Shown here piece by piece: positions 1 through 47,558 of a stretch of 47,558 nucleotides of DNA. This DNA is from an uncultured Verrucomicrobiota bacterium (GTDB lineage: Bacteria > Verrucomicrobiota > Verrucomicrobiia > Limisphaerales > CAIMTB01), in assembly GCA_903844265.1 (NCBI GenBank), contig CAIMTB010000471.1, positions 1 to 47,558 of the forward strand, in the 5' to 3' direction. A model generated the notes under the pieces. It was given only the letters and a program-made list of their open reading frames with translations, was not told the DNA's origin and searched no databases. Each line of letters begins with the position of its first letter. Within the stretch, counting starts at the first letter, position 1. The position numbers and the translations under genes are program-made.

Positions 1-32
1 ATTCCTGACCGGTTTTCAGGACGAGACCATCC

Positions 33-95
33 AGAGGGGCGCCGTCCGTGGGTGCATCCGCAAGGACGGCGCGCAGCGGAGTGCACGCCCTACCG
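33..95 (+). repeat. Interspersed palindromic repeat, copy 1
   Basis: This is one of three related intergenic elements in the window (others near 41180 and 44820). A perfect 9-bp stem, GCGCCGTCC (39-47) with GGACGGCGC (64-72), encloses a 16-base loop. It is followed by a second, imperfect palindrome GGCGCGCA-GCGGAG-TGCACGCC (68-89). The same arm order occurs in all three copies. It lies upstream of the PSD1 gene. Its reading frames encode no recognisable protein, so upstream start codons inside or near it should not be used for that gene. The flanks outside 33-95 do not match the other copies. Confidence 0.8.
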
Positions 96-206
96 GTTGT
101 CAATCGCGCCGTCCTCCTCCATGATGAGGACGCTCAACCCATGCGAAGCGTTCCTTCCCCAAGCGGCCTTGTGCCCGTGCCCCTGCCGCGTCCCGGACTT
201 CGACCG

Positions 207-3200
207 ATGGACCCGCGGGTCCAGGGACTCGCGCTGGCGAGTGCTGTCGCGCTCCTTTGTTTTTGTTCGCTCCGCGTCCCCGCCGCGGAACCCGCGCCCC
301 CGACGGCCGTGGACTTCAATCGCGACATCCGCCCGATCCTTTCGCAGAACTGCATCTTCTGCCACGGCCCCGACGAGAAGCAGCGCAAGGGCGGCAAGCG
401 CGCGTCGGGAGGGTTCCGGCTCGACACGCTCGCCGGACAGCGCGAGGACCTCGGCGGGCATTTCGGGGTGGTCCCGGGAAAGCCCGACCAGAGCGAAATC
501 ATCCGTCGGTTGGCCGTGAGCGATGGCGACGAGGCGATGCCGCCGGCGAAGAGCGGCAAGAAGTTGACGGCGGAACAAATCGGGCTGGTTCGGCGCTGGA
601 TCGAGGCCGGCGCGAAGTTCTCGAACCATTGGTCGTATGAGAAGCCCGTCCGACCTCCGCTTCCGTTGGTGAAGGATGGGACATGGCCCCGCAACGGCCT
701 CGACAGTTTCGTCCTCGCGCGGCTCGAGTCGGAAGGGCTGAAGCCGCAACCCCAGGCCGATGTGGAGATCCTGGCCCGCCGCGTCGCGCTCGACCTCACC
801 GGCCTCCCGCCGGCTCCGGAGGAAGTGGACCGTTTCCTCGCGGACAACGATTCCGGCGCGTTCGAGCGGTACGTGGACCTCCTCCTCGCGAAGCCCGCGT
901 ATGGCGAGCACTGGGCGCGAATGTGGCTCGATCTCGCGCGGTACGCGGATTCCGCGGGATACGCCGATGATCCGCCGCGGACCATCTGGCCTTATCGCGA
1001 CTACGTGATCCGCGCCTTCAACGCCAACCTTCCGTTCGACCAGTTCACGATCGAGCAGATCGCGGGCGACCTGCTGCCGGATCCGAGCGAGGACCAGCTG
1101 AAGGCCACGGCGTTCCATCGGAACACCATGACCAACAGCGAGGGCGGCACCAACGACGAGGAGTTCCGCAACGTGGCCATGATCGACCGCGTCAACACCA
1201 CCTTCGCCGTGTGGATGGGCACGTCCATGGCCTGCGCCCAGTGTCACAACCACAAGTACGATCCCATCTCCCAGAAGGAGTATTTCCAGCTGTTCGCGTT
1301 CCTCAACAACACCGCCGACGCCGACCGCCCGGACGAGGCTCCACTCCTCACGTTCGACACCGACGAGATCCGCACGCATCGCGCGGAGCTGAACCTCGGC
1401 CTCGACGCGCTCGATGCAAAGTTCCGCTCCGAGACTCCCAACCTCGCCGCCGCCGCATACGAATGGGCCCGCGTGTTCGGCGCGAAAATGGAGTGGCAAT
1501 CGCCAAAGCCGGTGTCCGCGATGTCCGGGGCGGGCCACGCCATCACGGTGCTCGACGACTCCAGCGTCATCGTCGCGCCCAAGGGTACCAACCTCCTCAG
1601 GGACACCTACACCATCGATCTGCCGTTTGACTCGGCGACGACGCTCACGGCGTTGCGGATCGAGGCGCTGACGCACGAGGCGCTCGGCGGAAACGGCCCC
1701 GGGATGGCGGGGAATTTTTTTGTCCGCTCGGTGCGCGCCAAACTCCTGCCCGTCCCGAACCAGGCCGGCCCGTTGACCCGATTCGTCCGTGTCGAACTTC
1801 CCCGTCGTGGCTCGATCCGGTTGGCCGAACTCCAGGTCTTCAGCAGCGGCGAAAACATCGCCAAGGATTCCGTTCCGACCCAGAGCAGCACCGCCGGTGA
1901 GGCGCGACCTGCGCTTGCCGTGGATGGCAAGTCCGACGGCGCGCTCTCCATGACGCAGGAGGAGGACCAACCCTGGTTCGAGATCGACCTCAGGTCGGTC
2001 CGCCCGGTCGAGCGTATCGTCGTCTGGCCAGGGGCCGAACCCGGCAATCGCCTGGAAGGATTCCGCGTCGTGGCCCTCGACGAGAAACGGCAGACGGTGT
2101 GGGAGCAGGCCGGCAACTCGGCGCCCAGGAAGGAAGTGACCTTCGAACTCGCGGGTCCGCGCGAGGTGGAACTGGTCAACGCATCCGCCGACTACAACCA
2201 GGACAATCTCGACGAGGCCTTCGTGGCCAACGACGCGCCAAAATCGGCGCGCTATTTTCGAAAGCGCTCGGAGAAGGGTTGGGCGGTCGGGGGCGCCACG
2301 GGCAAGGACCACGTGCTCCTGCTGGGACTCGCGAAGCCGGTCGACGTCCCCCGCGGGGCGACGCTCTCCGTGACGATCGGGCAGCAGTCGAGCGCCGAGA
2401 AAAACCCGCTCGGCCATTTCCGGATCGGCACGACTTCCGACGGTCGCGCGGCGGAGTATGTGGACACGCCGCCTTCCGTGCGCGCCGCACTGGCGGTCGG
2501 GCCCGCGTCGCGCGACTTCCGGGCGGACGACGCGCAACGCGACCCGATCGTCGCGCATTTCGTGCGGCACATCGCGCCGGGCCTTCGCGACGAGCGTGAG
2601 CGCTACGCCCGGCTTCAACGCGAGCGTGACGAACTCAAGCCGCAGACGCTTCCGATCTACCGGGAACTCACCGGCAAGGATCGTCGCGCCACCAGGATCC
2701 AGGTCCGCGGCAACTTCCTCGTGACTACAGATGAAGTCGCGGAAGGCGTGCCCGCCGCCTGGCATCCGTTGCCGGGCAACGCCAAGCCCGATCGCCTCGG
2801 GCTCGCACGCTGGCTGGTGGATGCGGACAACCCGCTCACCGCCCGGGTCGTGGTCAATCGCTTCTGGGAACAGATATTCGGCATCGGCATCGTGCGGACC
2901 AGCGAGGAATTCGGTTCCCAGGGCGAGCAGCCCGTGAATCAGGATCTGCTCGACTGGATGGCCACCGAACTGGTCGCGCAACGCTGGAACGTCAAGGCTT
3001 TCCTCCGGGTGCTCGTCACCAGCGCCTCGTATCGCCAGTCCTCACGTGTCACGCCGGAAGTCCTCGAGAAGGATCCCGACAACCGTCTCGTTTCGCGCGG
3101 GCCAAGGTTCCGGATGGGCGCCGAGATGATCCGCGACCAGGCGCTCGCCGCGGCGGGATTGCTCAGCTCCCGAATGCTCGGACCCTCGGTGCGGCCTCCC

Positions 3201-3734
3201 CGCCCGAGCCTCGACCTTCGCGCGGCGTTTGGCGGAAACCTCGACTGGCAGACCAGTCCGGGTGAGGACCGCTATCGTCGGGGGCTCTACACCGAGTGGC
3301 GCCGGACGAGTCCGTATCCCTCGATGGCCACGTTCGATGCGCCGAGCCGGGAGGTTTGCACGCTGCGGCGCGGTCGTTCGAACACGCCGCTCCAGGCGCT
3401 CGTGACCCTGAACGACCCCGTCTACATCGAGGCCGCGCAGGGTCTGGCCCGGCGCATGATCGCGGCGGGTGCCACCCCGGAAGCGCGGGTGGGATGCGGG
3501 TTCCGCCTGGTCCTCTCGCGACTTCCTTCGCCCGTCGAACTCTCCGAGGTGACCTTGCTGCTGAGCGATGTGCGCGCTGATTTCGAGCGCGACCCGAAGC
3601 GTGCCAGGGCGTTGATCTCCGGCCCCGCCGCTGTCACCGCGCCCATCGCAGGGGAAGCGGAGGTCGATCTGGCTTCCTGGACCGCCGTGGCCAATGTGCT
3701 GTTGAACCTCGACGAGACGCTCATGAAACGCTGA
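207..3734 (+). CDS. PSD1/DUF1549/DUF1553 cytochrome-like secreted protein
   Basis: This large exported protein (about 1175 residues) belongs to the planctomycete-verrucomicrobial PSCyt/PSD1 family, whose function is not established; the heme motifs suggest redox chemistry outside the cytoplasm. I chose ATG 207 because it gives a normal signal peptide (hydrophobic stretch ending Val-Pro-Ala-Ala-Glu); ATG 141 is an alternative with a long proline-rich leader. Residues about 38-145 form a PSCyt1 domain with a CxxCH heme motif (Cys49, Cys52, His53) and a later Glu-Ala-Met-Pro-Pro that may supply the axial Met. A DUF1549 domain follows, with the family's second CxxCH (Cys343, Cys346, His347). The middle, roughly residues 530-640, looks like a discoidin (F5/8 type C) beta-sandwich, suggesting carbohydrate binding. 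The C-terminal third is DUF1553. The downstream DUF1501 gene is its usual partner and probably co-transcribed. Confidence 0.92.
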   Translation: MDPRVQGLALASAVALLCFCSLRVPAAEPAPPTAVDFNRDIRPILSQNCIFCHGPDEKQRKGGKRASGGFRLDTLAGQREDLGGHFGVVPGKPDQSEIIRRLAVSDGDEAMPPAKSGKKLTAEQIGLVRRWIEAGAKFSNHWSYEKPVRPPLPLVKDGTWPRNGLDSFVLARLESEGLKPQPQADVEILARRVALDLTGLPPAPEEVDRFLADNDSGAFERYVDLLLAKPAYGEHWARMWLDLARYADSAGYADDPPRTIWPYRDYVIRAFNANLPFDQFTIEQIAGDLLPDPSEDQLKATAFHRNTMTNSEGGTNDEEFRNVAMIDRVNTTFAVWMGTSMACAQCHNHKYDPISQKEYFQLFAFLNNTADADRPDEAPLLTFDTDEIRTHRAELNLGLDALDAKFRSETPNLAAAAYEWARVFGAKMEWQSPKPVSAMSGAGHAITVLDDSSVIVAPKGTNLLRDTYTIDLPFDSATTLTALRIEALTHEALGGNGPGMAGNFFVRSVRAKLLPVPNQAGPLTRFVRVELPRRGSIRLAELQVFSSGENIAKDSVPTQSSTAGEARPALAVDGKSDGALSMTQEEDQPWFEIDLRSVRPVERIVVWPGAEPGNRLEGFRVVALDEKRQTVWEQAGNSAPRKEVTFELAGPREVELVNASADYNQDNLDEAFVANDAPKSARYFRKRSEKGWAVGGATGKDHVLLLGLAKPVDVPRGATLSVTIGQQSSAEKNPLGHFRIGTTSDGRAAEYVDTPPSVRAALAVGPASRDFRADDAQRDPIVAHFVRHIAPGLRDERERYARLQRERDELKPQTLPIYRELTGKDRRATRIQVRGNFLVTTDEVAEGVPAAWHPLPGNAKPDRLGLARWLVDADNPLTARVVVNRFWEQIFGIGIVRTSEEFGSQGEQPVNQDLLDWMATELVAQRWNVKAFLRVLVTSASYRQSSRVTPEVLEKDPDNRLVSRGPRFRMGAEMIRDQALAAAGLLSSRMLGPSVRPPRPSLDLRAAFGGNLDWQTSPGEDRYRRGLYTEWRRTSPYPSMATFDAPSREVCTLRRGRSNTPLQALVTLNDPVYIEAAQGLARRMIAAGATPEARVGCGFRLVLSRLPSPVELSEVTLLLSDVRADFERDPKRARALISGPAAVTAPIAGEAEVDLASWTAVANVLLNLDETLMKR

Positions 3735-3774
3735 ACGCGTGCCGACTCGAACCCATCTCCATCCCCCGCCTGTC

Positions 3775-5247
3775 ATGAACCCGTTCCGAATCGAGCACCT
3801 GCAACACCAGACGCGCCGGCAGTTCCTCCTCCGCGCCGGCCGGTGCAGCCTCGGCGCCATCGCGCTCCAGTCCTTGTTCGCCGGGCCGGAGGCAAGGGCC
3901 GCGGCTCGATCCCAGGGAGCCGCGCCCGCTGATCCGCTCGCCCCGCGCCTCCCGCATTTCGCTCCCAAGGCCAAGCGGGTGATCTACCTGCACATGTCGG
4001 GAGGACCGCCGCACCTCGACATCTTCGATTACAAACCGGAACTCGTGAAGCGCGACGGCCAGGACTGTCCTGATGAATTTCTCAAGGGCCGCCGCTTTGC
4101 CTTCACGGGAGGCACGCCGAAGCTGATGGGCACGCCGAGAACCTTCTCGCCGCACGGCAGGTCCGGGATCTGGATGTCGGATGCGGTTCCCAATTTCCAC
4201 CGCGTCGCCGACGAGATGTGCGTGATCCGGTCGATGACCACCGACCAGTTCAATCATACCCCGGCCGAGTTGCTTCTCTACACGGGTTCACCGCGGCAGG
4301 GCCGGCCGAGCATGGGCTCGTGGGTCACCTACGGACTGGGAAGCGAGAACAGCGATCTCCCGGGATTCGTGGTCCTGATCTCCAGCGGAGTGCAACCCAG
4401 TGGAGGTCAATCGTGCTGGGGCACCGGCTTCCTTCCGTCCGTGTTCCAGGGCGTTCAGTGCCGCTCGAAGGGCGATCCCGTCCTCTACGCGTCCGATCCT
4501 CCGGGCATGGACCGCGCCATGCGCCGGCGAACCCTCGATTCGCTGCGGCGCCTGAATCAACTGCAGGAGGCGGAACTCGGCGACCCTGAGACCATCACGC
4601 GCATCGCCCAGTATGAACTCGCCTTCCGCATGCAGGCGAGCGTCCCGGAGGTGATGGACATCTCGCGCGAGCCGGCGTCGATGATCGAGGCCTACGGCGC
4701 CAGTCCCGGCGATGCGAGCTTCGCCAACAACTGCCTGCTCGCCCGCCGTCTGGTCGAGAAAGGCGTCCGTTATGTCCAGCTGTTCGACTGGGGTTGGGAT
4801 TTCCACGGCACCGGACCGGGCGAAGATATCCGGAACGGTCTCACCGAGAAAATGCGGCGCACCGACAAGCCCGTGGCAGCGCTCATCGCGGACCTGCGGC
4901 AGCGGGGATTGCTCGAGGATACCCTGATCGTCTGGGGTGGTGAATTCGGACGTACTCCGTTTCGCGAGGGGCGTACGGCGGGCTCCACAAACCTGGGGCG
5001 CGACCATTACCCGGATTGCTATTCGATGTTTCTCGCCGGTGGCGGCGTCAAGGCGGGCATCTCCTACGGCGAGACCGATGATCTGGGTTTCTCCATTGTG
5101 GAGAACCGGGTTCATGTCCACGACCTCCAGGCGACCCTGCTGCACCTGCTGGGATTCGACCACAAGCGGCTCACGCACCGTTTCCAGGGCCGCGACTACC
5201 GGCTCACCGACGTCCACGGCGAGGTGGTGAAGGATATCATCGCGTGA
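3775..5247 (+). CDS. DUF1501 domain protein, TAT-exported
   Basis: A 490-residue member of DUF1501, a family related to the alkaline phosphatase/sulfatase fold and usually encoded beside PSD1 cytochromes in Planctomycetes and Verrucomicrobiota. No substrate has been firmly assigned. The start at ATG 3775 places a twin-arginine motif (Thr-Arg-Arg-Gln-Phe-Leu) near residue 14, followed by a short hydrophobic stretch, so export as a folded protein is likely. A GTG at 3739 is in frame but would only add a weak leader. Visible conserved segments are His-Met-Ser-Gly-Gly-Pro-Pro-His-Leu-Asp near residue 75, Gly-Gly-Glu-Phe-Gly-Arg-Thr-Pro near 390, and Gly-Arg-Asp-His-Tyr-Pro a little later; the acidic and His residues there are plausible metal ligands. 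It starts 40 bases after the PSD1 stop on the same strand. Confidence 0.92.
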   Translation: MNPFRIEHLQHQTRRQFLLRAGRCSLGAIALQSLFAGPEARAAARSQGAAPADPLAPRLPHFAPKAKRVIYLHMSGGPPHLDIFDYKPELVKRDGQDCPDEFLKGRRFAFTGGTPKLMGTPRTFSPHGRSGIWMSDAVPNFHRVADEMCVIRSMTTDQFNHTPAELLLYTGSPRQGRPSMGSWVTYGLGSENSDLPGFVVLISSGVQPSGGQSCWGTGFLPSVFQGVQCRSKGDPVLYASDPPGMDRAMRRRTLDSLRRLNQLQEAELGDPETITRIAQYELAFRMQASVPEVMDISREPASMIEAYGASPGDASFANNCLLARRLVEKGVRYVQLFDWGWDFHGTGPGEDIRNGLTEKMRRTDKPVAALIADLRQRGLLEDTLIVWGGEFGRTPFREGRTAGSTNLGRDHYPDCYSMFLAGGGVKAGISYGETDDLGFSIVENRVHVHDLQATLLHLLGFDHKRLTHRFQGRDYRLTDVHGEVVKDIIA

Positions 5248-5287
5248 TCGTGGCCGGGGAAAGGCAGGAGCCTGATCCCGGGTGCGC

Positions 5288-6202
5288 TCACGGCCGGCGA
5301 CGTTGGGATGTTTGACGGATTGAGGTAAGCGCGGCGTCCAGTCCAACCATCGGCGTCCCCAGGTGGGCCCTTGCTTTCGCGTTGTCCATCGACACGTCGC
5401 GCGGTCGTGCCGCACGCCCGGGGAGGGTTGTCGGATCGATGCCCACGACGCCTGCCGGATCGTGCCCGAAGAACACCGCGATTCTTCGGGCAAGTTCCAG
5501 GCGGTTGAGGCGGTCGTTCCCGGCAAGATGGAAAACCCCCGACGTCGCTTCGTTCGACGCAAGTTCCATCAGGGCTTTGCCGAGGGTGACCACGTCGATG
5601 GGCGTCCGGATTTCGGCCTCGGGTACCGTGACGACACGGCCGGCCTCGAGCGACGCGAGCATTCGTGCGACGAAGGAATTGCCGACACCCAGGACCGGAA
5701 GCCCGACGATCACCGCCAGTCGCGCCACCACGTGGCCGGCGCTGGCATCGAGCACGGCGTGCTCCGCTGCCACCTTGGTGTGCGCGTAGACATTGACCGG
5801 ACCCGGGGGATCCTGCTCGCGGTAGGGCGCGTGTTCGCCGTCAAAAATGGTGTCGGTGGAGCAATGCACGAGGCGCGCACCGTGTTCCGCACAAAGGTTC
5901 GCCAAGGTTCGCGTCAGGCCGAAGTTCACCTCCCGCGCCAGGTCCGGGTGGGCCTCGCAGTAGTCGATGTCGGCAAGGGCTGCCGTGTGGATCACCGCGG
6001 CGGGTCGGACGTCGCGGAAAAGCTCGGCCCAAGGATCGCGGGCCAGCGAGTCGAGGCTGTGCGCCTTCCACTCACCTTGGGGATCGGGTCCGGTGCCACG
6101 TGAGACGGCGTGGATTTCCCAGGCGTCGGCGCCTTGGGCGAGAATGCTGCCGGCGACGAAGCCGTTGGCGCCGGTGACGATCAGTTTCTTGCGCGGGCTC
6201 AT
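5288..6202 (-). CDS. RmlD-like NAD(P)-dependent sugar reductase/epimerase
   Basis: A 304-residue extended short-chain dehydrogenase/reductase of the RmlD substrate-binding family (dTDP-4-dehydrorhamnose reductase-like). A glycine-rich nucleotide-binding loop Thr-Gly-Ala-Asn-Gly-Phe-Val-Ala-Gly lies at residues 10-18. A Ser-Thr-Asp motif is at 115-117 and the catalytic Tyr-xxx-Lys pair at Tyr139/Lys143. The C-terminal half has the RmlD-type segment Asn-Asp-Arg-Leu-Asn-Arg-Leu-Glu-Leu-Ala. I chose the ATG at 6202 because it lies just before the Rossmann strand; upstream in-frame sequence runs antisense through the neighbouring kinase gene. No other rml genes are nearby, so a dTDP-rhamnose role is not shown and another nucleotide-sugar or NAD-linked role is possible. 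The gene converges on the DUF1501 gene, and its start faces that of the histidine kinase. Confidence 0.85.
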   Translation of the reverse strand: MSPRKKLIVTGANGFVAGSILAQGADAWEIHAVSRGTGPDPQGEWKAHSLDSLARDPWAELFRDVRPAAVIHTAALADIDYCEAHPDLAREVNFGLTRTLANLCAEHGARLVHCSTDTIFDGEHAPYREQDPPGPVNVYAHTKVAAEHAVLDASAGHVVARLAVIVGLPVLGVGNSFVARMLASLEAGRVVTVPEAEIRTPIDVVTLGKALMELASNEATSGVFHLAGNDRLNRLELARRIAVFFGHDPAGVVGIDPTTLPGRAARPRDVSMDNAKARAHLGTPMVGLDAALTSIRQTSQRRRP

Positions 6203-6277
6203 GTTCAGTGGGGGTTCAACGCTACGGGAAACGGCTCCGACAATACAGTTGTGCTCCTTCGTGGGACGATGCTTGCT

Positions 6278-6291
6278 CGCTCCAAGGAGCG
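6278..6291 (+). promoter_or_regulatory. Inverted repeat over an SD-like sequence
   Basis: CGCTCC-AA-GGAGCG is a perfect 6-bp inverted repeat in the 129-bp divergent intergenic region between the RmlD-like gene and the histidine kinase. The right arm includes the Shine-Dalgarno-like AAGGAG (6284-6289). The same AAGGAGC (6284-6290) can alternatively pair with GCTCCTT at 6253-6259, so two mutually exclusive pairings are possible in RNA. It could equally be a DNA operator. The structure is seen in the sequence; any regulatory role is inferred. Confidence 0.35.
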
Positions 6292-6293
6292 CC

Positions 6294-6344
6294 ATGAGGC
6301 CAGCGAATCTGTCTTTTGTTCCCTTGAACCTATGCGTCCTGTGA
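6294..6344 (+). CDS. Possible 16-residue leader peptide before the histidine kinase
   Basis: A short frame encodes MRPANLSFVPLNLCVL and ends in TGA at 6342-6344, overlapping the kinase start codon (6332) by 13 bases in another frame. It is preceded at 4 bases by AAGGAG, one of the few good Shine-Dalgarno sequences in the window, while the kinase ATG itself has none. This arrangement would allow translational coupling or control by folding of the 6278-6291 hairpin. No homology can be claimed for a peptide this short, and chance is a serious alternative. Confidence 0.25.
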   Translation: MRPANLSFVPLNLCVL

Positions 6345-8473
6345 GCACCACCGAAGCCAGTAAATCGCACGCGGGACCTGTGTTTCTCGGGATATTCGTC
6401 GTGCTGGCCCTGGGTATCATCGCGGCCGGGTATGTGTACTACCGGCATTTCGACCGCCAATACCATGCCAGCGTGGAGAGTCAGCTCTCGGCCGTTGCGG
6501 ACTTGAAGGCAGGCGAACTGGTGCAGTGGCGCAAGGAGCGGATGGAGGATGCCAGGATGATGTTCCAGAACCCCACCATTTCGGACCTGGTGCGGCGCCT
6601 TGTGGAAGGATCCGAGGACGTGGAGGCGGAACGTCACCTCCAGATCTGGATCGGGAAGATGCGGGTCGGCCATGACTTTGATGCGGTTCGACTGCTCGAT
6701 GTCCGGGGTGTCACCCGTTTGTCATCTCCTGTCGGGCTCGGACCGATGCCCGTGTCGGTGGCGCAGGAGGCCCTTGAATGTCTGAAGTCCGGCAAGGTGA
6801 CGTTCCAGGATTTCTATCGAAGTGACACGGACGGGAGGGTCTACCATGGGATTTCCATTCCCATCTTTGACGACCGGGAGGCTGGCCGGCCGATGGGGAT
6901 TCTCTACTTGCGCACGGACCCGGAGACCTATCTCTATCCGTTCATCGAGCGATGGCCTGTTCCCAGTCTGACAGCCGAGACGTTGTTGTTGCGCCGGGAA
7001 GGCGACCGGGTTCTCTTCCTGAACGAACTCAGGCACGGGACGAACGCGGCTCTGGCCATGGGGATTCCGATGTCACAGACGAATCTCCCCGGGGTCCGGG
7101 CGGCCTTGGGGGAAACAGGCCCGGTGGAAGGCATCGACTATCGCGGAGTGCGGGTGATGGCGGCTTTGCGTGCGGTGTCGGATTCGCCGTGGTTCCTGGT
7201 GGCCAAGATCGACCACGAGGAGATCCACTTGCCCAGCCTGGAGCGTCTCTGGCAGTTGGTCGTGCTGGTCGCGACCCTCGTGCTCGGCTCGGGGTCTTGC
7301 ATCGGGTTCATCTGGCGCCAGCAGGGCGTCCGCTTCTATCAGGATCGGGCCCGGGTGGCGGAGGCGGCGCGACGGAGCGAGCAGCGGTTCCGGACCTACT
7401 TCGAGCTTCCTTTGATCGGGATCGCGGTGACCTCCCCGACGAAAGGCTGGGTGGAAGCGAATGAGGAACTCTGCAGGATCCTGGGTTATTCCGTGGAGAA
7501 ATTGCGTGGAATGACCTGGGCGGAGCTGACGCACCCCGGAGATCTGGACGCGGACACGCTTCAATTCAATCGGGTGTTGGCCGGGGAGGCGGACGGGTAT
7601 TCCCTCGAGAAGCGCTTCGTGCGTGCGGATGGCTGCGTCCTGCATTCCGAACTGGCGGTCCGCTGCGTGCGCAACCCGTCGGGGGAGGTCGAATATTTCG
7701 TGGCGCTGGTGAAGGACATCACCGAGCGGAAGCAGGCGATGGAAGCGGCGCGGCTCAGCGCGCTCAGGTTGGAGGACAAGAACGCCGAGATGGAGCGGTT
7801 CCTCTACGCGGCCTCCCATGACTTGAAGAGTCCCGTGGTGACCATCCGGACCTTCCTGGGCTACCTCGAGCAGGACGTGGCGAGCGCCAACGCCGGGCGG
7901 ATGGAGAAGGACATGCATTACATCCGCTCCGCGGCGGACAAGATCGCGCGGTTGCTGGATGAGTTGCTGGAGGTTTCACGCGTCGGTCGACTCGTGAATC
8001 CGCCGGCGAGCGTGGGCTTCCGGGCGTTGGTCGACGACGCGCTCACCGCCGTGGCTGGCCGGATCGCGGATCGCGGGGTGGTGGTGACGGTGGGTGAACA
8101 CGACCTGACGTTGCATGGCGACCCTCTCCGACTTGCGGAGATCTGGCAGAACCTGGTGGAGAACGCGTGCAAGTTCATGGGAGACCAGAAGAAGCCCCGC
8201 GTCGACATCGGCATGGAGGTCCGGGCGGGGGACAGGGTCTTTTATGTGCGGGACAACGGCATCGGCGTGGATCCGCGGCACCAGGCAAAGATCTTCAACC
8301 TCTTCGAGAAGCTCGATCCGAAGGCCGAGGGAACCGGCATGGGTTTGGCACTTGTGAAGCGTATCGTGGAACTGTATCACGGCATCCTCTGGGTGGAATC
8401 GGAGGGGCAGGGGCGGGGCGTGTGTTTCTATTTCACGCTGCCGGGTGCGGTGACCAACGGAAACGGAGGATGA
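6332..8473 (+). CDS. Membrane sensor histidine kinase with PAS domain
   Basis: A 713-residue inner-membrane two-component sensor. From ATG 6332 a transmembrane helix occupies about residues 14-34, followed by a periplasmic sensing region of about 270 residues (probably a Cache-like fold, by position only). A second helix lies near 308-330. A PAS domain follows (about 350-470) ending in the typical Asp-Ile-Thr-Glu-Arg-Lys. The dimerisation domain carries the phospho-acceptor His496 in Ser-His-Asp-Leu-Lys-Ser-Pro, and the ATPase domain shows N-box Asn-Leu-Val-Glu-Asn-Ala-Cys-Lys, Asp-Asn-Gly-Ile-Gly-Val and Gly-Thr-Gly-Met-Gly-Leu. In-frame codons further upstream overlap the RmlD-like gene and carry no domain. 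A response regulator starts 9 bases after its stop, so the two are probably an operon. The ligand is unknown. Confidence 0.93.
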   Translation: MRPVSTTEASKSHAGPVFLGIFVVLALGIIAAGYVYYRHFDRQYHASVESQLSAVADLKAGELVQWRKERMEDARMMFQNPTISDLVRRLVEGSEDVEAERHLQIWIGKMRVGHDFDAVRLLDVRGVTRLSSPVGLGPMPVSVAQEALECLKSGKVTFQDFYRSDTDGRVYHGISIPIFDDREAGRPMGILYLRTDPETYLYPFIERWPVPSLTAETLLLRREGDRVLFLNELRHGTNAALAMGIPMSQTNLPGVRAALGETGPVEGIDYRGVRVMAALRAVSDSPWFLVAKIDHEEIHLPSLERLWQLVVLVATLVLGSGSCIGFIWRQQGVRFYQDRARVAEAARRSEQRFRTYFELPLIGIAVTSPTKGWVEANEELCRILGYSVEKLRGMTWAELTHPGDLDADTLQFNRVLAGEADGYSLEKRFVRADGCVLHSELAVRCVRNPSGEVEYFVALVKDITERKQAMEAARLSALRLEDKNAEMERFLYAASHDLKSPVVTIRTFLGYLEQDVASANAGRMEKDMHYIRSAADKIARLLDELLEVSRVGRLVNPPASVGFRALVDDALTAVAGRIADRGVVVTVGEHDLTLHGDPLRLAEIWQNLVENACKFMGDQKKPRVDIGMEVRAGDRVFYVRDNGIGVDPRHQAKIFNLFEKLDPKAEGTGMGLALVKRIVELYHGILWVESEGQGRGVCFYFTLPGAVTNGNGG

Positions 8474-8482
8474 CCTGGAACC

Positions 8483-8923
8483 ATGAAAGGCGAACCAATC
8501 GTCATATTGCTGGTGGAGGATGAGGAAGCCCACGCCGAGATCATCCGGCGCAACCTGGAGGAGTCCCGCCTCGGCAACAACCTCGTCCATCTGACTGACG
8601 GCCAGATGGCGTTGGACTATCTCTACCGACGGAATGATTTCCTCGACCCTGCCACGTCTCCACGCCCGGGACTGATCCTGCTCGATCTCCGCCTGCCCAA
8701 GGTGGACGGGTTGGAGGTGTTGAGGACTCTCAAGACGGACGAACATCTCAGAAGCATCCCGGTCGTGATCCTGACCACCTCGAAGGCCGAGTCGGACCTG
8801 GTCCAGGCCTACGAGCACCACGCCAACAGCTACCTGGTCAAGCCCGTGGATTTCTCGAAGTTCACCCAGCTGATGGAAACCTTCGGTTACTATTGGTTGG
8901 CGTGGAACCAATATCCCCACTAG
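8483..8923 (+). CDS. Single-domain response regulator (Rcp1-like)
   Basis: A 146-residue stand-alone receiver domain with no output domain. The acidic pocket Val-Glu-Asp-Glu is at residues 11-14, the phospho-acceptor is Asp68 in Leu-Leu-Asp-Leu-Arg-Leu-Pro-Lys, the conserved Thr lies in Ile-Leu-Thr-Thr-Ser, and the Lys in Tyr-Leu-Val-Lys-Pro-Val. The insert around Tyr-Leu-Tyr-Arg-Arg and the aromatic C-terminus are typical of Rcp1-type regulators paired with phytochrome-like or PAS kinases. It probably receives phosphate from the kinase just upstream and passes it on by protein contact, since it has no DNA-binding part. GGAGG lies 13 bases before the ATG, rather far. The hybrid kinase begins 18 bases downstream. 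Confidence 0.95.
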   Translation: MKGEPIVILLVEDEEAHAEIIRRNLEESRLGNNLVHLTDGQMALDYLYRRNDFLDPATSPRPGLILLDLRLPKVDGLEVLRTLKTDEHLRSIPVVILTTSKAESDLVQAYEHHANSYLVKPVDFSKFTQLMETFGYYWLAWNQYPH

Positions 8924-8941
8924 CCCTTCGCGGCGATCCTC

Positions 8942-10882
8942 ATGAAGGACGAGCCCATGCAGTTGCTGGTCGTGGAGGACGAGGTGGCGCACGTCGCGGC
9001 GATCCGGCGCGCATTCGAGGTCGTCGGATCGTCAGCCGACATCGTGAGCGTGGACTCTCTGCGGGGCTTCCGGGAGCACGTGGCTGCCTGTGTGCCCGAT
9101 CTCGTCCTGATGGACCTGAACCTGCCGGACGGTTCCGCCCTGGAGATGCTGACCCACCCCCCGGAGAACGCGCCGTTCCCTGTCCTGGTCATGACCGCAT
9201 TCGGGAGCCAGTCGATCGTGGTCGATGTGATGAAGGCGGGAGCGCTCGATTATCTGGTCAAGTCCCCCGAATCCTTCGAGCGGTTGCCGCGAACGGTGTT
9301 CGGGGCGCTTCGGGAGTGGAGGCTGCTGCAGGACCATCGCCGGGCGATGGAGGAGCTTCGCCTGAGCCATGACACCCTCGGCGGGATCCTGAACGCCACG
9401 CTCGATGGGTATTGGTGCGTCAACAAACGCGGCGACCTGCTGGACGTGAACGCGCGATATGCCCAGTGCTCCGGCTATACGCGCGAGGAGTTGCTCGGCA
9501 TGAACCTCAGCGACCTGGACACCCAGGCGAGCGCCGCCTTCATCGAGGCAAACGTCCAGCGGATCATGCGCAATGGCGGCGACCTGTTCGAGGCCGTTCA
9601 TCGCCGCAAGGACGGCACGACATGGAACGTGGAAGTCAGCGTCACCTACTCCGCATCGGTGGGTGGCAGGTTTTTCGTGTTCCTGCGGGACATCACCCTG
9701 AGGAGGCGGGCCGAGGCCGAGCGGGAGAACATGCAGTCGCTGTTGACCCAGGCGCAGAAGATGGAGTCGGTGGGCCGTCTGGCCGGCGGCGTGGCGCACG
9801 ATTTCAACAACATCATGGGAGCCATCCTGGGGAACGTGGCGTTCGCGCTCCTGGATACGCCACCCGGCAGCGCCATCCACGAGAGCCTGGAGGAGATCGA
9901 GAGATGCGCGCATCGCTCGGTCGACCTCACGCAGCAGTTGTTGGCTTTTGCGCACAAGCAGACCGTGGCCCCCAAGGTTCTCGACCTGAACACCAGGGTG
10001 GCGAACCTGCTCCGGATGCTTCGGCGGTTGGTGGGTGAAGACATCGTCGTCGCCTTTTTGCCTGCGCCCGAGCTTTGGCGGGTGAAGATCGATCCCAGCC
10101 AGGTCGACCAGCTTCTGGCCAACCTCTGCGTCAATGCCCGCGATGCCATCGCGGGTGTCGGCAAGCTCACCTTGGAGACGGCGAACGTGAGTTTCGACGA
10201 GGCCCATGTCGCCGAGCATCCCGACTTCGCCAAGGGTGATTTCGTGCGGTTGGTGGTCAGCGACAACGGTTGTGGCATGGACAAGGAGGCCCAGACGCAC
10301 CTCTTCGAGCCTTTCTTCACCACGAAGGAACTGGGTCGGGGGACCGGCCTGGGACTGGCCACAGTCTACGGGATCGTCCGCCAGAACGATGGATTCATCA
10401 CCGTCCATAGCGAGCCGCTGAATGGCTCGAGTTTCAGCATCTTCCTGCCCCGGCATGTCGACTCCGCCGCACAGGTCCAGGACGTCGTCCCCGCGCGAGC
10501 GTCGGTCCACGGTCACGAGACCATCCTCCTCGTCGAGGACGAGCCCGCGCTGCTTCGGGTGAGCAGGCGGATGCTGGAGCACCTAGGTTACAGGGTGCTT
10601 CCGGCCTCCACGCCCGGCGAGGCCGTCCGTCGCGCCGCCGAGCATGACGGGCCGATCCATCTCCTGCTCACGGACGTGGTGATGCCCGAGATGAACGGGC
10701 GGGAATTGTCGGAACAGCTGCAAGCCCGCCATCCGGGTCTCAAGCTCCTGTTCGCCTCCGGATACACCGCCGACGTGATTGCGCATCGCGGCGTGCTGCA
10801 CGAGGGCATCCACTTCATCCAGAAGCCGTTCACGCTCGCGGCATTGGCGGAGAAGGTGCGCGTGGCCATCGAGGCCGGGTGA
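8942..10882 (+). CDS. Hybrid histidine kinase, REC-PAS-HK-REC
   Basis: A 646-residue cytoplasmic hybrid kinase without membrane segments. An N-terminal receiver domain (about residues 6-125) has its phospho-acceptor at Asp58 in Leu-Met-Asp-Leu-Asn-Leu-Pro. A PAS domain spans about 140-255, ending Asp-Ile-Thr-Leu-Arg-Arg-Arg. The kinase core has His286 in the His-Asp-Phe-Asn-Asn form typical of NtrB-like hybrid kinases, then an ATPase domain with Asp-Asn-Gly-Cys-Gly-Met and Gly-Arg-Gly-Thr-Gly-Leu-Gly-Leu. A second receiver domain closes the protein with Asp578 in Leu-Thr-Asp-Val-Val-Met-Pro. The N-terminus begins much like the preceding regulator. It is probably the last gene of the signalling operon and could receive input phosphate at its first receiver. 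No DNA-binding regulator is present in the cluster. Confidence 0.94.
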   Translation: MKDEPMQLLVVEDEVAHVAAIRRAFEVVGSSADIVSVDSLRGFREHVAACVPDLVLMDLNLPDGSALEMLTHPPENAPFPVLVMTAFGSQSIVVDVMKAGALDYLVKSPESFERLPRTVFGALREWRLLQDHRRAMEELRLSHDTLGGILNATLDGYWCVNKRGDLLDVNARYAQCSGYTREELLGMNLSDLDTQASAAFIEANVQRIMRNGGDLFEAVHRRKDGTTWNVEVSVTYSASVGGRFFVFLRDITLRRRAEAERENMQSLLTQAQKMESVGRLAGGVAHDFNNIMGAILGNVAFALLDTPPGSAIHESLEEIERCAHRSVDLTQQLLAFAHKQTVAPKVLDLNTRVANLLRMLRRLVGEDIVVAFLPAPELWRVKIDPSQVDQLLANLCVNARDAIAGVGKLTLETANVSFDEAHVAEHPDFAKGDFVRLVVSDNGCGMDKEAQTHLFEPFFTTKELGRGTGLGLATVYGIVRQNDGFITVHSEPLNGSSFSIFLPRHVDSAAQVQDVVPARASVHGHETILLVEDEPALLRVSRRMLEHLGYRVLPASTPGEAVRRAAEHDGPIHLLLTDVVMPEMNGRELSEQLQARHPGLKLLFASGYTADVIAHRGVLHEGIHFIQKPFTLAALAEKVRVAIEAG

Positions 10883-10959
10883 CGGTTCCGCGGTTTCGGT
10901 TTGCGTTGGAACTTTCATTTGAATTCACGCGCCGGCTGCCCACAATGCGTCCCTTTTTC

Positions 10960-12777
10960 ATGAAGCGGACGCACCATTGCAACGAACTCCGGCCCGAACA
11001 CGCCGGTTCCACCGTCACCCTCGAGGGTTGGGTCCACTCCCGTCGCGACCTCGGCGGGGTGTTGTTTCTCGACCTCCGTGATCGCGAGGGCCGCACGCAG
11101 ACCGTCTTTGATCCCTCCGATTTTTCGCCCGAGAACTTTGATCGCGCCACCCGGCTCCACAGCGAGTCCGTCGTGCGCGTGATCGGCCGCGTGCGGGTTC
11201 GCCCCGCGGGCACCGAGAACCCGCGGATCCCCACCGGCCAGGTCGAGGTCCTCGCGCAGGTGCTGGAAGTGTTGAACGACGCGGATGTGCTGCCGTTCCC
11301 GGTCGACGATCCGGAACTGGCCAACAAGGTGAACGAGGAGTTGCGGCTGCAATACCGCTATCTCGACCTGCGCCGGCCCGAGATGATGCGCAACCTGCGC
11401 CTCCGCTCGAAGGTCGCCATCGCGACGCGCCAGTTCATGGACGAATCGGGCTTCCTCGAGGTCGAGACTCCGACGCTCTTCAAGTCGACGCCTGAGGGCG
11501 CGCGGGAGTTCCTCGTGCCAAACCGCCGCGATCCCGGGACGTTCTACGCACTGCCGCAGTCCCCGCAGCAGTTCAAGCAGATCCTCATGGTCTCGGGCGT
11601 TGAACGCTATTTCCAGCTGGCGCGCTGCTATCGTGACGAGGACCTGCGCGCGGACCGCCAGCCTGAGTTCACCCAGGTCGACATCGAGATGAGCTTCATC
11701 GAGCGGGAGGACATCTACGCCCTGATCGAGGGACTTCTGAAGCGCGTATGGAAGACTGCGCTGGGAATGGACCTCCCGACGCCGTTCCGCCGCATCTCGT
11801 TCGAGGAGGCGCTGAACCGGTGGGGCATCGACAAGCCCGACACGCGGTTCGGGATGGAACTGGTGGATTTCACCGACGATTTCCGGGCCAGCACGTTCAA
11901 GGTCTTCAGCGGCACCGTGGCCAATGGCGGCGTGGTGAAGGCGATCAACGCCAAGGGTCTTGCCTGCGCGACCCAGGGCCAGATCGAGACCATGACCGAG
12001 TATGCCAAGAGCTTTGGCGCGAAGGGGCTCGCCTTCATCAAGGTCGAGGGCGGCGAGTGGAAATCGCCGATCGTGAAGTTCTTCTCAGCCGCCGAGAAGG
12101 AGGCGCTGACGAAGAAACTCGCGATCGTGGAAGGCGACCTGATCCTGTTCGCGGCCGACCAGTGGCTGAATGCCTGCGAGATCCTGGGCAAGATCCGGCT
12201 GTATTGCGCCGAAGTGCTCAAGGGCCAGGGCAAGCTCACCATCGACCCGGCCCGCTTCGACTTCCTCTGGGTCGTCGACTTCCCGCTGCTCAGCTTCGAC
12301 AAGGAGATGAACCGCTGGTACTCGAGCCATCATCCGTTCACGGCGCCCGTGGACGAGGACGTCCCCCTGCTCAAGCTGGATCCCAAGAAGGTCCGCGGCC
12401 AGCACTACGACATCGTCGTGAATGGCGTCGAACTCGGTGGCGGCTCGATCCGCATCCACCAGCCGGCGCTCCAGAAAACCATCTTCGAGGACATCCTCGC
12501 CATCCCGCCCGAGGAGACCCAGCTCCGCTTTGGTTACATGCTCGACGCGTTCCGTTACGGCGCTCCGCCCCACGGTGGTATCGCGCTCGGCTTCGACCGC
12601 ATGTGCGCGATCCTCTGCGGCACGACCAGCATCCGCGATGTCATCGCGTTCCCCAAGACCGCCAAGGGCGTGTGCCTGATGACCCATTCGCCGACGTCCG
12701 TCACGCCGCGGCAGCTCAAGGATCTCTACCTCGAGGTCAAGGCCGCGCGTAAGGAAGAACCCCCGAAGCCGGCTTGA
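10960..12777 (+). CDS. aspS: Aspartyl-tRNA synthetase
   Basis: A class II aminoacyl-tRNA synthetase that charges tRNA-Asp, 605 residues and so close to the usual bacterial length of about 590. It has the N-terminal OB-fold anticodon-binding domain (Leu-Glu-Gly-Trp-Val-His-Ser-Arg-Arg-Asp near residues 23-32). The catalytic core shows Arg-Tyr-Leu-Asp-Leu-Arg-Arg-Pro and motif 2 Cys-Tyr-Arg-Asp-Glu-Asp-Leu-Arg near 224. A bacterial GAD insertion domain follows, and motif 3 Gly-Ile-Ala-Leu-Gly-Phe-Asp-Arg lies near the C-terminus. I chose ATG 10960, matching the usual start Met-Lys-Arg-Thr-His; ATG 10945 would add five residues. It lies 77 bases after the hybrid kinase on the same strand and is probably expressed separately as a housekeeping gene. 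Confidence 0.97.
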   Translation: MKRTHHCNELRPEHAGSTVTLEGWVHSRRDLGGVLFLDLRDREGRTQTVFDPSDFSPENFDRATRLHSESVVRVIGRVRVRPAGTENPRIPTGQVEVLAQVLEVLNDADVLPFPVDDPELANKVNEELRLQYRYLDLRRPEMMRNLRLRSKVAIATRQFMDESGFLEVETPTLFKSTPEGAREFLVPNRRDPGTFYALPQSPQQFKQILMVSGVERYFQLARCYRDEDLRADRQPEFTQVDIEMSFIEREDIYALIEGLLKRVWKTALGMDLPTPFRRISFEEALNRWGIDKPDTRFGMELVDFTDDFRASTFKVFSGTVANGGVVKAINAKGLACATQGQIETMTEYAKSFGAKGLAFIKVEGGEWKSPIVKFFSAAEKEALTKKLAIVEGDLILFAADQWLNACEILGKIRLYCAEVLKGQGKLTIDPARFDFLWVVDFPLLSFDKEMNRWYSSHHPFTAPVDEDVPLLKLDPKKVRGQHYDIVVNGVELGGGSIRIHQPALQKTIFEDILAIPPEETQLRFGYMLDAFRYGAPPHGGIALGFDRMCAILCGTTSIRDVIAFPKTAKGVCLMTHSPTSVTPRQLKDLYLEVKAARKEEPPKPA

Positions 12778-12842
12778 TCCCTGGGGAGTAAGTCACGAGG
12801 CCGACAATTGCCTTGGTCGGTCGCGCTTCACCTGATACGCCC

Positions 12843-14159
12843 ATGGGTATCGTGAACCCCGACCCCTCCGTCCGTACCGGCGCTGTACCGATGCCGCGCC
12901 GGCGTTTCCTCGAGCTCTCAGCCACCGCCGCCGCCGCGGCGGGTACCCTGTCGTTCCCGGCCATCCGGGCCGCGGAATCGCCGTCGCGCAAATTCATCGC
13001 CGGCGTCATCGGGTTGGGTCGCGGTCTCGACCACGTGAAGGCGTTGCTCCAGATCCAGGGCGTCGAGATCGCCTGGCTCTGCGACGTCGACGTCAACCGC
13101 TCCGCGGCCGCGGCCAGGATTGTCTCCGCAAAGCAGTCGGTCGCACCCCGGTTGACACAGGACTTCCGGCGCATCCTGGAGGATCGCAACGTGGACGCCG
13201 TGTTCATCGCGACGCCGAATTTCTGGCACGCCCCGGCGACGATCCTGGCCTGCGACGCCGGCAAGCATGTGTATGTCGAGAAGCCCGGAAGCCACAACGC
13301 CCACGAGGGCGAACTGATGGTGGCCGCGGCGCGGAAGCATGGCCGCAAAGTCCAGATGGGCACCCAGCGCCGCAGTTGGCCCGCCGTCATCGAGGCGATG
13401 CAGCGGCTGCGGGAAGGGGTGATCGGACGAGTGCTGTCCGCCAGGACCTACTACGACGCAGCCCGGCCCTCCATCGGCCGTGGAAAACCGGCGCCCGTGC
13501 CTGCGTCATTGGATTATCCACTCTGGCAGGGCCCCGTTCCGGAACGTCCCTACGTGGACAACCTTGTCCATTACCAGTGGCACTGGCGCTGGCACTGGGG
13601 CGGCGGGGAACTGGCGAACAATGGTCCGCACGCGCTCGACCTCGCGCGATGGGGGTTGGGCGTGCAATTTCCGCGCCGTGTCACGTGCAATGGCGGCCGG
13701 TATCATTACCAGGACGACCAGGAAACGCCGGACACCGCGATCGCGTCGTTTGACTTCGGAACCTGCGATGCGTCCTTCGACTGGAGCAGCTGCAATCCCC
13801 GGGCCAACCAGAAAATCCCCTGGGTCACCTTCTTCGGTGACAAGGGATCGCTGGTCCAGGAAGGCTCGGGCTACAAGGTCCATGACCTGAAGGGCGTCGA
13901 GACAGGATCGGGCAGCGGTCCGGGCGGCGACGTGCAGCATATTGAGAATTTCGTGAAGGCCGTCCGCGACGGCGCCGTGTTGAACCAGGAGATAGGCGAG
14001 GGCCAGAAGAGTGTCCGGCTCTGTCATCTGGGCAACATCGCCTACCGCCTGCGGCGCGAATTGGAGATAGACCCGGGGAACGGGACCATCCTCCACGACC
14101 GCGATGCCCGGAAACTGTGGGGACGGGAGTATCGGAAGGGTTGGGAACCGAGGGTGTAG
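12843..14159 (+). CDS. Gfo/Idh/MocA family oxidoreductase, TAT-exported
   Basis: A 438-residue NAD(P)-dependent oxidoreductase of the Gfo/Idh/MocA family, which acts on sugars and cyclitols. A twin-arginine signal, Pro-Arg-Arg-Arg-Phe-Leu-Glu-Leu followed by an alanine-rich hydrophobic run, lies near residues 18-38. That predicts periplasmic location with pre-bound cofactor, as in glucose-fructose oxidoreductase and many verrucomicrobial relatives. The Rossmann loop Gly-Val-Ile-Gly-Leu-Gly-Arg-Gly is near residue 56. The family motif Glu-Lys-Pro is near 145. The C-terminal domain contains the His-Trp-His-Trp segment and a Gly-Gly-Glu-Leu-Ala-Asn-Asn-Gly motif seen in this exported subgroup. 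ATG 12891, just before the twin arginines, is an alternative start. The substrate cannot be told from sequence. Confidence 0.92.
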   Translation: MGIVNPDPSVRTGAVPMPRRRFLELSATAAAAAGTLSFPAIRAAESPSRKFIAGVIGLGRGLDHVKALLQIQGVEIAWLCDVDVNRSAAAARIVSAKQSVAPRLTQDFRRILEDRNVDAVFIATPNFWHAPATILACDAGKHVYVEKPGSHNAHEGELMVAAARKHGRKVQMGTQRRSWPAVIEAMQRLREGVIGRVLSARTYYDAARPSIGRGKPAPVPASLDYPLWQGPVPERPYVDNLVHYQWHWRWHWGGGELANNGPHALDLARWGLGVQFPRRVTCNGGRYHYQDDQETPDTAIASFDFGTCDASFDWSSCNPRANQKIPWVTFFGDKGSLVQEGSGYKVHDLKGVETGSGSGPGGDVQHIENFVKAVRDGAVLNQEIGEGQKSVRLCHLGNIAYRLRRELEIDPGNGTILHDRDARKLWGREYRKGWEPRV

Positions 14160-14232
14160 GGATTCCCTGCGGGTTGCGTCTGGGCTCTCTTCGGTCGTGG
14201 ACTTTCGAACCGCGGTTGAGAATGTTTCTCCC

Positions 14233-15390
14233 ATGAAACGCGAAGCGCGCGCGGGCACCTCCTGCCGGACGATCCGTCGGATGGAAGCCTGGGCGATGGC
14301 CTGCTGGGTCCTGGGGGTGGGCTCGGCGGTCGTGGCGGCCGGGCCGGGCGAAGGAGGGGAGAAGCTTGGCACCAGGATCACGGAGACGAAGGATTCGGGC
14401 AGTTATCCGGATGGCCGGCCATCGGCCCGCTACCGGCTCGAGGCTGTCGACGCGGGTAGGGTGCTCCAACACGGCTCCGGGCCAGGCGGTAGCGATGCCC
14501 TCGGGGCGCGGGATGTCTGGGTGTGGCAGAGCGGGGGGCGGTACTTCATGCATTATGACGGCGCCGGGCCGCAGGGTTGGCTCGCCTGCCTGGCGACGAG
14601 TAGCGACCTCACTCATTGGGTCACCCATGGACCGGTGCTTGGCCTTGGGAAGGCGGGCGACCCCGATTCCGCCTCCGCTTCCTATGGGGTGACATTCCGG
14701 GATGGCCGCACGTGGCACATGTTCTATCTCGGGACGCCGCATGTCACACCGGCCCCGGACTATGTTCCGGCATTTCCCTACCAGACACTCAAAGCCCACG
14801 GGCGTTCGCCCAAGGGACCCTGGACCAAGCAGCAGGACGTCGTTCCGTTCCGTCCGGTCGCCGGGACCTACTACTCGGTGACGGCCAGCCCCGGCCACGT
14901 GATCCGGGACGGACGGGAATTCCTGATGTTCTTCAGCGCCTCCACCGATGGCCCCATCCTGCGGACATTGGGCATCGCGCGGACCCGGGATCTGGGTGGA
15001 TCCTGGTCATTGGAGCCCGAGCCGATCCTTCCCGCGACGGAGCAGGTTGAGAACACGTCGCTCCACCACGACGTCGCGACCGGGACCTGGTTCCTGTTCA
15101 CCAACCATGTGGGGCTTGAGGACGGCCTGGAATATACGGATGCGATCTGGGTCTATTGGAGTCGGGACCTGCGTCATTGGGACGCGCGGAACAAGGCGGT
15201 GGTGCTGGACCGGCGGAATTGTTCCTGGTCGAAGCGGATCATCGGACTGCCGTCGGTGGTGCGCGTTGGGAAGCGGTTGGCTGTCTTCTATGATGGATTC
15301 GAGGGGTCGGTCATGCCGTCCGGAGTGAAGAGCCACATGAACCGGGACGTCGGGCTGGCGTGGATTGATCTGCCGATAAGATTGCCGTGA
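14233..15390 (+). CDS. Secreted GH43/GH32-like five-bladed beta-propeller protein
   Basis: A secreted protein of up to 385 residues that resembles glycoside hydrolases of the five-bladed beta-propeller clans (GH43, GH32, GH130). Seen features are a hydrophobic signal after Met 14281, then blade-like segments rich in Trp and Tyr: Asp-Val-Trp-Val-Trp ... Tyr-Phe-Met-His-Tyr-Asp, Ala-Thr-Ser-Ser-Asp-Leu-Thr-His-Trp, Trp-His-Met-Phe-Tyr-Leu-Gly and Tyr-Trp-Ser-Arg-Asp-Leu-Arg-His-Trp. The repeated Ser-x-Asp-Leu-x-His-Trp is characteristic of GH43/GH32-like proteins. I cannot assign the catalytic acids with certainty, so activity is unproven. The ATG at 14281 directly before the hydrophobic run is an alternative start. 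It precedes the pentose-catabolism genes, which would fit a role in releasing arabinose from plant polysaccharide; that is inference. Confidence 0.72.
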   Translation: MKREARAGTSCRTIRRMEAWAMACWVLGVGSAVVAAGPGEGGEKLGTRITETKDSGSYPDGRPSARYRLEAVDAGRVLQHGSGPGGSDALGARDVWVWQSGGRYFMHYDGAGPQGWLACLATSSDLTHWVTHGPVLGLGKAGDPDSASASYGVTFRDGRTWHMFYLGTPHVTPAPDYVPAFPYQTLKAHGRSPKGPWTKQQDVVPFRPVAGTYYSVTASPGHVIRDGREFLMFFSASTDGPILRTLGIARTRDLGGSWSLEPEPILPATEQVENTSLHHDVATGTWFLFTNHVGLEDGLEYTDAIWVYWSRDLRHWDARNKAVVLDRRNCSWSKRIIGLPSVVRVGKRLAVFYDGFEGSVMPSGVKSHMNRDVGLAWIDLPIRLP

Positions 15391-15441
15391 ATCGAGGCCC
15401 GTTTCGGACCACGGTCCCGGGCATCCAGGAGACAAAAGCAA

Positions 15442-16242
15442 ATGAAGCGAGTCCTTGTTTGGGCAGTGGCGGGTTGGCTGGCGTTGGGCTCCCTGACGGC
15501 GGCCGAGGAAGCTGGCGTGCGGCCGGTGTTGATCCGGAAGCAGGGCCAGTGCTTTTCCTGGGCTCTGCCCAAGGGTTGGACCGACAGCGAGTCGGTCAAT
15601 GGGGTCGATATCAATTCCCCGGATCGCAGGCAGAACGCGGCGTCCTGCCTCCTGTTGCGGAACCCGGGCAGGTCGACGCCGGAACAGTTCGCCCGGCGCA
15701 TCACCCAGATGCTGCGGCTGTCGGATTTCAAGATCACCAAGTCGACGAGGCTGCCGGATCAGGTGCCGAACGTGGTCACCGCCGAGATTGAATTCACCTG
15801 CACGGACCTCGTCCATGGGCCGCGTCGGGGGGGTGCGACGGTCGCGATTTCCCAGGCCTACGGCCAGCACGGTGCCTTCTGGCAGTGGTACACGACATCG
15901 CCCGATCGGTGGGAGCAGGACAAACTCTGGCTGCCTGCGATCGCACGCGGGGTGAAGGTGACAAACCCCACCCGGATTGCCGGGAACGACACGATCATCC
16001 AGCCGCGGAACAATCCCCTCGACAACTCGTCGCTGATAAAGAGTTGGGAGGCGAAAAAGCTATCCCAGGACCGCATCTCGCAGGCGACCCGCGAAGGCAC
16101 GATGGGTTACGAGCGGATGAAGTCACCGGCCAGCGGTCGATTGTTTGAGATGCCCCTGGAGACCTATGACGGCGCCAAGGGCGGATATCAGAACCCGGAA
16201 GATCCCACGGAGATACTCCAGCGGGCACTGCCGGGTGAGTAG
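15442..16242 (+). CDS. Secreted protein of unknown function
   Basis: A 266-residue protein that I do not recognise with confidence. A clear signal peptide occupies about residues 1-21 (Met-Lys-Arg, hydrophobic run, Ala-Glu-Glu). The body, about residues 30-180, runs from Phe-Ser-Trp-Ala-Leu-Pro-Lys-Gly-Trp to Leu-Trp-Leu-Pro-Ala-Ile-Ala-Arg-Gly-Val. This recalls PsbP/DUF1795-like small domains that begin with a 'P-x-G-W' turn, but the match is weak. The last 80 residues are polar and lack repeats. It is one of the few genes here with a good ribosome-binding site, AGGAGA about 9 bases before ATG. It sits between the GH43-like gene and araB on the same strand. Confidence 0.75.
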   Translation: MKRVLVWAVAGWLALGSLTAAEEAGVRPVLIRKQGQCFSWALPKGWTDSESVNGVDINSPDRRQNAASCLLLRNPGRSTPEQFARRITQMLRLSDFKITKSTRLPDQVPNVVTAEIEFTCTDLVHGPRRGGATVAISQAYGQHGAFWQWYTTSPDRWEQDKLWLPAIARGVKVTNPTRIAGNDTIIQPRNNPLDNSSLIKSWEAKKLSQDRISQATREGTMGYERMKSPASGRLFEMPLETYDGAKGGYQNPEDPTEILQRALPGE

Positions 16243-16384
16243 GCCGGCCCCAGGCCCGGTGATCACGCCATCCCCCGGATCCTGCCGGCGACATCCCATC
16301 AGCGGAAACGGCGGACGCCGCCCCCCCCCTGAACTGCCGCTGCCTATCATAGGGGGACAGGTCTTTGGTGCGTCGCGCGTGCAC

Positions 16385-16408
16385 TTCAGGCTTCCCGATT
16401 GGCCTGAA
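16385..16408 (+). promoter_or_regulatory. Inverted repeat upstream of araB
   Basis: TTCAGGC (16385-16391) and GCCTGAA (16402-16408) form a perfect 7-bp inverted repeat with a 10-base spacer, ending 22 bases before the araB start. Spacing and symmetry fit a dimeric repressor operator for the arabinose genes, or a short hairpin in the leader. No regulator gene is near enough to name. The role is inferred only. Confidence 0.35.
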
Positions 16409-16430
16409 TTTTCGAACCTTTGACCCGTCC

Positions 16431-18107
16431 ATGAGCGCCCGCCATTCCCTGGGTCTTGATTACGGCACCAATTCGGTCCGCGCCCTCGTCGTCGACATCG
16501 CCAACGGTCGCGAGGTCGCGAGTTCGGTGTGGGATTACGAGCATGGCGAGGCGGGGGTGATCCTGGGGCGCGATCCGAATCTGGCGCGTCAGCATCCTGC
16601 GGATTACGTGAAGGGTACCGAGGTTGCGATCCGTGGGGCGCTGGCTGCGGCGCGGCGCAAGGTGCGCGGGTTTTCGGCGGCGTCGGTGGTGGGGATTGGC
16701 GTGGACACGACGGGCAGCACGCCCCTGCCGGTGGATGCGAGCGGGCGTCCGCTGGCTTTCCAGAAGCGCTTTGCGAAGAACGCGGCGGCGATGGCCTGGC
16801 TGTGGAAGGACCACACCGGCGTGGCCGAGGCGGAGGAGATCACCCGGTTGGCGCGTGAACGACGTCCGCAGTATCTCGCGAAATGCGGCGGCACCTACTC
16901 AAGCGAATGGTTCTTCAGCAAGATCCTCCACTGCTGCCGGACCGCGCCCGAGGTGTATGATGCGGCCCACCTTTGGGTCGAATGTGCGGACTGGATTCCG
17001 GCGATGCTGACGGGCACGGAGGCGCCGGGTCAGTTGACGGTCGGCATCTGCGCTGCTGGCCACAAGGGGATGTTCCATGAGAGCTGGGGCGGTTATCCCG
17101 ACGCCGAATTCCTGGGCGCACTCGACCCGAAGCTCGCGCTGCTGCGTGGCCGGCTGCGTCCTGCGGCGGGAACCGTGAATCAGTCCGTGGGCGGGCTGAG
17201 TGACGAATGGTCTTCGAGGACGGGATTGAGCCCGGGCATTCCGGTGGCGGTGGGGGCATTTGACGCGCATCTCGGCGCGGTGGGATCGGGCGTGGCACCG
17301 GGGACGCTGGTGAAGATCATCGGCACGAGCACCTGCGACATCACCGTGTCGCCGCTGGCGGAACCTTTGGCGGACGTGCCCGGGCTGTGCGGGATCGTGC
17401 CGGGTTCCGTGTTGCCCGGGATGCACGGTCTCGAGGCGGGGCAATCGGCGGTGGGCGACATCTTCAATTGGTTTGTGAACTGCCTCCAGCCCGGGGGTGC
17501 GAAGGCGGGTTCGCACGAGAACCTGACCGCGGGTGCCGCAAAGCTTCAGCCGGGTGAATCGGGGCTTCTGGCGTTGGATTGGAACAACGGCAACCGGACG
17601 GTCCTGGTGGATCAGCGACTGACCGGACTCCTCATCGGGCAGACCCTTTATACGACTCCGGCGGAGATCTACCGGGCCCTGATCGAGGCGACCGCGTTCG
17701 GGGCGCTGACGATCATCCAGCGCTTCGAGGAATACGGAGTGAAGATCGAGCAGGTCGTGAATTGCGGTGGCATTGCGGAGAAGAATCCGCTGGTGATGCA
17801 GATCTATGCGGATGTCACCGGTCGGCCGATGAAGGTGTCGCGCTCGGCCCAGACGTGCGCGTTGGGTGCCGCGATCGCCGGGGCGGTGGTGGCCGGTGCG
17901 TATCGGGATTTCCCGGCTGCGCAGCGCCGGATGACGGGTCTCAAGCCGAAAGTCTTCAAGCCCAACCCCAAGGCCCATGCCATTTATCGCGATATCTACC
18001 TGGTTTATCGGAAGCTCCACGATGCACTGGGCACCCGCGAGTGGACCGGCAACCTGCACGATGTCATGAAACAACTCCTGGAAATCCGCGGGCGGGTCAG
18101 GAAGTAG
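16431..18107 (+). CDS. araB: Ribulokinase
   Basis: A FGGY-family kinase that phosphorylates L-ribulose with ATP to L-ribulose 5-phosphate, the second step of bacterial L-arabinose breakdown. At 558 residues it is near the usual length of about 560. The N-terminal phosphate loop Gly-Leu-Asp-Tyr-Gly-Thr-Asn-Ser-Val-Arg (residues 7-16) is typical of AraB. Further segments are Gly-Val-Asp-Thr-Thr-Gly-Ser-Thr-Pro, Gly-Thr-Ser-Thr-Cys-Asp near residue 300, Gly-Leu-Glu-Ala-Gly-Gln-Ser-Ala-Val-Gly-Asp, and the C-terminal Gly-Gly-Ile-Ala-Glu-Lys-Asn-Pro. No Shine-Dalgarno sequence is visible before ATG 16431. The araD gene begins 19 bases downstream, and transport and mutarotase genes follow on the same strand, so this is probably one pentose operon. 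Confidence 0.94.
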   Translation: MSARHSLGLDYGTNSVRALVVDIANGREVASSVWDYEHGEAGVILGRDPNLARQHPADYVKGTEVAIRGALAAARRKVRGFSAASVVGIGVDTTGSTPLPVDASGRPLAFQKRFAKNAAAMAWLWKDHTGVAEAEEITRLARERRPQYLAKCGGTYSSEWFFSKILHCCRTAPEVYDAAHLWVECADWIPAMLTGTEAPGQLTVGICAAGHKGMFHESWGGYPDAEFLGALDPKLALLRGRLRPAAGTVNQSVGGLSDEWSSRTGLSPGIPVAVGAFDAHLGAVGSGVAPGTLVKIIGTSTCDITVSPLAEPLADVPGLCGIVPGSVLPGMHGLEAGQSAVGDIFNWFVNCLQPGGAKAGSHENLTAGAAKLQPGESGLLALDWNNGNRTVLVDQRLTGLLIGQTLYTTPAEIYRALIEATAFGALTIIQRFEEYGVKIEQVVNCGGIAEKNPLVMQIYADVTGRPMKVSRSAQTCALGAAIAGAVVAGAYRDFPAAQRRMTGLKPKVFKPNPKAHAIYRDIYLVYRKLHDALGTREWTGNLHDVMKQLLEIRGRVRK

Positions 18108-18126
18108 GCGTCGGTCCTGGAATCCC

Positions 18127-18855
18127 ATGATACTCGAGGAACTCAAGCAGCAGGTCTACCAGGCCAACATGGACCTCGTCCGCGAGGGGTTGGTGGTGCA
18201 GACCTTTGGAAATGTGAGTGGGATCGACCGTGAGAGCGGTTGGGTGGTGATCAAGCCATCGGGCGTTCCCTACTCGGAGATGCGTCCCGAGCACATGGTG
18301 ACCGTGGTCCTGGCTTCGGGGCAGGTGGTCGATTCCACGCTACGGCCGAGCTCCGATACCGCCACGCACCTCGAGTTGTACCGCGCCTTCCGGTCGATCG
18401 GCGGGGTCGCCCATACCCACAGCCTCCACGCCACCGCATGGTCGCAGGCGGGGTCCGAGATCCCGGTGCTGGGGACGACGCACGCGGATTATTTCGATGG
18501 CCCGGTGCCCTGCACGCGGGCGATGACGCCGGAGGAGATCCGGCACGACTACGAGGCGAACACCGGGCGGGTGGTCGTCGAGCGCCTGCGTGGGATCGAT
18601 CCACTGGCCCGGCCGGCGATGCTGGTGTCGGGGCATGGCCCATTCACCTGGGGCAGGAGCGCGGCGGAGGCGGTCTCGGTGGCGGTGGTGCTGGAGTTCC
18701 TGGCGCGGTTGGCGGCGGAGACCGTCCGCTTGAATCCCCACGTCCGGCCACTGGCCCCGGAGCTGCACGAAAAGCACTTCTCGCGAAAACACGGGGCGAC
18801 GGCGTACTATGGCCAGCGGCAACCCCGCTCCACCACGTCGCGCAGCCATTCCTAG
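18127..18855 (+). CDS. araD: L-ribulose-5-phosphate 4-epimerase
   Basis: A zinc-dependent class II aldolase-fold enzyme that converts L-ribulose 5-phosphate to D-xylulose 5-phosphate, feeding the pentose phosphate pathway. The length, 242 residues, is close to the usual 231. Visible family features are Phe-Gly-Asn-Val-Ser-Gly near residue 27, Lys-Pro-Ser-Gly-Val near 43, Ser-Ser-Asp-Thr near 75, the metal site Ala-His-Thr-His-Ser near 95, Thr-His-Ala-Asp-Tyr-Phe near 120, and Ser-Gly-His-Gly-Pro-Phe near 170. The C-terminal Lys-His-Phe-x-Arg-Lys-His-Gly-Ala-x-Ala-Tyr-Tyr-Gly is the epimerase signature, which separates it from fuculose aldolase. The last few residues form a short Ser/Thr/Arg extension. 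Confidence 0.95.
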   Translation: MILEELKQQVYQANMDLVREGLVVQTFGNVSGIDRESGWVVIKPSGVPYSEMRPEHMVTVVLASGQVVDSTLRPSSDTATHLELYRAFRSIGGVAHTHSLHATAWSQAGSEIPVLGTTHADYFDGPVPCTRAMTPEEIRHDYEANTGRVVVERLRGIDPLARPAMLVSGHGPFTWGRSAAEAVSVAVVLEFLARLAAETVRLNPHVRPLAPELHEKHFSRKHGATAYYGQRQPRSTTSRSHS

Positions 18856-18908
18856 AATCGTCACGTCTGGACAGACCCCTTCGATCCATTGCTCGACCGC
18901 ATCCAATC

Positions 18909-20066
18909 ATGAACTCCAAGACCCTCCCCCATGTCCTGCTCGTCTTCGCCGCCGGCGCGGCTCTCGCGCTTACCGGAGGTTGCGCGGGGAAGAAGTACAC
19001 CTCCTCGAGCCTTCCGAGCGAGCCGTTCGGAACCACCCCTGACGGCGTCAAGGTGGAGGTGTTCACCCTCCGCAACGTGACGGGCATGGAGGCGAAGATA
19101 TCGAACTACGGCGGCATCGTCGTCTCGATCAAGGTCCCGGACCGCAACGGCAAGATGGGGGACGTGGTGCTCGGCTATGACCGGCTCTCGGGATATCTCC
19201 AGGAGACGCCCTATTTCGGCTGCCTTGTCGGGCGTTACGGGAACCGCATCGCCCGCGGTAAGTTTTCGCTCGACGGAGCCACTTACAACCTGGTCACCAA
19301 CAACTATCCCAACGCCCTCCACGGCGGGACCAAGGGCTTCGACAAGGTCGTCTGGACGCCGAAGGCCTACATGGCCAAGGACGGTCCGACGCTGGAACTT
19401 ACCTATGTCAGCAAGGACGGCGAGGAGGGATACCCGGGCAACCTGAGCGTCAAGGCGGTCTACACCCTGACCAGGGACAACGGCCTGCACCTGGAATATA
19501 CCGCGACGACGGACAAGGCGACCGTCTTGAATCTCACGCAGCATTCCTATTTCAACCTTGCCGGCAGGGGAGACATTCTCGGGCATCTCGTGGAGCTGCC
19601 TGCCGACCGGTTCACCCCGGTCGACAGCACGCTGATCCCGACCGGGGAACTCAAGCCGGTGGCCGGGACGCCGTTTGATTTCATGAAGCCCACGGCCATC
19701 GGCGCGCGGATCGGCCAGGACGACGAGCAGTTGAAGTTTGGTGGCGGGTACGATCACAACTGGGTCTTCAACAAGAAGACGGGGCACCTGAGCCTGCTGG
19801 CCCGGGTCACCGAGCCCACCAGCGGCCGCGTGCTGGAGGTCCTTTCGACCGAACCCGGCCTGCAGTTCTACACGGGCAATTTCCTGGACGGGAAGATCAC
19901 GGGCAAGAGGGGTTGGAACTACAAGTTCCGCAACGCGTTCTGCATGGAGCCCCAGCATTTCCCGGATTCACCGAACCACCCGGCCTTCCCAACGGTCGTT
20001 CTCCGGCCGGGCCAGACCTACAGGAACACCATCATCTACCGGTTTTCCACGAAGAGTGAGAGGTGA
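18909..20066 (+). CDS. galM: Aldose 1-epimerase (mutarotase), exported
   Basis: A 385-residue mutarotase that interconverts alpha and beta anomers of aldoses. The catalytic set is present: His138 in Asn-Ala-Leu-His-Gly-Gly, the general acid His212 in Gln-His-Ser-Tyr-Phe-Asn-Leu, Asp282 in Tyr-Asp-His-Asn-Trp, and the general base Glu315 in Ser-Thr-Glu-Pro-Gly. An N-terminal signal sequence ends Leu-Thr-Gly-Gly-Cys25; this is an imperfect lipobox (Thr at -3), so it may be a lipoprotein or simply secreted. Periplasmic mutarotases often feed a sugar symporter, and such a gene follows. ATG 18909 is chosen because upstream sequence overlaps araD in another frame and is low-complexity. The ligand is probably the pentose handled by the neighbouring enzymes, but galactose or glucose cannot be excluded. 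Confidence 0.93.
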   Translation: MNSKTLPHVLLVFAAGAALALTGGCAGKKYTSSSLPSEPFGTTPDGVKVEVFTLRNVTGMEAKISNYGGIVVSIKVPDRNGKMGDVVLGYDRLSGYLQETPYFGCLVGRYGNRIARGKFSLDGATYNLVTNNYPNALHGGTKGFDKVVWTPKAYMAKDGPTLELTYVSKDGEEGYPGNLSVKAVYTLTRDNGLHLEYTATTDKATVLNLTQHSYFNLAGRGDILGHLVELPADRFTPVDSTLIPTGELKPVAGTPFDFMKPTAIGARIGQDDEQLKFGGGYDHNWVFNKKTGHLSLLARVTEPTSGRVLEVLSTEPGLQFYTGNFLDGKITGKRGWNYKFRNAFCMEPQHFPDSPNHPAFPTVVLRPGQTYRNTIIYRFSTKSER

Positions 20067-20230
20067 GACGGAGTTCAGGGGGCAAGGACCAAGGTCTGGC
20101 AGACCGTCGAGGAGGCGTAGGAGTCGACGTAGGGAGACTCAAACTTGATCCAAAAGCCGATGGATGGGGCCTCCGCACGTCGGTCGCTACTCGGAAGACG
20201 TGGCTGTGATGGATGGCAATGAGGGTAACC

Positions 20231-22057
20231 ATGAACAATGTTGCATATCTGATGGCGGCGGCTGGGGCGGGCGGTTCGCTGCTTACGGGCCTGGACTGGT
20301 TGGCGATCGTGGTCTATTTCGCGATCCTGTCAGGGGTGGCGTGGTGGGTGGTCAGCCGCAGCAAGGACACGGCGGCGGACTATTTCCTGGCCGGGCGCAA
20401 CCTGGGTTGGTGGGTGATAGGCGCCTCGATATTCGCGTCGAACATCGGATCGGAACACATCGTGGGGCTTGCAGGATCGGGGGCGAAGGACGGCGTGGCG
20501 ATGGCGCACTACGAATTGCATGCGTGGTGCCTGCTGGTGCTGGCCTGGGTGTTTGTTCCCTTCTATGCGCGGTCCCTGGTCTTCACCATGCCCGAGTTCC
20601 TCGAGCGCCGTTTCTGCACCAAATCCCGGTATGTCCTGTCGATCGTCTCGCTGCTGACCTTTGTGGTTTCCAAGATTGCCGTGGGGATATTTGCGGGCGG
20701 CGTGGTGTTCGGCACTCTCCTGCCGGAGATGAAGCTGACCTTTGGCACGGTGACCATCGACAGCTTCTGGATCGGCTCGGTGCTGGTGATCGTGATGACG
20801 GGACTCTACACCATGATCGGCGGGATGCGCGCCGTGGCCTATAACGACGCGGTCCAGGTCGTGATACTGATCGTAGGGTCGGCGTTGCTGACCATCTACG
20901 GCCTCGTGGAGCTTGGCGGGTGGGGTGAATTGCGGCGGATCTGCGGGTCGGAGATGTTCAACCTCTGGAAGCCTCTGATCCCGGCCGGGATGGAGGGGAC
21001 GTGGGCGCCGGTGAAGGAGGCGAAGCGGATCGGGTGGTATTTCAACACCGAATACCCGTGGCTCGGCATGGCGATCTGCGCCCCGGTCATTGGTTTGTGG
21101 TACTGGTGCACGGACCAATACATCGTCCAACGTGCGCTCGGCGCTCCCAATGAGACGGTGGCCCGTCAGGGGAGCATCTTCGCGGCGTTCCTGAAGCTGT
21201 TCCCGGTCTATCTCTTCATCATTCCCGGTCTGATCTGCTTCGCCCTGGCGAAGAGCGGAAAGAACCCGGCGCTGGCCGCGATCCTGACCGGACCTGGCGC
21301 CGCACCGAACGCCTCGCAGGGCGCATTTCCGCTGATGGTGGAGCACCTTCTCCCGCCGGGGCTGCGCGGCATCGTGGTGGCGGGCCTTCTGTCCGCCCTC
21401 ATGGGTTCGCTTGCCGGCGTGTTCAATGCCTGTTCCACCCTGTTCACGGTGGATATCTACGAGAAGCTCCGGCCCAAGGCGACGCAGTCGGAGCTCGTCC
21501 GCATGGGACGTCTGGCGACCGCGGTGATGGTGGTGATCTCGCTTCTGTGGATCCCGGTGGTGAAGGGAGCCGACGGGCTTTATGGCTATCTGCAGGCGGT
21601 GCAGGGCTATCTGGCGCCGCCCATCTTCGTGGTGTTCTTCTTTGGTGTCTTCTGGAAGCGGCTGAATGCCGAGGGCTGCCTCTGGGCCATGATCATCGGT
21701 TTCATCCTGGGCGTGTTCCGGATGCTGGTGGACACCCCGGTCACCCTGGGAATGTTTGGAATCGATGCCGCCGGGGGCAACAAGGGGTATCCCTACGGGT
21801 CGTTTCTCTGGATCGTGAACAACATCAATTTCCAGTATTTCAGCATTCTCATCACGATCGTCTCGGCCATCGTGATGGTGATTGTGAGTTACATGACCCC
21901 GGCGCCTGACTACGAGCGGATCAAGGGACTCACCTATGGGACTGCGACGGCGGAGGACACAGCCACGACCCGGGCCAGTTGGAATGCCAAGGAAGTCGTC
22001 TTCTCGTGCGTGGTGATGGCGTTCATCATCGGGGCGTACGTGTACTTCCGAGGGTGA
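20231..22057 (+). CDS. SGLT-type sodium/sugar symporter (SSS family)
   Basis: A 608-residue inner-membrane sodium:solute symporter with many hydrophobic helices. The core resembles vSGLT: Ser-Asn-Ile-Gly-Ser-Glu-His-Ile-Val-Gly-Leu-Ala-Gly-Ser-Gly near residue 76, Met-Pro-Glu-Phe-Leu-Glu-Arg-Arg-Phe near 121, and Thr-Asp-Gln-Tyr-Ile-Val-Gln-Arg-Ala-Leu near 296. These place it in the sugar branch (glucose, galactose, myo-inositol, arabinose) rather than among proline or panthothenate carriers. ATG 20231 is preceded by GAGGG at about 5 bases. It is the last gene of the araB-araD-galM block, after a 164-base gap in which I see no gene or strong terminator. Arabinose uptake is the likely role by context. 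It converges with the long minus-strand gene, which ends 51 bases away. Confidence 0.94.
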   Translation: MNNVAYLMAAAGAGGSLLTGLDWLAIVVYFAILSGVAWWVVSRSKDTAADYFLAGRNLGWWVIGASIFASNIGSEHIVGLAGSGAKDGVAMAHYELHAWCLLVLAWVFVPFYARSLVFTMPEFLERRFCTKSRYVLSIVSLLTFVVSKIAVGIFAGGVVFGTLLPEMKLTFGTVTIDSFWIGSVLVIVMTGLYTMIGGMRAVAYNDAVQVVILIVGSALLTIYGLVELGGWGELRRICGSEMFNLWKPLIPAGMEGTWAPVKEAKRIGWYFNTEYPWLGMAICAPVIGLWYWCTDQYIVQRALGAPNETVARQGSIFAAFLKLFPVYLFIIPGLICFALAKSGKNPALAAILTGPGAAPNASQGAFPLMVEHLLPPGLRGIVVAGLLSALMGSLAGVFNACSTLFTVDIYEKLRPKATQSELVRMGRLATAVMVVISLLWIPVVKGADGLYGYLQAVQGYLAPPIFVVFFFGVFWKRLNAEGCLWAMIIGFILGVFRMLVDTPVTLGMFGIDAAGGNKGYPYGSFLWIVNNINFQYFSILITIVSAIVMVIVSYMTPAPDYERIKGLTYGTATAEDTATTRASWNAKEVVFSCVVMAFIIGAYVYFRG

Positions 22058-22108
22058 CCGAGCGAGTGGCCTTGCGACGGCCGGGGCGTGCCGCGGGCCT
22101 TCCTTTCG

Positions 22109-25100
22109 TCAACGAACGCTGATCGCCCGGAAATACTCACCGGCCAGCGACGAGGTGGCCGGCACCGGGACGGAGAAGGTCGCCGCCGGGGCGGTGTTGG
22201 TTGCGAAGGGGACCCAGTTGACGAGGTCCTCCGAGAGTTGGAGTACGTAACTCTGGCCGGGTTCGGTGGACAACGAGAGTTTGAGTTGGCCGGGTCCGGT
22301 GACCGAGATTCCGGTGAACCTGATGGGCTTGGAGACGGAATAGCCGTGGAGTCTGGCGAGATAGGGAGCCGACAGCCCGTTGAAATGGGTGAAATCCCCG
22401 CCGATGATCAAGGCGCCGTCGGGTTGTGAAGCGATGGCATTGACATGGCCATCGCTGCCGGAACCGGAGCTGAAGGTCGGGTCATGGGTACCGTTGGCAT
22501 TCAGGCGTACGACGCCGCCGTGAGACTCACCGTTGTAGCTGGTGAACGCGCCGCCGATGACGATGCGGTCATCGCTTTGGACGTGGAAGGCATAGGGATA
22601 ACCGCTCAGGCCTGTGCCCTGGCTGTTGAATGTCACATCCACCTGGCCGGTGGCGCCCAACCGTCCGAGATAGGGGAGGGCCACGCCCGAGATGGCCTTG
22701 AACAAACCCCCGATGAGGATCCGGCCGTCGGATTGGGAGGCGACGCACAGGACCGTGTTGTTGGGGCCTTCGCCGGGGTCGAAGGTGGGGTCGATCGAGC
22801 CGTCTGGAAGAAGTCGGGCGACTCGGTTTCGCGGGATGTTGTTCACCTTCGTGAAATCCCCGCCAATGAGGATCCTGCCATCTCCCAGGACTTCGATTGC
22901 TCTTACCGTGGCGTTGGGCGCGGAGGCGAATCCGGTGTCGAGACTGGCGTCCTCGAAGACGCGGACGAGGAAACCGGGGCTGGTACCGTTGAACTGGGAG
23001 AAGTTTCCTCCGACGAGGGTCTTCCCGTTGGGAACGACGACGAGCGCGAGCACGTCACCGTTCGGCCCGAGGAGGGGGTCGAAGGCAGTGTCCAACGTCC
23101 CGTCGGGGGCGAGGCGGGCGAGGCGTCTGCGGGTGATGTCATTGACCGTTGTGAAGCGTCCGCCGATGAGGGTATGGCCATCGGGTTGCACCGCCACGGC
23201 GCTGGCGAAGTCGTTGAGCCATGAAGCTCCCGTGAAGGTGGGGTCGAGGGTTCCGTCGGCGGCGAATCGCGCGATCCGGGTATGTCCCACCTCGTTGGCG
23301 GCGAGGAAATTCCCTGCGGCGACGAACCGGCCGTCGGGTTGGGCGGCGAGAGCGAGGCAGACTCCGTCGAGCGCAGCGGGGAACTCGGTGTCCAGCGTGC
23401 CGTTGCCGTAGAACCGGTCGTCATTGAGGATGACCAATGGGGCGGTCCTCCTGGGGCCGAGGGTGGCTCCACCGGTTGGATTGGACAGCGTGAGGAGGAC
23501 GGTTTCGTCGTCCTCCACCGTCGTGTCGGGGCGGATCGTGATGGTGACGGTCTTCCTCGTTTCGGCGGTGCCGAACGTGAGGTGTTGCGAGACGGCGGCG
23601 TAGTCTCCGGCCGTCGCGGTGCCATTGCTTGTGGCGAAGTCGACGGAGACCGGGCTGTCGGTATTGCCCGTGCGGCGCACCTCGATCGTGACGACGGGGT
23701 CAGACTCACTGGCGGAATAGGATGCGGCGGAGAATTCGATGGAACCACCACTGGCGTTGTCACTGCCCAGAAGTCGGATGAGATAGCTCCGGGCAAGTCC
23801 ATTGAATTGCGTGAACTCACCGGCGACCAGGAGGTTGCCATCGGACTGGACGGCGAGCGAGCGCACGGAACCGTTGAAGCCCGCCCCGGTGTCGAAGCTG
23901 GCATCGACGGAGCCGTCCATTCGCAGGCGGACAATCCGGCCGCAAGGCTGGCCGAGGACCTGGGTGAAGTTGCCGCCCGCGAGCACGAGATTCTCCCGCT
24001 GCGCGACGACGGAATAGACCGGTCCGTCGAACCTCGCGTCGAACGAGGTATCGAGGTGGCCCATTGGATCCAGCCGCGCGAGGCCGACGGTAGGCTTCCC
24101 GTCGACCGTGGTGAATGATCCGGCGACGAGTATCTGCCCGTCGGCCTGCACGGCGATGGAGTGGACAGATCCGTCAAAGCCCAGTCCCGGGTTGAAATCG
24201 CGGTCGAGAATTCCACTGGCTTCCAGTCGTGCGATCCGGCGCCGGGGAAGGCCGTCGACCTGGGTGAAATCCCCGCCTACCAGGATACGGCCATCCTCCT
24301 GGCGGAGGAGTGTGCGGACCGAACCTCCTGAGAACTTCGTCTTGAAAGTGGGATCCAAGGTTCCGTCGGAATAGAGGCGGGCGAGGCTGCTTTGGCTGGT
24401 GGATCCATAGACCGTGAACACCCCGCCGGCGAGAATGTCTCCGGAGGGGAGGACGAGGAGGGTAAGCAGGGATCCGTTCGGTCCGGCGCCGGGATTGAAG
24501 CCGAGGTCCAGGGAACCGTCGATGTTGAGGCGGGCGACGCGGTTTCTAGGGAGGCCGTTGACGAGTGAGAACTGGCCGCCCACGATCAATTTCCCGTCCG
24601 GCTGGATCGCCAGGGCGTGGGTCGTATCATCGAACCAGGTTCCCGGAGAGAAGCTGGTGTCGAGCCCTCCGTCGGGCTGAAAACGGGCGAGGAAGAGACG
24701 GGAGCGGCCATCGACTTCGGTAAAGGATCCTCCCGCGAGGAAGCGGCCATCAGGGAGCGGAAGCAGTGACTCGGCGATGCTGCCAATCCTTCCCGCGAAG
24801 GTGGCGTCGGCACTCCCTGCGGTTGCCGAGACATCATCATTGAGCACGGTCAGGGTCGCGTTGGCATAGGTTCCGAGCCGGCCTCCTCCCGTCGGGTTGG
24901 AAAGGGTCAGGCTGATGGTTTCGTCGTCTTCCACCGTGGAGTCCGCTCGAATGGGAATCTGGAAAGTCCTGCGTGTTTCTCCGGGAGCAAAACTCAGTTT
25001 TCCGGACTGGGCGGTGTAATCCCCGGCGTTCGCGGTTCCGTTGCTGGTGGCGTAATCCACGGTGACTGCCGTGGTGGCGAAGCCGTTGCGGCGCACTTCG

Positions 25101-27811
25101 ATGCTTGCGAATGCGTCGGTTTCGCCCGCCTGGAAACGGGGGCGCGCGAACTCGATTTCTCCACCGGTGGCGGAGCTGATGCCGAGGAGGTGGACGATAT
25201 GGGCGCGATTCAATCCGTCGAACTGGGTGAAATTGCCGACGGCCACCACATCTCCCTCCCCGCAGGCGGTCACGGCATTGGCGATGGCGTTGAACCCATT
25301 TCCCACCACGAAACTGGGGTCGGCCACCCCGTCACTCGAGAGGCGCGCGATCCGCGATCGGGGAGCCCCTCCGGCCGTGGAAAAATCTCCCACGACGACG
25401 ATCTTGTCCTCGCTCTGGACGAGCAGTCCCCGGACTTCTCCATTGAGGCCAGGTCGGAACCCTGGGTCGAGCGTGCCGTCCGTGAACAGGCGCGCGAGGT
25501 AGGGGATCGTGGTGAAATCGATGTAATTGAAGATTCCGCCGACCAGGATGCCTCCATCGGATTGAAGCGCGAGGGTGGAGACGGTGTTGTTGGGGCCCGG
25601 GCCTGGGTCGAAGCCGGTGTCCAATGTCCCGTCATTGTTGAGTCGGGCCAGCCGGGTTCGACTGAGTCCGTTGACCGTCGTGAAATCTCCGCCGAACAGG
25701 ACCTTGCCGTCAGGTTGGAGCAGCAAGGTGTGCACGGCGCCGCCATTGACCGTGACGGGAAATGCGGTGTCCAGGCTGCCATCGCTGAAGAGCCGGGCAA
25801 GATAGGCCTGTGGAAGGCCGGCGACCGTCTGGAATTGCCCGCCAACGATCAGGTCGCCCGTGGGCAGCTCGAGCATGGCATACACGTCGCCGGCTGGGCC
25901 GGAGCCGATGTTGAGCGTGGGATCGGGACTGCCGTCAGTCTGGAGTCGGGCGAGATGGCTTTGCGGGTTGCCGTTGAGGGCCGTGAATTGGCCCCCGACG
26001 AGGATCCTGCCGTCTGTCTGGATGACGAGGGCCAGGGGGGCGGCGTTGAACCAGGCGAGCTGGAAGGTCGCATCGAGGGCGCCTTCCTCGAGGATTCGGG
26101 CGATGCCGAGTCGGCTGACCCCGTTGACTGCCGTGAAGGCTCCGGCGACGATCGTGCTTCCTGCGGATTCGGGGGCGATCGCATAGCCGTTCCCGTTGAG
26201 GGTGGCCTTGAAGGTGGGCTCCACGGACCCGACATAGCTGGTGGCGTCGTCGTTGAGGATGACGAGCACCGCAGTGCGCAGCGCGCCGAGAGCGGCGCCT
26301 CCACCGGGGTTTGAGAGGGACAGGTTGACCGTCTCGTCATCCTCGACCACCGCATCCTGGCGGATGGGGACGGTGAAGGTCTTTCGTGTTTCTCCCGGGC
26401 CGAAGGATAACTTGCCGGTCTGGGGAAGATAGTCGCCGGCATTGGCGGTTCCGTTGCTCGTGGAGTAGTCGACCGTGACGGGGGAGCTGCTGTTCCCCGT
26501 TCTTCGGACCTCGAGGGTCGCCGTGGTCTGGCTCTCACTTGTCGAATAGGACATCGATGAGAACTCGAGTTCACCGCCCTCGGCGGTGCTCAGTCCCAAC
26601 AGCCGGGCAATGAACGGTCGGGGTTGGTTGTCGACCTCGGAGAACCTGCCGCCGAGGATGACATTGCCGTCCAGCGGCGTGGCCATGGCGGTCACGGTGC
26701 CGTTGCAGCCAGCCCCCGGGTCGAAGCTGAGATCCACTCGTCCATCGGCCCGCAGGCGGGCCACCCGGCTCCTGGATTGGCCGTCCACGATCAGGAAGTC
26801 GCCCGCGATGACGACCTTCCCGTCACCGAGGACCGAAACACAGGACACCGGTCCATTGACGCCGGGGTCGAAGAGGGTGTCGAGCGAGCCGTCCGGGTTG
26901 AGTCGCGCGAGGTTGGCCATGGAGGCACCCGCCACGGCACTGAACGTGCCGCCGATGATCAGGCTGCCATTGGGAGCCAGAGCGAGGGCCTGAACGCTGC
27001 CGTCGGGACCCGGCCCGGGCTCAAAGGTCGCGTCGAGCGTCCCGTCGGGCAACAGCCGGGCGACACGGTTTCGGGGAACCCCGTTCATCCGGGTGAAATC
27101 GCCGGCGACCAGGATGCGGCCGTCGGATTGGGCGAGGAGCGCGCGGACGACGCCGTTGGGGCCGGTGGTTGCGGAGGAACCGGCGAGGAACGAGTTATCA
27201 AGCGTGCCGTTGGGCTTGAGTCGGGCGAGGAAGCTTCGTGGCGATTCCCCCAAGTGGGTGAAAGCGCCCCCAATCAGGACCGAGTCCCCGGGAAGTGGCA
27301 GCATCGCGAGGACTTCCTGGCTGGGTCCGGCACCCGCATCGAAGGCGGGGTCGAGGGCGCCGTCCGGGGAGAGGAGGGCCACCCGGTTTCGTGATGTCCC
27401 GTTGAACTGAGTAAACGATCCGGCGATGAGAATCCTGCCGTCTGCGCGAATGGCGAAGCTGAGGATGTCCGAATCCGGACCGGAACCGGCGGCGAACTGG
27501 GAATCCGTGGAGCCGTCGACGTTGATCCGGAGTAGATGGCTGTGGTTTGTGCCCCCCGCGGAAGTGAAGCGTCCAGCGACCAGAATCCGGCCGTCATGGG
27601 GATCTCCCAGTGCCTCTACGTAATCATTGGGAGCGGTCTCCGTAGGATAGCTTAAGTCCAGAAAACCGGGTTGTGCCAGGGCTTGGGTCGATGCTAAACA
27701 AAAGACGTATAACCACAACAGGCACAGCCATTTGGAGAAGGGAATCCGACTGACAAACGGAGGTGTTCCGGAGGCATGTCGGGGCTTTGGTTTTTGGTGA
27801 TTTGTCCTCAT
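22109..27811 (-). CDS. Giant exported delta-60 repeat / Calx-beta protein
   Basis: A roughly 1900-residue exported protein of unknown function. ATG 27811 gives a basic leader and a hydrophobic segment (about residues 28-47) ending Gln-Ala-Leu-Ala-Gln. The body alternates four delta-60 blocks (about 50-405, 524-874, 995-1350, 1467-1822) with three Calx-beta domains (about 407-522, 875-993, 1352-1466). Each block holds exactly seven repeats built around Gln-x-Asp-Gly-(Arg/Lys)-Ile-Leu-(Val/Ile)-(Ala/Gly)-Gly-x-Phe-Thr and a following Ala-Arg-Leu. Seven such units suggest one seven-bladed beta-propeller per block. Calx-beta domains bind calcium and are common in surface adhesins. The last 65 residues match the end of the divergent giant protein at 28016. 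Adhesion or matrix function is inference; no enzyme motif is seen. The continuous frame upstream of 27811 runs into the neighbouring gene and is rejected. Confidence 0.88.
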   Translation of the reverse strand: MRTNHQKPKPRHASGTPPFVSRIPFSKWLCLLWLYVFCLASTQALAQPGFLDLSYPTETAPNDYVEALGDPHDGRILVAGRFTSAGGTNHSHLLRINVDGSTDSQFAAGSGPDSDILSFAIRADGRILIAGSFTQFNGTSRNRVALLSPDGALDPAFDAGAGPSQEVLAMLPLPGDSVLIGGAFTHLGESPRSFLARLKPNGTLDNSFLAGSSATTGPNGVVRALLAQSDGRILVAGDFTRMNGVPRNRVARLLPDGTLDATFEPGPGPDGSVQALALAPNGSLIIGGTFSAVAGASMANLARLNPDGSLDTLFDPGVNGPVSCVSVLGDGKVVIAGDFLIVDGQSRSRVARLRADGRVDLSFDPGAGCNGTVTAMATPLDGNVILGGRFSEVDNQPRPFIARLLGLSTAEGGELEFSSMSYSTSESQTTATLEVRRTGNSSSPVTVDYSTSNGTANAGDYLPQTGKLSFGPGETRKTFTVPIRQDAVVEDDETVNLSLSNPGGGAALGALRTAVLVILNDDATSYVGSVEPTFKATLNGNGYAIAPESAGSTIVAGAFTAVNGVSRLGIARILEEGALDATFQLAWFNAAPLALVIQTDGRILVGGQFTALNGNPQSHLARLQTDGSPDPTLNIGSGPAGDVYAMLELPTGDLIVGGQFQTVAGLPQAYLARLFSDGSLDTAFPVTVNGGAVHTLLLQPDGKVLFGGDFTTVNGLSRTRLARLNNDGTLDTGFDPGPGPNNTVSTLALQSDGGILVGGIFNYIDFTTIPYLARLFTDGTLDPGFRPGLNGEVRGLLVQSEDKIVVVGDFSTAGGAPRSRIARLSSDGVADPSFVVGNGFNAIANAVTACGEGDVVAVGNFTQFDGLNRAHIVHLLGISSATGGEIEFARPRFQAGETDAFASIEVRRNGFATTAVTVDYATSNGTANAGDYTAQSGKLSFAPGETRRTFQIPIRADSTVEDDETISLTLSNPTGGGRLGTYANATLTVLNDDVSATAGSADATFAGRIGSIAESLLPLPDGRFLAGGSFTEVDGRSRLFLARFQPDGGLDTSFSPGTWFDDTTHALAIQPDGKLIVGGQFSLVNGLPRNRVARLNIDGSLDLGFNPGAGPNGSLLTLLVLPSGDILAGGVFTVYGSTSQSSLARLYSDGTLDPTFKTKFSGGSVRTLLRQEDGRILVGGDFTQVDGLPRRRIARLEASGILDRDFNPGLGFDGSVHSIAVQADGQILVAGSFTTVDGKPTVGLARLDPMGHLDTSFDARFDGPVYSVVAQRENLVLAGGNFTQVLGQPCGRIVRLRMDGSVDASFDTGAGFNGSVRSLAVQSDGNLLVAGEFTQFNGLARSYLIRLLGSDNASGGSIEFSAASYSASESDPVVTIEVRRTGNTDSPVSVDFATSNGTATAGDYAAVSQHLTFGTAETRKTVTITIRPDTTVEDDETVLLTLSNPTGGATLGPRRTAPLVILNDDRFYGNGTLDTEFPAALDGVCLALAAQPDGRFVAAGNFLAANEVGHTRIARFAADGTLDPTFTGASWLNDFASAVAVQPDGHTLIGGRFTTVNDITRRRLARLAPDGTLDTAFDPLLGPNGDVLALVVVPNGKTLVGGNFSQFNGTSPGFLVRVFEDASLDTGFASAPNATVRAIEVLGDGRILIGGDFTKVNNIPRNRVARLLPDGSIDPTFDPGEGPNNTVLCVASQSDGRILIGGLFKAISGVALPYLGRLGATGQVDVTFNSQGTGLSGYPYAFHVQSDDRIVIGGAFTSYNGESHGGVVRLNANGTHDPTFSSGSGSDGHVNAIASQPDGALIIGGDFTHFNGLSAPYLARLHGYSVSKPIRFTGISVTGPGQLKLSLSTEPGQSYVLQLSEDLVNWVPFATNTAPAATFSVPVPATSSLAGEYFRAISVR
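22345..27660 (-). repeat. Four 7-unit delta-60 arrays separated by three Calx-beta domains
   Basis: This is the repeat region of the long minus-strand gene. Seven repeats per block, 28 in all, were counted by the Gly-Gly-x-Phe core. The second Asp codon of the Asn-Asp-Asp that closes each Calx-beta domain lies at 26246-26248, 24833-24835 and 23417-23419, giving periods of 1413 and 1416 bases (471 and 472 codons). Repeats at the same place in different blocks resemble each other: the third unit of every block has a Pro-based turn such as Leu-Pro-Ser-Gly-Asp or Val-Pro-Asn-Gly-Lys. This points to duplication of whole propeller-plus-Calx modules. Confidence 0.8.
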
Positions 27812-27866
27812 GTCGGTCCGACTGAACCAGTAGTAGAAGGTGAAGCGTTGCCAAGGCGAGAAATTA

Positions 27867-27890
27867 GTGGCACTGAACCATCCATGCCAC
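27867..27890. promoter_or_regulatory. Inverted repeat between the two giant genes
   Basis: GTGGCA (27867-27872) and TGCCAC (27885-27890) form a perfect 6-bp inverted repeat with a 12-base spacer in the 204-bp divergent intergenic region. It lies 56 bases upstream of the minus-strand gene and 126 bases upstream of the plus-strand gene, so one bound regulator could affect both. No convincing -35/-10 elements are visible. The symmetry is real; the operator role is inferred. Confidence 0.3.
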
Positions 27891-28015
27891 CCGGCAGCCA
27901 AGGAGAGAGTGAGTTTCGAAGTCGGCGCGACCCGCAGGGAGAGGGGCAGGAAGTGCGCGGGTGGGCGAGGTGGGGTGGGCCCTCCTCGGGATTCCTCGGA
28001 TCGGCCGTTGTCCGG

Positions 28016-31000
28016 ATGCTCTCGATCGGCAGGATCCTGGTTCTTGCGACGGCGATGGGAGCGGTCATCACGGGGGCGTGGGCGGGGTTGCCGATGGGCG
28101 AGGATTTCGCGACGGATCCTGTGGCGGCCGGGCGATTCGTGCAAGGGACGGCGGGGACGGAGAGCGTGCTGACCTACGATGCCGCGGGTCACCGGCTTGT
28201 GGCGTTGCTCGATGTGGACAGCAGCCCGGCCTATTATCTTTCCAATCTTCTTCCTCCGGTGGGTGACGGCGACACTTTTTCATTCTCGGCCGAGGTGCGT
28301 GTGGAGTCGGTGGACGACCGGGCCTCGCCGATGGTTTTCATCGGACTGATGACGACCACCCACGTGGGCAAGTTTGGGGATGGACTGAGTGTCAACCTGT
28401 CGACCTCCCATGGCCGGCTGGTGGCCACCGCGAGGGTGGACGACTCCGGGGCAGCCCAGGAGAAGTTCGAGGGAGCCGAAGTGGAGATACAACTCGGCAC
28501 CGACTATCTCGTGGCCGGAACTTACTCGGCCGCGACGCGTGAGTTCATGGTCACGGTCTTCGGCGGTCCGGCGTTCATGCATTTCGTCGGACGTTCCATG
28601 GCCGTCTATCCCGAGGGCCGCCATCTTTCGGTCGACCGGCTGGGCCTGCAGAACAACGGGGCGCAGACGACGGATTCGGCGGCGGGCTCGCTGACTGTCT
28701 CGGTGGGCAGGCTGGACATCCCGGGACGTTTCCCGGTGGTGCTGACGGCGGCGGACGTGATGGTGGGCGAGGGCGATTCGGGGACGACGAACGCGGTCTT
28801 CCAGCTTGAGATTTCGGCGCCGAGTTCGCAGGTGGTCACGGTGGGGTACGAGACCGCGGACTACACGGCCGTGGCGGGGTTGGACTACGTTGCTGTTTCG
28901 GGAACGGCCACCTTTCTGCCGGGCATGACCAACGTATGGGTTTCGGTGCCGGTCCTCGGCGATCGCAATGTGGAGACGAACGAGACGTTCGAGTTGCACC
29001 TGAGCAGGCCGGACAACGCGAGCCTCGTGGCCTTCAACGCGATCGCGACCATCGTGGATGACGATGTGGCGATCCTGTCGGTTGTGGATGCCGTGGTTCG
29101 TGAGGGTGATGCGGGCATGGCGAGTGCGGATTTCGTGGTGACTCTCGGGGCGGTGAGCTCGCTTCCGGTCTCCGCGCACTACGAGACGGTGCCGGGGACG
29201 GCCTCGGCGAACGTGGATTTCCTGTCGGCGTCGGGCACCGTGACCTTCCCGGCTGGAACGACACGACAGGTCATCTCGGTTCCCGTTCTCGGCGACACGA
29301 TGAACGAGGGCGACGAAACCTTCACCGTGGTCCTTTCCAGCCCGGAGAACGGTGTTCTAGGGAACGGCATCGGCATCGGGACCATCGTCAACGACGATGC
29401 GCAGCCGACCTTCTCGGTGGATGACATCTCGGTGACCGAGGGTGATCTCGGGCCGGTGAATGGAGTGTTCACCGTCCGCCTCTCGAATCCCACTTCGGAG
29501 CCGGTGCGGGTCTCCTACTCGACCACGGACGGCACCGCGGGGGCAGGGTCCGACTATCTGCGGCGGTACGGAACGGTGACCTTCCAGCCCGGAGTGACTT
29601 CCCAGGTGGTGCCGGTGACCGTGCTGGGAGATACAAGATACGAATCGGACGAGGATTTCTTCCTGAGCCTGACGTCGAACACCCTCCTTGCGCTCCCTAC
29701 CCGGGACCGGGCGCGTTGTGTCATCGTGAATGACGACAGCCCGCCTTCATTGACCATCGGCGACGTTTCGGTGGCGGAAGGAAATGCGGGCGAGACCAAC
29801 GCGACCTTTGTCGTGCATCTCTGGCCGCCGTCAGACCAGATCGTGTCGGTGGATTACCGGACAGTGTCGGGGACCGCGGTGGCGGGGCCTGATTTCCTGG
29901 CGGCGACCGGGACGCTGACATTCCTGGCGGGTGTCACGAACCAGTGCATCCGGGTGCGGGTGCTGGGGGACACGGTGAATGAGCCGAACAAGACATTCCT
30001 CGTGGAATTGGCCGCGGCGACGAACGCTGCCGTGGCTCGCGGACAGGCCGTGGGAACGATCGTCAACGATGACGGCGTCTCGGTGAGCATCGAGGGAGTC
30101 ACCGTGACCGAGGGCAACAGCGGGACGGTGGATGCGATTTTCAAGGTGAATCTGTCGGGCCCCGCGACATCGCGGGTGACGGTCGACTACGGCACCGTGG
30201 GCGGGACCGCGACCCCGGGCGCTGATTTCCTGCCGCGGGCCGGCACGCTTGTTTTCGACCCGGGCGTCGTGAGCATGCCGATCGTGGTGCCGGTGGTGGG
30301 CGACATCCTGGATGAGCCCGTGGAAGCGTTCACGGTGGTGCTGGGCCGGGCGGTGGGCGCGACCTTGGCGACGGCGCAGGGCACGTGCATCATTCTCGAT
30401 GATGATCTGCCCGCGATCTCCGTGATTGGGCAGATGGTGGTGGAACCGACGGAGGGCACCTCTCCCCTCTTGTTCTTCGTCAGCCTTACCTTGCCCAGCG
30501 ACCGCGTGGTCACCGTCGATTATGAGACCGCCGACCTGAGTGCCAAGGCGGGGACCCATTACCTTCCCGCGTCCGGGACCTTGACCATTGCCCCGGGTGG
30601 GACGGCGGGGACGGTTGCGGTGCTGATACGTGCGGATCATCTCGACGATGCGAACCGCACATTCCTCCTGCGATTGACGAACCCGGTGGGGGCGACCCTC
30701 GCGATCGGCGAGGCGGTGGGAGGCATCGCCGACGTCGACGCAGCACCGGTGCTTAGCATCCAGGAACAACTGTCTGTGTGGGAGGGTGACAACGGCGCCT
30801 CCAACGCCACGGCGCAGGTGGTCCTGTCGACACCCAGTGCCAAGGTGGTGAGTGTGGATTACTCGACCTCCGACGGGAGCGCCGTGGCGGGCCAGGATTA
30901 TCTCCCTGTGCGCGGCACTGTACGGTTTCCTCCCGGGGAGACGCGGGCGTTCATCACGGTGCCGGTGATTGGGGACACCGTCGGGCAGGGGGACCGGTTC

Positions 31001-34000
31001 TTCCGTGTGGACCTGGGGACGGCCGTGAACGCGCCGGTGGTGGTAGGGCATTGTCTGGTCATGATATTTGACGATGACCTTCCCACCCTGTCCGTGCGTG
31101 ACGTCGCCGTGCTCGAGGGGGATTCCGGGGCGACCAATGCGGCGGTGGTCGTGAGTCTTTCGAAGCCTTCGGACAGCCTGGTGACTGTCGAGTACGCGAC
31201 ACTGGACGAAACGGCGAAGGCCGGCGTGGATTACCGGTCGGTGGTGGGGGTGGTGAGTTTCGTGCCCGGGATGTTGCATCAGACCGTCCTGGTCCCCGTG
31301 CTTGGCGATCGGGATCCGGAGGGCAACGAGCGGTTCCATCTGATGCTGTTCAACCCGGTGGGCGCCGCCCCGCCCACGCTCGACGGGTTGGTCACGATCA
31401 TCGACGACGACATCCCGAAGGTGACGGTGAACAATCCTTCGGTGCTCGAAGGTGCCGCCGGGACCCTGACTCCCATCGTGTTCACCCTTTCCTTGGGAGC
31501 ACCCCTGACCTCGACCGCGTCGTTGAGATTCGCCACCGCGGATGTCACGGCCCGTGCGGGGCTGGATTACATCGCGACCAATGGGATCGTCGTGTTCCCG
31601 GCGGGGACGACGAACCAGAGCGTCATCGTGTGGGCGACCGGGGACGACCTGCCGGAAGGTGACGAGGCCCTGCTTCTCCAGCTTTTCGACCCGGTCAACG
31701 TGGCGCTGCAGTTTGCGGCGGCATCCGCGACGATCCGGGACGATGACGTGCCCCCGGAGATTTCGGTGGATGACGTGGCCTTGCTCGAGGGTGACAGCGG
31801 GCCGGCCAACGCGGTCTTCACCATCCGTCTTTCGCGCTCGAGCAGCCAGGTGGTTTCCGTGGATTTTGCGAGCTCAGACGACACGGCGACGGCGGGTTCG
31901 GATTATCTGCCGCGCAGCGTCCGCGTGGGGTTTCCCCCGGGGAGCACCAACCGCACCGTCACCGTCCCGGTGCTTGGCGACACGAGCTTCGAGCCGAACG
32001 AGACTTTCATGGTCAGGCTGGGTGCCCCCACGAATGGGACCCTGGCGCGCAGCGTGGGTGTGGGGACCATCATCAACGACGACCGCGTGCCGATGGTGAG
32101 GGTGGACGACGTTGTCGTGCAGGAGGGGGACTCGGGTTTCGTGCAGGCCCTGTTCACCGCCACGCTGGACCGCTCGAGCCTCGAGTCTGTCTCGGTCGAC
32201 TACCAGACTGTTGCCGGCACCGCGACGGCGGGCATCGACTTTGTTCCGGCGCAGGGCAGATTGATTTTCGCGCCGGGTGAGGTTACCCGGCAAATCTCGA
32301 TCTCCGTGGTGGGAGATACCCGGATCGAGGACGATGAATTTTTCACCCTGGGCATTGTAAGTCCCGTCAACGCGACCCTGTGGAATTCATCCGCCAAGGC
32401 GACGATCCGGAATGACGATGGCGCGACGATCCGCATCGCCGGGACCGCGGTGAAGGAGGGGAATTCCGGAAGCACGATGGCGGAATTTCCGGTGACCCTC
32501 GACGCCCCGTCCGACAAGCAGGTGAGTGTGGATTACTCGACCGAGGATGGCACGGCGACTGGGGGCCAGGACTACACGGCGGTTGCCGACACCCTGGTCT
32601 TCGCGCCGGGCGTCACGAGCATGGTGGTGCGGGTTCCGGTTCTGGGCGACATCCTCGACGAACCCTCCGAGACATTCCGGGTGAAGCTCGGGAATCCGCG
32701 GAATGCGGTCATCGGGGTGTCCGCGGCTGTCGGGACCATCCTGGATGACGATCCTCCGTCGATCACCGTCCATGACGCCTCGATCAATGCGGGCAATGGC
32801 ACCGTGGTGGCGGAGATTCCCGTGAGCCTGAGCTCGCCGAGTCTGCAGGCGATCCAGGTCGACTACGCGACGTTCAATGGAACGGCGAACGCGGGCACCG
32901 ACTACGAAGGAACGGCCGCGAGCTTCTCCTTCCAGCCGGGGGCGACCAATGGAGTTCTGCGCATCACGGTGAAGGGCAACACGCTTGACGAGGGGTCCGA
33001 GTACTTTGTCGTCGCGCTGGCCAATCCGCGGTATGCCACCATTGGGCGGGGTCGCGGCAACTGCACGATCCTGAACCTCCTGCGGGCCAATGTTCCGCCG
33101 GTGGTCGATCTTCTTTCCCCGACCAACGGGGCGTCGTTCACGGCTCCCGCCAACATCTCCCTGACCACCTCGACCTCGGATCCCGATGGCGAGGTTGTGC
33201 AGGTTGAGTTCTTCGCCGGGGCCGTCTCCCTGGGTGTCTCCACCCAGCGACCGTTCCAACTGGATTGGTCGCCTGTGACTCCCGGGACCTACTCGCTGAG
33301 CGCGCTCGCCACCGACAACCGTGGCGCGACGACGATCTCGGGCGCGTCGGTGGTGACCGTGGGTTCCGTGGCCGTTGACTCGGCCTGCGCGGTGCAGGTG
33401 TATCAGGCCGCCTTCGATGATCTTACGGCTGGGACGGAATGGTCGGCGCGGGTGACGTCCTCGACTCCTGGCAGCCGGGAGGGATATCTCGGGCCGTTCG
33501 GTAACGAGACGGTTTCACTGAATCTCGGCCGACTCCCGACCCATTCCATGGCGGTCATAGCGTTTGATCTCTACCTGCTCAATGCCTGGGGTGAGAGTTC
33601 GACGGGTGGACAGGATATCTGGGAAATGTCGGTTGAGGGCGGTCCGACTCTGGTGCGGACCCGTTTCTCCAATCAGTCCGGTGGCAGGCAGTCCTATCCG
33701 GGACCCTATCCCGGCGGTGATTTCCCGGCCGGGACAGGCGCCGTGGCGGTGAACTCGCTGGGTTATGACTCACCGGGTGACTCAACCTATCATTTTGAAC
33801 TGCCCTTCATGCATCCGGGCACTCCGATCGTCCTGCATTTCACGGCGCGCGGACTTTCACTCCCGTCGGGTACCGCGGCCTGGGGGTTGGATAATGTCGT
33901 CGTGCGGATCGTTTCGGAGAGCGATCCCTCGGTGACCACCTCGCCGTCCGGGCAGACCGTCAATGCCGGCGCCGACGTGTTGTTCCAGGTGCAGGTCGAA

Positions 34001-36961
34001 AGTGTCACGCCGCTCCATTACCAATGGCGTTATAATGGGACCGGGTTGACGAATGCCACGGGCTCGACCCTTGCCCTGCACGGGGTGACCTCGGCGCAGG
34101 CGGGTGTCTACGATGTCGTGGTGGGCAACTGTGCGGGTTCGATCATCAGCGCCCCGGCCCAGTTGGTCGTGAACACGACGAGAACACCGCCGACGGTTTC
34201 CCGCATTCCAAGCGCGACGACCCTGGAGGATGCGACCTCGGCACAGATAGGGTTCACGATCGGTGACCGGGAGACTCCGGTCGGCGACCTGCGGGTGACG
34301 GTGGTCTCGCTCAACAAGACCTTGATCCCGGACACCGGGCTTCACATCACCGGCAGCGGGGCGGACCGTTTCCTGGTGGTGGGTCCGGCGCCGGATCAGT
34401 TCGGGACGGGCGGGATCATCGTGACGGTGACGGACTCCGACGGCCTCCGGGCGAGCGAGGTATTTGACCTGGTGGTGAAGCCGGTGAACGACGTGCCGAC
34501 CCTCGGTCCGATCGCGGACCGGGCTGTGGACGAGGATTCGGGGCCGCTCGTGATTCCGCTCCTGGGCATTGGGGCAGGGGTTGCCAACGAGAACCAGAGG
34601 CTTTCGGCAAGTGTGAGATCCGACAATCCGGCACTGGTCGCGACGGCGACGGTGAGCTACTTCACCCCGGCGACCTCGGGAGCCCTGACCCTGACCTTCC
34701 CGGCGGATGCCAGCGGCACCGTCAAGGTGACGGTCACGGTGCGTGACGACGGCGGGACGCTGGATGGCGGAGTGGATCAAGTCTCCCGGACCTTCCTCGT
34801 GACGGTGAATCCGGTGAATGATCCGCCGTCGTTCCTGGCGGGGCCCGATCAGGTGGTGGAAGCTGATTCGGGCGCGCGGATCGTATCGGGTTGGGCGAGG
34901 TCGATTGTCGCCGGACCCGCCGATGAGGCTGGTCAGGTCATGGTTTTTGGTCTGACGAGCGATGTTCCCGCGTTGTTTGCGGTGGCGCCCTCCGTGAGTT
35001 CTACCGGGGTCCTGAGCTTTACTCCGGCTCCCGGCAAGAGTGGCACGGCGCACATGGTCGTGACGTTGCGGGACAATGGCGGAACAGCACGCGGCGGTTT
35101 GTCCGCAGGCTCACCGCAATATTTCACGATCACCGTACGGCCTCACGTGAACCAGTCGCCGACCGTGAATCTCTCAAGCCCTGCTGCGGGCAGCGTGTTC
35201 CAGGCCGGCCAGGACATCGTGCTTCGGGCCGTGGCGGCGGACGCCGATGGGGCTGTGTCGAGGGTCGAGTTTTCCCAGGGTGGCACGAGGCTTGGGGACG
35301 CGGTGGCCGCGCCGTTCGAGTATGTCTGGCGGGGTGCCGTGCAGGGGAATTACATGCTGACGGCGACGGCGACCGACGAGAATGGCGCGGCGACGGTCTC
35401 GGTGGCGGTGCCGATCCAGGTGACCGCGCCGGGCAACCAACCGCCGCTGGTGGCCATCACGAGCCCGGCCGACCTGAGTGGGTTTGGTCCCTATTCGACC
35501 GTGGTGGTGGATGTCTCGGCCTCTGATGCTGACGGGACGGTGACCCGGGTGGAGTTGTTCGCGGGATCGGTCTCGATCGCGGTGATGACAGCGGCTCCCT
35601 ATCGCTATTCGTGGGCGGATCTGTCGGTGGGAGATTACGTCCTGACGGCGAGGGCCACGGACAATCGGGGTGCCGTGGCCATCTCGGATCCGGTGCAGTT
35701 GGTGGTGAGTGAGTTCAACGGGGAAGTGGCCGTGGTCCGGAACGGCGACGATGCCGAGATACAGGCCTTGAAGCAGTATCTCTTCGGGATGGGGCTCACC
35801 TCCCATGTGTTCGACCAGTCCGGGATCACCCTGCAGGAATTGAAGGAGCACTCGCTCGTCATCTGGGATGACTCGGGGCGTCGCGGACTTGCGGATGCCA
35901 CGGTGGAGATGCTCTATGGTGTCTATCAATCGGGGGTTCCGCTGTATCTCATCGGGGACAACCTGGGGGCCGCGCGGGCGGATCTTTCCCCGTCGAACCG
36001 AGAGCGTTGGGACGAGTTGCTGCATGCCTATTCCGTGGGTGGCAAGGCTTCGGGCGCCGGGACGGTTGTCGTTCCCGTGATTGGGGAGTCCCACTGTCTC
36101 CTCGAGGGCAAGTTTGGCCTCGTCTCGAGCTTCGCCTACACCAATGCCTATGACCGGATGTCGGCCAACACCGACGCGGAGTCGTACGGGGTGGGGCTTG
36201 GCGGTGACGTCCTGATCGGTTATCCGACGCTTGTCAGTGCCGATGTTGATTGGGACGTGGTGCGCATCTTCACCCAGCATGCGCGGTTGATCACGGGCGG
36301 TGGGCCGGCGTCGGAATTGGAGCGAAAGCGGGTTTTCCAGAACGCCGTGACCTGGCTGCTCAAGCGTTGCCGGTTGTGCACGTCGTTGAAGCTGTCGGTT
36401 GACCTGGTTGCGCCGGAGGATCCGCTGCAGGTGGGGAAGCCGGCGACGTTCACCTTCCGGGTGCGCCAGAGTGGGGAGTGCGAGGGCGTGGATGTTATGG
36501 TGACCCACCAACTGGCTCCGGGCGTGTCATTTGTGTCGGCGGATTCGAAGCGGGGCCGGGTGGATCTTGCCGGCGGGGTGGTGACGTTCAGCATCGGTCA
36601 CATGTCGAGCGCGGAGAGTTCCGAGATGAGCCTGACGGTTGTGCCGATGGTGCCGGGCGAGCTCCTGACGGGGATCGGCGTCTACTCGTTGAACGACCCG
36701 TTTGACCCTGAAACCCACGTGAGCTGGGTCACGAACCAGGTTTCCGGGGGGGCACTGCTGTCGTTTGGCCTGGCCGGCGACGGTCAGATGACGCTGGCGT
36801 TGTCGGGCACGGTTGGGAAGGCGTACCAGATCCAGACGTCGAGTGACCTGGTCCATTGGACCGCGATCACGAATGTCGTCGGGCCGGCCTGGTCGATGCC
36901 GGTTCCGGGGTCCCAGGGTTCGTCGCTGGGAGGGAAGTATTTCCGGTCGCTGGAGCGGTAG
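28016..36961 (+). CDS. Giant secreted multidomain Calx-beta protein
   Basis: A roughly 2981-residue exported protein of unknown function. ATG 28016 starts a standard signal peptide (Met-Leu-Ser-Ile-Gly-Arg, hydrophobic run, Ala-Trp-Ala-Gly). A jelly-roll or lectin-like N-terminal domain (about 25-235) is followed by 13 Calx-beta domains in tandem (about 246-1686). Then come an Ig-like domain (1692-1782), a second jelly-roll-like domain (1790-1968), another Ig-like domain (1972-2052), cadherin-like domains (2058-2377) and two more Ig-like domains (2379-2567). Next is a Rossmann-like segment resembling class I glutamine amidotransferase-like proteins but with no evident catalytic Cys (2570-2785), then a DUF11-like domain (2790-2898). 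The C-terminal 65-residue module matches that of the divergent neighbour. The design is that of a calcium-dependent surface or matrix adhesin; that role is inferred. In-frame upstream sequence lacks a signal peptide and is rejected. Confidence 0.88.
28750..33075 (+). repeat. Tandem array of 13 Calx-beta domains
   Basis: Thirteen domains of about 110 residues lie in tandem in the plus-strand giant gene. Most open with Val-x-Glu-Gly-(Asp/Asn)-Ser-Gly, then Val-Asp-Tyr-x-Thr, Asp-Tyr/Phe-Leu, a Pro-Gly turn, Val-Pro-Val-Leu-Gly-Asp, and close with Asn-Asp-Asp. Units 6, 9 and 13 have altered opening motifs (for example Asn-Ala-Gly-Asn-Gly in unit 13) and may have lost calcium ligands. The copies are clearly diverged from one another at DNA level, so the array does not look recently expanded. 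Confidence 0.8.
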
Positions 36962-37022
36962 GTTTGGGTTGTGTCACTTTCCGCTGGCGGTTTGGGTGGT
37001 TCGCTTGGGAATCTGGCACCCC

Positions 37023-38654
37023 ATGAAGTACATCTTCGTGACAGGTGGCGTCGTGAGTTCCCTTGGCAAAGGGCTCACGGCAGCCGCGCTTGGGACCCTT
37101 CTGGAGCATCGGGGTCTCAAGGTCGCGCTCCAGAAATTTGATCCTTATCTCAATGTTGATCCGGGCACGATGAGCCCGTTTCAGCACGGGGAGGTCTACG
37201 TGCTCGACGATGGTGCCGAGACGGACCTCGACCTTGGCCATTACGAGAGGTTCACGCACACGAAGCTCACCCGCTTCAACAACCTCACCAGCGGTCAGGT
37301 CTACCAGACGGTGTTGAACAACGAGCGTGAGGGGAAGTACCTGGGGAAGACCGTGCAGGTCATCCCGCATGTCACCGACGAGATCCAGAAGCGCATCTAC
37401 CTCGTGGGTGAGATGACCAAGGCGGACGTCGTCATCACCGAGATTGGGGGGACGACGGGGGACATCGAGGGGTTGCCGTTCCTCGAGGCGATCCGTGAGT
37501 TTGCGCAGGACGTGGGTCCGAACAACGCGATCTTCATCCACGTGACGTACGTGCCGTTCATCAAGGCGGCGGGGGAGTTGAAGACGAAGCCGACCCAGCA
37601 GTCGGTGGCCAAGCTTCGGGAGATCGGGATCACGCCGCACATCATCGCCTGCCGCTGTGAGTATCCGCTGAACAAGGATGTGCGGCAGAAGATCGCGCTT
37701 TTCTGCAACGTGCCGTTCGAGGCGGTGATCGAGGCGAAGGACGTCGACCACTCGATCTACGAGATGCCGCTGATGTTGCAGCGCGAGCGGATGGACGAGC
37801 TTGTCTGCCGGTTGCTCCACCTGGATGTTCCGCGGCCGGACATGAGGAGCTGGCAGGAGATCATCCGCAAACTGATCGCCCCGGCCCATCGGGTGCGCAT
37901 CGCGGTGGTCGGGAAGTACATCGAGCTTCAGGACGCCTACAAGTCGGTGTACGAGGCGGTCATCCACGGTGGCATCGCCCACGACTGCGGGGTCCAGATC
38001 GAGAAATTGGACGCCGAACAGATCGAGGGGGAGGGTGCGGAGCGGGTATTGAAGGGGATAGGCGGGATCCTGGTTCCAGGCGGGTTTGGCGAGCGCGGCA
38101 TCGAGGGGAAGATTGCGGCGGCCCGGTATGCCCGGGAGAACAACGTGCCGTATCTCGGTCTTTGCCTGGGGATGCAGATCGCCACGATCGAGTTTGGTCG
38201 GAATGTCCTTGGCCTGGCGGGGGCGCATTCCACGGAGTTTCAGAGGGACACACCGCACCCGGTCATCGACCTCCAGGAGGACCAGCGCGAGGTCCGGATG
38301 AAGGGCGGCACGATGCGCCTGGGTTCGCAGGTCTGCCAGCTCGTGGCGGGCACCAGGATCCAGCGGCTTTATGATGCCGCCTCGGTGAAAGAGCGCCACC
38401 GGCACCGCTACGAATTCAACAATCGTTATCGGGCATCCTACGAGGCCGCGGGCTTTGTCATCGCGGGGATGACCCCCGACGGCAGTCTCGTGGAATGCAT
38501 TGAGCTCAGGGATCATCCGTTCTACTGCGCGGTCCAGTACCACCCTGAATTCCAGAGCAAGCCAAACGCGCCGCACCCGCTCTTTCGCGGGTTCATCGAG
38601 GCGGTCCACGACAACCTGCATCGAAGGCCATTGCTGGGTCCGGTCGGGGCATGA
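37023..38654 (+). CDS. pyrG: CTP synthase
   Basis: Makes CTP from UTP, ATP and glutamine, the last step of pyrimidine nucleotide synthesis. At 543 residues it is the normal length. The N-terminal synthetase domain has the P-loop [10 protein letters not shown] (residues 8-17) and [16 protein letters not shown]. The C-terminal glutamine amidotransferase domain has the nucleophile Cys381 in Gly-Leu-Cys-Leu-Gly-Met-Gln and the His/Glu pair in Gln-Tyr-His-Pro-Glu-Phe. The ATG at 37023 gives the canonical Met-Lys-Tyr-Ile-Phe-Val-Thr-Gly-Gly start. The stop overlaps the folC start (ATGA), which implies translational coupling. Confidence 0.97.
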
Positions 38655-39922
38655 GTTACGCCGAGGCACTCGAGTACCTCTTCGGGTTGCAGCGTTTCGG
38701 GCTCCGTCCGGGGCTCGACACGACGCTGCGGCTGGCGTCCGGGGTGGGGCACCCCGAGCGCTCTCTGCGGTTCATCCATGTCGCGGGCACCAACGGCAAG
38801 GGTTCGACCTGCGCGTTCCTCGAGTCGATCTACCGCGCGTCAGGCCTTCGCGTCGGACTCTATTCGTCGCCGCACCTGATTTGTTTCCGTGAGCGGATCC
38901 AGGTGGATCGGACCCCGATTCCGGAGGTCGATGTGGCGCGCATCCTGGACCGGTTGCGCCTGGGGCTCGGGGGGTTGGCGGCCGAGGAGCACCCGACGTT
39001 GTTCGAATTCACCACGGTGCTCGCGCTCTGTTGGTTCGCGGAGTGCGGCTGCGATGTCGTGATCTGGGAAACCGGGCTGGGCGGGCGGCTGGACGCGACG
39101 AACATCGTGACTCCCCTGGCGTCGGTGATCACCAACATCGGCTGGGATCACATGCAGTGGCTCGGGAACACGCTCGAGTCCATCGCGGCCGAGAAGGCGG
39201 GGATCATCAAACCCGGCGTGCCTGTCTTTACCGCCGCAGACGACCCCGGTGCGTTCGAGGTGATCGGCAGCACCGCCCGGGAACGGGGTGCGTCGTTGTC
39301 ACGGATTACAAGTGAAAGCGGGGAAACCGCGCTGGTCCGCTCGGTCGGCCTCTCCCTGGAGGGCGAACATCAGGTCCGCAACTCGGCACTCGCCGTCGCG
39401 ATCGTGTCGAGACTGCAGTCGGTCCTCCCTGTTACCGCCGAGGCCCTGCGTCGGGGGTTGGCGGCGGCGCAGTGGGCGGGACGGTTCCAGCGTGTTCCGC
39501 ATCGGGGCGGTGTCCTGGTCCTCGACGGAGCCCATAATCACCCCGCGTTCGAGGCCTTGGCCGCGACGCTGGCCGCGTCGTTTCATGGGAGGAGCTACGT
39601 TCTCGTCCTGGGCTTGTTGGCTGACAAGGACCCGGTGGGTGCGGTCGAATTATTGGTTCCCGGGGCCAGTCGGATTGTCGTGGTTCCGGTTCATTCAAAG
39701 CGTGGCGGGGATCCTGCCGACCTGGCTCGTCGATGCGAGGCGATCGCGGCGGGACGGCCGGTTGAGCGGGCGGAGACTGTGTCGGAGGCGCTTGGATGGG
39801 CCGAGGAGGGCGGGGTGACGGTGCTGACGGGATCGCTGTATCTGGTTGGGGAAGCGCTTGGATTCCTGGTGGGCGGACCGGATTCGGAGCGTGGTTTGAA
39901 CGACTGGAGTCCGAATCGCTGA
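38651..39922 (+). CDS. folC: Folylpolyglutamate/dihydrofolate synthase
   Basis: A Mur-ligase-family enzyme that adds glutamate to dihydropteroate or folates; 423 residues, the usual size for the bifunctional bacterial enzyme. The ATP-binding loop Gly-Thr-Asn-Gly-Lys-Gly-Ser-Thr lies near residues 46-53, the family motif Tyr-Ser-Ser-Pro-His-Leu near 74, [11 protein letters not shown] near 140, and Leu-Asp-Gly-Ala-His-Asn near 293. It overlaps pyrG by four bases (ATGA), so co-expression is likely. This pairing is of two housekeeping steps and says nothing about a special pathway. Whether it makes both activities cannot be told from the sequence alone. Confidence 0.94.
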
Positions 39923-39988
39923 ACGGGGGATCTGGTCCTCCAAGCGGCGGTTGCCGTTCCGCGCTTGTTCCATCACCTTCTGTCCGGC

Positions 39989-41122
39989 ATGGCTGCGGGA
40001 CACCTATCACGACGCGCCGACGATCCGCTGATGCAGCGGTTGGCGGGCGCCTTCGTGATCTCGTTGCTGGCGCACCTTTCGTTCTTTGGCGTCGTGCGTC
40101 TCGGCACGCAGTTGCAGTGGTGGGAGTCCCGGGCGTTCCAGATGTTTCAATCCGCGAAGCTGACTCCCGAGGAGGTTGCGAAGATCCAGGTGGAACAACG
40201 GAAACGTGAAGAGGAACAGCGCCAGCAGGAACAGCAGCAGCCCACGTTGTTCATCCAGATAACCGAGCCCTCCGACGAGCCCCCCCAGGCGTCGAAGTAT
40301 TATTCGTCGGTGTCGAGTCGCGCGGCCAATCCCGAGCCTGGCAAGGAGCAGCAGGCGAAGATCGACGGCCGCCAGGAGCAGGTCGCCCGCGTCGCCGATG
40401 CGCCCCGGCTCATGACGGGTCGGCCCACGGCACCACCCAAGCCCGAGCCCCCGGGGTCCGCCGATCCTTCGCCTCAAGCCGCGTCGTCGGTCGTTCCCGT
40501 CCCCGAGCCGGTGCGGCCCCAGACCGAGATCCCGAAGCTGGTTGAGCGTCAGCCCGAGCCCGAGCGCAAGCCCGGCATCGGTGACCTTGCCGTGGTTCGA
40601 CCGGCACCAAGAGCCGTCGAGCCACCCCCGGCTCCCACGCCGAAGCCTTCCGACGAGACGCCCCAGCTTTCACCTCCGCAGACGACGCCCGCCGAGCCCC
40701 GATCGCGTCCGCGCACCGTGACCGAGGCGAAACTCCGACAGTCGCTGTTGTCGGGGGAGAAGATGAAGCAGGACGGCGGGGTGTCCCGGAAGGGGCCGGT
40801 GCAGGTGGACGCGGTGGGATTGCCGTTCGGTGCGTACGATGAGGCGATGGTGGCCGCGGTGCAGAACCGGTGGTACGCGCTTCTCGACGAGCGTCGCTTC
40901 GCGGGGGGGGCGCGTGGGCGCGTGGTGATCCGGTTCAAGCTTCTCTCGGACGGTTCGGTGCGGAACTGCGAGGCGCTCGAAACGAGCGTGGATTCGCTGT
41001 TCACGCAGCTCTGTGTGAGGTCGGTCAGTGATCCGGCGCCGTACGAGAAATGGCCGTCGGACATGCTGCGGATGATTGGCAGCCCGGTCCGCGAGATGAA
41101 GTTTACGTTCTATTACAATTGA
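39989..41122 (+). CDS. TonB/TolA-like energy transducer
   Basis: A 377-residue membrane-anchored periplasm-spanning protein. A single transmembrane helix lies at about residues 18-38. A Gln/Glu/Arg-rich segment follows (about 60-85), then a long proline-rich, charged linker (about 145-245) of the kind that spans the periplasm. The C-terminal domain (about 275-377) starts Ala-Val-Gln-Asn-Arg-Trp-Tyr and has the Phe-Lys-Leu-x-x-Asp-Gly-Ser-Val pattern of TonB/TolA C-termini. ExbB- and ExbD-like genes follow on the same strand and would energise it with the proton motive force. I cannot decide between TonB (uptake) and TolA (envelope) function, since no receptor, tolB or pal lies in the window. 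A TTG at 39965 is a possible longer start. Confidence 0.85.
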   Translation: MAAGHLSRRADDPLMQRLAGAFVISLLAHLSFFGVVRLGTQLQWWESRAFQMFQSAKLTPEEVAKIQVEQRKREEEQRQQEQQQPTLFIQITEPSDEPPQASKYYSSVSSRAANPEPGKEQQAKIDGRQEQVARVADAPRLMTGRPTAPPKPEPPGSADPSPQAASSVVPVPEPVRPQTEIPKLVERQPEPERKPGIGDLAVVRPAPRAVEPPPAPTPKPSDETPQLSPPQTTPAEPRSRPRTVTEAKLRQSLLSGEKMKQDGGVSRKGPVQVDAVGLPFGAYDEAMVAAVQNRWYALLDERRFAGGARGRVVIRFKLLSDGSVRNCEALETSVDSLFTQLCVRSVSDPAPYEKWPSDMLRMIGSPVREMKFTFYYN

Positions 41123-41165
41123 TGGTGGATGCGCCGGAAGGCGCACGGGAGATCCTCCGGTCCTC

Positions 41166-41270
41166 GGTGGTAGGGCGGCCTCTCCGAGGGCGCCGTGCTA
41201 GCTGCGTCCGCAAAGCACGGCGCGCAGCGGAGTGCGCGCCCCACCTTCACACCCTGTGGATGCAGCGGTG
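41166..41270 (+). repeat. Interspersed palindromic repeat, copy 2
   Basis: This is the best-formed copy. A perfect 10-bp stem GCGCCGTGCT (41190-41199) with AGCACGGCGC (41214-41223) encloses a 14-base loop. A second perfect 8-bp palindrome GGCGCGCA (41219-41226), GCGGAG, TGCGCGCC (41233-41240) overlaps the right arm of the first, so the two hairpins exclude each other. The 20-mer CCTCTCCGAGGGCGCCGTGC (41179-41198) recurs exactly in copy 3, and similarity to copy 3 continues to about 41270 around GTGGATGCA. It fills most of the 207-base gap between the tonB/tolA-like gene and exbB. Confidence 0.85.
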
Positions 41271-41329
41271 GTCACTGAGGAATCGCTTTGCCGAGGGGGG
41301 GGCGCTCCCGCTATGACGTGGGGCGCCGT

Positions 41330-41941
41330 ATGCTTCAACTGCTTCGTGAAGGTGATCTGTACATCTGGGTCCTGATGGCCACATCCGTGGTGTCCCTGGC
41401 CATGATGATCGACCGCGGGCTGGCCCTGCGTTGGCCCAAGATCATTCCTCCACCGCTTCTCGAGGCCCTGGACCGCTTCACCCAGGGTGGCGATGGCCTC
41501 GCCCTGGAGAAGGCCTCACTGCAGTACGATTCGTCCCTCGGCCGGTTGCTCCGCCTCGGCCTCGACAACGCCACGCGTCCGCGCGAGGAGACGCGGGACG
41601 CCATCGAAACCCGGGCTCGTCGGGAGGTGTCGCGCCTTGAGCGCGGCCTGGTGGTGCTCGAGATCTGCGTGGGCATCGCGCCCCTCCTCGGCCTCGTCGG
41701 CACCATCCACGGCCTCATCACGCTGTTCGGTGACCTCGGCAAGATGGGCCTGGGTGAAAGCTCCGTGTTCGCCCGCGGCATCGCGATCGCGCTCAACGCC
41801 ACGCTGCTCGGCCTTCTCGTCGCCATCCCCTCGCTCGTTGCCTGGAGTTACTTCAGCCGGAAAGTGGAGACCCTCGCCATCGAGATGGAATCGGCGTGCA
41901 GCGAGTTGGTGGAACATCTCTATCCCAGGGGCGGGAAGTAA
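41330..41941 (+). CDS. ExbB/TolQ/MotA-family proton channel protein
   Basis: A 203-residue inner-membrane protein of the MotA/TolQ/ExbB family, which forms the pentameric proton channel driving TonB- or TolA-type transducers. Three hydrophobic helices are visible: about residues 9-30, 115-145 (containing Gly-Ile-Ala-Pro-Leu-Leu-Gly-Leu-Val-Gly-Thr-Ile-x-Gly-Leu, the family signature) and 155-180 (Ala-Leu-Asn-Ala-Thr-Leu-Leu-Gly-Leu). The large cytoplasmic loop lies between helices 1 and 2. I chose ATG 41330, which opens directly before the first helix; an upstream TTG at 41288 is less likely. The palindromic repeat precedes it, and the ExbD-like gene starts 12 bases after its stop. Confidence 0.93.
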   Translation: MLQLLREGDLYIWVLMATSVVSLAMMIDRGLALRWPKIIPPPLLEALDRFTQGGDGLALEKASLQYDSSLGRLLRLGLDNATRPREETRDAIETRARREVSRLERGLVVLEICVGIAPLLGLVGTIHGLITLFGDLGKMGLGESSVFARGIAIALNATLLGLLVAIPSLVAWSYFSRKVETLAIEMESACSELVEHLYPRGGK

Positions 41942-41953
41942 CGCCTCCGCACC

Positions 41954-42373
41954 ATGCGCTTCACCCATGGACGCCGCCGGACCGCCCCCTCAGTGATCAT
42001 CGTATCGCTGATCGACGTTCTGCTCGTGGTCCTGATCTTTCTGATGGTTTCGACGACATTCCGCCAGACGCCCTCGGTGAAACTGGCGCTGCCTGAGGCG
42101 CGCCAGACCGAGAAGGTAGGGGCGTCGCCCGACAAGATCGTCGTGACCATCGCCCGGACCGAGCCCCATCTGTACCTTGCGAAGCGACCGTTGACCTTCG
42201 AGAAACTACAGGAGGAACTCGTGGCTCTCGCGCGTGCCCAGACGAATCTGACGCTTGCGATCCAGGCGGACGAGGGAGCCACCTGGGGCCAGATCATGAA
42301 GGTGATGGAAGCGGCCAAGGCCGCGAAAATCCGCGTTGTCGACGCGGTGGTTCGGATGCCGGCGGGCGGTTGA
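41954..42373 (+). CDS. ExbD/TolR family biopolymer transport protein
   Basis: A 139-residue partner of the preceding channel protein. It has a short basic N-terminus, one transmembrane helix at about residues 13-35 with the essential proton-carrying aspartate (Asp21) in Ser-Leu-Ile-Asp-Val-Leu-Leu-Val, and a small periplasmic domain with the typical repeating Ile-x-Ala-Asp segment (Ala-Ile-Gln-Ala-Asp) before a Met-Glu-Ala-Ala-Lys helix. Its length is normal. It starts 12 bases after the ExbB-like gene and ends the probable transcription unit. It converges on tex, which ends 49 bases further on. Confidence 0.93.
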   Translation: MRFTHGRRRTAPSVIIVSLIDVLLVVLIFLMVSTTFRQTPSVKLALPEARQTEKVGASPDKIVVTIARTEPHLYLAKRPLTFEKLQEELVALARAQTNLTLAIQADEGATWGQIMKVMEAAKAAKIRVVDAVVRMPAGG

Positions 42374-42377
42374 ACGC

Positions 42378-42395
42378 GGTGCCACGGGAGGCACC
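42378..42395 (+). terminator. Hairpin between exbD-like gene and tex
   Basis: GGTGCC (42378-42383), loop ACGGGA, GGCACC (42390-42395) is a perfect 6-bp hairpin beginning four bases after the exbD-like stop, in a convergent intergenic region. It lacks a downstream T-run on either strand, so it may act only as a weak or factor-assisted terminator, or as an mRNA 3' end. Confidence 0.35.
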
Positions 42396-42422
42396 GGGTG
42401 AGGGCGACAAAAGCCTGCCCCC

Positions 42423-44735
42423 CTACGGTTGGCTGGGTTTGTTGAAGGCCTGTTCGAGGGCGGCCCAGCTGTCAGCGGCGGGGTTGAACGCCGGCCGTTG
42501 GACGGGCTTTGGCCGCTGGCCGGCGGGTCCAGGTCCTTGGGGTTGATGCGGTCCACCCGGTGAGGTCCGCTGTTCCCGGGCTGCGCCGATTTGCGGGTTG
42601 GCGCGCATCGAGAGGGCGATTCGTTTCCGTTCGAGGTCGACCTCGGTGACGGTCACCCGGACCTTCTGCCCGACCTTGACGACCTCGGCGGGATCTTTCA
42701 CGAAGCGATCGGCGAGCTGGCTGACGTGGACGAGGCCGTCCTGGTGGACGCCTATGTCGACGAAGGCTCCGAAAGCGGTGACGTTCGTGACGATGCCGGG
42801 GAGCTTCATGCCCGGCTGCAGATGTTCCATCTTCTCGACGCCTTCCTGGAACGTGAAGGCTTCGAACTGCTGTCGGGGATCACGACCGGGCTTGGCCAAT
42901 TCCTCGAGGATATCCTTGAGAGTTGGCAGGCCGACGGTGTCGGTCACGTATTTTTCCGGCTGGATGCGGGTTCTCAGGGCGGGATCCCGGAGGAGGTCAA
43001 TGACGCCGCAGCCGAGATCGCGGGCCATGGAATCGACCAGATCATAGCGTTCGGGATGGACGGCGCTGGAGTCGAGGGGATGTTCGCCGTCGCGGACGCG
43101 GAGGAATCCGGCGCATTGCTCGAATGCCTTGGGGCCGAGGCGCGGCACCTTGAGCAGGGCTTTGCGGGAGTGGAACGGCCCGTTCTGGTTTCGGAAGGCG
43201 ACGATGTTTGCGGCGAGGGCGGGGCCGAGGCCGGAGACATAGCCGAGCAGCTGCTTGCTTGCGGTGTTCAGCTCAACGCCGACGCGGTTGACGCATGAGA
43301 CGACCGTATCATCGAGACCGCGGCGGAGGGCGGTTTCCTCGACGTCATGCTGGTACTGGCCGACACCGATGGATTTCGGGTCGAGCTTCACCAGTTCGGC
43401 GAGTGGATCCATGAGCCGCCGTCCGATGCTGACCGCGCCCCGGACCGTGATGTCCTGGTCGGGGAATTCATCGCGGGCGACCTCGCTTGCGGAGTAGATC
43501 GAGGCGCCGCTTTCGTTGACCTGCACGATGTTGATGTGCGCGGGAAGCTTGAGGGTGCGGACGAACTGTTCGGTCTCGCGACTGGCCGTGCCGTTGCCGA
43601 TGGCGATGGCCTCCACGCTGAACTTCTGGACAAGCGCACGGATGGTCTCCCCGGCCTCGCGGATCTGGTTGGGGCCGCCTGCCGTGGCGTGGACCACGTC
43701 GTGGTGGAGCAGCTTTCCCTGGCGGTCGAGGACGACGGTCTTGCAGCCGGTCCGGAAACCGGGGTCGAGGGCGAGGACGGTTTTCTGGCCGAGGGCCGGG
43801 GCGAGCAGGAGTTCCCGGAGATTGTCGGCGAAGATGCGGATCGCGGTGTCGTCGGCGCGTTTCTTGGTCTCGACGCGGAGTTCGCCCTCTATGGCGAAGC
43901 CGAGTAGGCGCTTGTAGCTGTCGACGACCGCGAGTCGCACCTGTTCGCCGGCGGGTTGGCGGGGGGCCTTCACGAACATTGGCTCGAGCACCGTGAGGGC
44001 TTCCTCCTCGGCGGGCGTGATTCGCACGAGGAGGATCCCTTCCTCCTCACCGCGGCGGAGTGCGAGCAATCGGTGGCTTGGGATCTTGGCGATTGGTTCG
44101 TTCCAGTCGAAGTAGTCCTTGAACTTCGCGCCCTCGGTTTCCTTCCCGGTGATCACCTTCGATCGGGCGGTGCCTGCAGCCCAGTAGAGTTCGCGGAGTC
44201 GGGCGCGTGCGGCGGCATCGTCGCAGACGCGTTCGGCGATGATGTCGCGGGCACCGGACAGCGCGGCGGCGGTGTTGGCCACCTGCTTCTCGGCGTTGAC
44301 GAATGCGGCGGCAGCCTCGGTGGGGTCCAGCGTGGCCTGCTCGTTGAGGAGGCGTTCGGCCAGGGGTTCGAGGCCGGCTTCACGCGCGATGGTGGCACGG
44401 GTGCGGCGCTTGGGGCGGTACGGCGCGTAAAGATCCTCGAGTGCGGACAGCGTTTCCGCGGAGGCCACGGCGGCCTTGAGTTCGTCGGAAAGGAGGCTGC
44501 GCTCGGTGAGCGATTTCACGATCGCCTCGCGTCGTTGCTCGAGTTCGACGAGCTGGGCCATGCGATCGCGAACGGAGGTGATGGCCACCTCGTCGAGGCT
44601 GCCGGTGACTTCCTTGCGATATCGGGCGATGAACGGGACGGTGGCTCCCTCGGCAAGGAGTTTGGCCGTCGCGGCGACCTTCGTGGATGGGACGCTCAGT
44701 TCGGACGCGATCCGTGCGATAAACCGGTCATTCAT
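42423..44735 (-). CDS. tex: Tex family S1 RNA-binding transcription accessory protein
   Basis: A 770-residue Tex protein, the bacterial relative of eukaryotic Spt6, which binds nucleic acid and influences transcription. Domain order is as expected: N-terminal helical Tex region with Pro-Phe-Ile-Ala-Arg-Tyr-Arg-Lys-Glu near residue 35, a YqgF/RNase H-like domain starting Ala-Leu-Asp-Pro-Gly-Phe-Arg-Thr-Gly, and helix-hairpin-helix motifs around Ser-Gly-Leu-Gly-Pro-Ala-Leu-Ala. An S1 domain (Gly-Ile-Val-Thr-Asn-Val-Thr-Ala-Phe-Gly-Ala-Phe-Val-Asp-Ile-Gly) lies near the C-terminus. A Gln/Pro-rich tail of about 60 residues follows the S1 domain. I chose ATG 44735; a longer frame to GTG 44972 would translate repeat copy 3 and is not credible. 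Confidence 0.95.
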   Translation of the reverse strand: MNDRFIARIASELSVPSTKVAATAKLLAEGATVPFIARYRKEVTGSLDEVAITSVRDRMAQLVELEQRREAIVKSLTERSLLSDELKAAVASAETLSALEDLYAPYRPKRRTRATIAREAGLEPLAERLLNEQATLDPTEAAAAFVNAEKQVANTAAALSGARDIIAERVCDDAAARARLRELYWAAGTARSKVITGKETEGAKFKDYFDWNEPIAKIPSHRLLALRRGEEEGILLVRITPAEEEALTVLEPMFVKAPRQPAGEQVRLAVVDSYKRLLGFAIEGELRVETKKRADDTAIRIFADNLRELLLAPALGQKTVLALDPGFRTGCKTVVLDRQGKLLHHDVVHATAGGPNQIREAGETIRALVQKFSVEAIAIGNGTASRETEQFVRTLKLPAHINIVQVNESGASIYSASEVARDEFPDQDITVRGAVSIGRRLMDPLAELVKLDPKSIGVGQYQHDVEETALRRGLDDTVVSCVNRVGVELNTASKQLLGYVSGLGPALAANIVAFRNQNGPFHSRKALLKVPRLGPKAFEQCAGFLRVRDGEHPLDSSAVHPERYDLVDSMARDLGCGVIDLLRDPALRTRIQPEKYVTDTVGLPTLKDILEELAKPGRDPRQQFEAFTFQEGVEKMEHLQPGMKLPGIVTNVTAFGAFVDIGVHQDGLVHVSQLADRFVKDPAEVVKVGQKVRVTVTEVDLERKRIALSMRANPQIGAAREQRTSPGGPHQPQGPGPAGQRPKPVQRPAFNPAADSWAALEQAFNKPSQP

Positions 44736-44805
44736 GTCGTGCTTCTGAAATAGGGCGCGTGATTTAACCGGTGGGGCGGTGGGTGCAAGAACGATTCGGG
44801 GTGAG

Positions 44806-44911
44806 GTGGTGGGTGCGACCTCTCCGAGGGCGCCGTGCCTGGGTGTGTCAGCGAAGGACGGCGCGCCGCGGAGTGCACGCCCAACCGTCAGCCCGTGGAT
44901 GCACGGTGGTG
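44806..44911 (+). repeat. Interspersed palindromic repeat, copy 3
   Basis: This copy is closest to copy 2. The stem is GCGCCGTGCCT (44830-44840) with AGGACGGCGC (44855-44864), ten pairs with one bulged G, around a 14-base loop. The second palindrome is degenerate here (GGCGCGCC, GCGGAG, TGCACGCC). It lies between the start of tex and the end of the DUF5107 gene, both on the minus strand, and has the same orientation as copies 1 and 2. The exact shared 20-mer with copy 2 is at 44819-44838. Confidence 0.85.
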
Positions 44912-44928
44912 GGGGAGGGTGGCCGCGT

Positions 44929-46584
44929 TCAATCCGACCAATACCTGCCAAACCGCGCGAGGTTGTCTTCACCGAGCGAGTCGGGGGGTTCGGAGTCGCT
45001 GCGTTTCAGCGCAAGACAGGCTTTCTTCCAGAGATCACTGCGTGTGTAGCGCTGGTGTTCCCGCGGCCAGACTCCTTCCGAAAGCATCCGCAGGGCCTCT
45101 TCCGGCCGGCCTGATGCGAGGGCGAAATCGGCGCGGCGCTCCGTGAGGAACCGGTGCTGCACCTTGCGCTTGAGCAGGGCCTCCCGCTTCGGCATGAGGC
45201 GGAATTGGGTGTACAGCATGTCGAGTTCAACCACGGCGATCGGGTCCCAGAGCGGGCCGGCTTCAAGGTGGGGCAGGGCCCGCTTGGGATCGCCGAGTCC
45301 CCGCCAAAGAATCCAACCCGCAATGCGCCGCGCCGTGGGAGCGGAATGCGATTCGACAAGCGCGAGCGCTTCCCTTTCACGGCCGCGGAACGCGAGCCAG
45401 AGCGCGAGCGGTTCAACGGCGCGAGGGTTGCGCGTGGAGAGTTCCGATCGCAATGCGGCTTCCAGTTCAATCCCGGTGGGCACGTGGCCCGTGGGAAGAG
45501 GTCCCGCACCCGCGCGGAACCGCTCCCAGTCGAGCTGCCATGGCGAGTGATCCCAGCCAGGCCAGGACTCCTCCATCGGCGGCAGCGAAAGGCCCGGCGA
45601 GGAAATCGAGTCGCAGTCCGCACGGGTGTGGACCGGGATCCAATACTCCTCGGAAAACCTCTCGGTGCCGCGTGGAAACAGGGGTTTCTCGCCCTGGTCG
45701 ATGAGTGGGCCGCTCTCGATTTCGCAATACGACGACTGTCCGTCGGTCGAGCCGAGCCCCCACGAGCGGTGCTGACCGTGGCCGTACGTCCAGACTTTCT
45801 TGCCGGGCAATTGGGCCGGATCGGCAACGTGCATCAGCCCGAAGCCAAGATCATGATGAAACGCACCGAACGCCGGTTGGCTCCCGGGTTTCCAGAAGAG
45901 CGCGGTCATCTGCTTCGCGTTGCGGTCCCAGTTCAATCCTTCTCCAGGCCAGTCGACATCGACCACCCGATCGTCGTGGACCAGGACCCGGTGGGGCGGG
46001 TGTACGAATTCGGTTTCGGTCGTGGACCGTACCGCAGTGATGGTCCACGACATCCACGGGTGATCCGCCTGGGTGCGATTGCGGAAGGCGTTGCGCTGGA
46101 TCAGTACCGGGTTGTCACCGGAAAGCCCGAGTTCGACCTTCCATTCCATCCCGGTGCGGGCCTCGCGTTCCCCGACCTGGATGAACGCATAGTCACCGCG
46201 CGTGCCGTGGGTGCAGCCCACTTCGTCGATCGAAGTCGGCGAATGCGCGATGGGGAAGTTGAACTCGATGCCGCCAGAGATGAAGCCCCAGATCGGGAGG
46301 ATGCGCACCGGTTTCACCACCGGATTGCTGAAGAGGATCTCCTGCCCGATGCGCTTGTCGAAAAGGCTCACCACGCGACCGCCCAATTCAGGGGCCACCT
46401 CCACCCGAAGCGCCGCATTCTCAAGGACGACGATCTTGAAATCCCGCGGGACAGGCTCGGCGTCGGTGTCCCCGTAGCTGGTGTAGGGAAACAGGTGCTC
46501 GCGCTGGTAGATGAGCGCCAGCGGCGTGAGCGGTCGCGGCCGATGGAACGGAAGGGTCCGCGTGGTGGTGTGGGTGGTGGGCAC
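44929..46584 (-). CDS. DUF5107 domain protein with C-terminal helical repeats
   Basis: A protein of about 551 residues. The N-terminal part (about 1-330) is a DUF5107 domain with Glu-Leu-Gly-Gly-Arg-Val-Val-Ser-Leu-Phe-Asp-Lys and Gly-Gly-Ile-Glu-Phe-Asn-Phe-Pro, a beta-sandwich often found in carbohydrate-linked proteins of Bacteroidetes, Verrucomicrobia and related groups. The C-terminal part (about 385-551) is alanine-rich and helical, with TPR-like Leu-Ala-Leu-Val-Glu / Arg-Arg-Ile-Ala-Gly-Trp units. No ATG lies near the domain start; GTG 46584 (then Pro-Thr-Thr-His-Thr) is the best choice, and no signal peptide is visible. In-frame sequence further upstream is antisense to the kinase gene. 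It probably binds or processes a sugar-containing ligand, but activity is not shown. Confidence 0.82.
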   Translation of the reverse strand: MPTTHTTTRTLPFHRPRPLTPLALIYQREHLFPYTSYGDTDAEPVPRDFKIVVLENAALRVEVAPELGGRVVSLFDKRIGQEILFSNPVVKPVRILPIWGFISGGIEFNFPIAHSPTSIDEVGCTHGTRGDYAFIQVGEREARTGMEWKVELGLSGDNPVLIQRNAFRNRTQADHPWMSWTITAVRSTTETEFVHPPHRVLVHDDRVVDVDWPGEGLNWDRNAKQMTALFWKPGSQPAFGAFHHDLGFGLMHVADPAQLPGKKVWTYGHGQHRSWGLGSTDGQSSYCEIESGPLIDQGEKPLFPRGTERFSEEYWIPVHTRADCDSISSPGLSLPPMEESWPGWDHSPWQLDWERFRAGAGPLPTGHVPTGIELEAALRSELSTRNPRAVEPLALWLAFRGREREALALVESHSAPTARRIAGWILWRGLGDPKRALPHLEAGPLWDPIAVVELDMLYTQFRLMPKREALLKRKVQHRFLTERRADFALASGRPEEALRMLSEGVWPREHQRYTRSDLWKKACLALKRSDSEPPDSLGEDNLARFGRYWSD

Positions 46585-46686
46585 GAGGGTGGGAGATCGG
46601 TAGGGTGTGATCAGCGAGCGATCATCGGTGGGCAGTGGAGTCGGCCGTGGCTGGCAGGATGTCCGATGACGCGAGGCTTCGAAATC

Positions 46687-47558
46687 ATGAATTACAAACT
46701 GGTGGGAATCGGTGAAGTGCTCTGGGACTTGTTGCCCGGCGGTCGGCAGTTGGGCGGTGCGCCCGGCAATTTCGCCAGCCACGCGCGATCGCTGGGCGCC
46801 AGCGTCGTGCTCGCGTCGCGCGTGGGCGACGACGCCCTGGGACGGGAGGCGATCGGGCGACTTGCGCAGCTCGGAATCCCGCCCGTCGCAATCGAGGTCG
46901 ATGCCTCGAGGCCGACCGGGACGGTGGGCGTCGAGCTTTCGGCGGACGGACAGCCCCGGTTTGACATTCATCGCGGGGTGGCCTGGGACGCGATCGAGGG
47001 CAACGCCGCTGCGCGGGACGCGGTGGCGGTGGCGGACGCCGTATGCTTCGGCACGCTGGCCCAGCGCAGCGCCCCGTCGCGGGCCGCGATTCGAGCCCTC
47101 GTGGCCTCGAGCCCGCCGCAGGCGTTGAGGATCCTCGATGTCAACCTGCGGCAGGACTATTACTCCGACGAAATCCTGCGCGAATCCCTGGCCTTGGCGA
47201 ACGTTCTGAAGTTGAACGACGCGGAACTTCCACGGCTGGCTGAGCTGCTGTCCCTGCCAGGCGATGAGAGAGCCCAACTGCAGGCGCTGTCCACGCGGCA
47301 TCGCCTGCGGCTCATCGCCTACACCCGCGGCAGCCGTGGCAGCCTGTTGTTCGCCGACGGTCGGTGGTCGGAGCATCCCGGGATCACGGCACACGTCGTG
47401 GACACCATCGGGGCCGGGGACTCGTTCACGGCGGCGATGGCGGTGGGGTTTCTCTCAGGCTGGGACCTGGACCGGATCAACGCGCAGGCCAATCGGGTCG
47501 CGGCCTATGTCTGTTCGTGTCCCGGGGCGACGCCTGATCTGCCGGCGGAACTGCGGGG
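46687..47558 (+). CDS. PfkB-family carbohydrate kinase (partial, runs off the window)
   Basis: An open frame of at least 290 codons with no stop before the window ends; the family is usually 300-320 residues, so little is missing. It starts Met-Asn-Tyr-Lys-Leu-Val-Gly-Ile-Gly-Glu-Val-Leu-Trp-Asp-Leu-Leu-Pro. The N-terminal substrate region has Gly-Gly-Ala-Pro-Gly-Asn-Phe-Ala, typical of fructokinase-like members. The C-terminal signature Asp-Thr-Ile-Gly-Ala-Gly-Asp-Ser-Phe is at residues 239-247, with catalytic base Asp245. It should phosphorylate a free sugar, most likely fructose or a related hexose, though ribose and 2-keto-3-deoxygluconate kinases look similar. It is divergent from the DUF5107 gene with a 102-base intergenic region. 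Confidence 0.93.
   Translation, partial: MNYKLVGIGEVLWDLLPGGRQLGGAPGNFASHARSLGASVVLASRVGDDALGREAIGRLAQLGIPPVAIEVDASRPTGTVGVELSADGQPRFDIHRGVAWDAIEGNAAARDAVAVADAVCFGTLAQRSAPSRAAIRALVASSPPQALRILDVNLRQDYYSDEILRESLALANVLKLNDAELPRLAELLSLPGDERAQLQALSTRHRLRLIAYTRGSRGSLLFADGRWSEHPGITAHVVDTIGAGDSFTAAMAVGFLSGWDLDRINAQANRVAAYVCSCPGATPDLPAELR

Follow-up and report, generated by a model that had tools for sequence, protein, structure and literature searches.

Two divergently transcribed genes in a contig of an uncultured Verrucomicrobiota bacterium (CAIMTB010000471.1; "the window" below is the whole analysed stretch of 47,558 nucleotides) encode giant exported proteins that appear to have little in common except for their last residues. 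The question raised by this locus is what such a common tail does, and in particular whether it is a sorting signal of the kind exemplified by the type IX secretion tail, as a sequence-only reading had proposed.

A common tail on two divergent genes

The features relevant to this question are the following.

22109..27811, minus strand: carrier gene 1, with a signal peptide, delta-60/DUF5122 propeller repeats, three Calx-beta domains and the terminal module
22112..22327, minus strand: tail module of giant protein 1, PIRFTGISVTG...YVLQLSEDLVNW...EYFRAISVR, followed by the stop at 22109-22111
27812..28015, no strand: 204-bp stretch separating both divergent starts
28016..36961, plus strand: carrier gene 2, with a signal peptide, 13 Calx-beta domains, Big_7, Ig and DUF11 domains and the terminal module
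36749..36958, plus strand: tail module of giant protein 2, ending in KYFRSLER, followed by the stop at 36959-36961

Translation of gene 1 probably starts at the ATG at 27811 (minus strand) rather than at the mechanical ORF start at 28192, and that of gene 2 at the ATG at 28016 (plus strand) rather than at 27776; read from these codons, both N termini are signal-peptide-like. Elsewhere in the window, positions 48-5247 of the plus strand encode a Planctomycete-type PSCyt1/PSCyt2/PSD1 protein with an F5/8C-like domain, which is followed by a DUF1501 gene.

The two tails align with a Smith-Waterman score of 123 over ~61 residues, compared to 23.8 +/- 4.6 for the shuffled control (maximum of 50 in 5000 shuffles) and to 38-44 for a tail aligned with the remainder of the other giant; the identity between the ~70-residue tails is 38%. 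The bodies differ, with a propeller and Calx-beta domains in giant 1 as opposed to 13 Calx-beta and Ig-type domains in giant 2. The initial observation that the C-termini align despite the difference between the bodies is thus borne out: the motifs listed at that stage are present in both tails, and the regions assigned to them (22112-22340, minus strand, and 36760-36961, plus strand) are near the refined boundaries.

A phylum-wide family of terminal modules

Searching with one tail as the query, we detected 33 places in the same genome at E<=10. A profile built from 27 members matched at least 105 places at E<=1 and at least about 85-90 at E<=0.01, and the true numbers may be higher because 150 of the 279 candidates were scored. 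Extraction of ORFs yielded at least 67 that contain the module at E<1e-3. Across the phylum, the module was found in 138 of the 289 sampled Verrucomicrobiota genomes, with the copy number per genome reaching at least 20. The surmise that many verrucomicrobial proteins may carry this tail is therefore well founded. The family consensus is APSLAVVLLAGGGLRLTFSGAPGRTYVLESSSDLASWTPLGTVTTPASGSLEFTDPSAAGGAARFYRARVRP, or, in short form, pG-x-x-Y-x-l-E-x-S-x-D-L-x-x-W ... R-F-Y-R-x-x-x-x-P, with the strongest conservation in Y, E, S, D, L, W and R of Y-x-l-E-x-S-x-D-L-x-x-W and in F-Y-R.

Comparison of the 27 module sequences with Pfam produced no credible family match, NCBIfam gave no match in the tail region of either giant, and matches among PDB sequences were weak and discoidin-like; accordingly, assignment to a known family was rejected. 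Our literature search found no description of the module either, in agreement with the earlier statement that no named signal of this form is known. The terminal module is real and phylum-wide, and it is undescribed within the libraries and papers searched. We also rejected a plasmid or phage origin, given that tblastn gave no match and no copy was found in viral contigs. A core-motif scan of contigs recovered 11 loci, 9 of them labelled as Verrucomicrobiota groups, 1 as Spirochaetaceae and 1 as Omnitrophota. The latter two are module-like copies beyond Verrucomicrobiota (the Spirochaetaceae MAG locus L152 and the Omnitrophota MAG locus L157); because the L152 copy closely resembles that of L153, labelled Opitutaceae, transfer or a binning error is possible.

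Placement, cargo and predicted fold

In the genome of the window, about 55 of the module-containing ORFs have the module at the C-terminus, 7 at the N-terminus after a signal peptide and 3 internally, and 2 could not be placed. Among the ORFs from this genome with the stop in view, 54 of 59 finish 0-7 residues past the module; the 55th C-terminal case, a minus-strand ORF of 601 aa (L070, G000:C567), has three tandem copies, the last of which is degenerate and, judged by eye, closes the protein. The distribution is similar in other genera, where 37 of the 39 closed ORFs have a C-terminal module, with 1 following a signal peptide and 1 internal, and the best matches from other genomes and from named contigs are nearly all C-terminal as well. 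In two copies with an apparent distance of 23-26 residues to the end, an insertion precedes a terminal FYR. Overall, about 85-95% of the copies are C-terminal.

The chain typically ends at a nearly constant point: the distance from FYR to the stop is 2-13 residues, and 4-6 residues in 105 of the 128 C-terminal copies. The last residue is proline in 62 of 134 copies compared to 8 of 153 background ORFs, a set that may include spurious ones. Because proline at position +5 is also found in about 6 of the 16 non-terminal copies, the sharp end and the proline mark the edge of a domain and do not prove recognition of a free end.

The non-terminal copies are informative in their own right. At least 10 lie directly behind a signal peptide (L076, L159 and L183-L189, including two neighbouring genes in L185), and the bodies that follow include a pectate-lyase-like fold, DUF3160 and a metallo-beta-lactamase fold; internal copies are found in L065, L066, L092 and L218. 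The two neighbouring genes (L185; G000:C322, 2955-4238 and 4186-6540, minus strand) share the order signal peptide, module, unrelated body, and one of the bodies matches the PPDK_N ATP-binding domain, which is odd for an exported protein. The proposed C-terminal location thus holds for 55 of the 65 placeable ORFs in the window's genome and for 37 of 39 elsewhere, with the N-terminal, tandem and few internal copies as exceptions. Because a minority of the copies directly follow a signal peptide, the module does not qualify as a secretion tag restricted to the C-terminus. These exceptions do not fit an obligatorily C-terminal signal and do fit a domain that can function from either terminus, so that a pure C-terminal sorting signal appears unlikely.

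A crude rule assigns a signal-peptide-like start to at least 47 of 61 carriers, compared to 10 of 26 control ORFs; the expectation of N-terminal signal peptides on the carriers is therefore supported for most but not for all of them, and several of those without such a start resemble pieces of larger genes. By eye, no convincing lipobox was found at the cleavage site among the carriers. The bodies are highly varied and of extracellular types, including GH44, S8, M4, NHL, LRR_5, FG-GAP, ASPIC, cadherin-like and Calx-beta domains, so that the tail indeed recurs, as had been suggested, on otherwise different, mostly Sec-exported proteins. In two carriers, the match to a choice-of-anchor family stops shortly before the module (choice_anch_R above the cut-off in L073, choice_anch_C below it in L096); the choice-of-anchor label is used for proteins whose C-termini, in other organisms, carry any of several alternative sorting signals.

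AlphaFold2, run with a 12-sequence alignment on both window tails, produced six-stranded models with pLDDT of 81.3 for giant 1 and 72.3 for giant 2. In VIA-align, the models superpose on fibronectin type III (FN3) chains, namely TENCON, FN3tt and the N-terminal domain of the pectate lyase PelI, over a region that begins at the start of these 90-93-residue domains and reaches about residue 74-78, and the end of this alignment agrees with the observed position of the stop. Because the Z scores of 5-7.7 are below 8, the range that the tool takes to indicate possibly only a common arrangement, we tentatively describe the module as a predicted six-strand beta sandwich that resembles strands A-F of FN3 and lacks G. 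If this fold is right, the last (FYR) strand would lie at the edge of the sheet, where a strand from a partner could complete it.

A possible sorting signal or docking module

Among the known systems, the type IX C-terminal domain (CTD; Por_Secre_tail, RgpB CTD) offers the closest parallel in architecture: it comprises about 70-80 residues that form a beta sandwich at the extreme C-terminus of many unrelated Sec-exported cargoes, and the chain stops right past the last strand. Unlike the CTD, which is a seven-strand Ig-like sandwich, the module is modelled with six strands and is also found in N-terminal, tandem and internal positions. Por_Secre_tail did not match any of the 27 modules in Pfam at E<=1 or either giant in NCBIfam, and no type IX CTD structure is among the VIA-align matches listed for the two models, an absence that carries no weight either way. 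The predicted strand order aligns with strands A-F of Pfam fn3; however, the models appear to leave no room for strand G, the Y-x-l-E-x-S-x-D-L-x-x-W and FYR signatures are the module's own, and the fn3 profile matched none of the 27 members at E<=1. Discoidin (F5/8 type C, CBM32) domains share the short stretch Y-x-i-q-x-S-x-D ... W-t-x-v, but the module is about half their length and has a different predicted fold, and the matches are weak (E 0.002 in a profile match to the discoidin domains of a glucanase/chitosanase; at best 12.4 bits against a gathering cut-off of 28.2 for F5/8 type C in Pfam). In the same genomes, PEP-CTERM likewise occurs at the C-terminus of exported proteins, whereas the module tails end in FYRxxxxP, with neither a transmembrane helix nor a basic tail.

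Co-occurrence with one secretion or anchoring system, which a sorting signal might be expected to show, did not emerge. The type IX family SprA_N was detected in 0 of 289 genomes, and it also matched none of the control genomes. Secretins are present in 282 of the 289 genomes, so that co-occurrence with type II or other secretin-based secretion does not discriminate. Each of the 112 genomes that have at least three modules encodes an exosortase, and the 74 genomes lacking this enzyme show two module matches at most; however, exosortase is also present in 103 genomes with fewer than three modules, and we accordingly take the association as a correlation with lineage or genome size. The genome of the window encodes 10-14 PEP-CTERM proteins. 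None of 13 extracted PEP-CTERM sequences (duplicates included) carries the module, and a search for tail swaps between carriers and PEP-CTERM homologues returned weak BLAST matches, with no clear pair.

Taking these lines of evidence together, we favour, with a probability of roughly 40%, an autonomous terminal docking or retention module of exported proteins. Under this model, Sec would export the carrier, the module would fold afterwards, and its uncapped last (FYR) strand or a conserved face would bind a common envelope or extracellular-matrix partner, which would keep the attached enzyme, propeller or adhesin at the cell surface. The module itself, its abundance, its terminal position, the export signals on most carriers and the unrelated bodies are observed; from them we infer the docking, the existence of a common partner and the part played by the open strand. 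A passive cap, or a module that binds glycans, would also produce much of the same pattern.

The next reading in rank, which we nevertheless regard as unlikely, is a C-terminal sorting signal akin to the type IX CTD, in which a new verrucomicrobial outer-membrane translocon would recognise the module, once folded, together with its last strand, and would export or anchor the cargo. In its boldest form, which we consider equally unlikely, the module would be the address label of an undescribed Verrucomicrobiota sorting or anchoring system of the outer membrane that reads a terminal Ig-like domain of six strands, the last one open, and serves dozens of cargoes per genome. The extreme C-terminal bias across the phylum, the narrow FYR-to-stop distance, the unrelated exported cargo with its two choice-of-anchor-like bodies and the PEP-CTERM sequences free of the module all argue for sorting, and the RgpB CTD, too, is a terminal Ig-like sandwich with the signal in its last strands (PMC4804311). 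The position and the cargo anticipated for a sorting signal were thus found, but the idea is weakened by the copies behind signal peptides, the three-copy tandem and the few internal copies; furthermore, the SprA_N search, run without a positive control, was negative, and no translocon candidate was found. Such freedom of placement is usual for carbohydrate-binding modules (CBMs) attached to enzymes, and a small carbohydrate- or substrate-binding module would also account for the CAZyme-like carriers (GH44 in L063, pectate-lyase-like in L183), the conserved aromatics and the weak discoidin match. We consider this role still more doubtful, given that the majority of the bodies do not act on glycans (propellers, Calx-beta, LRR, proteases, the metallo-beta-lactamase fold), that the module is only about half a discoidin domain and that no Pfam match reaches the gathering level. 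A passive cap at the end of exported multidomain proteins, which would protect them from unfolding or proteolysis, would require no partner and would explain both the placement at either end and the sharp domain edge; it is nonetheless the least probable of the four, because Y-x-l-E-x-S-x-D-L-x-x-W and FYR are conserved on unrelated bodies and one end is strongly preferred.

Giant and degradative proteins are exported in large numbers by Verrucomicrobiota and, to our knowledge, little has been established about how they are kept at the surface. With the module, common to dozens of unrelated exported proteins per genome, many C-termini that so far lack an assignment can be annotated, and the study of protein display in the phylum gains a tangible starting point.
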